A stretch of DNA of 64,000 nt, from assembly GCF_020921035.1 (NCBI RefSeq), contig NC_063150.1:124001-188000 (forward strand), in the 5' to 3' direction. Below are positions 1 to 64,000 of this stretch, piece after piece. How positions within the stretch are numbered: position 1 is the first letter of the stretch; each line of letters starts with the position of its first letter. Source of the stretch: Rhodamnia argentea (lineage: Eukaryota > Streptophyta > Magnoliopsida > Myrtales > Myrtaceae). The notes below the pieces were generated by a model. It saw only the letters and a list, made by a program, of their open reading frames with translations. It was not told the DNA's origin and made no database searches. Position numbers and translations under genes: made by a program.

Positions 1-1302
1 AGCCAAATTACGGGAGAATTGATTAACAGTAAGGTTAGTGGGGGGGGCCACGCCTAGCGATATTTCCTCCGTTTTATCCTCCACCTGTCACGTCGCTCCC
101 CACGTTCCTCCAAACCCTTCCCAATTTGCCAGGGACAGACCCCCTTTCTGCCCACGTATATTTTAATTAATTGACTGACCTTCAAGTCTGTTTATTTATT
201 ATCATTTGCGTTGATTTTCGGTTTGATTTCAGTTTGCCGTTAATTCTTCTCCTTTCGGAACGTGGGGGGACCAAAGGTCCGGGGCCATACGGACAAGCAA
301 AACAACGTACTTTTATTTAATCTTTTCTTTCGTTTTCTCCCGATATCGAGTGCCCTTCCTTGGGCACGCAATCCTTAAGGACGTGTAGTTTATTCCAAGC
401 AATTCGTCTTTGTCGAGGCTGGAATGCATGGCCATGTCCTTTTTGATGCACGGATCGGTGCCCGGTCTAAATTAACTTGACCAACAATTGGTAAACGGGT
501 ATTCGCTTTGGGGAAAACGTAACGTTCCCCCCAATCGACATATGTCAATTTATAACGAATCAATGGTACTATCTTCACGAATACCATCTTAAGTAATTTC
601 GCGAGCTTAAAAGCACTTGCGAATCGAAGGCCCTTACCATTAACGGCGTAAGATGGAGATAAGATTGCACATATTCGAACTTAAAGTATGTAATCGAAGA
701 ATGATGAAGGAAATGAAACGGGCATGACACCCGGAAAACGGTGGGGTTTTTTGGTTGGGCGAGGCAATACGTTAAGGGTCTTCTTATTTCTTCGTTTCCC
801 TTTGGAAAATATCAAATTGCTATGTTTTTTTCTATGACTATAACACTATACAAAACATTGGTATTCTCTTCCTTCAAAAGCAACCCACCATGGCCATGTG
901 CCCCCTTTTCGTATAAAGAAAGTCACAAAATGAACCGCATAGGCCACATTTGCATTTTCCGAAGTCGTTCAACGTCAGGCATCAAAACCCATCCAAAATT
1001 CCAAACTGGGGTAGCCTTATATTCTGGGATAAGATTACATTCGTCTCATCACTCCTCAATCAACTCAAAAAAAAAAAAAAAAAAAGAAAAGAAAGGAAAA
1101 CTAGCGTCGAATGAGGCGTCCATTACAATATTTTACATTTTCTTTTTCACGCTCCTTCAGTAATCAAGCCTTGATTTTTGGAATATGTTTAAGGTAAAGT
1201 AAAATGGATTGGCCTTTTTCATTCTTGTTTTCAACGCTAAAAGGGAGGGAATTACATCGGATGGAAAAGCGAGGAGCATGACCATCATCGCACGAACGAC
1301 AG

Positions 1303-1321
1303 GGAGAGAGAGAGAGAGAGA
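1303..1321. repeat. (GA)n microsatellite upstream of the first polygalacturonase
   Basis: Short GA run about 340 bp before the start codon. GA/CT runs recur near the other array members and are a source of artificial open frames. Confidence 0.9.
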
Positions 1322-1546
1322 AAGAGGTGAAAAGAAAGCGAGGATGCTGAAGAATAAATGACAATTTGGTGGGTCAAGTCAAAGAGAAGGTTGATGACAT
1401 GAGGGAATGAGAATAATCCGGTCAACGACCCATTGACATTTGCAAGCAGAAAGTCCCCTCACAAAGGGGCATTTCCGTCATTTTGGCCTTTTTTTTTTTT
1501 TTCCATTTTCAAATTTTAATTGTGCCGAACAAAACTCAATTTCCCC

Positions 1547-1554
1547 TATAAATA
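1547..1554 (+). promoter_or_regulatory. TATA box of polygalacturonase copy 1
   Basis: TATAAATA in the context ttcccctataaataccccc, 112 bp before the ATG at 1659. The same element stands at the same distance in copy 2 and, slightly changed, in copy 3, which supports it as the core promoter. A CT-rich 5' leader follows. Confidence 0.75.
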
Positions 1555-1658
1555 CCCCCGCTCCATTGCTGCTTCAGCCGCACCACCAACACCAACGCAA
1601 CACAACAAGAGCACCCACCCTTCAACTTCTCTCTCTCTCTCTCAAAAAGTCCAAGAAA

Positions 1659-3753
1659 ATGGCCGGACTCTTCTTCAACGCTTGTCCGAATTATCGTGCG
1701 GTGGTGGTACTTGCCCTCAGCATCTTCATGTTGTTGTCCGGCTCACCATCACCTGCAACTGCAGATTCCGCTCAGTACGACGTGGTCTCTCTCGGCGCCA
1801 AAGCCGATGGCAAGACCGACTCCAGCAAGGCCTTCCTGAGCGCATGGGCGTCGGCGTGCGGGTCCACGAGCGCTGCCACCATGTACGTCCCACAGGGCCG
1901 GTTCTTGGTGCGGTCTGCCTCCTTCGACGGGCCATGCAAGAACTCGGCCATCACGGTGCGCATTGACGGCACGCTCGTCGCGCCTTCCGACTACAACGTG
2001 AACGGGGATTCGGGGTACTGGATCGTGCTCAGGCACGTGACAGGGGTCTCCGTGATTGGAGGGACCCTCGACGGGCAAGGCACAGGCCTCTGGGCTTGCA
2101 AGCTCTCCGGCAAGAGCTGCCCTAGCGGCGCTACGGTACGTGTACATATGCTGATGAGTGACGTGCACCCAATACCCAACCACAAGCAGACGCAGCAGTC
2201 TTCTTCATCTGCATTTTCCTATATTCGTCATCATAAACTGATTCGGACTTTTGGAGTCCATTTCGCCTTATTGACAGAAGTTACCATAACAAGATTTTTC
2301 TTCCTTTCGTTTGAAAAGTCGAGCACCTGCTACTTATTAAAGATTATAGCACATGGGGTTTGGTGTTTTAATTTTAATTTTTATGGAAGGCTAACTTTTT
2401 TTTAGCGCCCGTGCTTAGGCGAGTTCGACCAACTCTCCTACGTTACCAAAAAGAAAGAAAACAGAGTGCGAAAAAGAAAATAAGAAACAAAAAAAAAATA
2501 TGACTTTCTTGTATTAATGTCATGCTGCTTTTAATCCCAGAGGTCAACCATCCACAGTCTTGTTTAAGAAACTCATATGGGACCATAGGCCTCCCTCTGT
2601 TCCCAAACCTGACCCATGTGATACCTGATCCCCCGAATTATGGGAAATCAACACCATAACTAATGACGACATTACCCATTTCTATAATGGAGAGTATTAA
2701 GTGTTTTTGTGTAACACGGTGGTTGATTAGTGCTTGGTCATTTTGGTGTATGTGGGTGCAGAGCTTGGAAATTAGCAACTCTCAAAACATATTAGTCAGC
2801 GAACTCAGCTCACTCAATAGCCAGATGTTCCATATGGTCATCAACGGTTGTCAGAATGTGAAGATGCAAGGCGTGATGGTGTCGGCCTCCGGGACCAGCC
2901 CCAACACCGACGGCATTCACATCAGTGCCTCCACCGGTGTCACCATCCTCAACTCCAAGATTGGGACAGGCGATGATTGTGTCTCCATTGGCCCCGGTAG
3001 CAACAATCTCTGGATCGAAAACGTCGCTTGTGGACCCGGACATGGCATCAGGTATTTGATTGGTTGTTTTACTATCATTCCCCCACATGGATATATATCA
3101 CATGTCCTGCCAAATTTAGCATTGTTCATTAGTTGACTTGAAGGTTTATATTTCTCTATGGTGGGTTTCAGCATTGGGAGTCTGGGCAAGGATCAACAAG
3201 AGGACGGTGTCCAAAACGTGACGGTCAAGACGGTCACATTCACCGGCACGCAAAATGGAGTGAGGATCAAGTCGTGGGCCAGACCGAGCAACGGCTTTGC
3301 CAGGAACATTCTCTTCCAGCACGCCATCATGAACAATGTCCAAAACCCGATCATCATAGATCAGAATTACTGTCCCGACTCCGGTTGTTCTACTAAGGTA
3401 AAAACTCCATCCTTACCAAATTCCACGACTCAAGTGAAATTGACTAGCATTTCATAATAGAAAAAAAAAACATTATGGTGTACATTCGGATCTTCTTGTA
3501 CTGATCAAGATCTTATTGTCTCTATTAATAATAGGATTCGGGTGTTAGAGTGAGCGATGTGACATATCAAGATATCCACGGGACATCGGCGACCGAGGTG
3601 GCCGTGAAGTTCGACTGCAGCTCGAAGTACCCGTGCACCGGAATAACGATGCAAGACGTGAAGCTGACTTACGGTGACCAAGTGGCCACAGCATCTTGTG
3701 CCAATGCTGGGGGCACAGCTTCTGGCACGGAACAGCCCTCCAGTTGCTTGTAG
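1659..3753 (+). CDS. Polygalacturonase (GH28), copy 1
   Basis: Secreted glycoside hydrolase family 28 enzyme that hydrolyses galacturonan in pectin of the cell wall. Exons by eye: 1659-2135, 2762-3051, 3172-3397, 3535-3753, all with GT-AG borders, giving 403 aa (usual plant size about 390-410). A hydrophobic signal peptide covers roughly residues 1-34. The four family motifs are present: SPNTDG at 205-210, GDD at 229-231, CGPGHG at 249-254 with His253, and RIK at 287-289; Asp209, Asp230 and Asp231 are the expected catalytic acids. The ATG in aagaaaATGGCC was chosen because it precedes the signal peptide and lies below a TATA box; an open frame extends further upstream from 1440 but crosses the TATA box. 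Exon 3 ends STK where the other copies have PNQ. Sequence resembles pollen-type exopolygalacturonases, but exo versus endo action cannot be decided here. Confidence 0.95.
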
Positions 3754-4170
3754 TTGTCCCCAAATTACCAAGCCCAAAAATAAAGGGGAAAAAAGGGATA
3801 CCATCGCCAATCTTAATTAGGGTTAGTGAAGCCCAGAAGTGATTCGTCATTAATTGTGCGAGTCCTAGTATTCGACTTAGGACCAGAAGAAATTATCTAG
3901 TAGGAAAGATTGTCCAGTGTATTACACAAATCGGGTGCCTGAGCCTGCGGCGCGTCCTAGCGCACATTATGATGTGCTAGACTATTGGAGCCTGGCCTTG
4001 CATCTTATTTTCAGTTAATCCAATATTGGGAGCTTTCTCTTTGGGTCACACACGTCGAAATGAATTCTGCTTTTGCCCAAGTCCGATGCTTAATCATTTT
4101 CCATCAATCGTAATAGCTGGGTTATTAGATTTTCGTCGTAAGAATATTTCCTTTTTTTTCAAGAAATAGC
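3754..4170. other. 3' flank of polygalacturonase copy 1
   Basis: No gene seen. The stretch 3880-4130 matches the 3' flanks of copies 2 and 3, so it belongs to the duplicated unit and probably holds the 3' UTR. Confidence 0.6.
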
Positions 4171-4650
4171 TGTCGAATATCTAAATTCGATCCTATTAAC
4201 GATGTAAGAAAGTAATGAAATTCGCACAACACAAGAATTTACGTAGTTCAGCATGGGAGATGTTCCGCCTACCTACGTCCACGGGGAGATGAGATCTGTT
4301 TCACTAATAACTTAGAAAAGTGTACTGCCACTCTTTCTCACACCCTCTCTCTCTATAGAGACTTGTTTCGCCCTAAATATATATAATGAAACCCTATATG
4401 TCACAAATTACAAAATTGCCCATATAGCCTAAAATATTTAACTTTCCCATATAAATCATTCTGTGATTGAACATAAAACGCCTTTGGCGGCCCGGGGGCG
4501 CTACCCTCGCGACCCCCGCCAGGGCGGCCCCCCCGGACCCCCGCCCGCTCATCGGGGAGCGGAACCCCCGTCTTTGTGCGATCATCGAGAGCCTTTCGGA
4601 ACCGCCTCATAATCTCTTGGATAACAGAATATAAGACATCAACCTCAACA
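4171..4650. mobile_element. Solo LTR (480 bp) with 5-bp target duplication
   Basis: Begins TGTCGAATAT and ends CCTCAACA (TG...CA), flanked on both sides by ATAGC (4166-4170 and 4651-4655), the 5-bp duplication expected of LTR retrotransposon integration. Contains ttacgtagttcagcatggga and cctacctacgtccacgggga, phrases I associate with plant LTRs, and a GC-rich core at 4480-4570. Units 2 and 3 lack it at the matching place. No internal region or second LTR is present, so it is a recombined remnant. Superfamily not determined. Confidence 0.8.
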
Positions 4651-5199
4651 ATAGCGACATTTACTGATTGCTCTTTATCGTATGTAATAAAGAACCCTCA
4701 AAGCCTTTCTGGATATATAAAAATGGACACTTACATTAATATCTAAGATAACAATAAATAATACTTGCAGTTTATTCATGGAATGTTAAAATTTTGACCG
4801 GAAAGTTGACGGAAAACTTTTTGCTCAGCACGTCAAACAATCATATACTAGGTTTCATAGGACAGTGACTTTTTTTGCCCACTCTTCGTATAAAAAGATT
4901 GCTTGTGCCACAAAAGCAGTGCCATGAGGAAAGCTTGTGTGGTTGTCATCGGACATTCTAAGACAAGACATAGTTTATAACATTATATGTAGCTGCTCTT
5001 AATGGATATCAAACTAAAAAGGTTTTCCACCAATTAGGAAAAAAAAAATTACTGAATAGTTTATCTTGAACGATCAAACTTTTTTCTGTCTTTTTTTTTC
5101 TTTTTCTTTTTTGGGTGTTGTACATGTTCTCTTCTGTTTTAGTATTACTACAAGACTGATATTTAGTATATTTTTAATTGATTTGACGCTGCCAACTTA

Positions 5200-5730
5200 G
5201 GGAAAATTTTAAAAAAGGCCCGAAGTGCCATCATGTGGATATTGTTTCAAATAAGGACCTGAAGTGCTCAAATTATTTCAAAGAAGGGCCTGAAATAAGG
5301 GTATTTTTGTCCTTTTACTTTTTAATTTTTTTTTCTATTTTTCATTTGGTCTGTTTTTTTCTTTTTGCCTTTTCTTTTTCTTTTTTCTCCCTTCTCTTCC
5401 CCACCCCTCCCCCTTCCTAGACCATATTAGGCCTCGGGGGAGGGCCGGCCGCCGCCCTTGTTGAGTCGGTATCGGGCTACCCTCACCCGGGCTAGCATCA
5501 AGCGTGGGCGGCCTTGCCGGCCCAAGCAAGGGCGAGGGCAGCACTCGCTTGAGGGTCGAGGGTAACCTTCGCGCAAGGAGAGCCCTCTTGTGGATGGTCG
5601 CAGACGCTCCGTGATTCTGTAACCTATGTGTTCCCGTTCAAATGACCTTTGTGAAGTTCGCAACAAGGAGCAGAAGAGGTCACGGGTCTTGTTCTGGGCA
5701 TGGAAAACTTCATATGGAAGTGCTCCATGG

Positions 5731-5769
<39 letters not shown>

Positions 5770-6141
5770 CGCAAGCCTTTGTTGAGAACTGAGGTCGTCC
5801 ATGGAGATTAGTGAGACAAGAGATTGAGAGATTGAGTGATGCTTGGGCGGGTGAGGGTAACCATCGCCGACGTCGGCGAGGGTAGCTCGACACCGGAGAT
5901 GGCCTAGGGAGGGGAGGGGAGGGGAGAAAAAAGGAAAAGAAAAAGAAAAGGCAAAAAGAAAAAAGGAAATGACAAAAAGAAAAACAGAAAAAAAAAAAAA
6001 AGTAAATGACGAAAGTGTCCTTTGACCAAGCCCTTTTTTGAAATAATTTGAGCACTTCGAGCTCTTATTTGAAACAAGTTCCACTCTAGGCTCTTATTTG
6101 AGAAAATAATGATACTATAGGCCCTTAATTGAAAATTTTCC
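5200..6141. mobile_element. MULE-like non-autonomous element with perfect 9-bp TSD
   Basis: Flanked by a perfect 9-bp direct repeat GCCAACTTA (5191-5199, 6142-6150), the length typical of Mutator-like elements. Termini are inverted: GGGAAAATTTTAAAAAAGGC at the left matches the complement of the right end ttgaaaattttcc. Subterminal phrases on ggcccgaagtgctcaaattatttcaa also pair inversely. Interior is GC-rich then GA/CT-rich with a (GA)n run at 5732-5767. No transposase. Confidence 0.8.
5732..5767. repeat. (GA)n microsatellite
   Basis: About 36 bp of uninterrupted GA inside the MULE-like element at 5200-6141. Confidence 0.95.
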
Positions 6142-7010
6142 GCCAACTTATCACCATTGCTGTCACCTTGAAGTGAGCTCGGGATAGTCATGGATCACCT
6201 CCTGGCTTCCCGACCTCAATTTGATGGCAATAATAGCGGCAATCGAGGCCGTGGGGTTAAGTACTTTCGGGCTGGCCGGGGGAAAAGGACATTAACAGTG
6301 TCATAATATTCATGTAGCACTTGCTTCGGTGCTATAATTTTTCAAATTATCACTTAAATTAGAAACATTGGCGACTTCTGCTATTTGAAAATTTGCATGT
6401 CATTGATTTAATATTAAATCACTTGACTTGGCTCGCTGGAGAAACGATAGTCACGACAAAAAGTTTAGAACGTTGTCGTCTGGTTCCGTTCTTGGCCCAC
6501 TTCTTGGATTTGGGGATAAGTTAGGTTGCAATCGAAAAATTTGCACGAATTTACAATTACAATTTGCAATGAAGAGCAAGAGCAGGAGAAAGACGCACAC
6601 CTTGTCCTCAAGGTCAAATTGCCCTTCTCTCTCTCTCTCTTCCTCTCTTCAACCTTATCGTCCACCTCCATGACATTGACTTGTCGTTCTTCCTCTCCGA
6701 CTCTCAGTCTCAAACCCCATTTCACGAAGACTCATCTCCCATCACCGCTCTCTTTCCATCCCCTCTCCGATGTCTTGCACCAATATCGACAATAAGGACT
6801 CTCACTGAACCACTGTCAACATCCTTGGTGACCCCTCGACGAGTACTATCGGTAGGACGACCCTAAAAGCGAAAATCCTATACGACGCAAGACTCGAGCT
6901 TGCTCCAAAAGATGGCTCTAGCTTGTCACACAGAAGAAGTTAATCTGTGCCCGAAATGTGGTCTCCGGCATAATGCTTCCAACGAAGACACGCGCCTGTG
7001 CTTTGCTTGG
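6142..7010. other. Intergenic; end of duplication unit 1
   Basis: 6150-6260 is homologous to 16500-16700. From 6270 on, open frames are low-complexity (Ser/Leu-rich from CT tracts) and show no family motif. No gene supported. Confidence 0.5.
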
Positions 7011-7563
7011 GGAGAGAATTACTGAAAAAAAGATCTTAAACCTATTGCAATTATACTATTTTAGTTTCAAACATTTTTTTTTATCGGTTTAGTCCTAAAT
7101 CTTTGGTAATTGTGCTAATTCAATCTATCCGGCCAATTTTGACGTTCCGGCGCTAATGTGGGCGTTGGCCGGCACCGGCCATCTTGCGACATAATATTTT
7201 TAATAATTTTTTGAAATTTTTTTATTTTTATTTTTATTTTCCTTTTCCTTTTCCTTTCTTCTTTTTTTTTTTCTTCCTTCATCTTCCTCTAGTCGGTTAG
7301 AGGCGACGGCGGTGACCGGCTGGAGAAAGAAGAGGGAAGGGAAAAAAAGGATTTAAAAAAATCAACCAAAAATTAAATATTACATCACCTAACGATCAGT
7401 GCCGACCGACATCCATGCCATAGCCGGCCTGCTAAAATTAGTTGGATGGATTGAATTGGCCAAATTGCAAAATGTTTAGGACTAAATTAGCAACAAAAAA
7501 AAAAAGTATAGAACTGAATTAATACAATTGCAATATGTTTAAGACTTTTTTGGTAATTCTCAC
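7011..7563. mobile_element. MITE with long inverted arms (MULE-like family A)
   Basis: Left end gagaattactgaaaaaaaga followed by tcttaaacctattgcaatta; right end is the near complement (caattgcaatatgtttaaga, cttttttggtaattctcac). Flanks tttgcttgg and tttacttga agree at 7 of 9 bases. Arms carry the phrase on not-quite 'aaattggcacaattgcaa', also present in elements at 25020 and 61404. Core is GC-rich around 7290-7320. No coding capacity. Confidence 0.65.
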
Positions 7564-9621
7564 TTTACTTGAGGGTTCTACTAGGACGACGCAAGCTGCA
7601 GGTTCCTCCATGGCGGTCATTTAGGGTTAATCATGCAACTTAGTTCTTGGTCAATTTTTTGCTTTACTTGGTCAAATAAGAGTTAACTATCTTGGAAAAA
7701 AGAAAGCATGTGGGATATGGATAAGACGTGTCTTAGGTTAAGTATAGGGTCAAAGTGGGGGTAAGGTTTGTATGCAAATACATGTTTTTTTAGCTACAAA
7801 CCAAGAAATGTGCTTTACATAACTGAAGATCCATTCCATTCTTTGGCAGAGAATATTCAAATGGAACAGTCACGGGTCTCACCAAAGTCCTCATTGCCTT
7901 GCCGAAATCAAATGGTCAACACTTGCATCACATTGTATTATAGCCCATCGCATGCCTGGCTCCCTCTCTGCCTGAAACAAGGATCCCCTGAAACATGGCA
8001 TCGTGCATTCACGGATCCCAAACTTCATAAAACCCGTAAAACCAGAACTCTCTTCCTCTCCCTCGGACTCAGAAGGACGACATTGGTAGCTGTTGTCCAG
8101 AGATGCACATGTTTCCCGCAAATAAATTGGACTTTGTTACAACAATTTCAATCGCATACGTAAGTAGGTGCTGCGAATGCGGAAACGTTGTTTTGGAAGT
8201 TTGTTAAGTTTGTACAGTATAATGGTTCAACATGATTTATTAGGTAGTGATCGAACAACTTTAAGTAACAACGCCTCCAACAGTTTTTTTTTGAGTCGTT
8301 AATGGGACCATAGTATTTATCAATGCGCGAACCAAATGTTTCTCCCCAGGATCTCGGCATGTGAGCTCACCAAAATTGGTGGAAGAGGAACTAAATTTTT
8401 ATTGCATTTGCTAAATTATGAGGCTCATCATTCCCTCTGACCTTTCAGTTCAATGATTAGGACACAAATCATTGCATCCTGAACAAGACTTCGCTAAGAA
8501 AATGATTCCTCCTATCCATATGCTGCCTTTATGTTACGGTTAGGGTATTGCACTCCGCTTAGATTAAAGACAAGAATTAGAGAGAGTTAAGAAACACTAG
8601 AGAGACGGGTTTGTCACATGGGATTGTTACCGGTTGCGGCAATAATCCATGGCTCTCGTGTGCGTTCATGCACATGACCTGACCCTAATTTTTTCTGTTT
8701 GATTCAAGTGTGTAAAGACAATGAATCAATCGCTGAAGACGCCATGATCTTGGCACTCTCTTACGTTTCGACCAAGCTTTTATGAAGACTAGTTATCACA
8801 TCTCCCATATCTCTGTTCAACCCCGGCAAGTTAATCAAATACATGAACTTGTTCATGGGTAGGTCCCCGTTGACTGCATTCCTAAGAAAAGTTATTCCTT
8901 TCGGCAAGATTCATTCCATTGCGGCTATCATGCCACCGTTTAATGATCGGGGCAAAAGTGGTGAATGGACCTGGAAGCAAGTTCATCCATGCCCATCGTG
9001 AGTATGACGAATTTTTATGGGTTCATTTAATGCATATATAACCTCCAAACTATACGTAGTGCTTGGCAAGAGCCAAGTGCTATTGAGGTATATGGCATTC
9101 TTTCTCCTGCAATCAAGTTTAACGCTTCATCGAAAATTGAAAATAGCAAAAATTTGAAAAAAAGGGGATAATCGATATTCTTGAATCTGAATTTGGGGGA
9201 CCACAACTAATTGTTGCTATTGAAATGTCTCAATTTGCGCAACTAACTAAACCAGGTTAAACGAATACATGTACATATAAATGATGCTAGCTTGCCTTGT
9301 GGCTACATAAGCTGAGATGAGATCGCTTGTAAGAGAAGTCGACTTGGTATTTGGCCATGTGGAAGCATTAGAAAGTGAGAAAAGAAAGTCAATCTTCGTT
9401 CACGACCAGAACAAGAAGGAAAGGTCGTGCAAACCCCACTATAATATTCTTTGGAGTTGACATAACTGTGGTTGCTCCACATCCATCGTGGCATTGGACG
9501 AGAAATAAGCAGCTTATAACATGGCCTCTCAACCATACATAACAATAGAAACCTCGATTGGGCTTGCAAATTATTCAACTCCTTATCTAATAGGGATAAT
9601 CACACTATTCAGATTCAAAAT

Positions 9622-9822
9622 TCAAGGAATATGCGACAGGTAAGCGCTCGACATGTCATTATCCAACTTAGAATGAGCCAGAGATCTGTCCAGGTTGTAT
9701 TCCAAGAACTTCAAGTGTTCCCATTTGCCCTCCATCAGATGTTGTTGGGCATCAATCTTGTCATTTGACAAAGCTTTGGTCAAGAGTCTCATTGCTTTTC
9801 CCCGACAGCCGTTGGGGTTCAC
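9622..9822 (-). pseudogene. Unidentified relic exon, 66 codons
   Basis: An open frame with ordinary amino-acid composition (KAMRLLTKALSNDKIDAQQH near its start, then LKFLEYNLDRSLAHSKL). The duplicate at 23160-23345 keeps the same frame at first (GKAMRVLTKALSND) but then carries indels. I do not recognise the family. The open frame is interrupted by a stop just upstream, so I read it as a decayed exon of a gene that existed before duplication. Confidence 0.3.
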
Positions 9823-10240
9823 TGCTTAATCTTTGGGATACTTGACTTCAGTAATTAGCTGCGGTTCCGGTGCTTCAATCGCCTTTAATTATGGCTAAGC
9901 ATCTAGTTTTGGCATGAGTTTGAGCAAACAGATACACGTTGTTGTATAAGTATAGGGTAAAGTAGTATGCAGCAAAACCCCAAAGAATCAAGCGATACAA
10001 ACGGCAAGTTTTAAAGGGTAATGAATGTATACAGCCAAAATTTCTTTTACCAACAACATCATGAAATCATATTAAAGAGAAAGGATTTTACTAGCCTGAT
10101 AGTTTGACAATATTGTTATTATTTCTGACCACACGACCTCTCAATTAATGAGTGCTTTATGTAAAACATGTAATGATGGTGTGTTGATTTACAGGTGAGA
10201 TTATATTATTCCTGACGGTATTGTCCGGGAAGTATTGTTC

Positions 10241-12449
10241 AAAGAGAAATTACCATTAAAAAAAATATTGGAGAGAAATTACGGAAGACTGGTTGATTAA
10301 CACGGCGGATGGTGGGGGCCACGCTTTTTTTTTTATTTATGTGAGGGGGGTGGGGGGCGCCTAAGCCGACCCATATTTCCTCCGTTTTGTGCTCCACCAG
10401 TCACGTCGTTCCCCAAGTTCCTCCAAGGCCTTCTCATTTGCCCCCAACAGATCCTCTCTTTGCCCATTTCAATTTGTTGGATCTTTGTAACCTAACTATT
10501 ACTAGTGTATTATTATTATTATTATTATTATATTTTTTTAATTTCGCTTCAGTTTGTTCGTCAAGACTCGAATGCATGACCAAGTTCATTGAATTGTGGT
10601 TCGGTGCCAAATCTCAACCAACTTAACCAACTCCTTTGAGAGTTGCAGAATAGAACAAGTTGTCTAGCAAACAAGGTGTAACAAATATTTGCCTTTTGGA
10701 TTGGCACTAATTGCAGGGTGTCGATTTGCTTTCAATCTTGCGAAGATGATTCTATGGATTTGTTGCTAGATGGCATGGCGTAATGAGTCAATCACGACCA
10801 TTTTATGATTATGTACTAAGCATATGAATCATTATCTAGACTTTTCATGCGTCATTAACATGTGTTAGGAAATGAATAGTAGAGAAGGGAAAGGCGAGTA
10901 GGGATGAATGGTCCCAAGTTCCGCACAAGTTTCATCTAAAACCTGAAATCTACTCGTCAAAACACGTTCTTTATTTTTTGGAATTTAGAACTTACCCCGC
11001 ATATCCCGAAGCCCGAAATCCACCTTATCACATGTTCCAGGGTCGATTCTAGGATTTACTCATGTTCCATCTGTATTCTCAATTGAACAATTTCGGTGAA
11101 TCACCACCTTTAATGGCCACCACTTGTTACTACAATCCGCTTGACCACAACTCATATTTAGATATACAAATACATACGAAATATTAACAAAGGAAAAGTC
11201 TTAGTCATAATATCGTCGGAAATAGAAGATCGGACTTGTAGTTTCGGATTATATACTCATCATCGGATGCCACGGAATAACGCAAGATCGAACGGTACAT
11301 ATACCAAGAAAAATACAAAAAACTTCTAGAAAATCCATATAATAAATGGTTGCTGTTTATTTTCCTACTTTTGTACCTTGAATTTTCCACCCCCGAACGG
11401 TGAACAAACCAATCTACTTCTTCCGGATCTTAGGACACTTGAAGCGGGACAAGCCCCTTTACTATACAAGGGTTCCAAACTTGAAAACTTTCTGTTTAGC
11501 TGGAGCTCGCTATCTACTAAACGAGCCTTCATTGCCCACATGTTATAGGTTCCACCTACCTGGATTTTGAAACATAACTGTTGAAATAGGTTCCCTAATT
11601 TTCGAAACTTGGAATCTACCATGCATATCTTGAAACATAAAATCGGACAGGCTTTCCTTCCGGTTCTAGGTTCTACATTGGAACGATGTTCAACCCTATA
11701 GGAGGGCATGACATCCCAAAAAACGAGCAGCCAAGAAAATGGCGGAATGTTTTGGTTTGGCGAGGCAATAAGTTAAGGGTTGTCAATTTCTTCATTTTCC
11801 TATGGATACATATTCAGTTGTTTTTTTTTTTTTTTTGGTCTATAACTACAAAACTATACAAAACATTGACATTCTCTTCCTTCAAAAGTAACCCACCATG
11901 GCCATGTGCCCTTTTGCATTCTCTATGTTTTACTATAAAGAACGTCATAAAACAAACAACACAACAACATTGCAATCCAAAGTCGTTCAACGTCTGTCCA
12001 AAATTCCGAATTGGAAGCCTTATAACGTGGGATAAGATTACATGCATTTCGACACCCCTCAATCAGCTCAATACTAGCGTTCATTTGATTCTTTTTCTTG
12101 GGTAGATGATGGATAGCTCATTGTTTCCTAATGGGGGCCAGACGTGACCTTGCTCCTTCCGTAATCAACCCTTAATTTTTGGAATATGGTTGAGTAAAAG
12201 GATTTGCCTTTTTATTCGGGATGGATTCTTCAGAATATACTACAGTTACTACTCTACTCAGCATCACCTCCATTATTTGTTTTGTTATAATTCGTAGTAT
12301 TTTTTGTTTGTAGGCCATCGTAATCCGGTCGACGACCCTTTTACATTTGCAAGCAGAAAGTCCCCCGACAAAGGGGTATTTCGGTCATTTTGGCCTTTTT
12401 TCTTTTCTTTTTCAAATTTTAATTGTGCCATTCAAAACTTAATTTCCCC
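10241..12449. other. Duplicated upstream region of polygalacturonase copy 2
   Basis: Homologous to 1-1546 and, in part, to 23640-24700 (shared phrase caacccaccatggccatgtg and neighbours). 10640-11690 has no match in unit 1. No gene supported. Confidence 0.5.
10508..10532. repeat. (TTA)n microsatellite
   Basis: About eight TTA/ATT units in the upstream part of unit 2; not at the matching place of units 1 or 3. Confidence 0.9.
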
Positions 12450-12457
12450 TATAAATA
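12450..12457 (+). promoter_or_regulatory. TATA box of polygalacturonase copy 2
   Basis: TATAAATA in the same context as copy 1, 136 bp before the ATG at 12586. A short run of caacaccaa repeats lies in the leader between them. Confidence 0.75.
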
Positions 12458-12585
12458 CCCCCCACTCCATTGCTGCTTCAGCATCACCACCAACACCAAC
12501 ACCAACACCAACACCGACGCAACACAACAATAACCCCCACCCTTCCAACTTCTCTCTGTCTCTCTCTCACAAAAAGCCCAAGAAA

Positions 12586-14655
12586 ATGGCCGGACTCTTC
12601 TTCAACGCTTGTCTGAACTGTCATGCAGTGGTGGTACTTGCCCTCAGCATCTTCATGTTGTTGTCCGGCTCACCATCACCTGCAACTGCAGCTTCAGTTC
12701 AGTACAACGTGGTCTCTCTCGGCGCCAAAGCCGATGGCAAGACCGACTCCAGCAAGGCCTTCCAGAGCGCATGGGCGTCCGCCTGCGGGTCCACGAGGGC
12801 TGCCACCGTGTACATCCCACAGGGCCGGTTCTTGGTGCGGTCCGCCTCCTTCGACGGGCCATGCAAGAACTCGGCCATCACAGTGCGCATCGACGGCACG
12901 CTCGTCGCGCCTTCCGACTACAACGTGAACGGGAATTCGGGGTACTGGATCGTGCTCAGGCATGTGACGGGGGTCTCCGTGATTGGAGGGACCCTCGACG
13001 GGCAAGGCACGGGCCTCTGGGCTTGCAAGCTCTCTGGCAAGAGCTGCCCTAGCGGCGCTACGGTACGTATACATGACGTTCATATATACTCACTACACAA
13101 CCACAAACAAACGCACAATTCTTCTTCATCTACATCTTCATATGCGTCATCATAAACTGATTCGGACTTTTGGAGTCCATTTCGCCTTATTGACAGACGT
13201 TACCATAACAAGATTTTTCTTCCTTTCGTTTGAAAAGTCGAGCACTTGCTACTTACTAAAGATTATAGCACATGGAGTTTGGTATTTTCATTTTAATTTT
13301 TATGCAAGGCAAACATTTTTTTTTAGCGCCCATGCATTGGCGAGTTCGAACAACTCTCCTACTTTAACAAAAAGAAAGAAAACAGAGCGCGAAAAAGAAA
13401 ATAAGAAACAAAAAAAAAAAAAGACTTTCTTGTATTAATGTTATGCTGTTTTTAATCCTAGAGGTCAACCATCCGCACTCTTGTTTAAGAAACTCAAATG
13501 GGACCACAGGTCACCCTCTGTTCCCAAACCCAAGCCATGTGATACCGGATGCACCGAATCATGGGAAATCAACACCATAATTAATGATGGGATTACCCAT
13601 TTTTGTATAATGTATTTATGTGTTTAGTGTAACACGGTGGTTGATTATTGTTTGGTCATTTTGGTGCAGAACTTGGAAATCAGCAACTCCCAAAACATAT
13701 TAGTGAGCGGACTCAGCTCTCTCAATAGCCAGATGTTCCATGTTGTCATCAACGGTTGCCAGAACGTGAAAATGCAAGGCGTGAAGGTGTCGGCCTCTGG
13801 GACCAGCCCCAACACTGATGGCATTCACATTGGTGCCTCCACCGGCGTCACCATCTTCAACTCCAAGATCGGGACAGGCGATGATTGTGTCTCCATTGGC
13901 CCTGGCAGTAACAATCTCTGGATCGAAAACGTCGTTTGTGGACCCGGACATGGCATCAGGTGCTTGATTGGTTGTTTTACCATCATTACCCCATATGGAT
14001 ATATATCACATATCTTGCCAAATTTAGCATTGATCATTTGTTGACTTGGAGATTAATTTTTCTGTGTGGTGGGTTTTCAGCATTGGGAGTCTGGGCAAGG
14101 ATCAACAAGAGGACGGTGTCCAAAACGTGACGATTAAGACGGTCACGTTCACCGGCACGCAAAATGGAGTGAGGATCAAGTCGTGGGCTAGACCGAGCAA
14201 CAGCTTCGCCAGGAACATTCTCTTCCAGCATGCCATCATGAATAATGTCCAAAACCCGATCATTATAGATCAAAATTACTGCCCCGACTCCGGTTGTCCT
14301 AATCAAGTAAAAACTCCATCCTTACCAAATTCCACGACTCAAGTGAAATTGACTAGCAGTTTAAAATATAAAAAAATATTAAGGTGTACATTCAGGTCTC
14401 CTTGTATTGATCAAGACTCATTTTCTCTATGAATAGGCTTCGGGTGTTAGAGTGAGCGACGTGATGTACCAAGACATCCATGGGACATCGGCGACCGAGG
14501 TGGCTGTGAGGTTCGACTGCAGCTCAAAGTACCCGTGCACCGGAATAAGGATGCAAGACGTGAAGCTGAGCTACCGGAACCAAGTGGCCACAGCATCTTG
14601 TGCCCATGCTGGTGGCACAGCTTCTGGCATGGAACAGCCCTCCAGTTGCTTGTAG
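12586..14655 (+). CDS. Polygalacturonase (GH28), copy 2
   Basis: Pectin-degrading secreted GH28 enzyme, 403 aa. Exons 12586-13062, 13670-13959, 14081-14306 and 14437-14655 have the same lengths (477/290/226/219) and phases as copies 1 and 3. Signal peptide at about 1-34. Motifs SPNTDG (205-210), GDD (229-231), CGPGHG (249-254) and RIK (287-289) are intact. The third intron donor is CAA|GTAAAA, one base weaker than the AG|GTAAAA of the other copies, yet keeps the reading frame. No stop or frameshift in the exons. Intron 1 is alignable over much of its length to that of copy 1, making these two the closest pair. Functional by sequence; expression is not knowable here. Confidence 0.95.
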
Positions 14656-17119
14656 TTGTCCCCAAGTTAGGGAAAAAGAAATTATATAGTAGGAAAGATT
14701 GTTTAGTGTATAACACAAATTGGGTGCTAGAGCCTGTGGCGTGTCCTAAGCTCACATTATTGTGGTCTGGACTAACGGAGCCTGGCCTTGCATCTTATTT
14801 TCATTTAGTCCACTAATGAAAGTTTCCTCTCTCTGTCTTGTTTTTTTCCGCGGCATATGTCACAGACGTTGAAATGAATTCGGCTTGCCAGAGCCCAATT
14901 CTTAACCATTTACGTCAACCATAATAGCTTGATCAACTTATTTTCATCATAAGAATATTTTCTTTGAGAAAGCAATAGTGACTTTTACTTTTGACTCTTT
15001 AAATATAATGATTATATGTAATTTGAAACGCCCAAAACCTCTCGGGATACATAAATGGTGAGACATAAATTAAAAATTATAATTGTATGTAATACTTTAA
15101 TTATGAAATTTTCAAAACTTTGGCCGGAAAGTTAACAGATAACTTTTGCTTTCAAAAGATCAAAACAAACGTGTAGCGACTCTTGCAATTGTTTACTTGG
15201 TTTCAAAGTTTATCGTCAGAGGATAGCGACTCTTTACCCACTCTTCATACGCAAACATTGCTCGTGCTACACAATTAATGCCATTAGGAAATCTTGTATG
15301 GTTCATCGGACATTCTAAGACAAGACAGAAGTTTGTAACTTGATAATTAGCTGCTCTTTGTGGACATGCTACTAGAGAGTTTATCTACTAATTAGAAAAA
15401 AAAAATTCAAATACTAGATAGTTTATCGTGAACGCTCAAACCCTTTTTTTTTTTTTTGTGTGGGCTGTACATGTTCTCTTTCTATTTGTGTATAATTATA
15501 GGCAAAGTGTCGTTGGTGCCAGACTGTGATATTTAGTACTGTGGTCCTTTAGAGAAAGGACCCTTTATTTTTTGTTCTACTTACATTCATCTTACTCGAT
15601 TTGATGCTGCCGACATGTTTGACTCTAGAGATGATGAAAATCGTTACATTTCAATTTTCTGTTATTGATACCCCATCCAAGCCAATTTGAAGTTTTTTAG
15701 GGAATGTCACAAATAGTTGCGTAAGTTATCCACCTCTGATCCTTTAGAGCAAATATGTTTTGACCTCTTTGCGTATATGGGGAAATTTGATTTGCTAAAG
15801 AAGCATCTTGAGCTCAAATAATTCGAAACAAGAGTTGATGACAGATAAAAAATCTCGTACTACTACTTTCATATTAAAATTTCTCGTAGTACGTGAGTAA
15901 TTATGCTCTGCCAGACGCTAAAATGAGTGAATTCATAACGAGAAGAGAAAGGAGCATCAAGGGCCAGCCTGGGGAGGCATAAACGAACCGAGAGAGGGCT
16001 GGATGCTCACTGTTTGGATCGAGGGCGAGCTGAATAGTGAGTATTTAGCCCACTCCTGGGTCTATATGTATGTATGCGGACATGAATTAAGATTGACATG
16101 TGTAGGGGTGTGGTTCATTTTTCCCATTGACAGAAATGCATTGGGGTCCTACTTCGCCAGAGGACTTTTATAGTTTGAGCCTATATTTTAGTAGTAGTTT
16201 AGGCTTGGACCCATGAATAGCTACTGTTATATATATACTTTTTTTCGCTTGTAATTAAGTATTGTGATAGAGATATGGAGGGTTTTTAATTATGGTAAAA
16301 TTCTCTGCTGGATGTAACCCTAGTTTAAAGGTGAACAAGGATAAATCGTGTGTCTCGATTTCTTTTTCTCGCTTCTACACTCTATTTCATTGTGGTTGTG
16401 TGCCAATCCTGAAAACGTGAATGAATGGATTGAACTAACTCGAGTAAACAAAAATTATGAACTAGCTACACTATTAAGCATTCGCGACCTAAAGTCAAGG
16501 TCACCATTGCAGTCACCTTGAAGTGAGCTCATAATAGCCGTGGAGGACCTCTTGGCTTCCCAACCTCATTGATGTTGGGGGCTCTCAACTATCCTGGATT
16601 GAGGAGGGAAGGGAGATGACACAAAGAAGAGAGGGACTTCGATGTGTCAATGTAGGAAGTGATAGTGACGAGGTCACTGGTAATAATAGCGGCAAGGGTG
16701 GACATTTGGGTTATAGATTTTGAGTGGAACAATGTTCATATTTAGAATGGGAGAGGAAGTAACGATAAAGTGTTTATGATTGCTCAGCCTTAATTAAGCT
16801 TGTATGCTATGTTTTTATAGGAGCGACTAATTACATAAGGGTATAAATAAAAACATAGTTACAGAAATACTCCATTATACATATAAAATACACATCAATA
16901 CCCCCCTCAATCCGAAGTAGGTGTGGCAACCGAGAGATTGGATCTCCATAGTCCTTGTTCAATGGAAACATGTTGTACAAGGACAACTCTATAGCAGAAT
17001 CTAGTGAGGAAACAAATGGAGGCCTAGAGAGATAGAATTGAGGGAGTTCCCAAAAATGTCATGGTTAGGAATCTCGCAGCTGTTGTTGTGGACTCTGATA
17101 AAAAGCTAAAATAAGATCC
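14656..17119. other. 3' flank of unit 2 and intergenic
   Basis: 14680-15600 aligns with 3880-5190 after removing the solo LTR and with 32330-32880. 15620-16490 is unique. 16500-16720 matches 6150-6260. 16900-17119 may hold copia remnants (ttagacttgtatggaccta resembles an integrase-region phrase), weakly. Confidence 0.45.
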
Positions 17120-18188
17120 ACATACACATGAACCCACTTTAAGAAGATCTTGTTGAACATTTAGACTTGTATGGACCTATTCTCCATCATTGTATTATTT
17201 ACTTTTAATTGACATTGGCAAACTAGAAAAAAATTTCGAAAGTAGCGCGAGATGAAGATTATCTTAAGTGGGAGTTAACGATACAAGGTGAGTTGGATTC
17301 ATTCTAGAAGAACCAAAAAAATGTGTTTTAACTCAATTACTAGAAGGGGATAAGGTATTGCAAAACAAATGTGTGTACATGATCAAAGAAGAACCCGATA
17401 GCAGCAAGAAGTACAAACAAAGCTTATTAGTGAAAGGTTTTCAATAAAAGAAAGGAATTAAATACACATAGATATTCTTTCAAGTGGTGAAGTTAAATAC
17501 CATATGACTAATGTTTAATTATGTTGCTATCGAGAATTTAATTTGGAGCAGTGAGGTGTAAAGACTACATTCTGCCATGATGACTTAGAGGAGGGTATCT
17601 ATATGGTATAACAAAAAGGTCTTCAAGTCTCTAGTAAAGAAAATCCTGTATGGATGCTAAAGAGAAGTTTGTATGAATTGAAACAAGGTCTTAGATAGCG
17701 GAACAAGGACTTTGATACTTTCATGAGCGGAAACGAGTATACTAGATGTGAAATAGATCATCGTTGTTGCTTTAACAAATATTATAACTGCTATGTTAGT
17801 TTGTTGTTATATGTGATGATATGCTTATTGTAGAATCAAACATGAGGGAGATCAACATACTGTAGCAAAAATTGTCGAAAGAGTTTAAGCCGTGATGAGG
17901 ATCAAGGAGAAAAGTGAATTGAGAAGATGTTGTATAGATTTGGAGTCTAGAATGCAAAGCCCGGAAGTACTCATTTAGGAAGTCACTTCAAGCTCTCGAA
18001 AAGTAGTCGCCAAATACAAATGAGGAACGAGAGTACATGGCTAAGGTGTCTTATGCATCAGCTGTTGGTAGCTTCATATATGCTATGGTGTGTACTAGAT
18101 CATTTATAGCTCATGCAGTGGGAGTAGTAAGCAGATATATGGCTAATATAGAAGTAAGGCATTCGGAGGTTACAAAATGGCTATTATG
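17120..18188 (+). pseudogene. Decayed Ty1/copia reverse transcriptase (5' part)
   Basis: Broken frames read as copia RT: MIKEEPDSSKKYKQSLLVKG near 17379-17440, then a region matching the Gln-Leu-Asp-Val-Lys and YMV-QKG-F segments, LKRSLYELKQG near 17657, CEIDHRCCFNKYYN near 17750 and the catalytic YVDD box at 17805-17823, which has a 1-nt deletion. Further on come MAKVSYASAVGSFIYAMVC and RYMAN (18035-18150). Many stops and indels; not functional. Continues at 19282 beyond an insertion. Confidence 0.8.
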
Positions 18189-19281
18189 GGGAGAAGAACA
18201 CTAGAAATGCCAAAAATTATGTACGGGGCTCACTTTAGTTGTAAAAGTTTTTGCTGGATCATTCAAGTGTCAAATGGAGAAAAAAAGATCACTTAAGTGT
18301 CTCCGGCGAGATATTCGAACCAAAATTAATACGCGGCATTTATAATTAAATGTTTAGTATGAAGTGGCCTTTAAAAAAAAAATTAAGACCACTTGGACTT
18401 CCAAACTTTAAAAACAATTTAAAAAATTAAGCATATATTTACAAATAAGCTAAAACTAAAATTTAAAATATAAATTTTATTTAAAATAAATTGAAAAAAA
18501 GCTTAAAAATTAACAAAAAATATAAATTTATTTTACAAAAGAGGGGGGGTTGGGGAAGGCGGGGGAGCAGGTGGGGAGGGGGTTGCCGAGGTCCAACAAA
18601 CCCGGGCTGGTCATGCCTCAACCTCGTCGCCTGGTTCTCCATCCCCCTCCCCACCCGGTCTTCTTATTATTTTTTAGCTTTTTTTGTTCATAAGATTATT
18701 TTTCAATTTATTTTAAATAAAATTTCTAAGTTAAAATATTTTAGTTAATTTTTATTTTTTAAATAAAATTTGTATTAAAAATTGAATTTGAACCAAAATG
18801 ACGTCAACTTAACCACGTCATTACCACATAGGAGAGAGAAAATACTAAAATACGCCAGAATTTTCGGTTAGTCCAAATGGATGGAGTTAACAAAAGAACT
18901 CAATTGCATCAATTTGACAAGTTTTAGAATTTAATTTTACTTTTGTGACAATTTTTAGGAACTCTATTGCACATGTTTTTTTTTTGTTGAATTTTCGGCT
19001 TTTTTTATTTTTTTTAAACTAATTAAGTTTATAATTTTTTATTTTTTAAAAATATTTTTTCAACTTTTAAATTTTTTCATTGTTGATTGGACCTACGACG
19101 AGCCACGTCAACTTCAAATATTAATAAAAAAAAGCCAAGTTGGATTTTCGGCTAAGTAAATCGGAGTTGGTACTAAAGTGATCGTTTTTCAAAAATTGGT
19201 ATTGAAGTGATTTGGACGAAACTTTTGGCACTAAAGTGAGTACTGTACACAATTTTTGGCACTCCTAGTTTTATTCTCTTA
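18189..19281. mobile_element. MULE-like element inside the copia relic, 9-bp TSD
   Basis: Splits the copia frame exactly: GCTATTATG occurs at 18180-18188 and again at 19282-19290, and RT sequence resumes after it. Ends are imperfect inverted repeats: GGGAGAAGAACACTAGAAAT then gccaaaaatt at the left; aatttttggcactcctagtt ttattctctta at the right. AT-rich interior with a GC-rich core at 18541-18660. No transposase. The 9-bp duplication points to Mutator-like insertion. Confidence 0.75.
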
Positions 19282-19860
19282 GCTATTATGATATTTGAGA
19301 GGCACTTCAGGTATATCACTTCGTTTTATGGAAAACAGTGTTATTTTAGAGGGCTTTGTCGATGCAGATATTGGTGGTGACTTGGATAATAGGAAGAGCA
19401 CCTCTGGTTGTGTTTTTACCTTAGGTTGTGCAGCAATCAGTTGATATCTAGACTTCCGAAGTGTGCGTTCCTCTTAATCACTGAAGGAAAGTATATTGAT
19501 GTATTTGGAGCTGTCAAGGAGATGATTTGGTCCAAAAATTTTCTAAAGGAAATAGTTAAGGGGCATGATAAAAATATTATTTGACAATCAGAGTGTCATG
19601 TCTCATAAAGATACCCGATATTGCACTCAAGGTCTAAGCGCATTGAGTTGAGTATCATCATATTTGTTAGCTATTTGATAAAGGGACATTGTCACCGGAG
19701 AAGATTTTTGGTTTGAAAAATTTAGCAGATATGTTAATTAAGGTTGTCACATTTAAGAAACTAAAAGTATCCATTGCCTCGGTTGGCCTCAATGGGTAGC
19801 GATGAGGAGGCCGCCGCAATAGGATAATTTGGGTTACAAAGATGAATAAGGACTAGGGAA
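19282..19860 (+). pseudogene. Decayed Ty1/copia RNase H region (3' part)
   Basis: Resumes the copia frame: LLRYLRGTSGISLRF, then the RNase H signature FVDADIGGDLDNRKSTSGCV near 19350-19415, followed by frames with stops matching the ALSTTEAEY and EMIWLKNFLKE segments. Near 19904 the phrase gcagttgtggagtccgataaa resembles 17078-17101 (gttgttgtggactctgataaa), possibly LTR remnants. Non-functional. Confidence 0.75.
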
Positions 19861-19989
19861 GACTATTGTGGTTTTGAAGATTAGCCTCCAAGTGAGATAC
19901 TGATGCAGTTGTGGAGTCCGATAAAAAAAAGTAACATTGAAGCAGAGACGTTTTTTTTTTTTTACTTTAATAGTATGCATGTATAGAAT

Positions 19990-20312
19990 ATAAATGGCCT
20001 ATGAATTTTAGTCCAATGTGCAATATGGTTTGTAAACTTTTAGTTTGTTCAATATGGACCTTGGATTTTTGGTTTATATTTAATATAGCTCTTGAATTAT
20101 ATGAAATGTTTAATGTTGTCTATGATATTGAATCAATGGAAGGATAACATTTAATATTTTCATATAATTCAAATTCTAAATTGAACATATACCAAAAGTT
20201 TAGAGATCTCATTGAACAAATTAAAAGTTCATGGGCAACGTTGGACATCGAGGTAAAGTTTGTTGACCACATTGCTTATTAAGCCAAAATTCAGGGGTCA
20301 TTTTTGTCATTT
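19990..20312. mobile_element. Palindromic MITE-like element
   Basis: Left arm tttagtccaatgtgcaatat and on to caatatggaccttgg is mirrored by the right arm (ttgaacaaattaaaagttca; accacattgcttattaagcc). No clear target duplication, so the ends are approximate. No coding capacity. Confidence 0.45.
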
Positions 20313-21249
20313 TTCCTATTTTCTACCTTAATTTTCTTCAATGTTTTGTGCTCCTAACAAAGTGATCGGTCTGTCCAAAAAAAAGAAAGGGTTTTGCAAG
20401 CTATGATATTTAATTGATCACTTGAAAAGCTTTCCAAATATGACACTCTTAAGGTGATTTACCCATATATTCAAGTTGTTGGGCATAAAAAATTGGCAGG
20501 GTTATTTTAAAAAAGAAGGTGGCATTTGATTGTTATTTTGGCCAGATGTAATATGGTGTCTCGTTATGATGCCGCTGATGTAGATTGTGATGAATCTAGA
20601 ATTAAGTTGGAGAGGAGTCATAGTCTAATCATCTGTAATACACATCTATAAAATCAACAAATTATTTGCACTAGAATTAAGTTAAACTTGCGTAGTACGA
20701 AATATATAGGAGCCATCACATAGCCACAAGAACAACAGTAATATTCACAAGAACAATAGTTAGTCCTATTCCCAAGAACGATAGTGTGGTTTCTTGATGC
20801 GAAAGAGAATCAGAATCCAAAGAGTTGCAGCAATAAAAAAAAATTATATTTCCATCTTTAGAATTTGGAAGCTTGAGAGAGAGAGAGAGAGAGAGAGAGA
20901 TTATGTAACTTTGTGTAACATTTATACACAAAAGAACCCTACAGATGAGGTGATGGAAAATTTCCTTCAACCTGACTTGGAGAAAAATACAAATGGTCTT
21001 AAAAATAGAATAAATAAAGTGATAAATGTGGAAAACAATGTGAAGATGGTTATTTGGGTTGCTCTTGAAAACAAAATATTCTTAGGAGTATGACCGTAAT
21101 TAAAACTTTTTTAATGAAAAGAAAACTGGCATAACAACCCAGTGGCATAATCCCGCACTTAAATTAAGTTTCTCGAGATAAGAATGTAATGAATCTGCAA
21201 TACGAAGAACAAAATATGAAACCTGACCCTACCTAATTAAAGACCTATG
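20313..21249. other. Intergenic between copia relic and unit 3
   Basis: AT-rich, with a (GA)n run at 20875-20901. No gene seen. Confidence 0.5.
20875..20901. repeat. (GA)n microsatellite
   Basis: About 27 bp of GA. Confidence 0.95.
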
Positions 21250-21418
21250 GTGTGCAAATACATGTTCATTTACTTTTAGCTAAAAACTAAGAAATGTGCC
21301 TTACATAACTGAAGATCCATCGGATTCCTTTTGCATAGAATATGCAAATGGAACAGTCGCGTAAACTGGTCGCCACTTGCATTACGTTATAGCCCATCAC
21401 ATGCCCCCCTCCCTCCCT

Positions 21419-21424
<6 letters not shown>

Positions 21425-21479
<55 letters not shown>
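21425..21479. repeat. (CT)n microsatellite, about 55 bp
   Basis: Long uninterrupted CT run; at the matching place of unit 2 (near 7950) only short CT runs are present, so it expanded after duplication. Several open frames across it are artefacts. Confidence 0.95.
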
Positions 21480-21482
<3 letters not shown>

Positions 21483-24400
21483 ACACAATCTGCCTGAAAC
21501 AAGGAACCCCTTTCGACCAAAAAAAAGAAACAAGGAACCCCCGAAACATGGCATCGTGCATTCATGTTCCACGCTTCATAAAACCCGTAAAACCAGAACT
21601 CTCTTCCTCCTCTTCTTCTTCTTCGGACTCTGGTGACATTGTCAGTTGCTGTCCAAAGATGCACATGTTTTCCATAAATAAATTGGACTTCGTTACAACA
21701 ATTTCAATCGCATAAGTAAGTAGGTGCTGCCAATGCAGCAACTTTTTAGTATGCACAGTAGAATGATCCCGCATAATTCGTTCGGTTGGGATCGAACAAC
21801 TTCAACAAACAACGCCCAAAATCATTGTCGAATCTCACTTCTCCAACAGTTGTTTCAGTTATTAATGGACCATTGTATTTATCAATGTGCGGACCAAGGA
21901 TTTTTCCCCAGGATCTCAGCTCATGAGCTCAGTAAAATTGGCGGGAGACGATCTAAATTTTTGTTGCATCCTGAACAAGACTTCGAAAAAGATGATTCCT
22001 CTTATCCCTAAACAGCCTTAATGTTAGGGTTAAGGTCATAGTACCGTACTACGGATAGATTAAAGACAAGAATTATAGAGAGACGGGTATCACATGGGAT
22101 TGATGCCGGTTGCAGCAATAATCCATGGCTCTTATGTGTGCTCTTGCAGTTGACTAGACCCTAATTTTTTTTTTTCTATTTAGTTCTAGTGTGTAAAGAC
22201 ACAGAATCCATCCCTGAAGACGCCACAATCTTGCCACTCTGTTACATTTCAACCATTTTTATATGAAGATTAATAATCACATCTCCGAAATGTTTTTTCA
22301 ACCCCAGCAAGTTAATCAAGTGCATGAACTTGTTCATTGGTAGATCCCCATTGATTGCATTCAAAGGGAAACCTTTTCCTTTCGGAAAGATTCATTCCAT
22401 TTTGGCTATCATACCACCATTTAATTATTATTCCAAAAGCGGGGAATGGACCTCGAAGCAAGCTCATCAACGCTCATCGCCGGCAGCTCCTGTTTACGGG
22501 TTCACTTATGGCACACAAGTAGATGTGATCTTCAAACTATACATACATATCCAATCACAGCTCCTACAAGAGTCGAAATATTCTCTAGGTCATAATTTAA
22601 GTCCATGACTTCGTCAAAACTTAAAAAAGTAGAAAAATAAGTTAAATGGGTAACAAATATCTTATGACTATTAATTTTTTTTTTGTTGGGGGTACCGAAC
22701 GTAACTGTTACGGTTAAAATGCCTCCATCCGTTTCAACTAACTAAATCAAATTAGGCAAAAATATATGTCTATAAAAATGATGCTAGCTTGCTTAATGGC
22801 TAAAATTATTGGCTGAGATGAGATGCCTTGAAGGAGAAGTCGACATTGGAATTCGGCCATGTGGAAGCTTGAGAGAGTCTACAGGAAGAAAAGGTCGTAC
22901 CCCACCATAATATTCTCTGGAGTTGACAAACAGTGGTTGCTCCACATGGATTGTGGTATTAAACGAGAAACAAGCAGCTTATAACATGGCCCATCAGCTA
23001 TACATATCTATTATCTATTTATGTACATATGATTGGGCAGATCCGTAGCTAGTTCGATTTGATAGGGCTTACAACTTATTAACACCTAGTCCTTATCTAA
23101 TATTGATAATGACACTATTCAGATTTGAAATGCATGGAATCTGCGATAGGTAAGTGCTCCACATGCCATTATTCAAACTTAGAATGAGCCTGAGATCTGT
23201 CCTGGTTGTGTTTTAAGAACGTCAAGTGTTCCCATCTGCCCACACCAAATCTTGTTGGGCATCAATCATTGTCATTTGACAAAGCTTTGGTCAAGACTCT
23301 CATTGCTTTTCCACGATAGCCGTTGGGCTTCGCTGGTTAATCTTTGGGGTACTTGACTTCAGTAATCACTGACGGTTCCGGCTCTCTAAGCACACTTAAC
23401 TGCGGGTAAGCATCGTCGCTTGGCATGAGCTTGAGCAAACTGATACATGTTGGTGTTACATGTATAATAGGGTAAAGTAGGATGCACTAAATGTCCAAAG
23501 AACGAAGTGATATAGACCATGATTTTCAGGGGTAATGAATGTACGAACGACGACAACACGCAATCAAAGATCGAATCTGAAATGTGATGAAGCAAGCGAT
23601 GGTGTCATTATAAAGAGATATAACCAATCAAGGAAAACATTGAAAAGAAATTACGGAAGACTGAGGATGGCAGGGGCCACGCCATTTTGTTGGGACTGAG
23701 CCTAGCGATATTTCCTCCGTTTTATCCTCCACCCGTCACGTCGCTCCCCACGTTCCTCCAAGCCTTTCTCATTTTGCCTCAAGTCTACTTTCTTATTAAT
23801 CTTCGGTTTCATTTCAGTTTGGTAGTGTACAGACCCGGAAAGTCAGCATAACAACTGACACCTTATTCCTTCCCTTTCACATCATACAGAGGCAAATGAT
23901 GTCTTAACTTATTATTTCTTTTATTTTCTCCGATGTGGAATGCCTGTAACTCTCGAAGCTGGTTTTGCCCGAGCCGCTAACAATTCTCTCGCTTCATCGA
24001 GACTTTGGATGCATGACCAAACATTTTTAATAGAAGAACCGTCCATGTTTGTGTAACTGTATCTAAAAGCCCTTGCAAATCGATGGCCATTGTAGTTATT
24101 GGCGCAAAATGGAGATAAATTGTACATGTTCCAACTCAAAATACATAACAAAATGGCGATGATGAATCATGTTTCGATAAAAGAATGAGGAACGCGAAGA
24201 ATAGGAGAGAAGGGACACCCGAGAATAAGAGCAGCCAGGAAAACGGCGGAATGTTTTTGTTTGCGGAGCCAATAAGTTAAGGGTCTTTAACTTGTTCTTT
24301 TCCCTTCGGACTTGTTTTTGTCTGCAACTCCAACTAATTGAACATTGACATTCTCTTCCTTCAAAAGCAACCCAACATGGCCATGTGGTCTTTTGCATTC

Positions 24401-24762
24401 TCTATGTTTTACTACAAAGAATGTAAAAAGAAAAACACAACATTTGCATTCTAAAGTCGTTCAACGTCTGTCCAAAATTCCAAGTTGTGAGCCTTAAAAC
24501 GTGGAAAAAGATGACATACATTTCGTCACTCCTCAATCAACTCAAAAACTAGCGTCGAATGAGGAGTATATTGGGTCGTTTTTTTCTCTTGGGTAGATCA
24601 TGGATAGCAGGCCAAAAGTAACCTTGCTCCTTCCGTAATCAAGCCTTAATTCTTGGAATATAGTTCATCAAGTAAATGGATTGGCCCTTTCCTTTTTTTT
24701 GTTCCCCCTTGAAGGTAGTGAATCTTAATGGATGAAAAAGCAAGGAACACTACCTTCATCGC

Positions 24763-24764
<2 letters not shown>

Positions 24765-24815
<51 letters not shown>
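24765..24815. repeat. (GA)n microsatellite, about 51 bp
   Basis: Lies in the duplicated upstream region of unit 3, in the position of the shorter (GA)n at 1303-1321 of unit 1. Confidence 0.95.
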
Positions 24816-24818
<3 letters not shown>

Positions 24819-25019
24819 TCTACTTGGAGCAATCTCTCGACGTGCTCTTGTCATCGAATTTGCCATAGTCTTCCAAGTGAATGTACACTTTGAGTCCATC
24901 AATGCATGTATCCAACATGTGGATAATGAACATGGTTCAATGAAAACTTGTAAGAACACTTTGTACTATATTATGCAGAGTCTTAACAATCTTTGGCCAA
25001 CCATACTACATTTAGGATT

Positions 25020-25767
25020 GGGAAAAAATGTTCAAAAAGTCTTAAACTTTTTGCATTGATGCCAATTCAGTCCTAAAACTTTCAATTGTGACTCCAATTG
25101 AGTCATAAACCTTTTGCATTTGTGCCAATTCAGTCCTAAACCTTTCAAATGTGCCGATTTACTCCTAAATCTTTTGCATTGATGCTAGTCAGTCCTAAAC
25201 CTTTCAATTGTGACAATGTAATTTTAAACATTTTCCGTTTGTGCGTATTGAGTCCATCCGGCCAATTTTGACCGGAAATCACCAACCTATGTAGCCCTTG
25301 CAAATGCTGATGTGTACATTTTTTTAAATATTTTATGTTTTTTATTTTTTTTATTTACTTTATTATTATTATTATTTTGGGACATAGGGTCGGTGACCAA
25401 AACCAACACTAGCCGAGGGCGTTGCGGCCCTAGCCTAGTGCTTGCGAGGGTCGCCGCCCCTCCGTCCAAAAAAAAAAAGTAAAAAGAAAAAGAAAAGAAA
25501 AGAGCCAAAAAATTAGCAAAATATTTAAGAATTTATTAAAAAAAATATGTCCACATTGGTGTCTGCGGTGTCACGTAGGATAACTAGAGTCCACATCAAC
25601 AATTTCCATCCAAAATTGGCATGATGAACTGAATAAGTACAAATGTAAAAGGTTTACGACTAAACTGGCGCAATTGAAAGGTTTAGAACTTTATTGGCAC
25701 AAATGCAAAAGATTTAGGACTGAATTGGTACAATTGAAAGGTTTAAAACTTTTTGGACACTTTTCCC
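25020..25767. mobile_element. MITE with long inverted arms (MULE-like family A)
   Basis: Left end gggaaaaaatgttcaaaaag and right end ctttttggacacttttccc are inverted. Arms repeat the phrase cagtcctaaacctttcaatt several times in tandem and, inversely, on the right. Flanks tttaggatt / tttaggtcc share the first six of nine bases, an eroded 9-bp duplication. GC-rich core at 25380-25465. Same family as 7011-7563 and 61404-62092. Confidence 0.7.
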
Positions 25768-25836
25768 TTTAGGTCCGTATAATCATTCATTTTATACGAC
25801 TTGTGTATAACATGAGAGGTCATACACTAAACCTTT

Positions 25837-26617
25837 TGGATGCGTTTGGTAGTCGGGATAAAATTCAGGATAGGATAAAATTTATCGTATCTTGTGTTTG
25901 GTGTCTGCTTATGATATAATATACTAGGATATAAGAGGAATGTAGCCTAGATAAAACTATCCTATGAGAAGGTCGGATAAAGGTGGATATGATTTCTAAT
26001 AACCCTAATGCATAAGTTATTTTTTTTCGAATAACAGTTTTCTCAAACTAATAAAATTAAAATAGTGTTAGAATATAAACAATATTTGATTTCTTCTATA
26101 AAAATTTCAAAATAATGAAAAAATAAAAATAATTTCATTATTATTTATTCCCATTTTATTTATGTATTTGAATTTATTTCTATCTTATAATATAAACTCT
26201 GAATATATATATTTTTATATTAATTACATATTTTAGTTATTTTAGTAATTTATAATATTAGCATAATATACTAGTTAGTAAAATTTTATTTGAGAATGAT
26301 GGAAGGGAAAAAATAAATAAAAAAGAAAAGAATTAAAAAAAGAAAAGGAAAAAAATAAAAAAATTAGCAATAAAAATGAAGCATGCAAGATTGTCATGAG
26401 AGAGTCTTATCATTTTCATTTGCGCAACTTTTAGGTTCATTTATACTAATATGTCATTCATACCTAACAATAGACAAAATAGAATGTGAAAATATCCGAT
26501 TTTATTATTGCCAGTCATCGAACATGGATAGAATATAGCAAAATCCTTGGATTTTATATCATATCTTATCTAATCCTATCATGTGTAAAAATCCCAATGA
26601 CCAAACTCAGCATTTGA
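25837..26617. mobile_element. Putative AT-rich MITE
   Basis: Left end ggatgcgtttggtagtcggg followed by ataaaattcaggatagg; right end has the near complement (aatcctatcatgtg ... atcccaatgaccaaactcag). Interior over 75% A+T. Superfamily and exact ends not determined; no convincing target duplication. Confidence 0.45.
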
Positions 26618-26803
26618 GTTATATCATTAAGCCTTACGAGATTTGAAGTGGCCCCCCGCCTCCCTACGATTTCGGATTTGGGTACATGGAAGGCTCGAGA
26701 AGCTAGATTCAGCCTAGATCATTCAGGAAATAAGCTGCAAACTCATACAAGTTATGTGAGATTAATATGTATATAAGCATTGGATGGTTGGTAGAGCATC
26801 ATT

Positions 26804-26804
<1 letters not shown>

Positions 26805-26852
<48 letters not shown>
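26805..26852. repeat. (GA)n microsatellite, about 48 bp
   Basis: Stands about 300 bp before the TATA box of polygalacturonase copy 3. Confidence 0.95.
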
Positions 26853-26856
<4 letters not shown>

Positions 26857-27148
26857 AAGCAAAGGATTCGGAAGAACAAAACAAATTTGGTGGGTCAAGA
26901 GAAGCGAAGGCTGGTGACTTTTGAGGGAATGAGAATGGACCACTCCTTTCTTTCTACATTGACTTCTCACCTCCATTATTTGCTTTGTTGCAATTCGTAG
27001 TATTTTTTTGTTTATAGGCCATCATAATCCGGTCAACGGCCCATTGACATTGCAAGCAGAAAGTTCCCTGTAAAAGGGGCATTCCGGTCATTTTGGCCTT
27101 TTTGCTTTTTCCAAATTTCAATTCTGCCAAGCAAAACTCAGTTTCCCC

Positions 27149-27156
27149 TATAAGTA
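27149..27156 (+). promoter_or_regulatory. TATA-like box of polygalacturonase copy 3
   Basis: TATAAGTA where copies 1 and 2 have TATAAATA, in the same ttcccc...cccc context, 124 bp before the ATG at 27273. The A-to-G change at position six could weaken the promoter. A (CT)n run at about 27230-27256 lies in the leader. Confidence 0.65.
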
Positions 27157-27224
27157 CCCCCCACTCCACAGCCGTTCCAGCCTCACCACCACCACAACGC
27201 AACACAGCAAGAACACCCACCCTT

Positions 27225-27260
<36 letters not shown>

Positions 27261-27272
27261 AAGCCCAAGAAA

Positions 27273-29319
27273 ATGGCCGGACTCATCTTCAACGCTTGTC
27301 TGAATTATCATGCGGTGGTGGTACTCGCCTTCAGCATCTTCATGTTGTTGTCCGAATCGCCATCACTGGCAAATGCAGCTTCGATTCAGTACAACGTGGT
27401 CTCCCTCGGCGCAAAACCCGATGGCAAGATGGATTCCAGCAAGGCCTTCCAGAGCGCATGGGCGTCCGCGTGCGGGTCCACGAGGGCTGCCACCATCTAT
27501 GTGCCGCAGGGCCGGTTCTTGGTGCGGTCCGCCTCCTTTAACGGGCCATGCAAGAACTCGGCCATCACGGTGCGCATCGACGGCACGCTCGTTGCGCCTT
27601 CCGACTACAAAGTGAACGGGAATGCAGGGAACTGGATTGTGCTCAGGCACGTGACGGGGGTGTCGGTGATTGGGGGGACCCTCGACGGGCAAGGCACGGG
27701 CCTCTGGGCTTGCAAGCTCTCCGGCAAGAGCTGCCCTAGCGGGGCTACGGTACGTATACATATGCTGATGAGTGATATACACCCACAACCCAACCAGAAA
27801 CACACGCAGCAGTCTTCTTCATCTCCATTTCCCTAATTCATCCTCTTAAACTGATTTGGACTTTTGGAGTCCATTCGGCATTGTTGAACTGAGTCGGTAA
27901 ATTAAAAACAGCAGTTACATTAGCAGGGTTTTTACGTCCTTTCGCTCGGAGAAGTTGAGTACTTGGGTGGGGTGGGGTGGTTTGATCGTCTTATTTTAGT
28001 GTTTATTGCACTGCATAAAATAAAGAATCAAAGAAAAAACTATTCTAATAATGATACGTGAAAGAGGTTTTCGCTTTCATCATGGGAATGTAATTAAGCC
28101 CTTCAGCGTTTCAGTTTCGCGTTGCTTGGTTATACTAAAGTTATGCTGATCATGTCCCCGAAGGTCAACGGTTCACATTCTTGTTTAAGAAACTCAAATG
28201 GGACCCACACCTATGTGATACCCAATGCCCCTGATCATGTGAAATTTTCACCGTGATTAATAGTTGGATTATGCATTTTTTTTTTATAATGATTTGATAT
28301 GAAGAGTGTTAAGTGTTTCGTGTAACATTGTGGCTGATTAGTGTTTGGTCTTTTTGGTGTTTGTGGGTTGTAGAACTTATTAATCAGCAACTCCCGAAAC
28401 ATATTAGTGAGTGGACTCAGCTCCCTTAATAGCCAGATGTTCCACATAGTCATCAACGGTTGCCAGAATGTGAAGATGCAAGGCGTGAAGGTGTCGGCCT
28501 CTGGGACCAGCCCCAACACCGACGGCATTCATGTCGGTGCCTCCACCGGCGTCACCATCCTCAACTCCAAGATCGGAACAGGCGACGACTGCGTCTCTAT
28601 CGGCCCCGGCAGCAACAATCTCCGGATCGAAAACATCGCTTGCGGACCGGGACACGGCATCAGGTATTTAATTGGTTATTTCATATATGGATATATCTTA
28701 TGGCCCACAAAATTTGGTATTGATAATTTATTGACTTGGAGATTAATTTTTCTGTGTGTTGGGTTTTCAGCATTGGGAGTCTAGGCAAGGATCAACAAGA
28801 GGACGGCGTCCAAAATGTGACGGTTAAGACGGTCACGTTCACCGGCACGCAAAATGGAGTGAGGATCAAGTCGTGGGCAAGGCAGAGCAACAGCTTCGCC
28901 AAGAACATCCTCTTCCAGCACGCCATCATGAACAATGTCCAAAACCCGATCATCATCGATCAGAATTACTGCCCCGACTCCGGTTGCCCTAATCAGGTAA
29001 AACCTCCCTCCTTGCGAATTCCCGTCAGTGAAGTGAAATAGAATGGCAGTTCCCCGCATTTTGTTCTATTGATCAAGTTGTCATTTCTCTCTATTAATAG
29101 GCTTCGGGAGTTAGAGTGAGCGACGTGACGTACCAAGATATCCACGGGACATCGGCAACCACAGTGGCCGTGAAATTCGACTGCAGCTCAAAGTATCCGT
29201 GCACCGGAATAAGAATGCAAGACGTGAAGCTGACTTACCGGAACCAAGTGGCCACAGCATCTTGTGCCCATGCTGCTGGCACAGCTTCTGGCTTGGAACA
29301 ACCTTCCAGTTGCTTGTAG
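27273..29319 (+). CDS. Polygalacturonase (GH28), copy 3
   Basis: Secreted pectin-degrading GH28 enzyme, 403 aa. Exons 27273-27749, 28374-28663, 28771-28996, 29101-29319, the same four lengths and phases as copies 1 and 2. Signal peptide about 1-34, though the segment after it differs (SESPSLANA instead of SGSPSPATA). SPNTDG, GDD, CGPGHG and RIK motifs are intact at the same residues as in copy 1. Exon 2 opens NLLISNSRN where copy 2 has NLEISNSQN. The middle of intron 1 (about 27890-28130) does not align with the other two, so this copy is the most diverged. No disabling change seen. Confidence 0.95.
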
Positions 29320-30525
29320 TTGCCCCAACAATACAAAGCAGCGCCACCTCCAACCTCCCTCCCCCCCACAAAAAAAAAAAAAAGGGGAGAGACAGCGACT
29401 CTAATCTTAATTAGAGTTGGTATAATGAGAGAGTCATACGTACTTAATTGAGTGGATCCTAATATTTGACTGAGGACCAGAAGAAATTTTATCATAGGGG
29501 AAAAAATATCACGAAAATTTGGTGCTTGAGCCCGTGGCATGTCGTGTCGTAGCTCACATTATACCATGCTGGACTAATGGAGCCCGGCCTTGCATCTATT
29601 GGGTGTTTTATGTAATTCTCAGCCATGATTTGAATATAAGATTTTGTGTCTTGGTTTTGTTTCGACAGGAGTCCACCTTCCGCCAAGCTTTTATATATCC
29701 TTCTATTTTCGTACAAAAGAAAACCATAGTTATATGTCCATTACATTATCAATTTATAAAGTAGCCAATCAACAAAATGAAGAACCAAAGACGAGAAAAG
29801 AAAGGACAGAAAGAAAATCTTGATTATCACGGCAATTTTATCTCAGCACAAATGCAGTATATGATCTAGTAAATGTCAAAGCGGAGCATGAGATACAAGG
29901 AGAGTTGGTAACACCAGGAAGGATCTTTCATTAGCTAGCAAAACGATAGAAACAAGGACAGAAGGTGGTACCATATGATGTTGCCGTGCTGGATCGAAAA
30001 CATTATGGTCGGGCCGGATCGGTTAAGTAAAGAGCGGAGGAATACGGTAACATTGAAAATGAAGCAAGTGAAAAAGAAAAAGCAAGATAGAGAGCATCAA
30101 TGGTTGCTTCCAATAGAATTGTGAACTGGCCTCATTTTCCACATTTGTGGCATTATAAGAGCGGATCCAGACTCGGACACTTGTGAACAAAATTCGCAGT
30201 GGAGACCATTTCGATCCGGAAGACAATTTTTTTTTTTTTTTCATGATTACTACACATCTTTTCCTCGGCAAGTGACAGCATTTGCTATTCCTATGGCCAC
30301 GCAGTTTGCATCGCCACACTCTCGACTTAAAGATTGAGAGGCATGCTTGGATCGCGGTGGACGGAGAGGTGTCCCGATTCACTATAGGTGCACAGGTTCG
30401 ACTTCGTGATTTTAGAATGAGGTATGAAAAGCATCCGTTCTCGAAGTGAACATTTATGGAACTTTTGTCGAGAGATCAAAAGTTGGCTGTAAAACGCTAT
30501 TCCGACAGGACACACAGTCATGGGA
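29320..30525. other. 3' flank of polygalacturonase copy 3 plus unit-specific sequence
   Basis: 29460-29600 matches the 3' flanks of copies 1 and 2. From 29600 to the MULE the sequence has no counterpart in the other units; the open frames on either strand there show no known domain. Confidence 0.45.
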
Positions 30526-32279
30526 GGGCTTTTTTCCAAATTACGATAATTTTTTTTTACCAAAATACGCTAAAAAAAATATATTTACCAGTTTGAACAG
30601 CCGAGCGGGCCCCCGCTCGGCCCCCACACTACCGAGTGAGGCCCCCACTCAGCTCTCCAAATGCCGAGCGGGACGACCTTTTCTTTTTTTTATAACATTT
30701 ACATAATTATGAAAAAAAGTGATGAGATATATGAAAAACATGCAATTTTCATAATAGATAACAATCATTAACCGCAATTATATCTATTAACGATGTCGTC
30801 TTCCGACATGACCTCCTATTCCGTAATCAAGTTCTCTCCGGTGCTCCGCAGATTTAGTATTGTACCGATGAGGATGAGGATCCGGCTAAGTAGGATGTGT
30901 AAATAATGAAGGCATATCTTGTGAAAATATCCCATGCCCGGACCGTACATATCCTACTGTAGGAAGGCATGGATAAAAATGAGGGAAATCAGATTCATAT
31001 GAAGCAGGAAAAGTAGCTGGAGTTTGCGGCTGTGGATTGTCGGGAAATGCAAAAGTAGATCCCTTGGGAAAATAGGGCGGCAAACCGGGCGAATCCCGCA
31101 TCGAAATCCGCCTAGCCTAACCCTATAGTGAACTCCGAAGCGAAATTTATCGTATGATACTCCAAAGTATAAGGGATGATATCACATACTAGAAGAGCTC
31201 AATGAGTCCTCCAGGTTGGCTGAACAGACTTAGATGGGTCATCCTCGTGTGGCCCAACGGGTGCATCCTCATTGTTAACCGTCTCTCTTCATTCCGAGCG
31301 TATAACATTACCCTAGCTATCCTCCCCACATCTGCCCAAACTTGACGAAATGATGTGAATTTATTATATGTAAGATTTGTTCGACACCATCACCTTGGTA
31401 ATGATATCACAAACAACAAACTATAAGTAACATAGATGATTCAGGTATAAATAATAACCAAATAAATAAATCTATACTTACGAAACTGCAAAAAATAATT
31501 ACAATGAAAGTTACCTCAAACTATCAAGGGTAAGCACACGCCTAATTAAGAGCTCAAACTATCAAGAAAAAGCACCGAGTAAGGAGACCGGCCTTGCTTT
31601 TGTCTCAACTTCTGCAAAATAAAAAATTCGCAAATTAATTTAAACATGACGAAAATATTAACAATAAAATAAAAACACTAACAACCTATAATAACATCAA
31701 TAAAGGCACCCGAGGTGAGGGGGATCTCCTTCAACAAGCAAATAAGGCTGATGAACAGTAAGAGCGAGAAAAATTGAACGACAGAAATGAGAAGGCGTCC
31801 AAGGGCGTTTTGAGGCGAGATGAGGGAGGATTCTCCGAGGGAAACTTTGTGAGTTGAGTGAGGGAGAGTACGAGAGTTGAGTGAAATGAAAAAAATTTCC
31901 GAGAGTGCGAGAGGAGGGAGGGCTCTGAAAGTGCGAGAGGAGGGAGAGTTCTAAGAGTCTTCACTTCTGAGAGGAGAGCCTTCGGCTCTACTTTAAGCAA
32001 AGCCGAAGGCTTTGTAACGCTTGTGAAGGCGCTGCAATGCTTGTGAGGAGGGGGGGCCCTCCCGTTCGGCAGGTTGCAAACTGCTACACTGTGCAGCAAT
32101 TCCGCTACAGTGCAGCAGTCGCAAAGAGGGGGGGGCGAGCAGGCTCCCGCTCGCCACTCTGAATGCCGAGCGGGCTGCGGTCGGCAGCTTAAACGCCGAT
32201 CGGACCCCAAATAGTAAATATATATTTTTTAGCCTATTTTGGTAAAAAAAAATATTTATCGTAATTTGGAAAAAAGCCC
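30526..32279. mobile_element. Mutator-like element (MULE), 1754 bp, long TIRs and 9-bp TSD
   Basis: Left terminus GGGCTTTTTTCCAAATTACG and the following bases (to about 30590) are mirrored at 32215-32279, where the strand ends cgtaatttggaaaaaagccc; the inverted repeat is about 60 bp with few mismatches. Flanks GTCATGGGA (30517-30525) and GGCATGGGA (32280-32288) agree at 8 of 9 bases. Long TIR plus 9-bp duplication defines a Mutator-like element. No MURA transposase is seen. On the - strand are open frames of 71 codons (30886-31101, Pro/Phe-rich), about 55 codons near 31192-31370 containing FRQVWADVGRIARVMLYARN, and 159 codons (31731-32210). I cannot identify them; they could be captured host gene pieces or a non-transposase element gene. 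GC-rich CCGAGCGGG repeats sit just inside both ends. Confidence 0.85.
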
Positions 32280-33778
32280 GGCATGGGATGTAGTAACTGC
32301 AATCAAATAAGATGGATCTTTTCTCCTTTTTTTTTTTTCCTAGATTGCTTCTTTCAAAATGAATTTTGGCTTGCCAAATTCAGACTTTTTACCATTTTCC
32401 ATCAACCACAGTAGCTGGATCAACTAATTTTCATCGCAAAAATATTTCCTTCCAGAACTAAGGATGATTCTATATAATAAAAAAAAACACCCAAACCCTC
32501 TTGGAATATATAAAGGGTGTCACATAAATCAATACCTACGGTAAAAATGAATACGACTTGTAGTATAGTTATGAAAGGTTCAAAAACTTTGGCCTGAAAA
32601 TTAACAGATAACTTTTTGCTTTCGAATGATCAGAACAGACAGGCAGCACCTCCAACAATTATTTGCTAGGTTTCAAAGTTGATCATCAGAGGACAGTGAC
32701 TCTTTGCCCACTCTTCATATGCAAACATTGCTCGTGGTTAATTCGGAATTAGTGCCATGAGGAAATCTCGCATAGTTCTCATGAAAACATAAGAAAAGAC
32801 ATAGTTTATAACTTTTTAATTAGCTGCTCTTAATGTACAAGTTACTAGCAGTTTATCTCCTAACAAAAAGAATATAAAAAAAGTCAGCCCGATTTGATTA
32901 TACAACGTATCTCTGCACTTCCATTTGACACCTATCCTAATTCTTATCTACGAAGGAAGTAATCCACAATACCTGGATACCAAGACAAGAGACTCGACAA
33001 GGCGTATCCTAGGATATGATTGATTGGGCGGCTGGAATCTCCAAGGTTGGAAGCATCATGAACTCGAATGATTTTAAGTCACGGGTAGAGAATTTATGTC
33101 TTTTTCTTTGTTTCCTCAATCTCCCACGTATCATGCAACATACTGATCAAATCGTGGAAAACTGGGAATTGGTAGAGGAAGGTCCGCCAATCAATAATGA
33201 CAAGGCCATCTCTTTCTCCTCCTTTCCACTAATGTCTTCGTTCTTGCCTTACCTCGCACAATTAATTGCATTCGCACCAAGTCGAAACACGCACCATTAC
33301 AACAGATCTCTACCACTCAAGATCGTTCGATAAAAGTTAGTTCAACTGATCTATTAATATTGCTTCGCGAAGTGTTGTTAGCATGATAGTACTTCCGACT
33401 TGCTACAATAGAGAATTTCGGCATGTAACCATTCTTATTCGTTAAGGGATAGTACCACAAACCTGGAATACACCGGCTTATTACTCTTGTGGGGACGATC
33501 TGGACCTTCTCAATATATTTTCCAATTTCTTTCTGAGATAGTAAGACAAGAGACGTCAACTAGATAATAGTCATGCATATTATACTACAAGATAAAGTTC
33601 AAGGCCGAACTGTAATGGCATGAGTCGAGCACCAACTAGAGAGGAAGAGAGAGAGAAAGGAAAAAGAAGGGGGGGGCGGGCGGGGGGGAGTTGCAAATCC
33701 AAATCTGCCGAATCCCTCTTGTTATGATCTTCTACATCCTAGGTCTTCCCGTTCCATCAGGGATCGACAGAAGACGAC
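32280..33778. other. End of unit 3 and intergenic
   Basis: 32330-32880 is the duplicated 3' flank. 32900-33640 shows nothing I can support; a G-rich run (33671-33690) precedes the reductase pseudogene. Confidence 0.5.
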
Positions 33779-34134
33779 ATGAGCGGGATTCTGAAAGAAG
33801 ACGACATGGAGGTGAGGATGAGCGAGATGAAGCTGGAAGTTCATCAGGGATCGAAAGCCGTTTTGGTGAAGAATCTCTACCTGTCATGCGATCCCTACAT
33901 GCGAATCCTCATGAAGTCGACCGCGCAAAGAAAATACATCACTTCCTACGAACTGGGCTCCGTAAGTCTTTCTTTCACTTATTTGGTTCAGCGACAAATG
34001 CCGAAGCTTTAGATTATGGAAGGAAAAGAATGATTTCTTCATTGACAGACATTGTTAATGACAATTTGGCTGATGATGTTGGATGTATTGCAGCCTATTA
34101 CAGGGTATGGGATGGCCAAAATTGTGGTTTCTGG

Positions 34135-36965
34135 TAGGGGTGTCAAAATAAAACCGAACCGTTAACTGAACCGAACCAAAAATTTCACGCATTTCAGTTC
34201 GGTACGGTTTCGGTTTAGGTCATGAAATAAAAAATCATTCTTGTTTTTTTGTTCGGGAAACTTATGACTGATTTGGTTCGGTATACGGTTAACCGAACTA
34301 AAAAAAGTCCCATCTTCTTAAAGGCCCGTTTTATTAACTTAAGCTTTTACAATGCCTCTCTTCTTTTTTACCCCTAAAAAAAGCTCTCCCGTGAAACCCT
34401 AATCAGCCTCTCCTTTAGCATCCCGTCATTGAAGCCCCTCGAGCTCGACCTCACCATCATCAACGTCGAGCACCTCATCAAGCATGCCAACCGGAAGAAC
34501 GGCGACCTCAAGCCATACGCCATCTTCTGGATCGATCTTGATTGCCGCCTCGCCACCAAGTCCAACGATTACGGCTCAACCCGACGTATCCGCAACGAAC
34601 AGTTCACAATCCCTAGCGCCTTCTGCCACCTCGATTCCGTCCTCTCCCTCAAAGTTTTCCACTTTAAACCCTCCGAGATCGCCAAACATTTGGTTGGGTC
34701 CCTCCCGATCCACCTCAAGGACCTGCCCAACTCACAAGATAAGGACTAGATCCGAACGGACGAGCTCATCCGACTGTCCGGTCGACCTCACGGCAAGATC
34801 TAGAGCAAGCTCGATTTCGCTTTGCTTCTCCATAGCCCGTTCTTCTCGTCCCCCCTGCTAAATGGTGTTCTCCTCCTACTTGTCCGAACCTAGCGCTCGT
34901 GCTTGCTGGATTGCTATCGTTGATCTCATCCTGTTCACCGCTCCGCTCTAGGAAGTCTGCTTGGAAAAGGTAAGAGGCAACCACCTATTCTTTCTAAAAT
35001 CTTTCTATGAATGGAAGCAAAAGCAATATTTTGAGCAAAAGAAGAGGCGGCAGTAGTAACGTATTTTGGTTCTTAAACCGATTTCATGCCTTGATGTCAA
35101 ATACTTGCTGTCAAGTTTAATAACAAGTCTAATGACAAAAAAAAATTGTTACTTCAATTTAAAAAAAAATTGTTACTTCAATTTGTGTTGATGTGAAGCC
35201 AAGATCATATCACTCCATTGATTTATGCTATGTATATTTAATTTCGATTTGTTTAACCTTTCCCTCGCATCCCTCAAAAGCCTTGGTCTATTTTAAAAAT
35301 TGTTGGTTGGTGAACGTCTTAGTCTTACTGAACTACATTGTTTTCTCTCTCCATTAGATTGCATGCGATTGCTTTGGCTCCTTGCCTCGCTATCCGCTTA
35401 ATGGCCGACTCTGGATCGCTGCCGGTTGCTTCGACTCCTTCAACACAAGTTCTCATCCAAACAGAAGACACCGTGAGTCACATCTTGATAATCACATTTA
35501 TGGTCTATAGCTTTTTGTTTGTCATTTCATGCCGTGAAATGGGTATCTCTCTCTTGCTACTTCTAGTTGATTTTCTTTTGAAAAAAAAAAGGTCTTGGGG
35601 CACCTCGCTTTAAGGGTTCTATTACGGTAGAGAACCTCTTTGGGTCTTAACTATAGTAATACGAGAGAACAATAAGAAAGGAATGATAATTTATCGGTGT
35701 TTATGCTCTCTTGCGCGATGGAGATTGTTTGCTTAGCTTCCGATCAATAGAGGATTCAGCATTTGTTGTTGACATATCATATTCTTTTACGTAACTCATG
35801 CAGTTCAGATTGGTCTTCTATTTTTGGTTGATTAGTTAAGTACGTGTGTTTGATTTTCTCATAGCAAACTCCAGCTAGGAGAAGGTACATCATTGATATG
35901 GAAGTGGTCTTGGATGATTTCTACATCCTTGTACTGATTCTTCTCTACTTTTCTTGTACAAAAATAGAACTCTCTAGCATCATCTCAAAGCAGCAAGATC
36001 AAGTATAGACCACTCCAACTATCTGATGTATCGAAGACATTGAATTGGTTATCTAGGTCGCAAGTGGAAAAACTACATCCATATCTATCTATCTTCATCT
36101 TGAACATAATCTTGGCCTTTATATCCCCTGTTTGGTAACAAATACCAAAGCTTTTAACATTTACTTTGTTGCAGAGTTTGCAAATTCCTTTCTCTTTTTT
36201 TCCAATTTGTGAATGTGTCTAATTTTGTGCAACATGAGCTCCAAGGCCGAGGTGGGAGATGCTGTGAGGGAGGAGAAGAGGGAGGAGAAGTCATCGCAAA
36301 AGGCAAATGCATTCCCCGGAAAATGTCAATGTCCTCCGGAACCCATAGAAAAATGCTGTAGTTATTGCCTTTTTATCACAGTTTTAATTGGAGAGGTTGT
36401 TGTTAAGTCAGTAATTACTTTGCATGCTAAGTGGTCTTTGTACTAAATCCACCGAATTGTAGAGCATGGGATTCTAACGGGGCAAGTGACTTTGTAGTTG
36501 TACATGTACAAATGACTTGTAATAGCCCATTGTTTTCTCTTTGGGGTTCTTGCCTCTTTATTATTATATTTTTTGGGAAATATTAGTAGATAGATGGAGA
36601 CAGAGATGGAGATTCGGAATTGCAATTAGCAATTTGGATCCTTAATTGATTTCCAAGTAAAGTCAGAATTGATTCTATTTTGTTTGTCATCATTTTTGGG
36701 AGAAGAATAAGTTCCATCGATGCGACAATTACATGAAACAGGGTTATTTTCTTGTTTTAAAGGGTAAATTCCTTTTAAAAAAAAAGGGGAAAAAAACAAT
36801 TAAGAAAATCGAAAAACCGGACAGGATCGAACCGAAAATTCGGTTTGGTTCAAGACGTATTCGGTTCGAGTGATGATCTGGTTCGGTTCATCCATTGACC
36901 ATAATGGTTCGGTTCGGTTATTAAAAAAAACCGAACCGGACCGAACCGCACCGTTGACACCCCTA
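34135..36965 (+). mobile_element. hAT-type element (2831 bp) carrying captured gene sequence
   Basis: Ends TAGGGGTGTCAA ... TTGACACCCCTA are 12-bp inverted repeats, flanked by a perfect 8-bp duplication GTTTCTGG (34127-34134 and 36966-36973), the hAT hallmark. Subterminal stretches are rich in ccgaacc/ggttcgg in opposite orientation at the two ends. No transposase is seen. Interior carries a C2-domain gene fragment at 34408-34960 and exon-like GC-richer stretches at 35400-35475 and 36226-36360 separated by AT-rich sequence, like a captured, intron-bearing transcription unit. Confidence 0.88.
34408..34960 (+). pseudogene. Captured C2-domain (SRC2-like) gene fragment inside the hAT element
   Basis: Frame starting near LKPLELDLTIINVEHL reads as the N-terminal C2 domain of plant SRC2-like proteins: beta strands LELDLTII, a DLKPYAIFWIDLD segment, LSLKVFHFKPSE and LVGSLPIHLKDLP, then after an in-frame stop LIRLSGRPHGKI, the phrase that normally follows the C2 domain in this family. 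Two stop codons (near 34747 and 34801) and loss of the initiator (TTG where an ATG is expected at 34429) make it non-coding as a full protein. G+C content is well above the flanking element sequence. Known role of the family: calcium/lipid-binding, stress-linked membrane proteins. Confidence 0.75.
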
Positions 36966-36997
36966 GTTTCTGGGCACCCGGAATTCGAAGCGGGCGA

Positions 36998-37510
36998 TGT
37001 GACATCCCCGTCCCACATCGCCTAGGAGGAGAGCCTTGGGTTGGTTTATAAGGCTTGGGTGCCCTTAGACTTGCAAGACGCGTTTTCCGGGCGTTGTATG
37101 AGCGACGCTCGGAGGAACAAAACCGTGAGGACTATGTGTCCAAAGCGGACAATATCTTGCAGAGTGGCGCAGCGAAAGCGCGTGGGGCCCAAGGCTGTTA
37201 CGGTTGGTATCAGAGCCAACCTCCGACAGCATGTGGGGCCGCAACGGGCGCTCGCTGGTGCCGCCGAGGGCACGCTGGGACGCCTGTGCCGCTAAGAGGG
37301 GATTATGTGACATCCCCGTCCCACATCGCCTAGGAAGAGAGCCTTGCCTTGGTTTATAAGGCTTGGGTGCCCTTAGACTTGCAAGACGTGTTTTCCGAGC
37401 GTTGTATGGGCGACGCTCGGAGGAACAAAACCGTGAGGACTGTGTGTTCAAAGCGGACAATATCTTGCAGAGTGGCGCAGCGGAAGCACGTGGGGCCCAA
37501 GGCCGTTACA
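36998..37510 (+). mobile_element. TRIM retrotransposon, complete, 513 bp
   Basis: Two LTRs of 205 bp each (36998-37202 and 37306-37510) start TGTGACATCCCCGTCCCACA; the 3' one ends in TTACA, the 5' one in TTACG. By eye they differ at 12 positions (about 94% identical). The 103-bp internal region begins with TGGTATCAGAGCC at 37205, two bases after the LTR, which is the primer-binding site complementary to initiator methionine tRNA, and ends with a purine tract aagagggga at 37294-37302. A 5-bp duplication GGCGA flanks the element (36993-36997, 37511-37515). No coding capacity, as expected of a terminal-repeat retrotransposon in miniature. Confidence 0.95.
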
Positions 37511-37687
37511 GGCGATCTAGTGTGGGGGGAAACCAAATGGGAAGAGTATAGTATTCTTATCGATCCTGACATCCTCTTCAAAATCGCCCAAACCGACATG
37601 CCCCCTTTCCTATTGCACCGGTATTCTTGCTAAGTAGGATGTTCAGCTCGCTAGGCTTGCTGAATGAACAATCTTACTTAGTTGTGA

Positions 37688-37921
<234 letters not shown>

Positions 37922-37993
37922 TGAGGTGAGCTCAGTTGCTATACTTAGAATAGAACCTCATGCTAATTGTGTTCTCTTTTCCCAAAAACATAA

Positions 37994-38143
<150 letters not shown>

Positions 38144-38548
38144 TAATCTTGTGGACCATCGCCAGGTATTTCCCTCAAGGCATCGACATCTACTTCGAGA
38201 GCGTTGGGGGGGAAGACCCTCGACGCGGTGCTCCTCAACATGAGAGTTCATGGCAGGATAGCAGGGTGCGGCATGATTTGGGATTACAATCTCAATCGGG
38301 TCGAGAATTCCATCGCCAACGTGACGCACATTGTTTAAAAGAGAGTTCAGTATCGGGGATTCGCAGTCTTCGACCACTACGACGAGTACCCCGAGTTCCT
38401 GGACTCTGTGATGCCTTACATCGAAGGGGCGAAGATTGCGTACATCGAAGACGTAGCCGACGGGATCGAGCGGGGGCCTTCGGTTCTGATTGGACTCTTC
38501 AGCGGCAACATTGTTGGGAAACAAGTCGAGTTAGTAGCTAGAGAATGA

Positions 38549-39699
38549 GATCTCTGTTTGGTGTGATCTACTTTGTTGTAGTGAAGTCTTGGAATGATGT
38601 TGCCCTGATACACAGTCGCATAACTGGAACAATTTTATGTGACAACAATGCAATCATTTTTTTCAGAGTCATTTATGTTCGCCCTGTTAGTACCATAACA
38701 TCTAAATCAATACTCCATCTGTCACGGAGGTGACTGTAGAGTGAAGTTATTACATGACCCTAAAGTGCTTTTATTTTTTCAAATAAGAATTTAGAATGGA
38801 TCGAAATTCAAATAAAAACCTGAATTGTCTTCATTATTTTAAAAAAGGGCCAAGTCAAGTGTATTTTCATTGTTTACATTGTCTGATTTTTTTTCCTTTT
38901 TTTCCTTTTTTTTTTCCTTACTTCTCGCTGATGGCCAATCTCAAATGATAGCTAGTCAACAATGAGGGTTGGGTGGCCTCGCCGGCCACAGGCAAGACCA
39001 GCCCTCGCCCGATCTGGTGAGGGTTGCCCTCAACTAGGTAGGGCTAGGGGAGCCCTTACCCGATCTAGGGAGGATTGCCCTCGAAGCCCCCAGGCGAAGG
39101 CGAGGCCGGCCCTCACCTATGGTCGGTAAGAGGAAGGAAAAAGAAAAGAAAAAAAAACGTAGAAAATGTAAAATCAGAAAATACCCTTTTTTGTCAAAAG
39201 AAAATACCTTTTATTTGGCTTTTTTTATTTTATAAATAGTGAGGACATTTCAGATTCTTATTTGAAATAAAATTCATTTCAGACTCCTATTTGAAAAAAT
39301 AAGAACACGCCCGGCCTATTCTTTGGAATTTTACTTGACTGGTACATTGTGTAAATAATATTACGTCAACCATTAATTACGAGAGTCTTGAGATAAGACC
39401 TGCATGATATGATATTCTTTTTCTTCCGCAATAGCAATTCTTTTGTAGCGTGGAATTTGACCAAAATTCTGCTGATTCCACCTGAGTTGATTGTAAGAAG
39501 ACGGTTCTTATTTTGGCAGTTCAATTAAAGACAGTAATATGAAACGTAATCGATGTTGGGAAAACGGAAAATCAGTGGCATGGAACACGTTAGTTCTGAA
39601 AAAGATGGGATTCACATTCTCATCACCACCCATCTTGTCCTCCGCTCACTTTCCCAAGCGTCTGATTCACACGAGCCATAGACACAGAGTTGGGTGACA
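38549..39699. other. Spacer between the two reductase copies
   Basis: Holds the MITE-like element at about 38760-39320 and the presumed promoter of the intact copy (39330-39699). No further gene seen. Confidence 0.5.
38760..39320. mobile_element. Putative MULE-like MITE
   Basis: Left part cttttattttttcaaataag and right part cctatttgaaaaaataagaa are inverted; both resemble the subterminal phrases of the element at 5200-6141 (cttatttgaaacaag). A GC-rich core with repeated gccctcgcc / gcccttaccc phrases lies at 38970-39120. Target duplication not found, so ends are approximate. Confidence 0.5.
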
Positions 39700-42745
<3,046 letters not shown>

Positions 42746-43859
42746 GCTCTTGGAATTGTGCGCAGATATCATATGCGGCTGCTTCTATATGTCATTAGGC
42801 AATGCCCGAAAGATTCATCTTGAAATGGTAACGGCAAGAGCTTTCTCTGTTTTTAGTATCAAATATCTTTTGCACTCGAAGAACTGACTTCTGTTAATTT
42901 ACAATATTCCTTTTGATAAAACCTCGTTCTGTGCCATACCAAAAAATTTGCCTTATTCCACCCTGACTTGCATGGCTATGGCTTCGCCTGCACCAACATT
43001 GGATACTTCCCATCCCGGAACTTATAAAAACCATCAAAAAAACACATTCCAACGAGCCATCAGTTCTGCTTGAAATATCTTGCCATCTTGAGCATGTTCG
43101 AGGGTCAATCTCTCAGCATGGTTCCAATATGCAGAAGAGTCGCCAACAATCTCTCTAAATGTGAAGCAACTTGTTCACCACGGTGTGGAGCACCACATGT
43201 AAACCGGTCACTGCCTCACCTGCCTGTCTCTGTCCAAATTAATGGCAAGAATGTAGATGATTAGTCTCGTGCTGACAAAAAGAAAATGCCAGGAACAGAA
43301 TAGAGTTCAGCTTGTGTTATTAGAAGGCAAAACATCCCAAGGTACAAAACCTAAAAGATTTGAGCGTAAATTAAGCAGTCTCACTCTCCCAATAACCTGA
43401 GCCAAACAAGTTGTTTTATGTTTTTTTTCTAAAGGCAACCATATTGGGAGGGCATGATTTTTCCTACTTAAAACTAAAATGAGATAATGAAACCAAGACC
43501 CACTTGAAAAGCACAAACTACTTTATATTAGGAACTCTGTTGAAGATTTTACTCGTTCTCTCTTCTAGCCTCAGCCGTTTGGAGACTGAAAAGCATAAGC
43601 GAAATAGTTAAAGGCGAAGATGCAAAATTAAACCTAAGCCACTGTGCTCAAAACTAGGATAGGAGCGAAAAACACTGGAGGGGATCCAGTTGGTGAGTCA
43701 ACCAGTTCGCCTAGTCCGATCATGAGTACATCAATCGGCAATTCATAGGTCATCCCCTCTTTAGACGAAATCTACATATGTCGTGGTAATTGGCAACACA
43801 ACTTACCACTCACTCCAGCTATCAAAATGCGCTCATATAATTAGGTAGAGATTTTGTTC
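42746..43859. other. Intergenic
   Basis: 3' flank of the reductase. Short open frames on both strands at 43070-43516 have no recognisable domain. No gene supported. Confidence 0.5.
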
Positions 43860-44135
43860 TCTCAACCAACTTTTTTAAAAGCTTAAAATGTTAGATGAAG
43901 GCGTGGTTTAATATTTAATCATTTTTATCACTTTCCCTCATGCTTAGCTTGGTCTTTTTGCCTAGTACTAAGCACGGACATATTTAATTGGGGAGGCGAA
44001 TTGGACCTAGAAAGATTTGAACTCAAAACCTTCTGTTACCATGTGAGATTTTGTGGGATCACAACCAACTATTCTAAAAACTTAAACTGTTAGATAAAGG
44101 GGCGGTTTAATATTTAAGCATTCTATCATGTTCAA
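43860..44135 (-). mobile_element. Small LTR-element (TRIM-like) remnant
   Basis: A direct repeat of about 65 bp: caaccaacttttttaaaagc and following to 43925, and caaccaactattctaaaaac and following to about 44132. Between them, on the - strand, tggtaacagaagg (44029-44041) followed by ttttgagttcaaatc resembles the TGGTATCAGAGC primer-binding site. This layout (short repeats, tRNA-Met-like site, no coding) is typical of tiny LTR elements common in plants. Ends and target duplication not resolved. Confidence 0.5.
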
Positions 44136-44908
44136 TTGCTCCCAATCTGCCTATCTATAATATAATGAAAAGAGATAGCATCGACACTAGTGTTCCCATC
44201 TTCCCACTTAAAGAATGACGCAATTCCTTGGATGTGCTCGAACAAAAGGGTGGCATTGTCTGCGTGTAAAAGAACGCTAGTTTATTTGTAATGTTGAGAC
44301 CAGGACACAATAAACTCAAACAAGAAAAGCTGATACATACTTCGATCAGGGGATGAATTGGATTGATGAGGCACCTTTGGCAACTTCCTAGAGAGCATGG
44401 GATTTAACCTTAACATTCATCTTTCACCTTCACACAACACCCAACTGAATCAGGTTCCGTCTATCATTGCTAGTTTCAATCTGAGTTTTGACTACAGATG
44501 GTTGATGATAAAGAAAAGCGTTGGTTCACCTGTTTGAACTGGCCATTCCAGTCTAGTTCTGAAAACATCGCCTGCCTGTTCTACCAGGAAAAAAAATCTT
44601 GACAGCGAGCTTGGCCAAATAAAATGGAGAGCTGTCTAATCAGCAGTGCTAATTTGGCCTCTATCATTTACTTTACTAACCAAATTCTGGAACTGAACTT
44701 TAATGATTGTTAGTAATTTAGAGTGTTCTAATGGAAAAAGAAGGACAACAGGACCACTTCAGGACAGCAGAATAACACTGGAAAGAGGCACGTAAAACAG
44801 CTCAAAACAGTAAATAATGACCATGGGATCACGTTCATTCCTTTGAAAGAATATGGTTCCACCAGATATCATCTCATCCATAGATTGATGGATGATTTAC
44901 CAGAGCAT
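44136..44908. other. Intergenic, 3' flank of the PPR gene
   Basis: No open frame with a family motif; probably includes the PPR gene's 3' UTR near 44800-44908. Confidence 0.5.
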
Positions 44909-46435
44909 TCACTGTCTCCTTGATTTAGCTCGTATCTTCCCAATCACATATCCCTCCAAGTAGGCAGCAGCATCAACTATTCTTGTGTGGCGTGTTATCT
45001 CCATCTTCAAAATGTCTTGTAAAGAATTTTGGGTTCTCACCTTATCATCTTCCTCACATATCATGTCTAAAATTATGAGCCAGGAATCGCTGTGAGGTGC
45101 TTCCCCATTCTTTAGTAGCAGCTCAACTACTCCACAAGCTTCTTCAATCTTACCAACATTGCAGAAGCCTCTAATCAAGCCATGGGAAACTGAAACATGG
45201 GGAGAAAAACCCTTTGATACCATTTCCTCCACATATGTCTTTGCCTCATCATGCATTCCTTGATCACATAACCCACCAACCAATGTCCGGTAAGACACCA
45301 AATTTGGCATGCAGCCATTTGATGGCATGTCTTCAAGTATTTTACAAGCATCAGCTGCACGCCCTTCCCTGCAAAACCCTAATATAACTGTATTGTAATG
45401 TACAATATCAGGGTTGCAGCCCTTGACTTTCATCCTACAAAGAAGCTTGTAGGCCTCCCTAAGCTTCTTCTTCCTGCATAAAGCATTCAACAAGGTAGTA
45501 TAACTCAAGGCATCAGGGACAAAGCCCTTATTCAGCATATCCTCCAACAAGTCAACTGCTGTATTAACTTGACTTTTCCTGCACAACCCCTGCATCAAAA
45601 TTCTATACGACTCCACATCTGGAAGTAGGTCTCTCTTAAACATCTGATTAAACAAAGAGTAGGCAATACAAAGATCACCATTCAAACAAAAGGCGCGCAT
45701 TAAAATGTTGTATGACTTAGTGTTTGGCAAGACCCCGTGTCTATGAGCATTCTTGAAGAGATCAAAAGCTGGGCGGATATAGTTCCGGTGAGAAACGAGT
45801 GCGTCAAGAATGCGGTTTAGGTGTTTGGGCGAAGGCTTACAGTTGAATTCAAGCATAGTGTAGAAGGTCTTAAGGGCTTTATCAGGAACATCCGCATCTG
45901 CATAGATTTTTAAGAGGTTCAAAAAGAGAGAAGGAGTGATAGAGTAACAGCTGGATTTAAGGCGAATGATAACATCATCAACGAGGGTGAACTGCTTTGC
46001 ACGGGCCAGTTTGAGGATTAAAATTTGAAAGGAAGCATAAGAGAGGCGGAAATTCAGTTGACGAGAGGCAAAGTCGAAGATTTCTTTTGCAAGGAGGGGG
46101 TCTGATTGAGAGGCTATGAGCTTCTGGACCCGAGCAGGGGACCCAATAAAGTAAGAACTAGAACAGTCCTGTTCTTGGTTTCGCAGTTGAGATTGTGGGG
46201 GACTGGACTCAGAAGAAGAGAAACGTAATAGAGGGTTTTGCCAAAGGATGAAGGACCAAGGAAGAGTTGAACTTTTGGATAGCCCATGAAGTGGCCGGCA
46301 CATGAATACATTCTCAATCATAGTGTCTCTCAAGGAGAAGTACGTGAATCTGCAGCATCTGTCAAAAATATGGCGAACTTCAATTATCCATGTGTGCCAA
46401 ACGTGCGTCATGCCTAAGGAACAGAGTTCACACAT
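44909..46435 (-). CDS. P-class pentatricopeptide repeat protein (At4g01400-like)
   Basis: Single-exon, 508 codons. Residues about 132-448 hold roughly nine 35-residue PPR motifs of the P class, with the usual beginnings (KSYNILMRAFCLNGD, ESYRILMQGLCRKSQ, LSYTTLLNALCRKKK, VHYNTVILGFCREGR, VSYRTLVGGLCDQGM). Such proteins bind organelle RNA in sequence-specific fashion and act in its processing or stability. The wording, including SARVQKLIASQSDPLLAKE-like sequence before the repeats, is closest in memory to Arabidopsis At4g01400, predicted mitochondrial. No C-terminal E/DYW or SMR domain; the tail (about 60 residues) is basic at its end. The first ATG is at 46435; Met39 (46321) or Met45 (46303) are also possible starts, and the segment before them is not conserved as far as I can recall. 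Confidence 0.93.
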   Translation of the reverse strand: MCELCSLGMTHVWHTWIIEVRHIFDRCCRFTYFSLRDTMIENVFMCRPLHGLSKSSTLPWSFILWQNPLLRFSSSESSPPQSQLRNQEQDCSSSYFIGSPARVQKLIASQSDPLLAKEIFDFASRQLNFRLSYASFQILILKLARAKQFTLVDDVIIRLKSSCYSITPSLFLNLLKIYADADVPDKALKTFYTMLEFNCKPSPKHLNRILDALVSHRNYIRPAFDLFKNAHRHGVLPNTKSYNILMRAFCLNGDLCIAYSLFNQMFKRDLLPDVESYRILMQGLCRKSQVNTAVDLLEDMLNKGFVPDALSYTTLLNALCRKKKLREAYKLLCRMKVKGCNPDIVHYNTVILGFCREGRAADACKILEDMPSNGCMPNLVSYRTLVGGLCDQGMHDEAKTYVEEMVSKGFSPHVSVSHGLIRGFCNVGKIEEACGVVELLLKNGEAPHSDSWLIILDMICEEDDKVRTQNSLQDILKMEITRHTRIVDAAAYLEGYVIGKIRAKSRRQ

Positions 46436-47364
46436 GTTCTTTTAGAAAAAGAAAGCCATAAAACCAATGACCCATGAATTCCAGCTCAAAGGACTGAAGT
46501 CTGTCCTCTTCTAATGTCCTAGGAAGCTCTAAAATATTAGATTGTTTCATAGGTCAAAACGAAACCATGGAAAGACAAGGTCAAAATCCTCAACAGAAAC
46601 GCAAGTTTGAATTTGGTGGCCGAGAGTTAACAGATGTTGCTTCATATTTAAACCCAATTAAGCCCACGCAAATGTGCAAGTAAAACCATATAGAAACCAG
46701 CGCTTGAAGCGATATCATGTTTTTCGACTGAATTGTGCAAGAGCCCATTAAGAATACAAGAGCCTTTTGGCTTCTAAATCTTTCCATACAAAATAAACCT
46801 GTTGGCTTTAATAATCCACGAAATTCTACCCTCGGAAATCGAGCACGCAATACAAATAATGATGGAGAGACAATCATGATAACCGGAAAAGCTAAAACCA
46901 TGTTAAATCTACGTCAGCCAAAGCGAGAATATGCATTTTCTTTGTTTGTGCATAGTTCACTGCCGGGGTAATTCAATCGAACAGGTGACGTGCGAGGCGA
47001 TGAGCAAGGCATACAGAGTGCAGGATCAAGCAGGGAGAGACAACAATGATTGGAAGAAGAAGAGGAAGACGACGATGGCGAAGCAAGACGAAAGAATGGA
47101 TATCGTATCATCTTACCAGGAACAAGTGCGCGCGAACACAAGAAGCTAAAGCGCGCCGAAGAGAATCAACAGACAGTTGAAACTTGAAAGAGGGAGTGGC
47201 CACATGTAGTCTGGCGATGGCTTGGCTTGGGTTTTCTGATTATGAAGATGAAGCTCTCTCTTTCTTTAAACCAAGATGCGATCCTAATCACAAGTGCGTC
47301 GTACCAGAAATATATTGATATAGGAATATACACGGCCCCTAAAATGTTTTTCCGATGTTTAACA
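46436..47364. other. Intergenic, upstream of the PPR gene
   Basis: Probably the promoter and leader of the PPR gene on the - strand. The open frames near 46735-47149 are Ser-rich or unremarkable on both strands and are not called as genes. Confidence 0.45.
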
Positions 47365-48280
47365 TAGGTGTGTACATGGTCCGGGCTGGTCCGGTCCCGA
47401 TATGGAACCTAGGACCGGACCAATAGTTCCAATCCCCAAATTTTCGGAACCAAGGACCGAATCGGGACCGGACCGAGACCCGCGGTCCGATCCAATCCCG
47501 GTCCCGGCCTAGTAGGATTGCTAAAATCTAACCATTGAAATACAATATGTTTCAATTGCATGTTAATTTATAATTTATACTCCAGTTGAATAAAAAAGCA
47601 TGCTAGTCCGGTTTGCTCACTTTTATAATGAAGGCGTGTCTTCACATAATGATAAGTTTAATAATGACATTAATCTAACCGTTGACACAATAGAGATATA
47701 TAAAGGACAGAATCGAAAAAACTTAGTCGGCGAAGATATACTAATAGTGATGTTGTTCACTAAACGGATTCAACATCCAAGCAGCGTATCTAAATAAAAT
47801 ACGGGATTACTCATTGAAATGAACAACGAAAATGCATGAATAGTAAGAAATTGTTACTACTATATTAAATGAATCGATCGAATCATTTCTTTTTGGAAAG
47901 AACATGTCAACGTACACTCACTACATAATGCACTGAAAAATGCCATAATAAATAGGATATACCGCATTCATAACATTGAGGGGCTGTCCGCATTTCAAGA
48001 GTGTACTGCCTAACAATGGAAATGGTTTGAGAAATGAATATTGAAAACAAATGAAAGCTTCATTTTTTTAATTGTATATATCTATATATATAAATAATTA
48101 TATATATTATGGGTGGTCCGGTCCGGGCCGGTCCCATCCACTTGGAACCAAGGATCGGACCGCCTAGTCACCGGTCCCATTTATTGGGACCGGGGACCGG
48201 ACCACCCCCCTCAAGGATTGGATCAACCCGCCCAATCCGGTCCGGTTCCGGGCCGATCCGATCTAATTTGCTCACCCCTA
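47365..48280. mobile_element. hAT-type non-autonomous element, 916 bp
   Basis: Left end TAGGTGTGTACATGGTCCGG and right end (complement) TAGGGGTGAGCAAATTAGAT are imperfect inverted repeats of the hAT kind. Flanks GTTTAACA (47357-47364) and ATTTAACA (48281-48288) agree at 7 of 8 bases. Subterminal stretches are dense in ggtccggtcc / ggaccggacc in opposite orientation. AT-rich interior with no transposase. Confidence 0.8.
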
Positions 48281-49507
48281 ATTTAACATGCTCTCTAAAC
48301 ATTTTATTTTTTATTGAACGTAATTTCTGAATTTTCAAAGATTCACTCGACATACTCTTATCGTGTAGTTTATTGTAACAACGCTTGCATTTTTGTGACA
48401 TGGATTGCCACATCTAATTGAAGCAAAATATTGCTGTAGATTGTCACATCATTTTCCTAAATTTTAGAATTTTCTATAGAATGGCCAAATTGATTGCATT
48501 CCTTTTCTTTAATTTTAACAGATTAAGGCGTGTAAAGAAATTCAAGAAGCACGTTAAACATTAAAGCACGATGGATAATTTAAAAAAGGAGGATGTAAAG
48601 GGTTCCTTAGCCAAACTAGAAAGCCTCGTTTTAGTAGTACAAGTTTCTGGCAGGAGATAAATCGCACAAAAGGAGAAAGCAACAAAAAAGGGGCCTCCGA
48701 GAAAATTTTGTGGCGGCATAGGATTTGTGTCCCTAGACCTGGGGTACAACGAATAAAGCGTCGTTCCAGTGCGTAAACAATCCTGGCATAGCCTAGCCGG
48801 GCTGCATGAAAGCACAAATCAAAGTGCCATCTTGGTGGTCAGCAACCCTCCTGTGCAACTTCGCACCTGATTGATGCTGCGGGTTTTCCTTTTCTCCGCA
48901 CTACGCACACTGTGCAAACATCTGCCGTTGCATCAGTATCCTCACTAGCATTGGCCTTCCACACGCCCACAAGATTCTTCACGCTGAATGCATTACAAAC
49001 AAGGAGACCTGATAAAGGAAAATAAATACTGAAGACATTTCAGAAACCGAAGTTCAGCCATGTCAATGCAGGCAAGATTCATCCCGGCCAACCGAACCAA
49101 CTTCATAGCCAAAACAAGCAAATTTCAGTACTTGGCAGGGTATCGTAACCTGGAATAGAGCGGAAAGAACTATGACTCCCATGATGTTAGTTAGGTCTGT
49201 TGGTGGGATCATCCTACAGTAAGCACTGCCTATTTGAAATTTATAGAGAATGAATGTGAGTTGTTTCTGTATTACGCAAGTAGTATCCCAACAGGGCCCC
49301 AACAACCATTTCCTTTCGAGTCACCTTTAGACTTTAGTAATATTCATGAAATAAAACATTCAGTGAATGGAGGATCCAGATGAAGTGCAAGTAGAAAAAC
49401 GAAGTCAGATGATCCACTGAAAAGATGGAGAGGAAAAGCATGCAAAGTGACGTTAACGCATCAACAGCCCGTCAAGAGTTGAAGTACAGGGAAGGGTTCC
49501 TCTACCT
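48281..49507. other. Region downstream of GPI8
   Basis: Holds no gene I can support. The - strand frame at 48554-48817 (87 codons) is without a recognisable domain. Part of the stretch next to 49507 is likely the 3' UTR of GPI8. Confidence 0.4.
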
Positions 49508-54620
<5,113 letters not shown>

Positions 54621-55821
54621 TCGAGAGAGAGAGAAGAAGCAAAAGCGAGCATACATCTTCAATCGCAGTTGGTGTCTCCCTCCTCCTCCTCTGCTCTTTA
54701 CTGCTCAGAGTCGAAGGAGCAAATGGGGCGGACCCGAATCATTTTCGGGTCAGGCACGCCTGAAACTGAACCCGAACCCGAACCAGCTTGACTTGTTTGT
54801 CGCTTTGTGTTGTGCAAGCGCGATGCAATTTGCAACCTTTTCTATTTACATTTTTCTGGCTATTATTCTTTCATTGTTTTTTTTTTTTTCTAATAAGGTA
54901 TCCCAGATTGCAGAATTAACAGTATCTAAGCTTAAATTAAACCTCAAATAAATTGTCCTATAAGAAATTAGAGGCAAATTGATCGATTTTAATTACTTCT
55001 CTACATGAGAAGGTCCATTAACCATCACTATTAAGTATATTAAAAAAAAATGTCGCCATTTCATAAATATTACAAATGAAAAATTGAAGTAAACATTTCT
55101 TTATGCAAATATATAAACTGTTAAACTAAATACGAGACTGTGAAAAAAGATGAAGTCGTTTACAAATTACAATTGAAGTCGGTATTAGTTAATTATCGTA
55201 TGATTTAGCTTTATTGATTAAATAGATAGTAGCTTTGTATTATCAATTGCTTCAAATGACCAATCGTTCTAGAAAATGTAATTTGAATGTTTATGAGCTT
55301 TTTTTTAAGTAGAAAATGCTATGTACAAATTTTACGGTAGGACTATAGTTTTTACTTAGCATAAAGACAAAAATGCATAGTCAACCCTTACGATTTTGGC
55401 ATTGGGCAGAGGCATTGACGTATTAAAAGCGTGGATTTAACCGAGCATGGAATTTGTTGGGTATTCATAGACCTCCAGCTCCATATTCACACTCTTAAAT
55501 GTCTACCGTTGAAATTAAAGTAGCAAAAGATGAAGAAATGGATTCGATCATCGAGGTCATGACCTATTTTTTCTGACTTAGGTTTCCTAATCTAAGCGAA
55601 ACATCAAGGATTGACATTATTTTCCCCGTAGATTTTTCGCCAAATAAATGGACCCTTTCACTTTTTCTTTTTCTTTTTTAACTCTTTTGCTTTTTGTTTG
55701 TGCATTGTTTTCTTCTTTTCTCCCCAGCTCGGATTTTTCCCAGTGGTGTCAATAAAGAAAATGCTATAACACGAAAATTTTATCCACAAATAAGTTTGGA
55801 TAGTCTTTAGATAAAACCAAT
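54621..55821. other. GPI8 upstream region and intergenic
   Basis: 54621-54760 is GC-richer and likely the GPI8 leader and promoter. 54950-55820 is AT-rich with no gene seen. Confidence 0.5.
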
Positions 55822-56458
55822 GGCCTAATACCTAAAAAAAACTCAAACTTTAGTATTTGTGACAATTATATCCAAAACTTTTTTATCTCATAAACAACCC
55901 TTACTTTTATTTTTCTCCCAATTATACCTATCTAATACAAAAAAAAAAAAAACCTCAATTTTAGCGTTTGTTCCAGTTATATCAATATTTTTTTTTTGTC
56001 TCATAAAAAAGCCCTAACTATTACTTTTCTCTCAATTTTAACCACCATCAGCCTTTCGTACATGTCTAACTATTTTAGCGCCGTCTCAAGTAGCTCTACA
56101 TCTCCGACAATATGTATAGCTCTATATCTCTCACAATATGTAGAGAAAGCAAATAAAAGAAGAGAAGTGCAGGGATTTTTCATGTTAGCTTTGCCGAATG
56201 ACGTAAAAATACCACGTAAGATTAAATAATTGTGATTATAGATGAAAGACCAATAGTGTTAGAATTGGAATAAAAGTAAAAGTTAAAGATGTTTTATGTT
56301 ACAAAAAAAAATTTGAATATAATTAAGGCATATGCTAAAGTTGAGGATTTTTTTAGTACTAACCCGTAGAACTAGTATAAAAGTAAAAATTTAGGGTAAA
56401 ATTGGGACAAAGCAAAAATTTGAGGTATTTATTTATTTATTTATTTTGGTATTAGGCC
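55822..56458. mobile_element. MULE-like MITE, 637 bp, with 10-bp flanking repeat
   Basis: Begins GGCCTAATACC and ends GGTATTAGGCC, perfect 11-bp inverted ends, flanked by TAAAACCAAT (55812-55821) and TAAAATCAAT (56459-56468), 9 of 10 identical. Subterminal phrases (actcaaactttag / ctaaagttgagga) pair inversely; within the left half a stretch of about 90 bp is repeated in tandem (55830-55920 and 55940-56040). No coding capacity. Confidence 0.75.
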
Positions 56459-57298
56459 TAAAATCAATTGTGATTTTAGAGTCTCAGATTAACCGAAGAA
56501 CATCTTTTCAACTCAGGTTAAGTATTTAAAAATTGTGAGATAGGATATATGCTAACGTCACTAAATAAAACTCAAAAGACAATTTAACAATTTTCACACA
56601 TGATCGATTTGACTGGCAAAGCAGTCGAGTTTCGAGAAAAACACAGATTGTGTGGTACTGTAGTTCGATAGTGTGTGGACTCCGACTCCAATCCAAGTTG
56701 AGTCCAAAGTTCCAGGGAGATCCAGTTATTACTCCCCAGCTGCATTTCTACGATTCTACTAGATGAGAAAGAAGCCAACTCATGTTAATTGTCTTCTTTG
56801 AATACTAGCCAGCGCCTCAATGCTGTCTTTTGTCAAGTGGGGACAACCGCAGAGCCACAGCCTCTGCTCCCTTTGCTCACAATGCATTCATTCCAAAACC
56901 AGTCGAGACAACCTTGTACAATAGTGGAGAGAGCCTAGAGACTCTAAGTTCACTCATCAATCAACAACTGCAAGTTACTTACAACTGAGAAGATTGATAA
57001 AGAACAGGCCTTTAAAACTCACACAAAACAATAGATGAAGGCGAGGCATCATCAGACAGAGCTTTTCTAGGCTGCGATTGTCCATCAAGATGGGCAGTTT
57101 AGGAACTGCCTCAGAGCCCAGTGCACATTGCATCATTTGAATTCCCCCCCAAATACCCAGATAAATCATGTAGCAAAATCGCCAAAGAAAGTTACTTCCC
57201 CCACCTTAATAAAAAGATTTCAAACTGCTGGCAAAAGCAAAGGGATCCTCAGCCAAAAAATGCTTGTAATTGTCATCAAGTCACAAGACAATCAGGTC
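56459..57298. other. Intergenic
   Basis: No gene seen; short open frames only. Confidence 0.45.
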
Positions 57299-57989
57299 TC
57301 AAAGATTCCATGCCATCATCGGAACCCCCCCGCCTTTGATCAAGAACAAGAACCGAACCCCCTCCCACCCAACAAAATCTTGACTTCTTTCTAATAAAGA
57401 GAGACCCACAAAGAGACGACGAAGGGAAAAGGGTTTGAGAGATTTTGCAGGGTGTTTATTCACTGCGCCTGGTAAAGAGCTGAGGCGAAGCGACTCAACT
57501 TCCCTGCACAACGCTCTACGCCTCCTCTCCCATCGACGACGAAGGACGTCCCTCCAAATCACCGCGATGACACGCCCGACCAGAGGGATCCCCGTGGGAG
57601 GCATGATTTCCACGACAAATCTCAAATTGGACAAAGAAGAAGAACAATAACAAGAAATCCAAGAACGTATAAGCTAACGACTGTCATTCTATGCGCAGCG
57701 TAGTTTTACTCATCCACATCTGTGAGACTTCGGAGTCTTGACAGGAGAAAGCGAATTTTGGAAAATAGACGACGCTGCTTCTCGAGGCCATCGGTTTGGA
57801 TCATATATATATAGAGAAGCGCAACGGGGGGGAAAATTTAGGGTTTTCTCCTTTGTGGGTTGAACTCCGATTTAGCCGACCTGATTCGGTCCATACATAG
57901 AGCCCGGCCCAATCATAATATCCTTCCTCCTCGAGAGCTTCAATCAGATTGTGATCCAAAACTAGATTTGGGACCCGAGTGACAATCAT
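57299..57989 (-). other. Possible unidentified - strand transcription unit
   Basis: On the - strand ctatatatatatgatcc (about 57795-57815) could be a TATA box. About 170 bp downstream begins a frame of about 100 codons (ATG near 57604 to 57299: MPPTGIPLVGRVIAVIWRDV then Arg-rich). A shorter frame with ATG at 57792 precedes it. I do not recognise either product; codon choice looks plausible but no conserved motif is visible. Could equally be a non-coding RNA or chance. Confidence 0.25.
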
Positions 57990-59684
57990 TCTCTTCTCGA
58001 ATCCTATTTCTGATCAGAAATAAATTTTCTTTTTTATTTCTATTCCCCATTTACGAGCAAAGACATGTGTTTCATATCAACACAAGATTGATTAGGGCGG
58101 GAAATGAAATACTTTTAATTCAAATCAACAAAAAAGCGTAGCTTTTTAAGAGCGTACACTATTGCTGTAAATACTCGAGGCACACAACTTATCCGATTCC
58201 CGGCATGTGCAAGGAATACTCTATTTGTGTTATGTAACATATTACATGGCTATACTTATCTCTCAATTGTGTCAAAAAGGAACAAAGCTAAATGCAATCG
58301 TGGATTGCATTAGGTTAGGTAATTTTATGAAAGATTAAGGGATAATATTCATAGGACTTCATTTTCTATTTCTTGATTGATAGATTTCTCATATGATAAA
58401 TGATAGATATTTTAGTGGTGATATATTGAAACGTGGTCATATATAGACCTTGGAAAAAAAAAATGTAAAGTTAAGTTCGGAACTCATTCTGTCCCCAACT
58501 TTTTTTTTTTTTTTGAAAAAAAAGCCCCTCACGTCCAATCCAAATAAACCTCAATTTTACGTTTAGTCCTAAATCTACCATGAACTTTTAACTTTAGTCC
58601 AAAATCTGCTCCCATTAGCCCTTTGTCCAAAAGTCAGCGCTAGTCATCCCTAATTTCCTTATTAATTTTTTTTTTCATTTTCAAGGTAATTTTTTACATC
58701 ACCTTGCTGATGTCGATTTGTTACCGATGTGAAAATACCACATGAAACAACCAATGGCAATTTTTGGAAGAAGGGTTAACAAGGCAAATTCAAGACTCTA
58801 TTGAAGGTTTGTGATTTTTTTTTAGCAAAAAAATGTGTTCGGAGTAGATTTTGGAATATAGTTAAAGTTGGTATTCTTCTTTTTCTTTTTTATAAAAACA
58901 CTTAGGGAAAGATTTCGGACTGAACCTATAATTGATTCTTTTTTTAGATAAGAAAAAATGTAACACAGAATTGAGATTAGATCTAAAATTGTGGGTTTAC
59001 CATGTATTAGGATTAGGCCATAGACCTTGGGCGGGACAAGGAGTGATTGTCTAAAAAGAAATTCTTTCGATTTGTTATTTCGTAAAGCCATTCCATTCGT
59101 AGTCCGTAGGAATAAAATAAAGGGAAAAAAGTTGAACTTGGGGGAGATGGGTCATCAAAAGAGAGGATTCCCATTTTGAGCTCCTCACTGACCTCTCAAA
59201 GTGCACATAATTTGACTAAATTAGATTAAATAGGTACCTAACGGGAGACTCGAGGAATAACATTCATGTCAATTCTTTTGTGAGTTCTTCTTATATTTTA
59301 CTTGTTAAAATTAGTACGATGATGTTGTCAAATATTTCAAATTCGAGTTTCATACACTCCGTTAGTTTTGTGAAAAATGAATGATTCAAAAAATATCTCC
59401 CTAAAAATATCGATTGTATCGCTCACCAAAAAGAATGAATGGAAAATGATTTTATCGTCCACGAGAATATTTAGACACACAAATATTGTTCATTAAGTAA
59501 TTATTATAAGCGGCATAGGTGATTATTCTTACGAAAATATTTTCAAAATCATTTATTTTTCGCGAAACTAATGAAGACCGTTGAAATAGAAACATTTTAG
59601 GCATGTACAACTATACAAATTGAAGTGGTCCAATATTGAGTTGTATCGCTTGTCACTCAGAACAAACACACACATATTCTTTTC
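57990..59684. other. Intergenic, AT-rich
   Basis: No gene seen. 58540-58620 carries the cctaaatctaccatgaactt-type phrases found in MITE arms, possibly a decayed element. Confidence 0.4.
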
Positions 59685-59938
59685 AATTTAAGCTCAATAG
59701 GATCAATTTAGGCTTAAATATTTTCACATTGGTACCAATTCGGTTCATCCGACTAATTTAAGTCATAAATTGCTAACACGGCCGCCCGTCGTCCTATATA
59801 ACACCACCAACGTTGACAATAACTTTTTTGTTATAATTTTGAAAAAAAAAATTCTTCTTCCTTTTTTTTTGACATTCTTTCAATTCCATGGCATGTGCTA
59901 GCCGGCGAGGGTGAGGCCGACCCTTGCCCAAATTCGTC
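59685..59938. mobile_element. Truncated MITE (family A fragment)
   Basis: ttggtaccaattcggttcat followed by ccgactaatttaagtcataa aligns with the left arm of the element at 61404 (agtaccaattcagttcatcc), and the gccggcgagggtgaggccga stretch aligns with that element's GC-rich core. The right arm is missing. Confidence 0.5.
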
Positions 59939-60151
59939 CCAATTTTAGCAAAGTACAACAAGATTGCATACATCTCTGTGATGGTGAAGCAAAGACTATC
60001 ACATGTCCCGAAAGCTAAACAATCTGGGTTAACAGGTGATATCGTCTCACCCTCGTTGTGGGTGGTTTTTAAAACCCCGACGCCTAAGCACATTCATCCA
60101 ATGCTTCCCCGCTTTCTTGAAGAAGCCCTTGCTTTCTCCAACGAGAGCAGC

Positions 60152-60556
60152 TCAACTTTCAGAAAATCGACGATTCTCGTACCTGATTCTGCAATCTTTT
60201 AGCTGGAATTGAACTCCGATGCTGAACTCGCACTGATCGATTATTAAGCCCGTCGCGTACTTCAAGCAGGAGTCGCAGTTCTGGTGGCTGAGCACCCCAT
60301 TGCATGCTCCGTGACCGTAGCAAAGGCTGCCGTACTTGGGATCACTCGTGACATAAAGATTGTAATTTGAGGTCGAGGTCTTTTTCATCAGAAGGTTGAA
60401 GACTTCCGCCACAGAGCCAGCATAATCATCGGAACTGGTAAAGCGGTTAACGTTGCAAATACTGTATAGCACCGTAACGTCCGGACCACTTTGCGCGATC
60501 TCAGGAACAGAAAAGAGCAGAAATATGGCGATTGAAACTCCGTGCCAAGCAGTCAT
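60152..60556 (-). CDS. Small secreted Gnk2/DUF26 (ginkbilobin-like) protein
   Basis: 134 aa with a single Gnk2-homologous (DUF26, stress-antifung) domain. A hydrophobic signal peptide covers about residues 1-23. The family signature C-x8-C-x2-C is at Cys85, Cys94, Cys97; further cysteines at 34, 79, 109 and 122 fit the usual disulphides. The C-terminal phrase IGVQFQLKDCRIRYENRRF matches the family end. Related proteins (ginkbilobin-2, cysteine-rich repeat secretory proteins) act in the apoplast, bind mannose and can inhibit fungi; whether this one does is inferred only. Start: ATG at 60556 chosen since the signal peptide begins there; the frame is open 24 codons further upstream. One domain rather than two and no transmembrane or kinase part, so it is not a CRK receptor. 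Single exon. Confidence 0.9.
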   Translation of the reverse strand: MTAWHGVSIAIFLLFSVPEIAQSGPDVTVLYSICNVNRFTSSDDYAGSVAEVFNLLMKKTSTSNYNLYVTSDPKYGSLCYGHGACNGVLSHQNCDSCLKYATGLIIDQCEFSIGVQFQLKDCRIRYENRRFSES

Positions 60557-61403
60557 TTTGCCTCCCTTGTTCTCGCCTCTCTGTTTTATTTGAGTTGTCT
60601 TTTCAGGAAGCACTTGAAATATGACCATATAAAGAGGGTAGTCTCAGAGGTCTCTCCATCACTTCCTTGTCCTTTTTCCGCCCACTAATATGTCAACATC
60701 GCTTCGAGGAATCCTAGGAGCAGGCGCTCAAATTCTACACTTTTAGGAAAAGATTTTTTTTTTGGCTCAAATCCAAAACTTGGGAAATCCTATGTTGAGC
60801 TTTCTTTTTATAGATCATCTTGCAAAGTTGGCACACGGATATGCTTAGAACATATGCTTCTCCCGCCATTTCACGTACAATGTCTGGTCGGAGACCCTAC
60901 CGAAAGAGTGTTATTCGCGGCCTTAAAGATTAATTGAAGAGTCGGACGTCGTGATTTGAGCAACATATTAATGTATAGCATACAATCTAATCAAACGCTT
61001 AATTGATCAACCGATATTTTGCCAATTTCAATACGAAAGTTCCAATATGATATCCATGAATGAGTTGTTACTCTAGATGAGTTGCGTCAAAAACTTATAC
61101 TCGTATATTTAACTTCAAAATTGTCGAGTGTTTTGTCCATGTTTGTTCCTTCCCAAAAGATGCGAAAGAGAACTTCCCTATCTCATAAATATCAACGAAT
61201 CGTGTGCTAGTTCTCGAAGGAAATGAAAATAAGTTTGATATTATGTATCATGTTTTACTCAATTCTTGTATGTACATCTAAATGAACTCGTTTTGCATTA
61301 TCGTCTCTATTCATACAACGACTTGTCATATGCTTTTTGATACTGGGAAATATAGAGTTCTTCTATTCATCGTACCACGATTATTAAGCAAGGCATTAGT
61401 TTG
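60557..61403. other. Upstream region of the Gnk2 gene
   Basis: Presumed promoter on the - strand, then AT-rich intergenic sequence. No further gene seen. Confidence 0.5.
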
Positions 61404-62092
61404 GGGAGAACTACCAAAAAAAAAAATTCTAAACATATACAAATTTAGTCCTAAAATTTTCAATTGGACCAATTTTTTTGGTCATAATTGAATCAATTTA
61501 GTTATAAACATTTATGTATTAGTACCAATTCAGTTCATCCAGCTAATTTTGATTGGAAATCGCTGACGTGGATGCATGTTATCCTATGTGGTGCGACTGG
61601 GATAGACATGAACATTTTTTAAATAATTTTCTTAAAAAATAATTTTAAAAAAATGTATTAATTAATTAATTTTTTTGTTCTTTCTTTTTCTTTCACTTTG
61701 GCAGGCGAGGCGGCCCTCACTAGCGGCCGTCGAGGGCTTGCTGGCCCTCGCCCAAGACCATGCCCGCCGGTCACCGGCGAGGTGGCCTTCACCAGTTGCC
61801 AGCAAGGGCTGGTTGGCCCTCACCTAATGGCCCGTGAGGGTAGCCAGCGACATTCTAATTATAAAGTAAAAATCTACATATTTTATAAAATCATTAAAAA
61901 AAAATATCTACGTTAGTACTAGTTGAGCCACGTAGGACGGTCAACATCCACGTCGGCCGTTTTCAATCTAAAATTGGCTGGATGGACTGAATTGTTATAA
62001 ATACAAAAAGGTTTATGACTAAATTGGCCCAAAGATTTAAGACTGAATTAATACAAATGCAGTAAGTTTAGGACTCTTTTGGTGCCTTTTCC
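61404..62092. mobile_element. MITE with long inverted arms (MULE-like family A)
   Basis: Left part ggggagaactaccaaaaaaa followed by ttctaaacatatacaaattt; right part complements it (aagtttaggactcttttggt, gccttttcc). Flanks CATTAGTTT (61395-61403) and CATTATTTT (62093-62101) agree at 8 of 9 bases. GC-rich core at 61703-61850 with repeats of ggcgaggcggcc and ggccctcac. Same family as 7011-7563 and 25020-25767. Confidence 0.75.
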
Positions 62093-63344
62093 CATTATTT
62101 TGTGAAGAAGATTTGAAGTATGAAAGTCAAGATGAATGATTTAAGAAGACAAGATCAAGTTACCCAAGTTTGAATTTGAATTAGAAAGGAAGCAATGTCG
62201 TTAAATTTTCTTTCTAGTTTGAAACAAACTCGATCCAAGTTTTTTTTTTTTGGGCTTGGTTCTATTCTATCATATTCTACTATACAAGCCACACTGTGTG
62301 TGCTATGTACCATGTGTAAGTTGCGAATCCTTGTTCCCTCTTTACACATCTCACCTCACTTCCCCCCGTAGGGGATTCAAACCCCCCACCTCCCTCTTCC
62401 GGATCAAAGTTGGAAAACCCAATTTTGAAGAAATTATTTGAAATACTTTCCATGTTAGAGTTGGATTCCTAGTTTGAATCAACAAGTCACATTACAGCAT
62501 ATGAAAACAGAATTATATTAGATGATTAAATGCTAGAGCAATCGTAAACTCTGTACTCACCATATTCATAGTGGATTCTTAGTGGCTAGCTCTCTCTCTA
62601 CGGGGCAAGTACAGATACTTGATATGAACCACATAAATCTCTGGTGTCCTTACCTTTACTCATGGATTTCTCTGATAATTTCTTCTTTCGCATTATTTTT
62701 GGATTGTAAGATCCCTTCGCTTTCGCATTGTTTCACAACATTCTTTTTCCAACTAGAAGTATAAGTAGTTCGAACATGATAATATGATGTTTAATCATCT
62801 GTGCTCCTAATATCCAATTGTTCCGAGCCAAAAAATACGAATTTTTTTCCCGATTTCAACAAGTTCAGGCGAGGGTTAAAAAACTGTCAGCCAAGATTTT
62901 CTGGCTCTTATGAAACTCTTAGTAGCGGCCTCTGGGGAAGCTTTTACGTCTTCTTTTCCTCTCACTAATTGCAGTTGGATAAGTTCGGCATTGGCATATG
63001 CAAAACGATACCATTCTATTGCCGCTTACCTAATGAATTTCAAATAATTTTGTTTTTCATTCCATGTCTAAATAAGAACACCTTTGAAGTTTGAACCTCT
63101 GCTTCAGACATCATCGCGGACGATAGTACATAAGCTTTGTATTCACAGTTTACTAAAATTAGAGCCGTATTGCAGTAAGTAAACTAAGTGACCGGACGAT
63201 ATAAAGCATAAGCTTCTTACATTTGCGATGGTGGAAGATAGATAATCACCTGCTCCGAAACGAGAACATCTTCGGCTTATCTGGTGATAAGGCTTCGATG
63301 TCTTGCGCCACCTTTGTGAATAGGCTCCCACGTTTCTCAACTCA
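62093..63344. other. Intergenic
   Basis: No gene supported; short open frames without known motifs. Confidence 0.45.
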
Positions 63345-63540
63345 ACTAACAGCAGTTCAACTTTCAGAAAATTAACAATTCTGGTACCTAATCCTGCAGT
63401 CTTTCAGCTGAACTTGAGCTCCAATGCTGTATTCACACTGAGTATTAAGCTCGTCACATCGGTCAAGCAGGAAACGCAGTCCGGGTAGCTGAGTGCCCCC
63501 AAGGAGAATACGTGTTCCTATCTGGTGATATTTTTTTTTA
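63345..63540 (-). pseudogene. Decayed Gnk2/DUF26 copy
   Basis: Aligns with the 3' half of the gene at 60152-60556: the strand phrase gcagttcaactttcagaaaa is near-identical, and on the - strand one frame reads CEYSIGAQVQLKDCRIRY-like sequence corresponding to the QCEFSIGVQFQLKDC end of the intact gene. Frames shift and stop, and the first half of the domain is missing or replaced after 63525. Confidence 0.75.
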
Positions 63541-64000
63541 GATGCACATCCCCATGACATCTTCATGATAAATACATACTTTTGTTATCTCTTATGAAAT
63601 CCTTTTTGAGCTTACACTTCTTTATCAAATTTATTCCAATATCCACTTTTGTTGATAAATTTTGTCATCATAAAAAAAGGAGAGATTATTAAGAAAACAT
63701 TCCCTCTGAATATTTTGATTCTGACAAAACTATCCATGTTCGGATAGAATCCGTATAATGTTTTGTTGCAGAATGAACAAGTGACCAGAAGCTTATATTG
63801 ATCTAACTCTGACATTTTGGCTCAAGTAGAAGTAGTCATATATTTGCTTTGAGAAGTAGTTCGGATGGTGTATGTAATTGCCTCTAAAGGTCACTTCCGT
63901 CTAAAGCTTTACATGACTTATCAGGATGACTTTATTAAGGCTCAATGTCACTGTTCTAAAGTTTGTTTAGATTCAGATAGTCTCTACTTTTGAATACTAC
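63541..64000. other. Window end, no gene seen
   Basis: AT-rich; the open frame at 63612-63815 on the - strand shows no domain. Confidence 0.4.

Follow-up and report, generated by a model that had tools for sequence, protein, structure and literature searches.

The window, by which is meant the whole stretch of 64,000 nucleotides of Rhodamnia argentea contig C1 that was analysed, contains an element of 2831 bp (34135–36965) that splits exon 2 of a 2-alkenal/double-bond reductase-like gene (Table 1). Exon 1 of this gene ends before GTAAGT at 33962 and exon 2 starts at 34094 (both placed by eye), and the exon 2 flanks, joined across the insertion, read ITGYGMAKIVVSG-HPEFEAGD in frame. The joined protein scores 55.2 bits for the Pfam domain ADH_N_2, against 36.8 bits for the frame of exon 1 by itself, which continued into the intron, and the joined protein aligns to the 2-alkenal reductase 6ysb across the junction. 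A tandem reductase relative in the window, at about 39802–40300, has an uninterrupted exon 2.

The ends of the element are complementary at 12 of 12 positions (TAGGGGTGTCAA at 34135–34146 and its counterpart at 36954–36965), and we take this sequence to be a typical hAT end; GTTTCTGG stands on both sides. Both the inverted ends and the perfect 8-bp duplication had been claimed in an initial annotation made from the sequence alone, and both are confirmed.

The tandem reductase-like genes occupy 33761–38100 and about 39800–41200 of the window, and the first of them is broken by both the hAT and a second insertion. The latter, at 36998–37510, is a TRIM-like miniature LTR element of 513 bp with two 205-bp direct repeats (193 of 205 positions identical), GGCGA on both sides and, after the first repeat, TTGGTATCAGAGC, presumably a tRNA primer-site motif. 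It lies in the same reductase exon, 24 bp past the hAT duplication, and sequence similar to it, as judged by eye, is found inside another copy of the hAT family (L014).

Table 1. Features of the window element, scanned family copies with matching ends, and related loci. Positions without a contig name refer to the window.
Feature	Location	Strand	Length	Basis or remark
Left target-site duplication, GTTTCTGG	34127..34134	.		Sequence; in exon 2 of 2-alkenal/double-bond reductase-like gene
5' terminal inverted repeat, TAGGGGTGTCAA	34135..34146	+		Inverted-repeat search, 100% complementary
5' terminal/subterminal hAT region, CCGAACC-type repeats	34135..34409	+		Common to family copies
Captured coding fragment of SRC2-like C2-domain gene, from nt 6 of host CDS	34410..34809	+		Alignment to donor L027
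Captured 5' flank of CC-NBS-LRR gene (C6 cluster)	34808..35357	+		91% over 552 columns to L024
hAT transposase exon 1 (MADSGSLPVASTPSTQVLIQTEDT), GT at 35473	35401..35472	+		Family comparison; splice sites by eye
5' part of transposase intron 1, to internal-deletion junction	35473..35689	+		Compared with L009 and L014
Remaining captured 3' flank of response-regulator gene (C1)	35686..36173	+		86%; first bases common to deletion junction
Captured C11 segment, C11a	36177..36440	+		92%; match at C11:3.251 Mb
3' hAT region, subterminal repeats and 3' end	36445..36965	+		Family comparison
3' terminal inverted repeat	36954..36965	-		Inverted-repeat search
Right target-site duplication, GTTTCTGG	36966..36973	.		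Sequence
Family copy L009	C4		5506 bp	Matching ends, perfect 8-bp duplication
Family copy L010	C5		6755 bp	Matching ends, perfect 8-bp duplication
Family copy L011	C7		6886 bp	Matching ends, perfect 8-bp duplication
Family copy L012	C10		6883 bp	Matching ends, perfect 8-bp duplication
Family copy L013	C4		5893 bp	Matching ends, perfect 8-bp duplication
Family copy L014	C8		4814 bp	Matching ends, perfect 8-bp duplication
Family copy L019	C8		1287 bp	Matching ends, perfect 8-bp duplication
Diverged transposases with upstream exon 1	C7:20.285, C4:26.38, C11:11.668 Mb			
BASS/SBF gene piece	L010–L013		489 bp	95%; about 90 bp of donor missing inside
C11b piece	L010–L012		1115 bp	98% to C11:6.44 Mb
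C1b piece	L011–L013		741 bp	94% to C1:19.38 Mb

The hAT family and its transposase

The DNA search of the species' own genome (a 347-Mb assembly of 74 contigs) gave at least 61 matches to the element (the best 40 of 162 candidates being scored) and the transposase search at least 77 (the best 67 of 1908 candidates), and the copy counts of the hAT family are lower bounds. Ends and duplications were scanned at 30 loci, L009–L038, including the two halves of the window itself as L037 and L038, and seven of the 30 have matching ends with perfect, mutually different 8-bp duplications. Because other loci carry such ends, each with a duplication of its own, the ends and duplication of the window copy are not due to chance, and other copies do share the 12-bp ends. 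L011 and L012 are 98.5% identical, yet are flanked by different perfect duplications, which would be an indirect sign of mobility. In the comparison of eight elements that gave this value, the nearest to the window copy is L009 (93.6% over 2863 aligned columns).

Transposase sequence is retained in the longer copies (4.8–6.9 kb). The one in L010 is a frame of 656 amino acids without stops, with Pfam matches to Dimer_Tnp_hAT (3e-31), hAT-like_RNase-H (1.4e-20) and zf-BED (6.4e-7) and a PDB match to Hermes (3.3e-12); those of L009 and L011–L014 show stops, frame shifts or truncation. With its 8-bp duplication, its short inverted ends and the transposase domains of its family, the window copy is a member of the hAT superfamily, as had been proposed. 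Related hAT transposase frames without stops occur at G000:C2:23411768-23413690 and C7:12971072-12973009 (78% and 75% amino acid identity), and no SRC2 match was among those reported for them.

The window copy itself is non-autonomous, its transposase exon 2 being absent. The original statement that it has no transposase holds for this main exon but not for exon 1, which remains. In L010 a small exon, ATGGCC...GAAGACACT, lies upstream of the long frame, is followed by GTGAGT and continues in frame at ATGTCTTCAATGAATG, immediately in front of which stands an acceptor TAG (splice sites by eye). The exon 1 stretch has 16 matches in the genome (16 of 16 candidates scored), and three of them lie 0.9–1.0 kb upstream of diverged transposases with 63–69% protein identity; in L052 the match is confined to the 3' half of the stretch. 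Neither the SRC2 piece nor the NLR piece (the captured CC-NBS-LRR flank) was found in the diverged hAT loci L052–L054. Since it stands upstream of three diverged transposases in which neither of those pieces was found, the stretch at 35400–35475, at first read as another captured exon, is rejected as a host exon and is native to this hAT branch as its transposase exon 1. Two other relatives, L049 and L050, have no exon 1 match, so that the exon is claimed for this branch of hAT rather than for all relatives.

Two loci on C3, L028 and L034, were considered as donors and rejected, as both resemble old remnants of the family, having exon 1 and 3' hAT sequence; L028 also keeps a 21–24-bp tail of the SRC2 capture before exon 1. 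Together with L022 and L023 they make up two pairs of hAT remnants at C3:30.30–30.59 Mb, each about 228 kb apart, which suggests a segmental duplication on C3.

Host DNA carried by the family

Segments of the family copies match at least seven other loci, and the window copy keeps four of them: the SRC2 exon piece (C8), the NLR 5' flank (C6), the response-regulator 3' flank (C1) and C11a. The SRC2 piece is identical to its donor, L027, at 339 of 400 positions (85%), and this donor, at C8:22.178 Mb, is the intact host gene whose existence elsewhere was to be expected, with a CDS of 333 amino acids (Pfam C2, 7.3e-13). The window C2 frame (34378–34749) passes the Pfam C2 cut-off of 22 bits narrowly (23.3 bits, E 7.4e-5); extended past its stop with X it has no Pfam match at 0.001, and in PDB the C2 frame has 10 weak matches, all to a single receptor protein and none better than E 0.14. 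The piece has no ATG because it starts at nt 6 of the CDS, the frame contains no methionine, and in-frame TAG codons stand at 34747–34749 and 34801–34803. The assignment of the frame to the SRC2-like type stands, therefore, for a fragment and not for a gene; the RLSGRPHGKI phrase reported to follow it is present, but beyond the first TAG; and the description of a gene-carrying hAT element applies insofar as SRC2-like gene DNA is carried, in the form of a 400-bp coding fragment. Compared with the window copy, the SRC2 piece of L019 is expanded by an in-frame repeat of 24 bp.

A functional C2 protein from the window frame is unlikely because of the missing methionine and the in-frame stop, and it is very improbable that the frame makes a working protein and that the captured gene has been kept by selection. 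Such a reading can draw on L010–L013, which have no stop over the C2 part, and on the omega values against the host, which are 0.34–0.71 for 11 element copies in this region. However, the start codon was left behind in the capture, stops occur in 9 of 15 aligned element copies, pairs among L010–L013 differ by 2–8 nonsynonymous and 0 synonymous changes, and the L010 frame falls below the Pfam C2 cut-off (20.0 bits), although that of L012 exceeds it (26.5 bits). In six neutral simulations that put 60 changes into the host sequence, at 400 runs each, the 5–95% ranges of omega went from 0.41–1.09 to 0.60–1.78, and 9 of the 11 values lie inside at least one of these ranges; those of L023 (0.40) and L048 (0.34) lie below all six, and given these two low values there may have been some past constraint on the piece. 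The C2 frame would most likely be passenger DNA.

The NLR piece, at about 550 bp, is larger than the SRC2 piece and was missed in the first reading of the sequence. The matching segment in L024 (C6) is followed by a frame with Rx_N, NB-ARC, winged-helix and LRR domains in Pfam, and at least seven matches to the NLR flank lie between C6:4.77 and 4.97 Mb, the Pfam-checked protein being that of L024 only. Since L024, L029 and L036 resemble one another for about 4.9 kb around the segment, it belongs to the NLR units, and the possibility that it is a repeat that moved into NLR genes was rejected.

The response-regulator piece, 673 bp long in L009 and L010, begins at the TAG stop of a frame on C1 ending in LVETLEKKK, with an uncertainty of a few bases because donor and hAT both read AGA.ATGT there. 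The two exons of the donor gene match positions 1–59 and 61–110 of Response_reg in Pfam, with scores of 23.5 and 23.7 bits that, taken singly, do not reach the curated cut-off of 30.2 bits; the second exon has matches to receiver domains in PDB as well. The exon-like stretch at 36226–36360, thought to be a further captured exon, is real but sits in the C11a segment; a C11a peptide has no Pfam match at E 1, and a frame beside it none at 0.01. Longer copies hold the BASS/SBF, C11b and C1b pieces as well (Table 1); none of four frames at the C1b match has a Pfam match, and a PDB search with one of them found none. C11a, C11b and C1b would have passed from host to element, given that C11b and C1b are present in only part of the copies and that the flanks of the C11a and C11b donors are unrelated to the element.

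Order and mechanism of the captures

According to a presence table of 25 rows, SRC2 sequence of more than 180 bp is found in 15 copies including the window, the NLR piece in 8, BASS in 4, C11b in 3 and C1b in 3. The fewer the copies that have a piece, the closer it is to its donor (identity of 85% for SRC2, 91% for NLR, 95% for BASS and 98% for C11b), and for this reason the sequences fit a stepwise capture of these four pieces. L048 has 503 bp of SRC2 joined straight to exon 1, without NLR, and L022 and L023 have 482 bp, the DNA retrieved for them containing neither NLR nor exon 1; in the four copies with NLR and without BASS (window, L009, L014, L015) SRC2 is cut to 397 bp, and in the four with BASS it measures 352 bp, and NLR 295 bp. 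Among 14 copies (the window and 13 loci), 10 have the left breakpoint of SRC2 at CDS nt 6, and in the other four, which are the BASS copies, it is shifted by 2 nt; a breakpoint common to the copies indicates one capture event. A tree of the C2 region, weak at 7 of its 14 inner branches, gives the host a branch of 0.023 and the older element copies longer ones (0.13 for L048 and 0.094 for the L022/L023 stem). C11b and C1b are not nested, being found in L010, L011 and L012 and in L011, L012 and L013 respectively, and a simple series has to be supplemented by loss, recombination or gene conversion between copies. The ordering concerns 5' captures and does not extend to the two pieces of the 3' half, C11a (about 92%) and the response-regulator flank (about 86%).

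Captures are present also in the longer, transposase-bearing copies, L010 holding both the C2 piece and the uninterrupted transposase frame, and the window copy is a later deletion derivative. Relative to L009 it lacks about 2.67 kb (counted by eye), with a TAA overlap at 35687–35689, and is in this respect a Ds-del-like internal deletion of a longer family member. With high probability, the window copy is a non-autonomous, internally deleted copy of a hAT family that gathered host gene fragments in its longer, transposase-bearing copies.

Comparison shows which family the element belongs to, which donor loci match, in what order several pieces were captured, where the deletion junction lies and how the empty site reads, and the steps that link these findings may be reconstructed as follows. 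Fragments would have been copied in via template switching during the repair of breaks or gaps in the element, and trimmed in later repairs; the window copy would have lost about 2.7 kb, comprising the end of intron 1, transposase exon 2 and part of the 3' flank piece, and would have moved into the reductase exon with transposase supplied in trans. In L017 and L018 a 78-bp hAT stretch lies on both sides of the response-regulator piece (the left copy in L017 being shorter, with 45 bp of L028-type match), and adjoining sequences overlap by 2 bp (AG) at SRC2/NLR, by 1 bp at NLR/exon 1 and by about 5 bp at BASS/NLR and to the left of C11b, as read by eye and without a chance model. The duplication and the short overlaps fit with template-switch copying in repair.

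A different origin, in which two nearby family insertions are mobilised with the DNA between them and their inner ends decay, is a published model for Pack-TYPE elements from several superfamilies, hAT among them (PMC8903248). For the present family it is improbable: the donors are spread over five contigs (C8, C6, C1, C11 and C3), and at four donors (L024, L025, L027 and L033, loci of 4–7 kb) the sole match to the element of at least 40 bp is the captured piece itself. Moreover, the outer pair is the only end-type inverted pair in the window element when repeats of at least 12 bp are sought, and the 78-bp duplication fits repair copying better.

Another question is whether the hAT usefully gained regulatory DNA, with the NLR 5' flank driving exon 1 and the response-regulator 3' flank serving as 3' end. 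In favour of this, the NLR piece, found in at least eight copies, stops 61 bp before the NLR ATG in L024, and its junction with the hAT, on the same strand, is 43 bp from the exon 1 ATG; TATATTTAA occurs in L010, L024 and L029 as well as in the window copy; and the response-regulator piece, which begins within a few bases of that gene's stop codon, follows the transposase stop of L010 at a distance of about 230 bp. On the other hand, TATATTTAA is altered in the NLR unit L036, the native promoter may reside in the 5' terminal DNA, and the 3' piece contains one poly(A)-like hexamer (AATAAT) of the three kinds sought. L011–L013 keep 84 bp of the response-regulator piece, yet multiplied, and of the 551 bp of the NLR piece L010–L013 retain 295. 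A useful gain of this kind is doubtful, and slightly more so the fuller reading of the sequences in which the hAT lineage would be rebuilding its own transcription unit, with the upstream region and 5' leader of an NLR gene before exon 1, a response-regulator 3' flank behind the transposase, and gene pieces still being added. If this were true, transposase expression could follow immune-receptor regulation.

Known systems and meaning

Gene capture by hAT elements, which the initial annotation considered less documented, is in print for Hatvine-6 (PMC2528002), maize Ds2/Ds-l4 (PMC3260210) and Pack-hAT (PMC8903248), and the comparisons that follow concern the available portions of these papers. 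Like Pack-hAT, the window copy has hAT ends, an 8-bp duplication, no working transposase and host gene DNA between its ends with donors elsewhere (SRC2, NLR 5' flank, response-regulator 3' flank); Pack-TYPE elements are, however, defined as non-autonomous, whereas here captures from at least seven loci occur also in transposase copies, one of them uninterrupted (PMC8903248). The lineage as a whole is not purely Pack-TYPE, given the uninterrupted transposase of L010. The same source describes a maize Pack-PIF cluster with stepwise addition of two gene pieces (PMC8903248). In grapevine Hatvine-6, elements with a common transposase and ends have variable regions matching host exons, introns and non-genic DNA, but these regions are often unique or shared by few elements, while several captures here are common and layered around the transposase exons (PMC2528002). 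Maize Ds2-22, Ds-l4 and Ds-del offer internal-deletion derivatives and gene fragments with introns captured by a hAT family; they are non-autonomous, and the portion of the paper available describes no captures in Ac itself (PMC3260210). Animal Pack-TIRs, which include Pack-hAT in frog, have been explained by template switching with microhomology, in gap-filling and FoSTeST models, and are described in the accessible text without layered multi-donor capture (PMC8277862).

A literature search at the level of titles and the beginnings of abstracts, mainly of open-access papers, found among the papers listed no transposase-bearing hAT lineage with layered captures and no NLR upstream DNA before a transposase. 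The element is known in kind; what is unusual is that captures accumulated in a transposase-bearing lineage and that NLR upstream DNA is fused just before exon 1.

How cut-and-paste elements pick up genes is unsettled between template switching in repair and the fusion of neighbouring insertions. The hAT family described here is a readable record, within one genome, of donors, breakpoints, later trimming and, for several pieces, order, and the presence of this record in transposase-carrying copies makes the question of capture testable by sequence. The family is likewise a concrete test of whether a transposon can borrow the control region of an immune gene.
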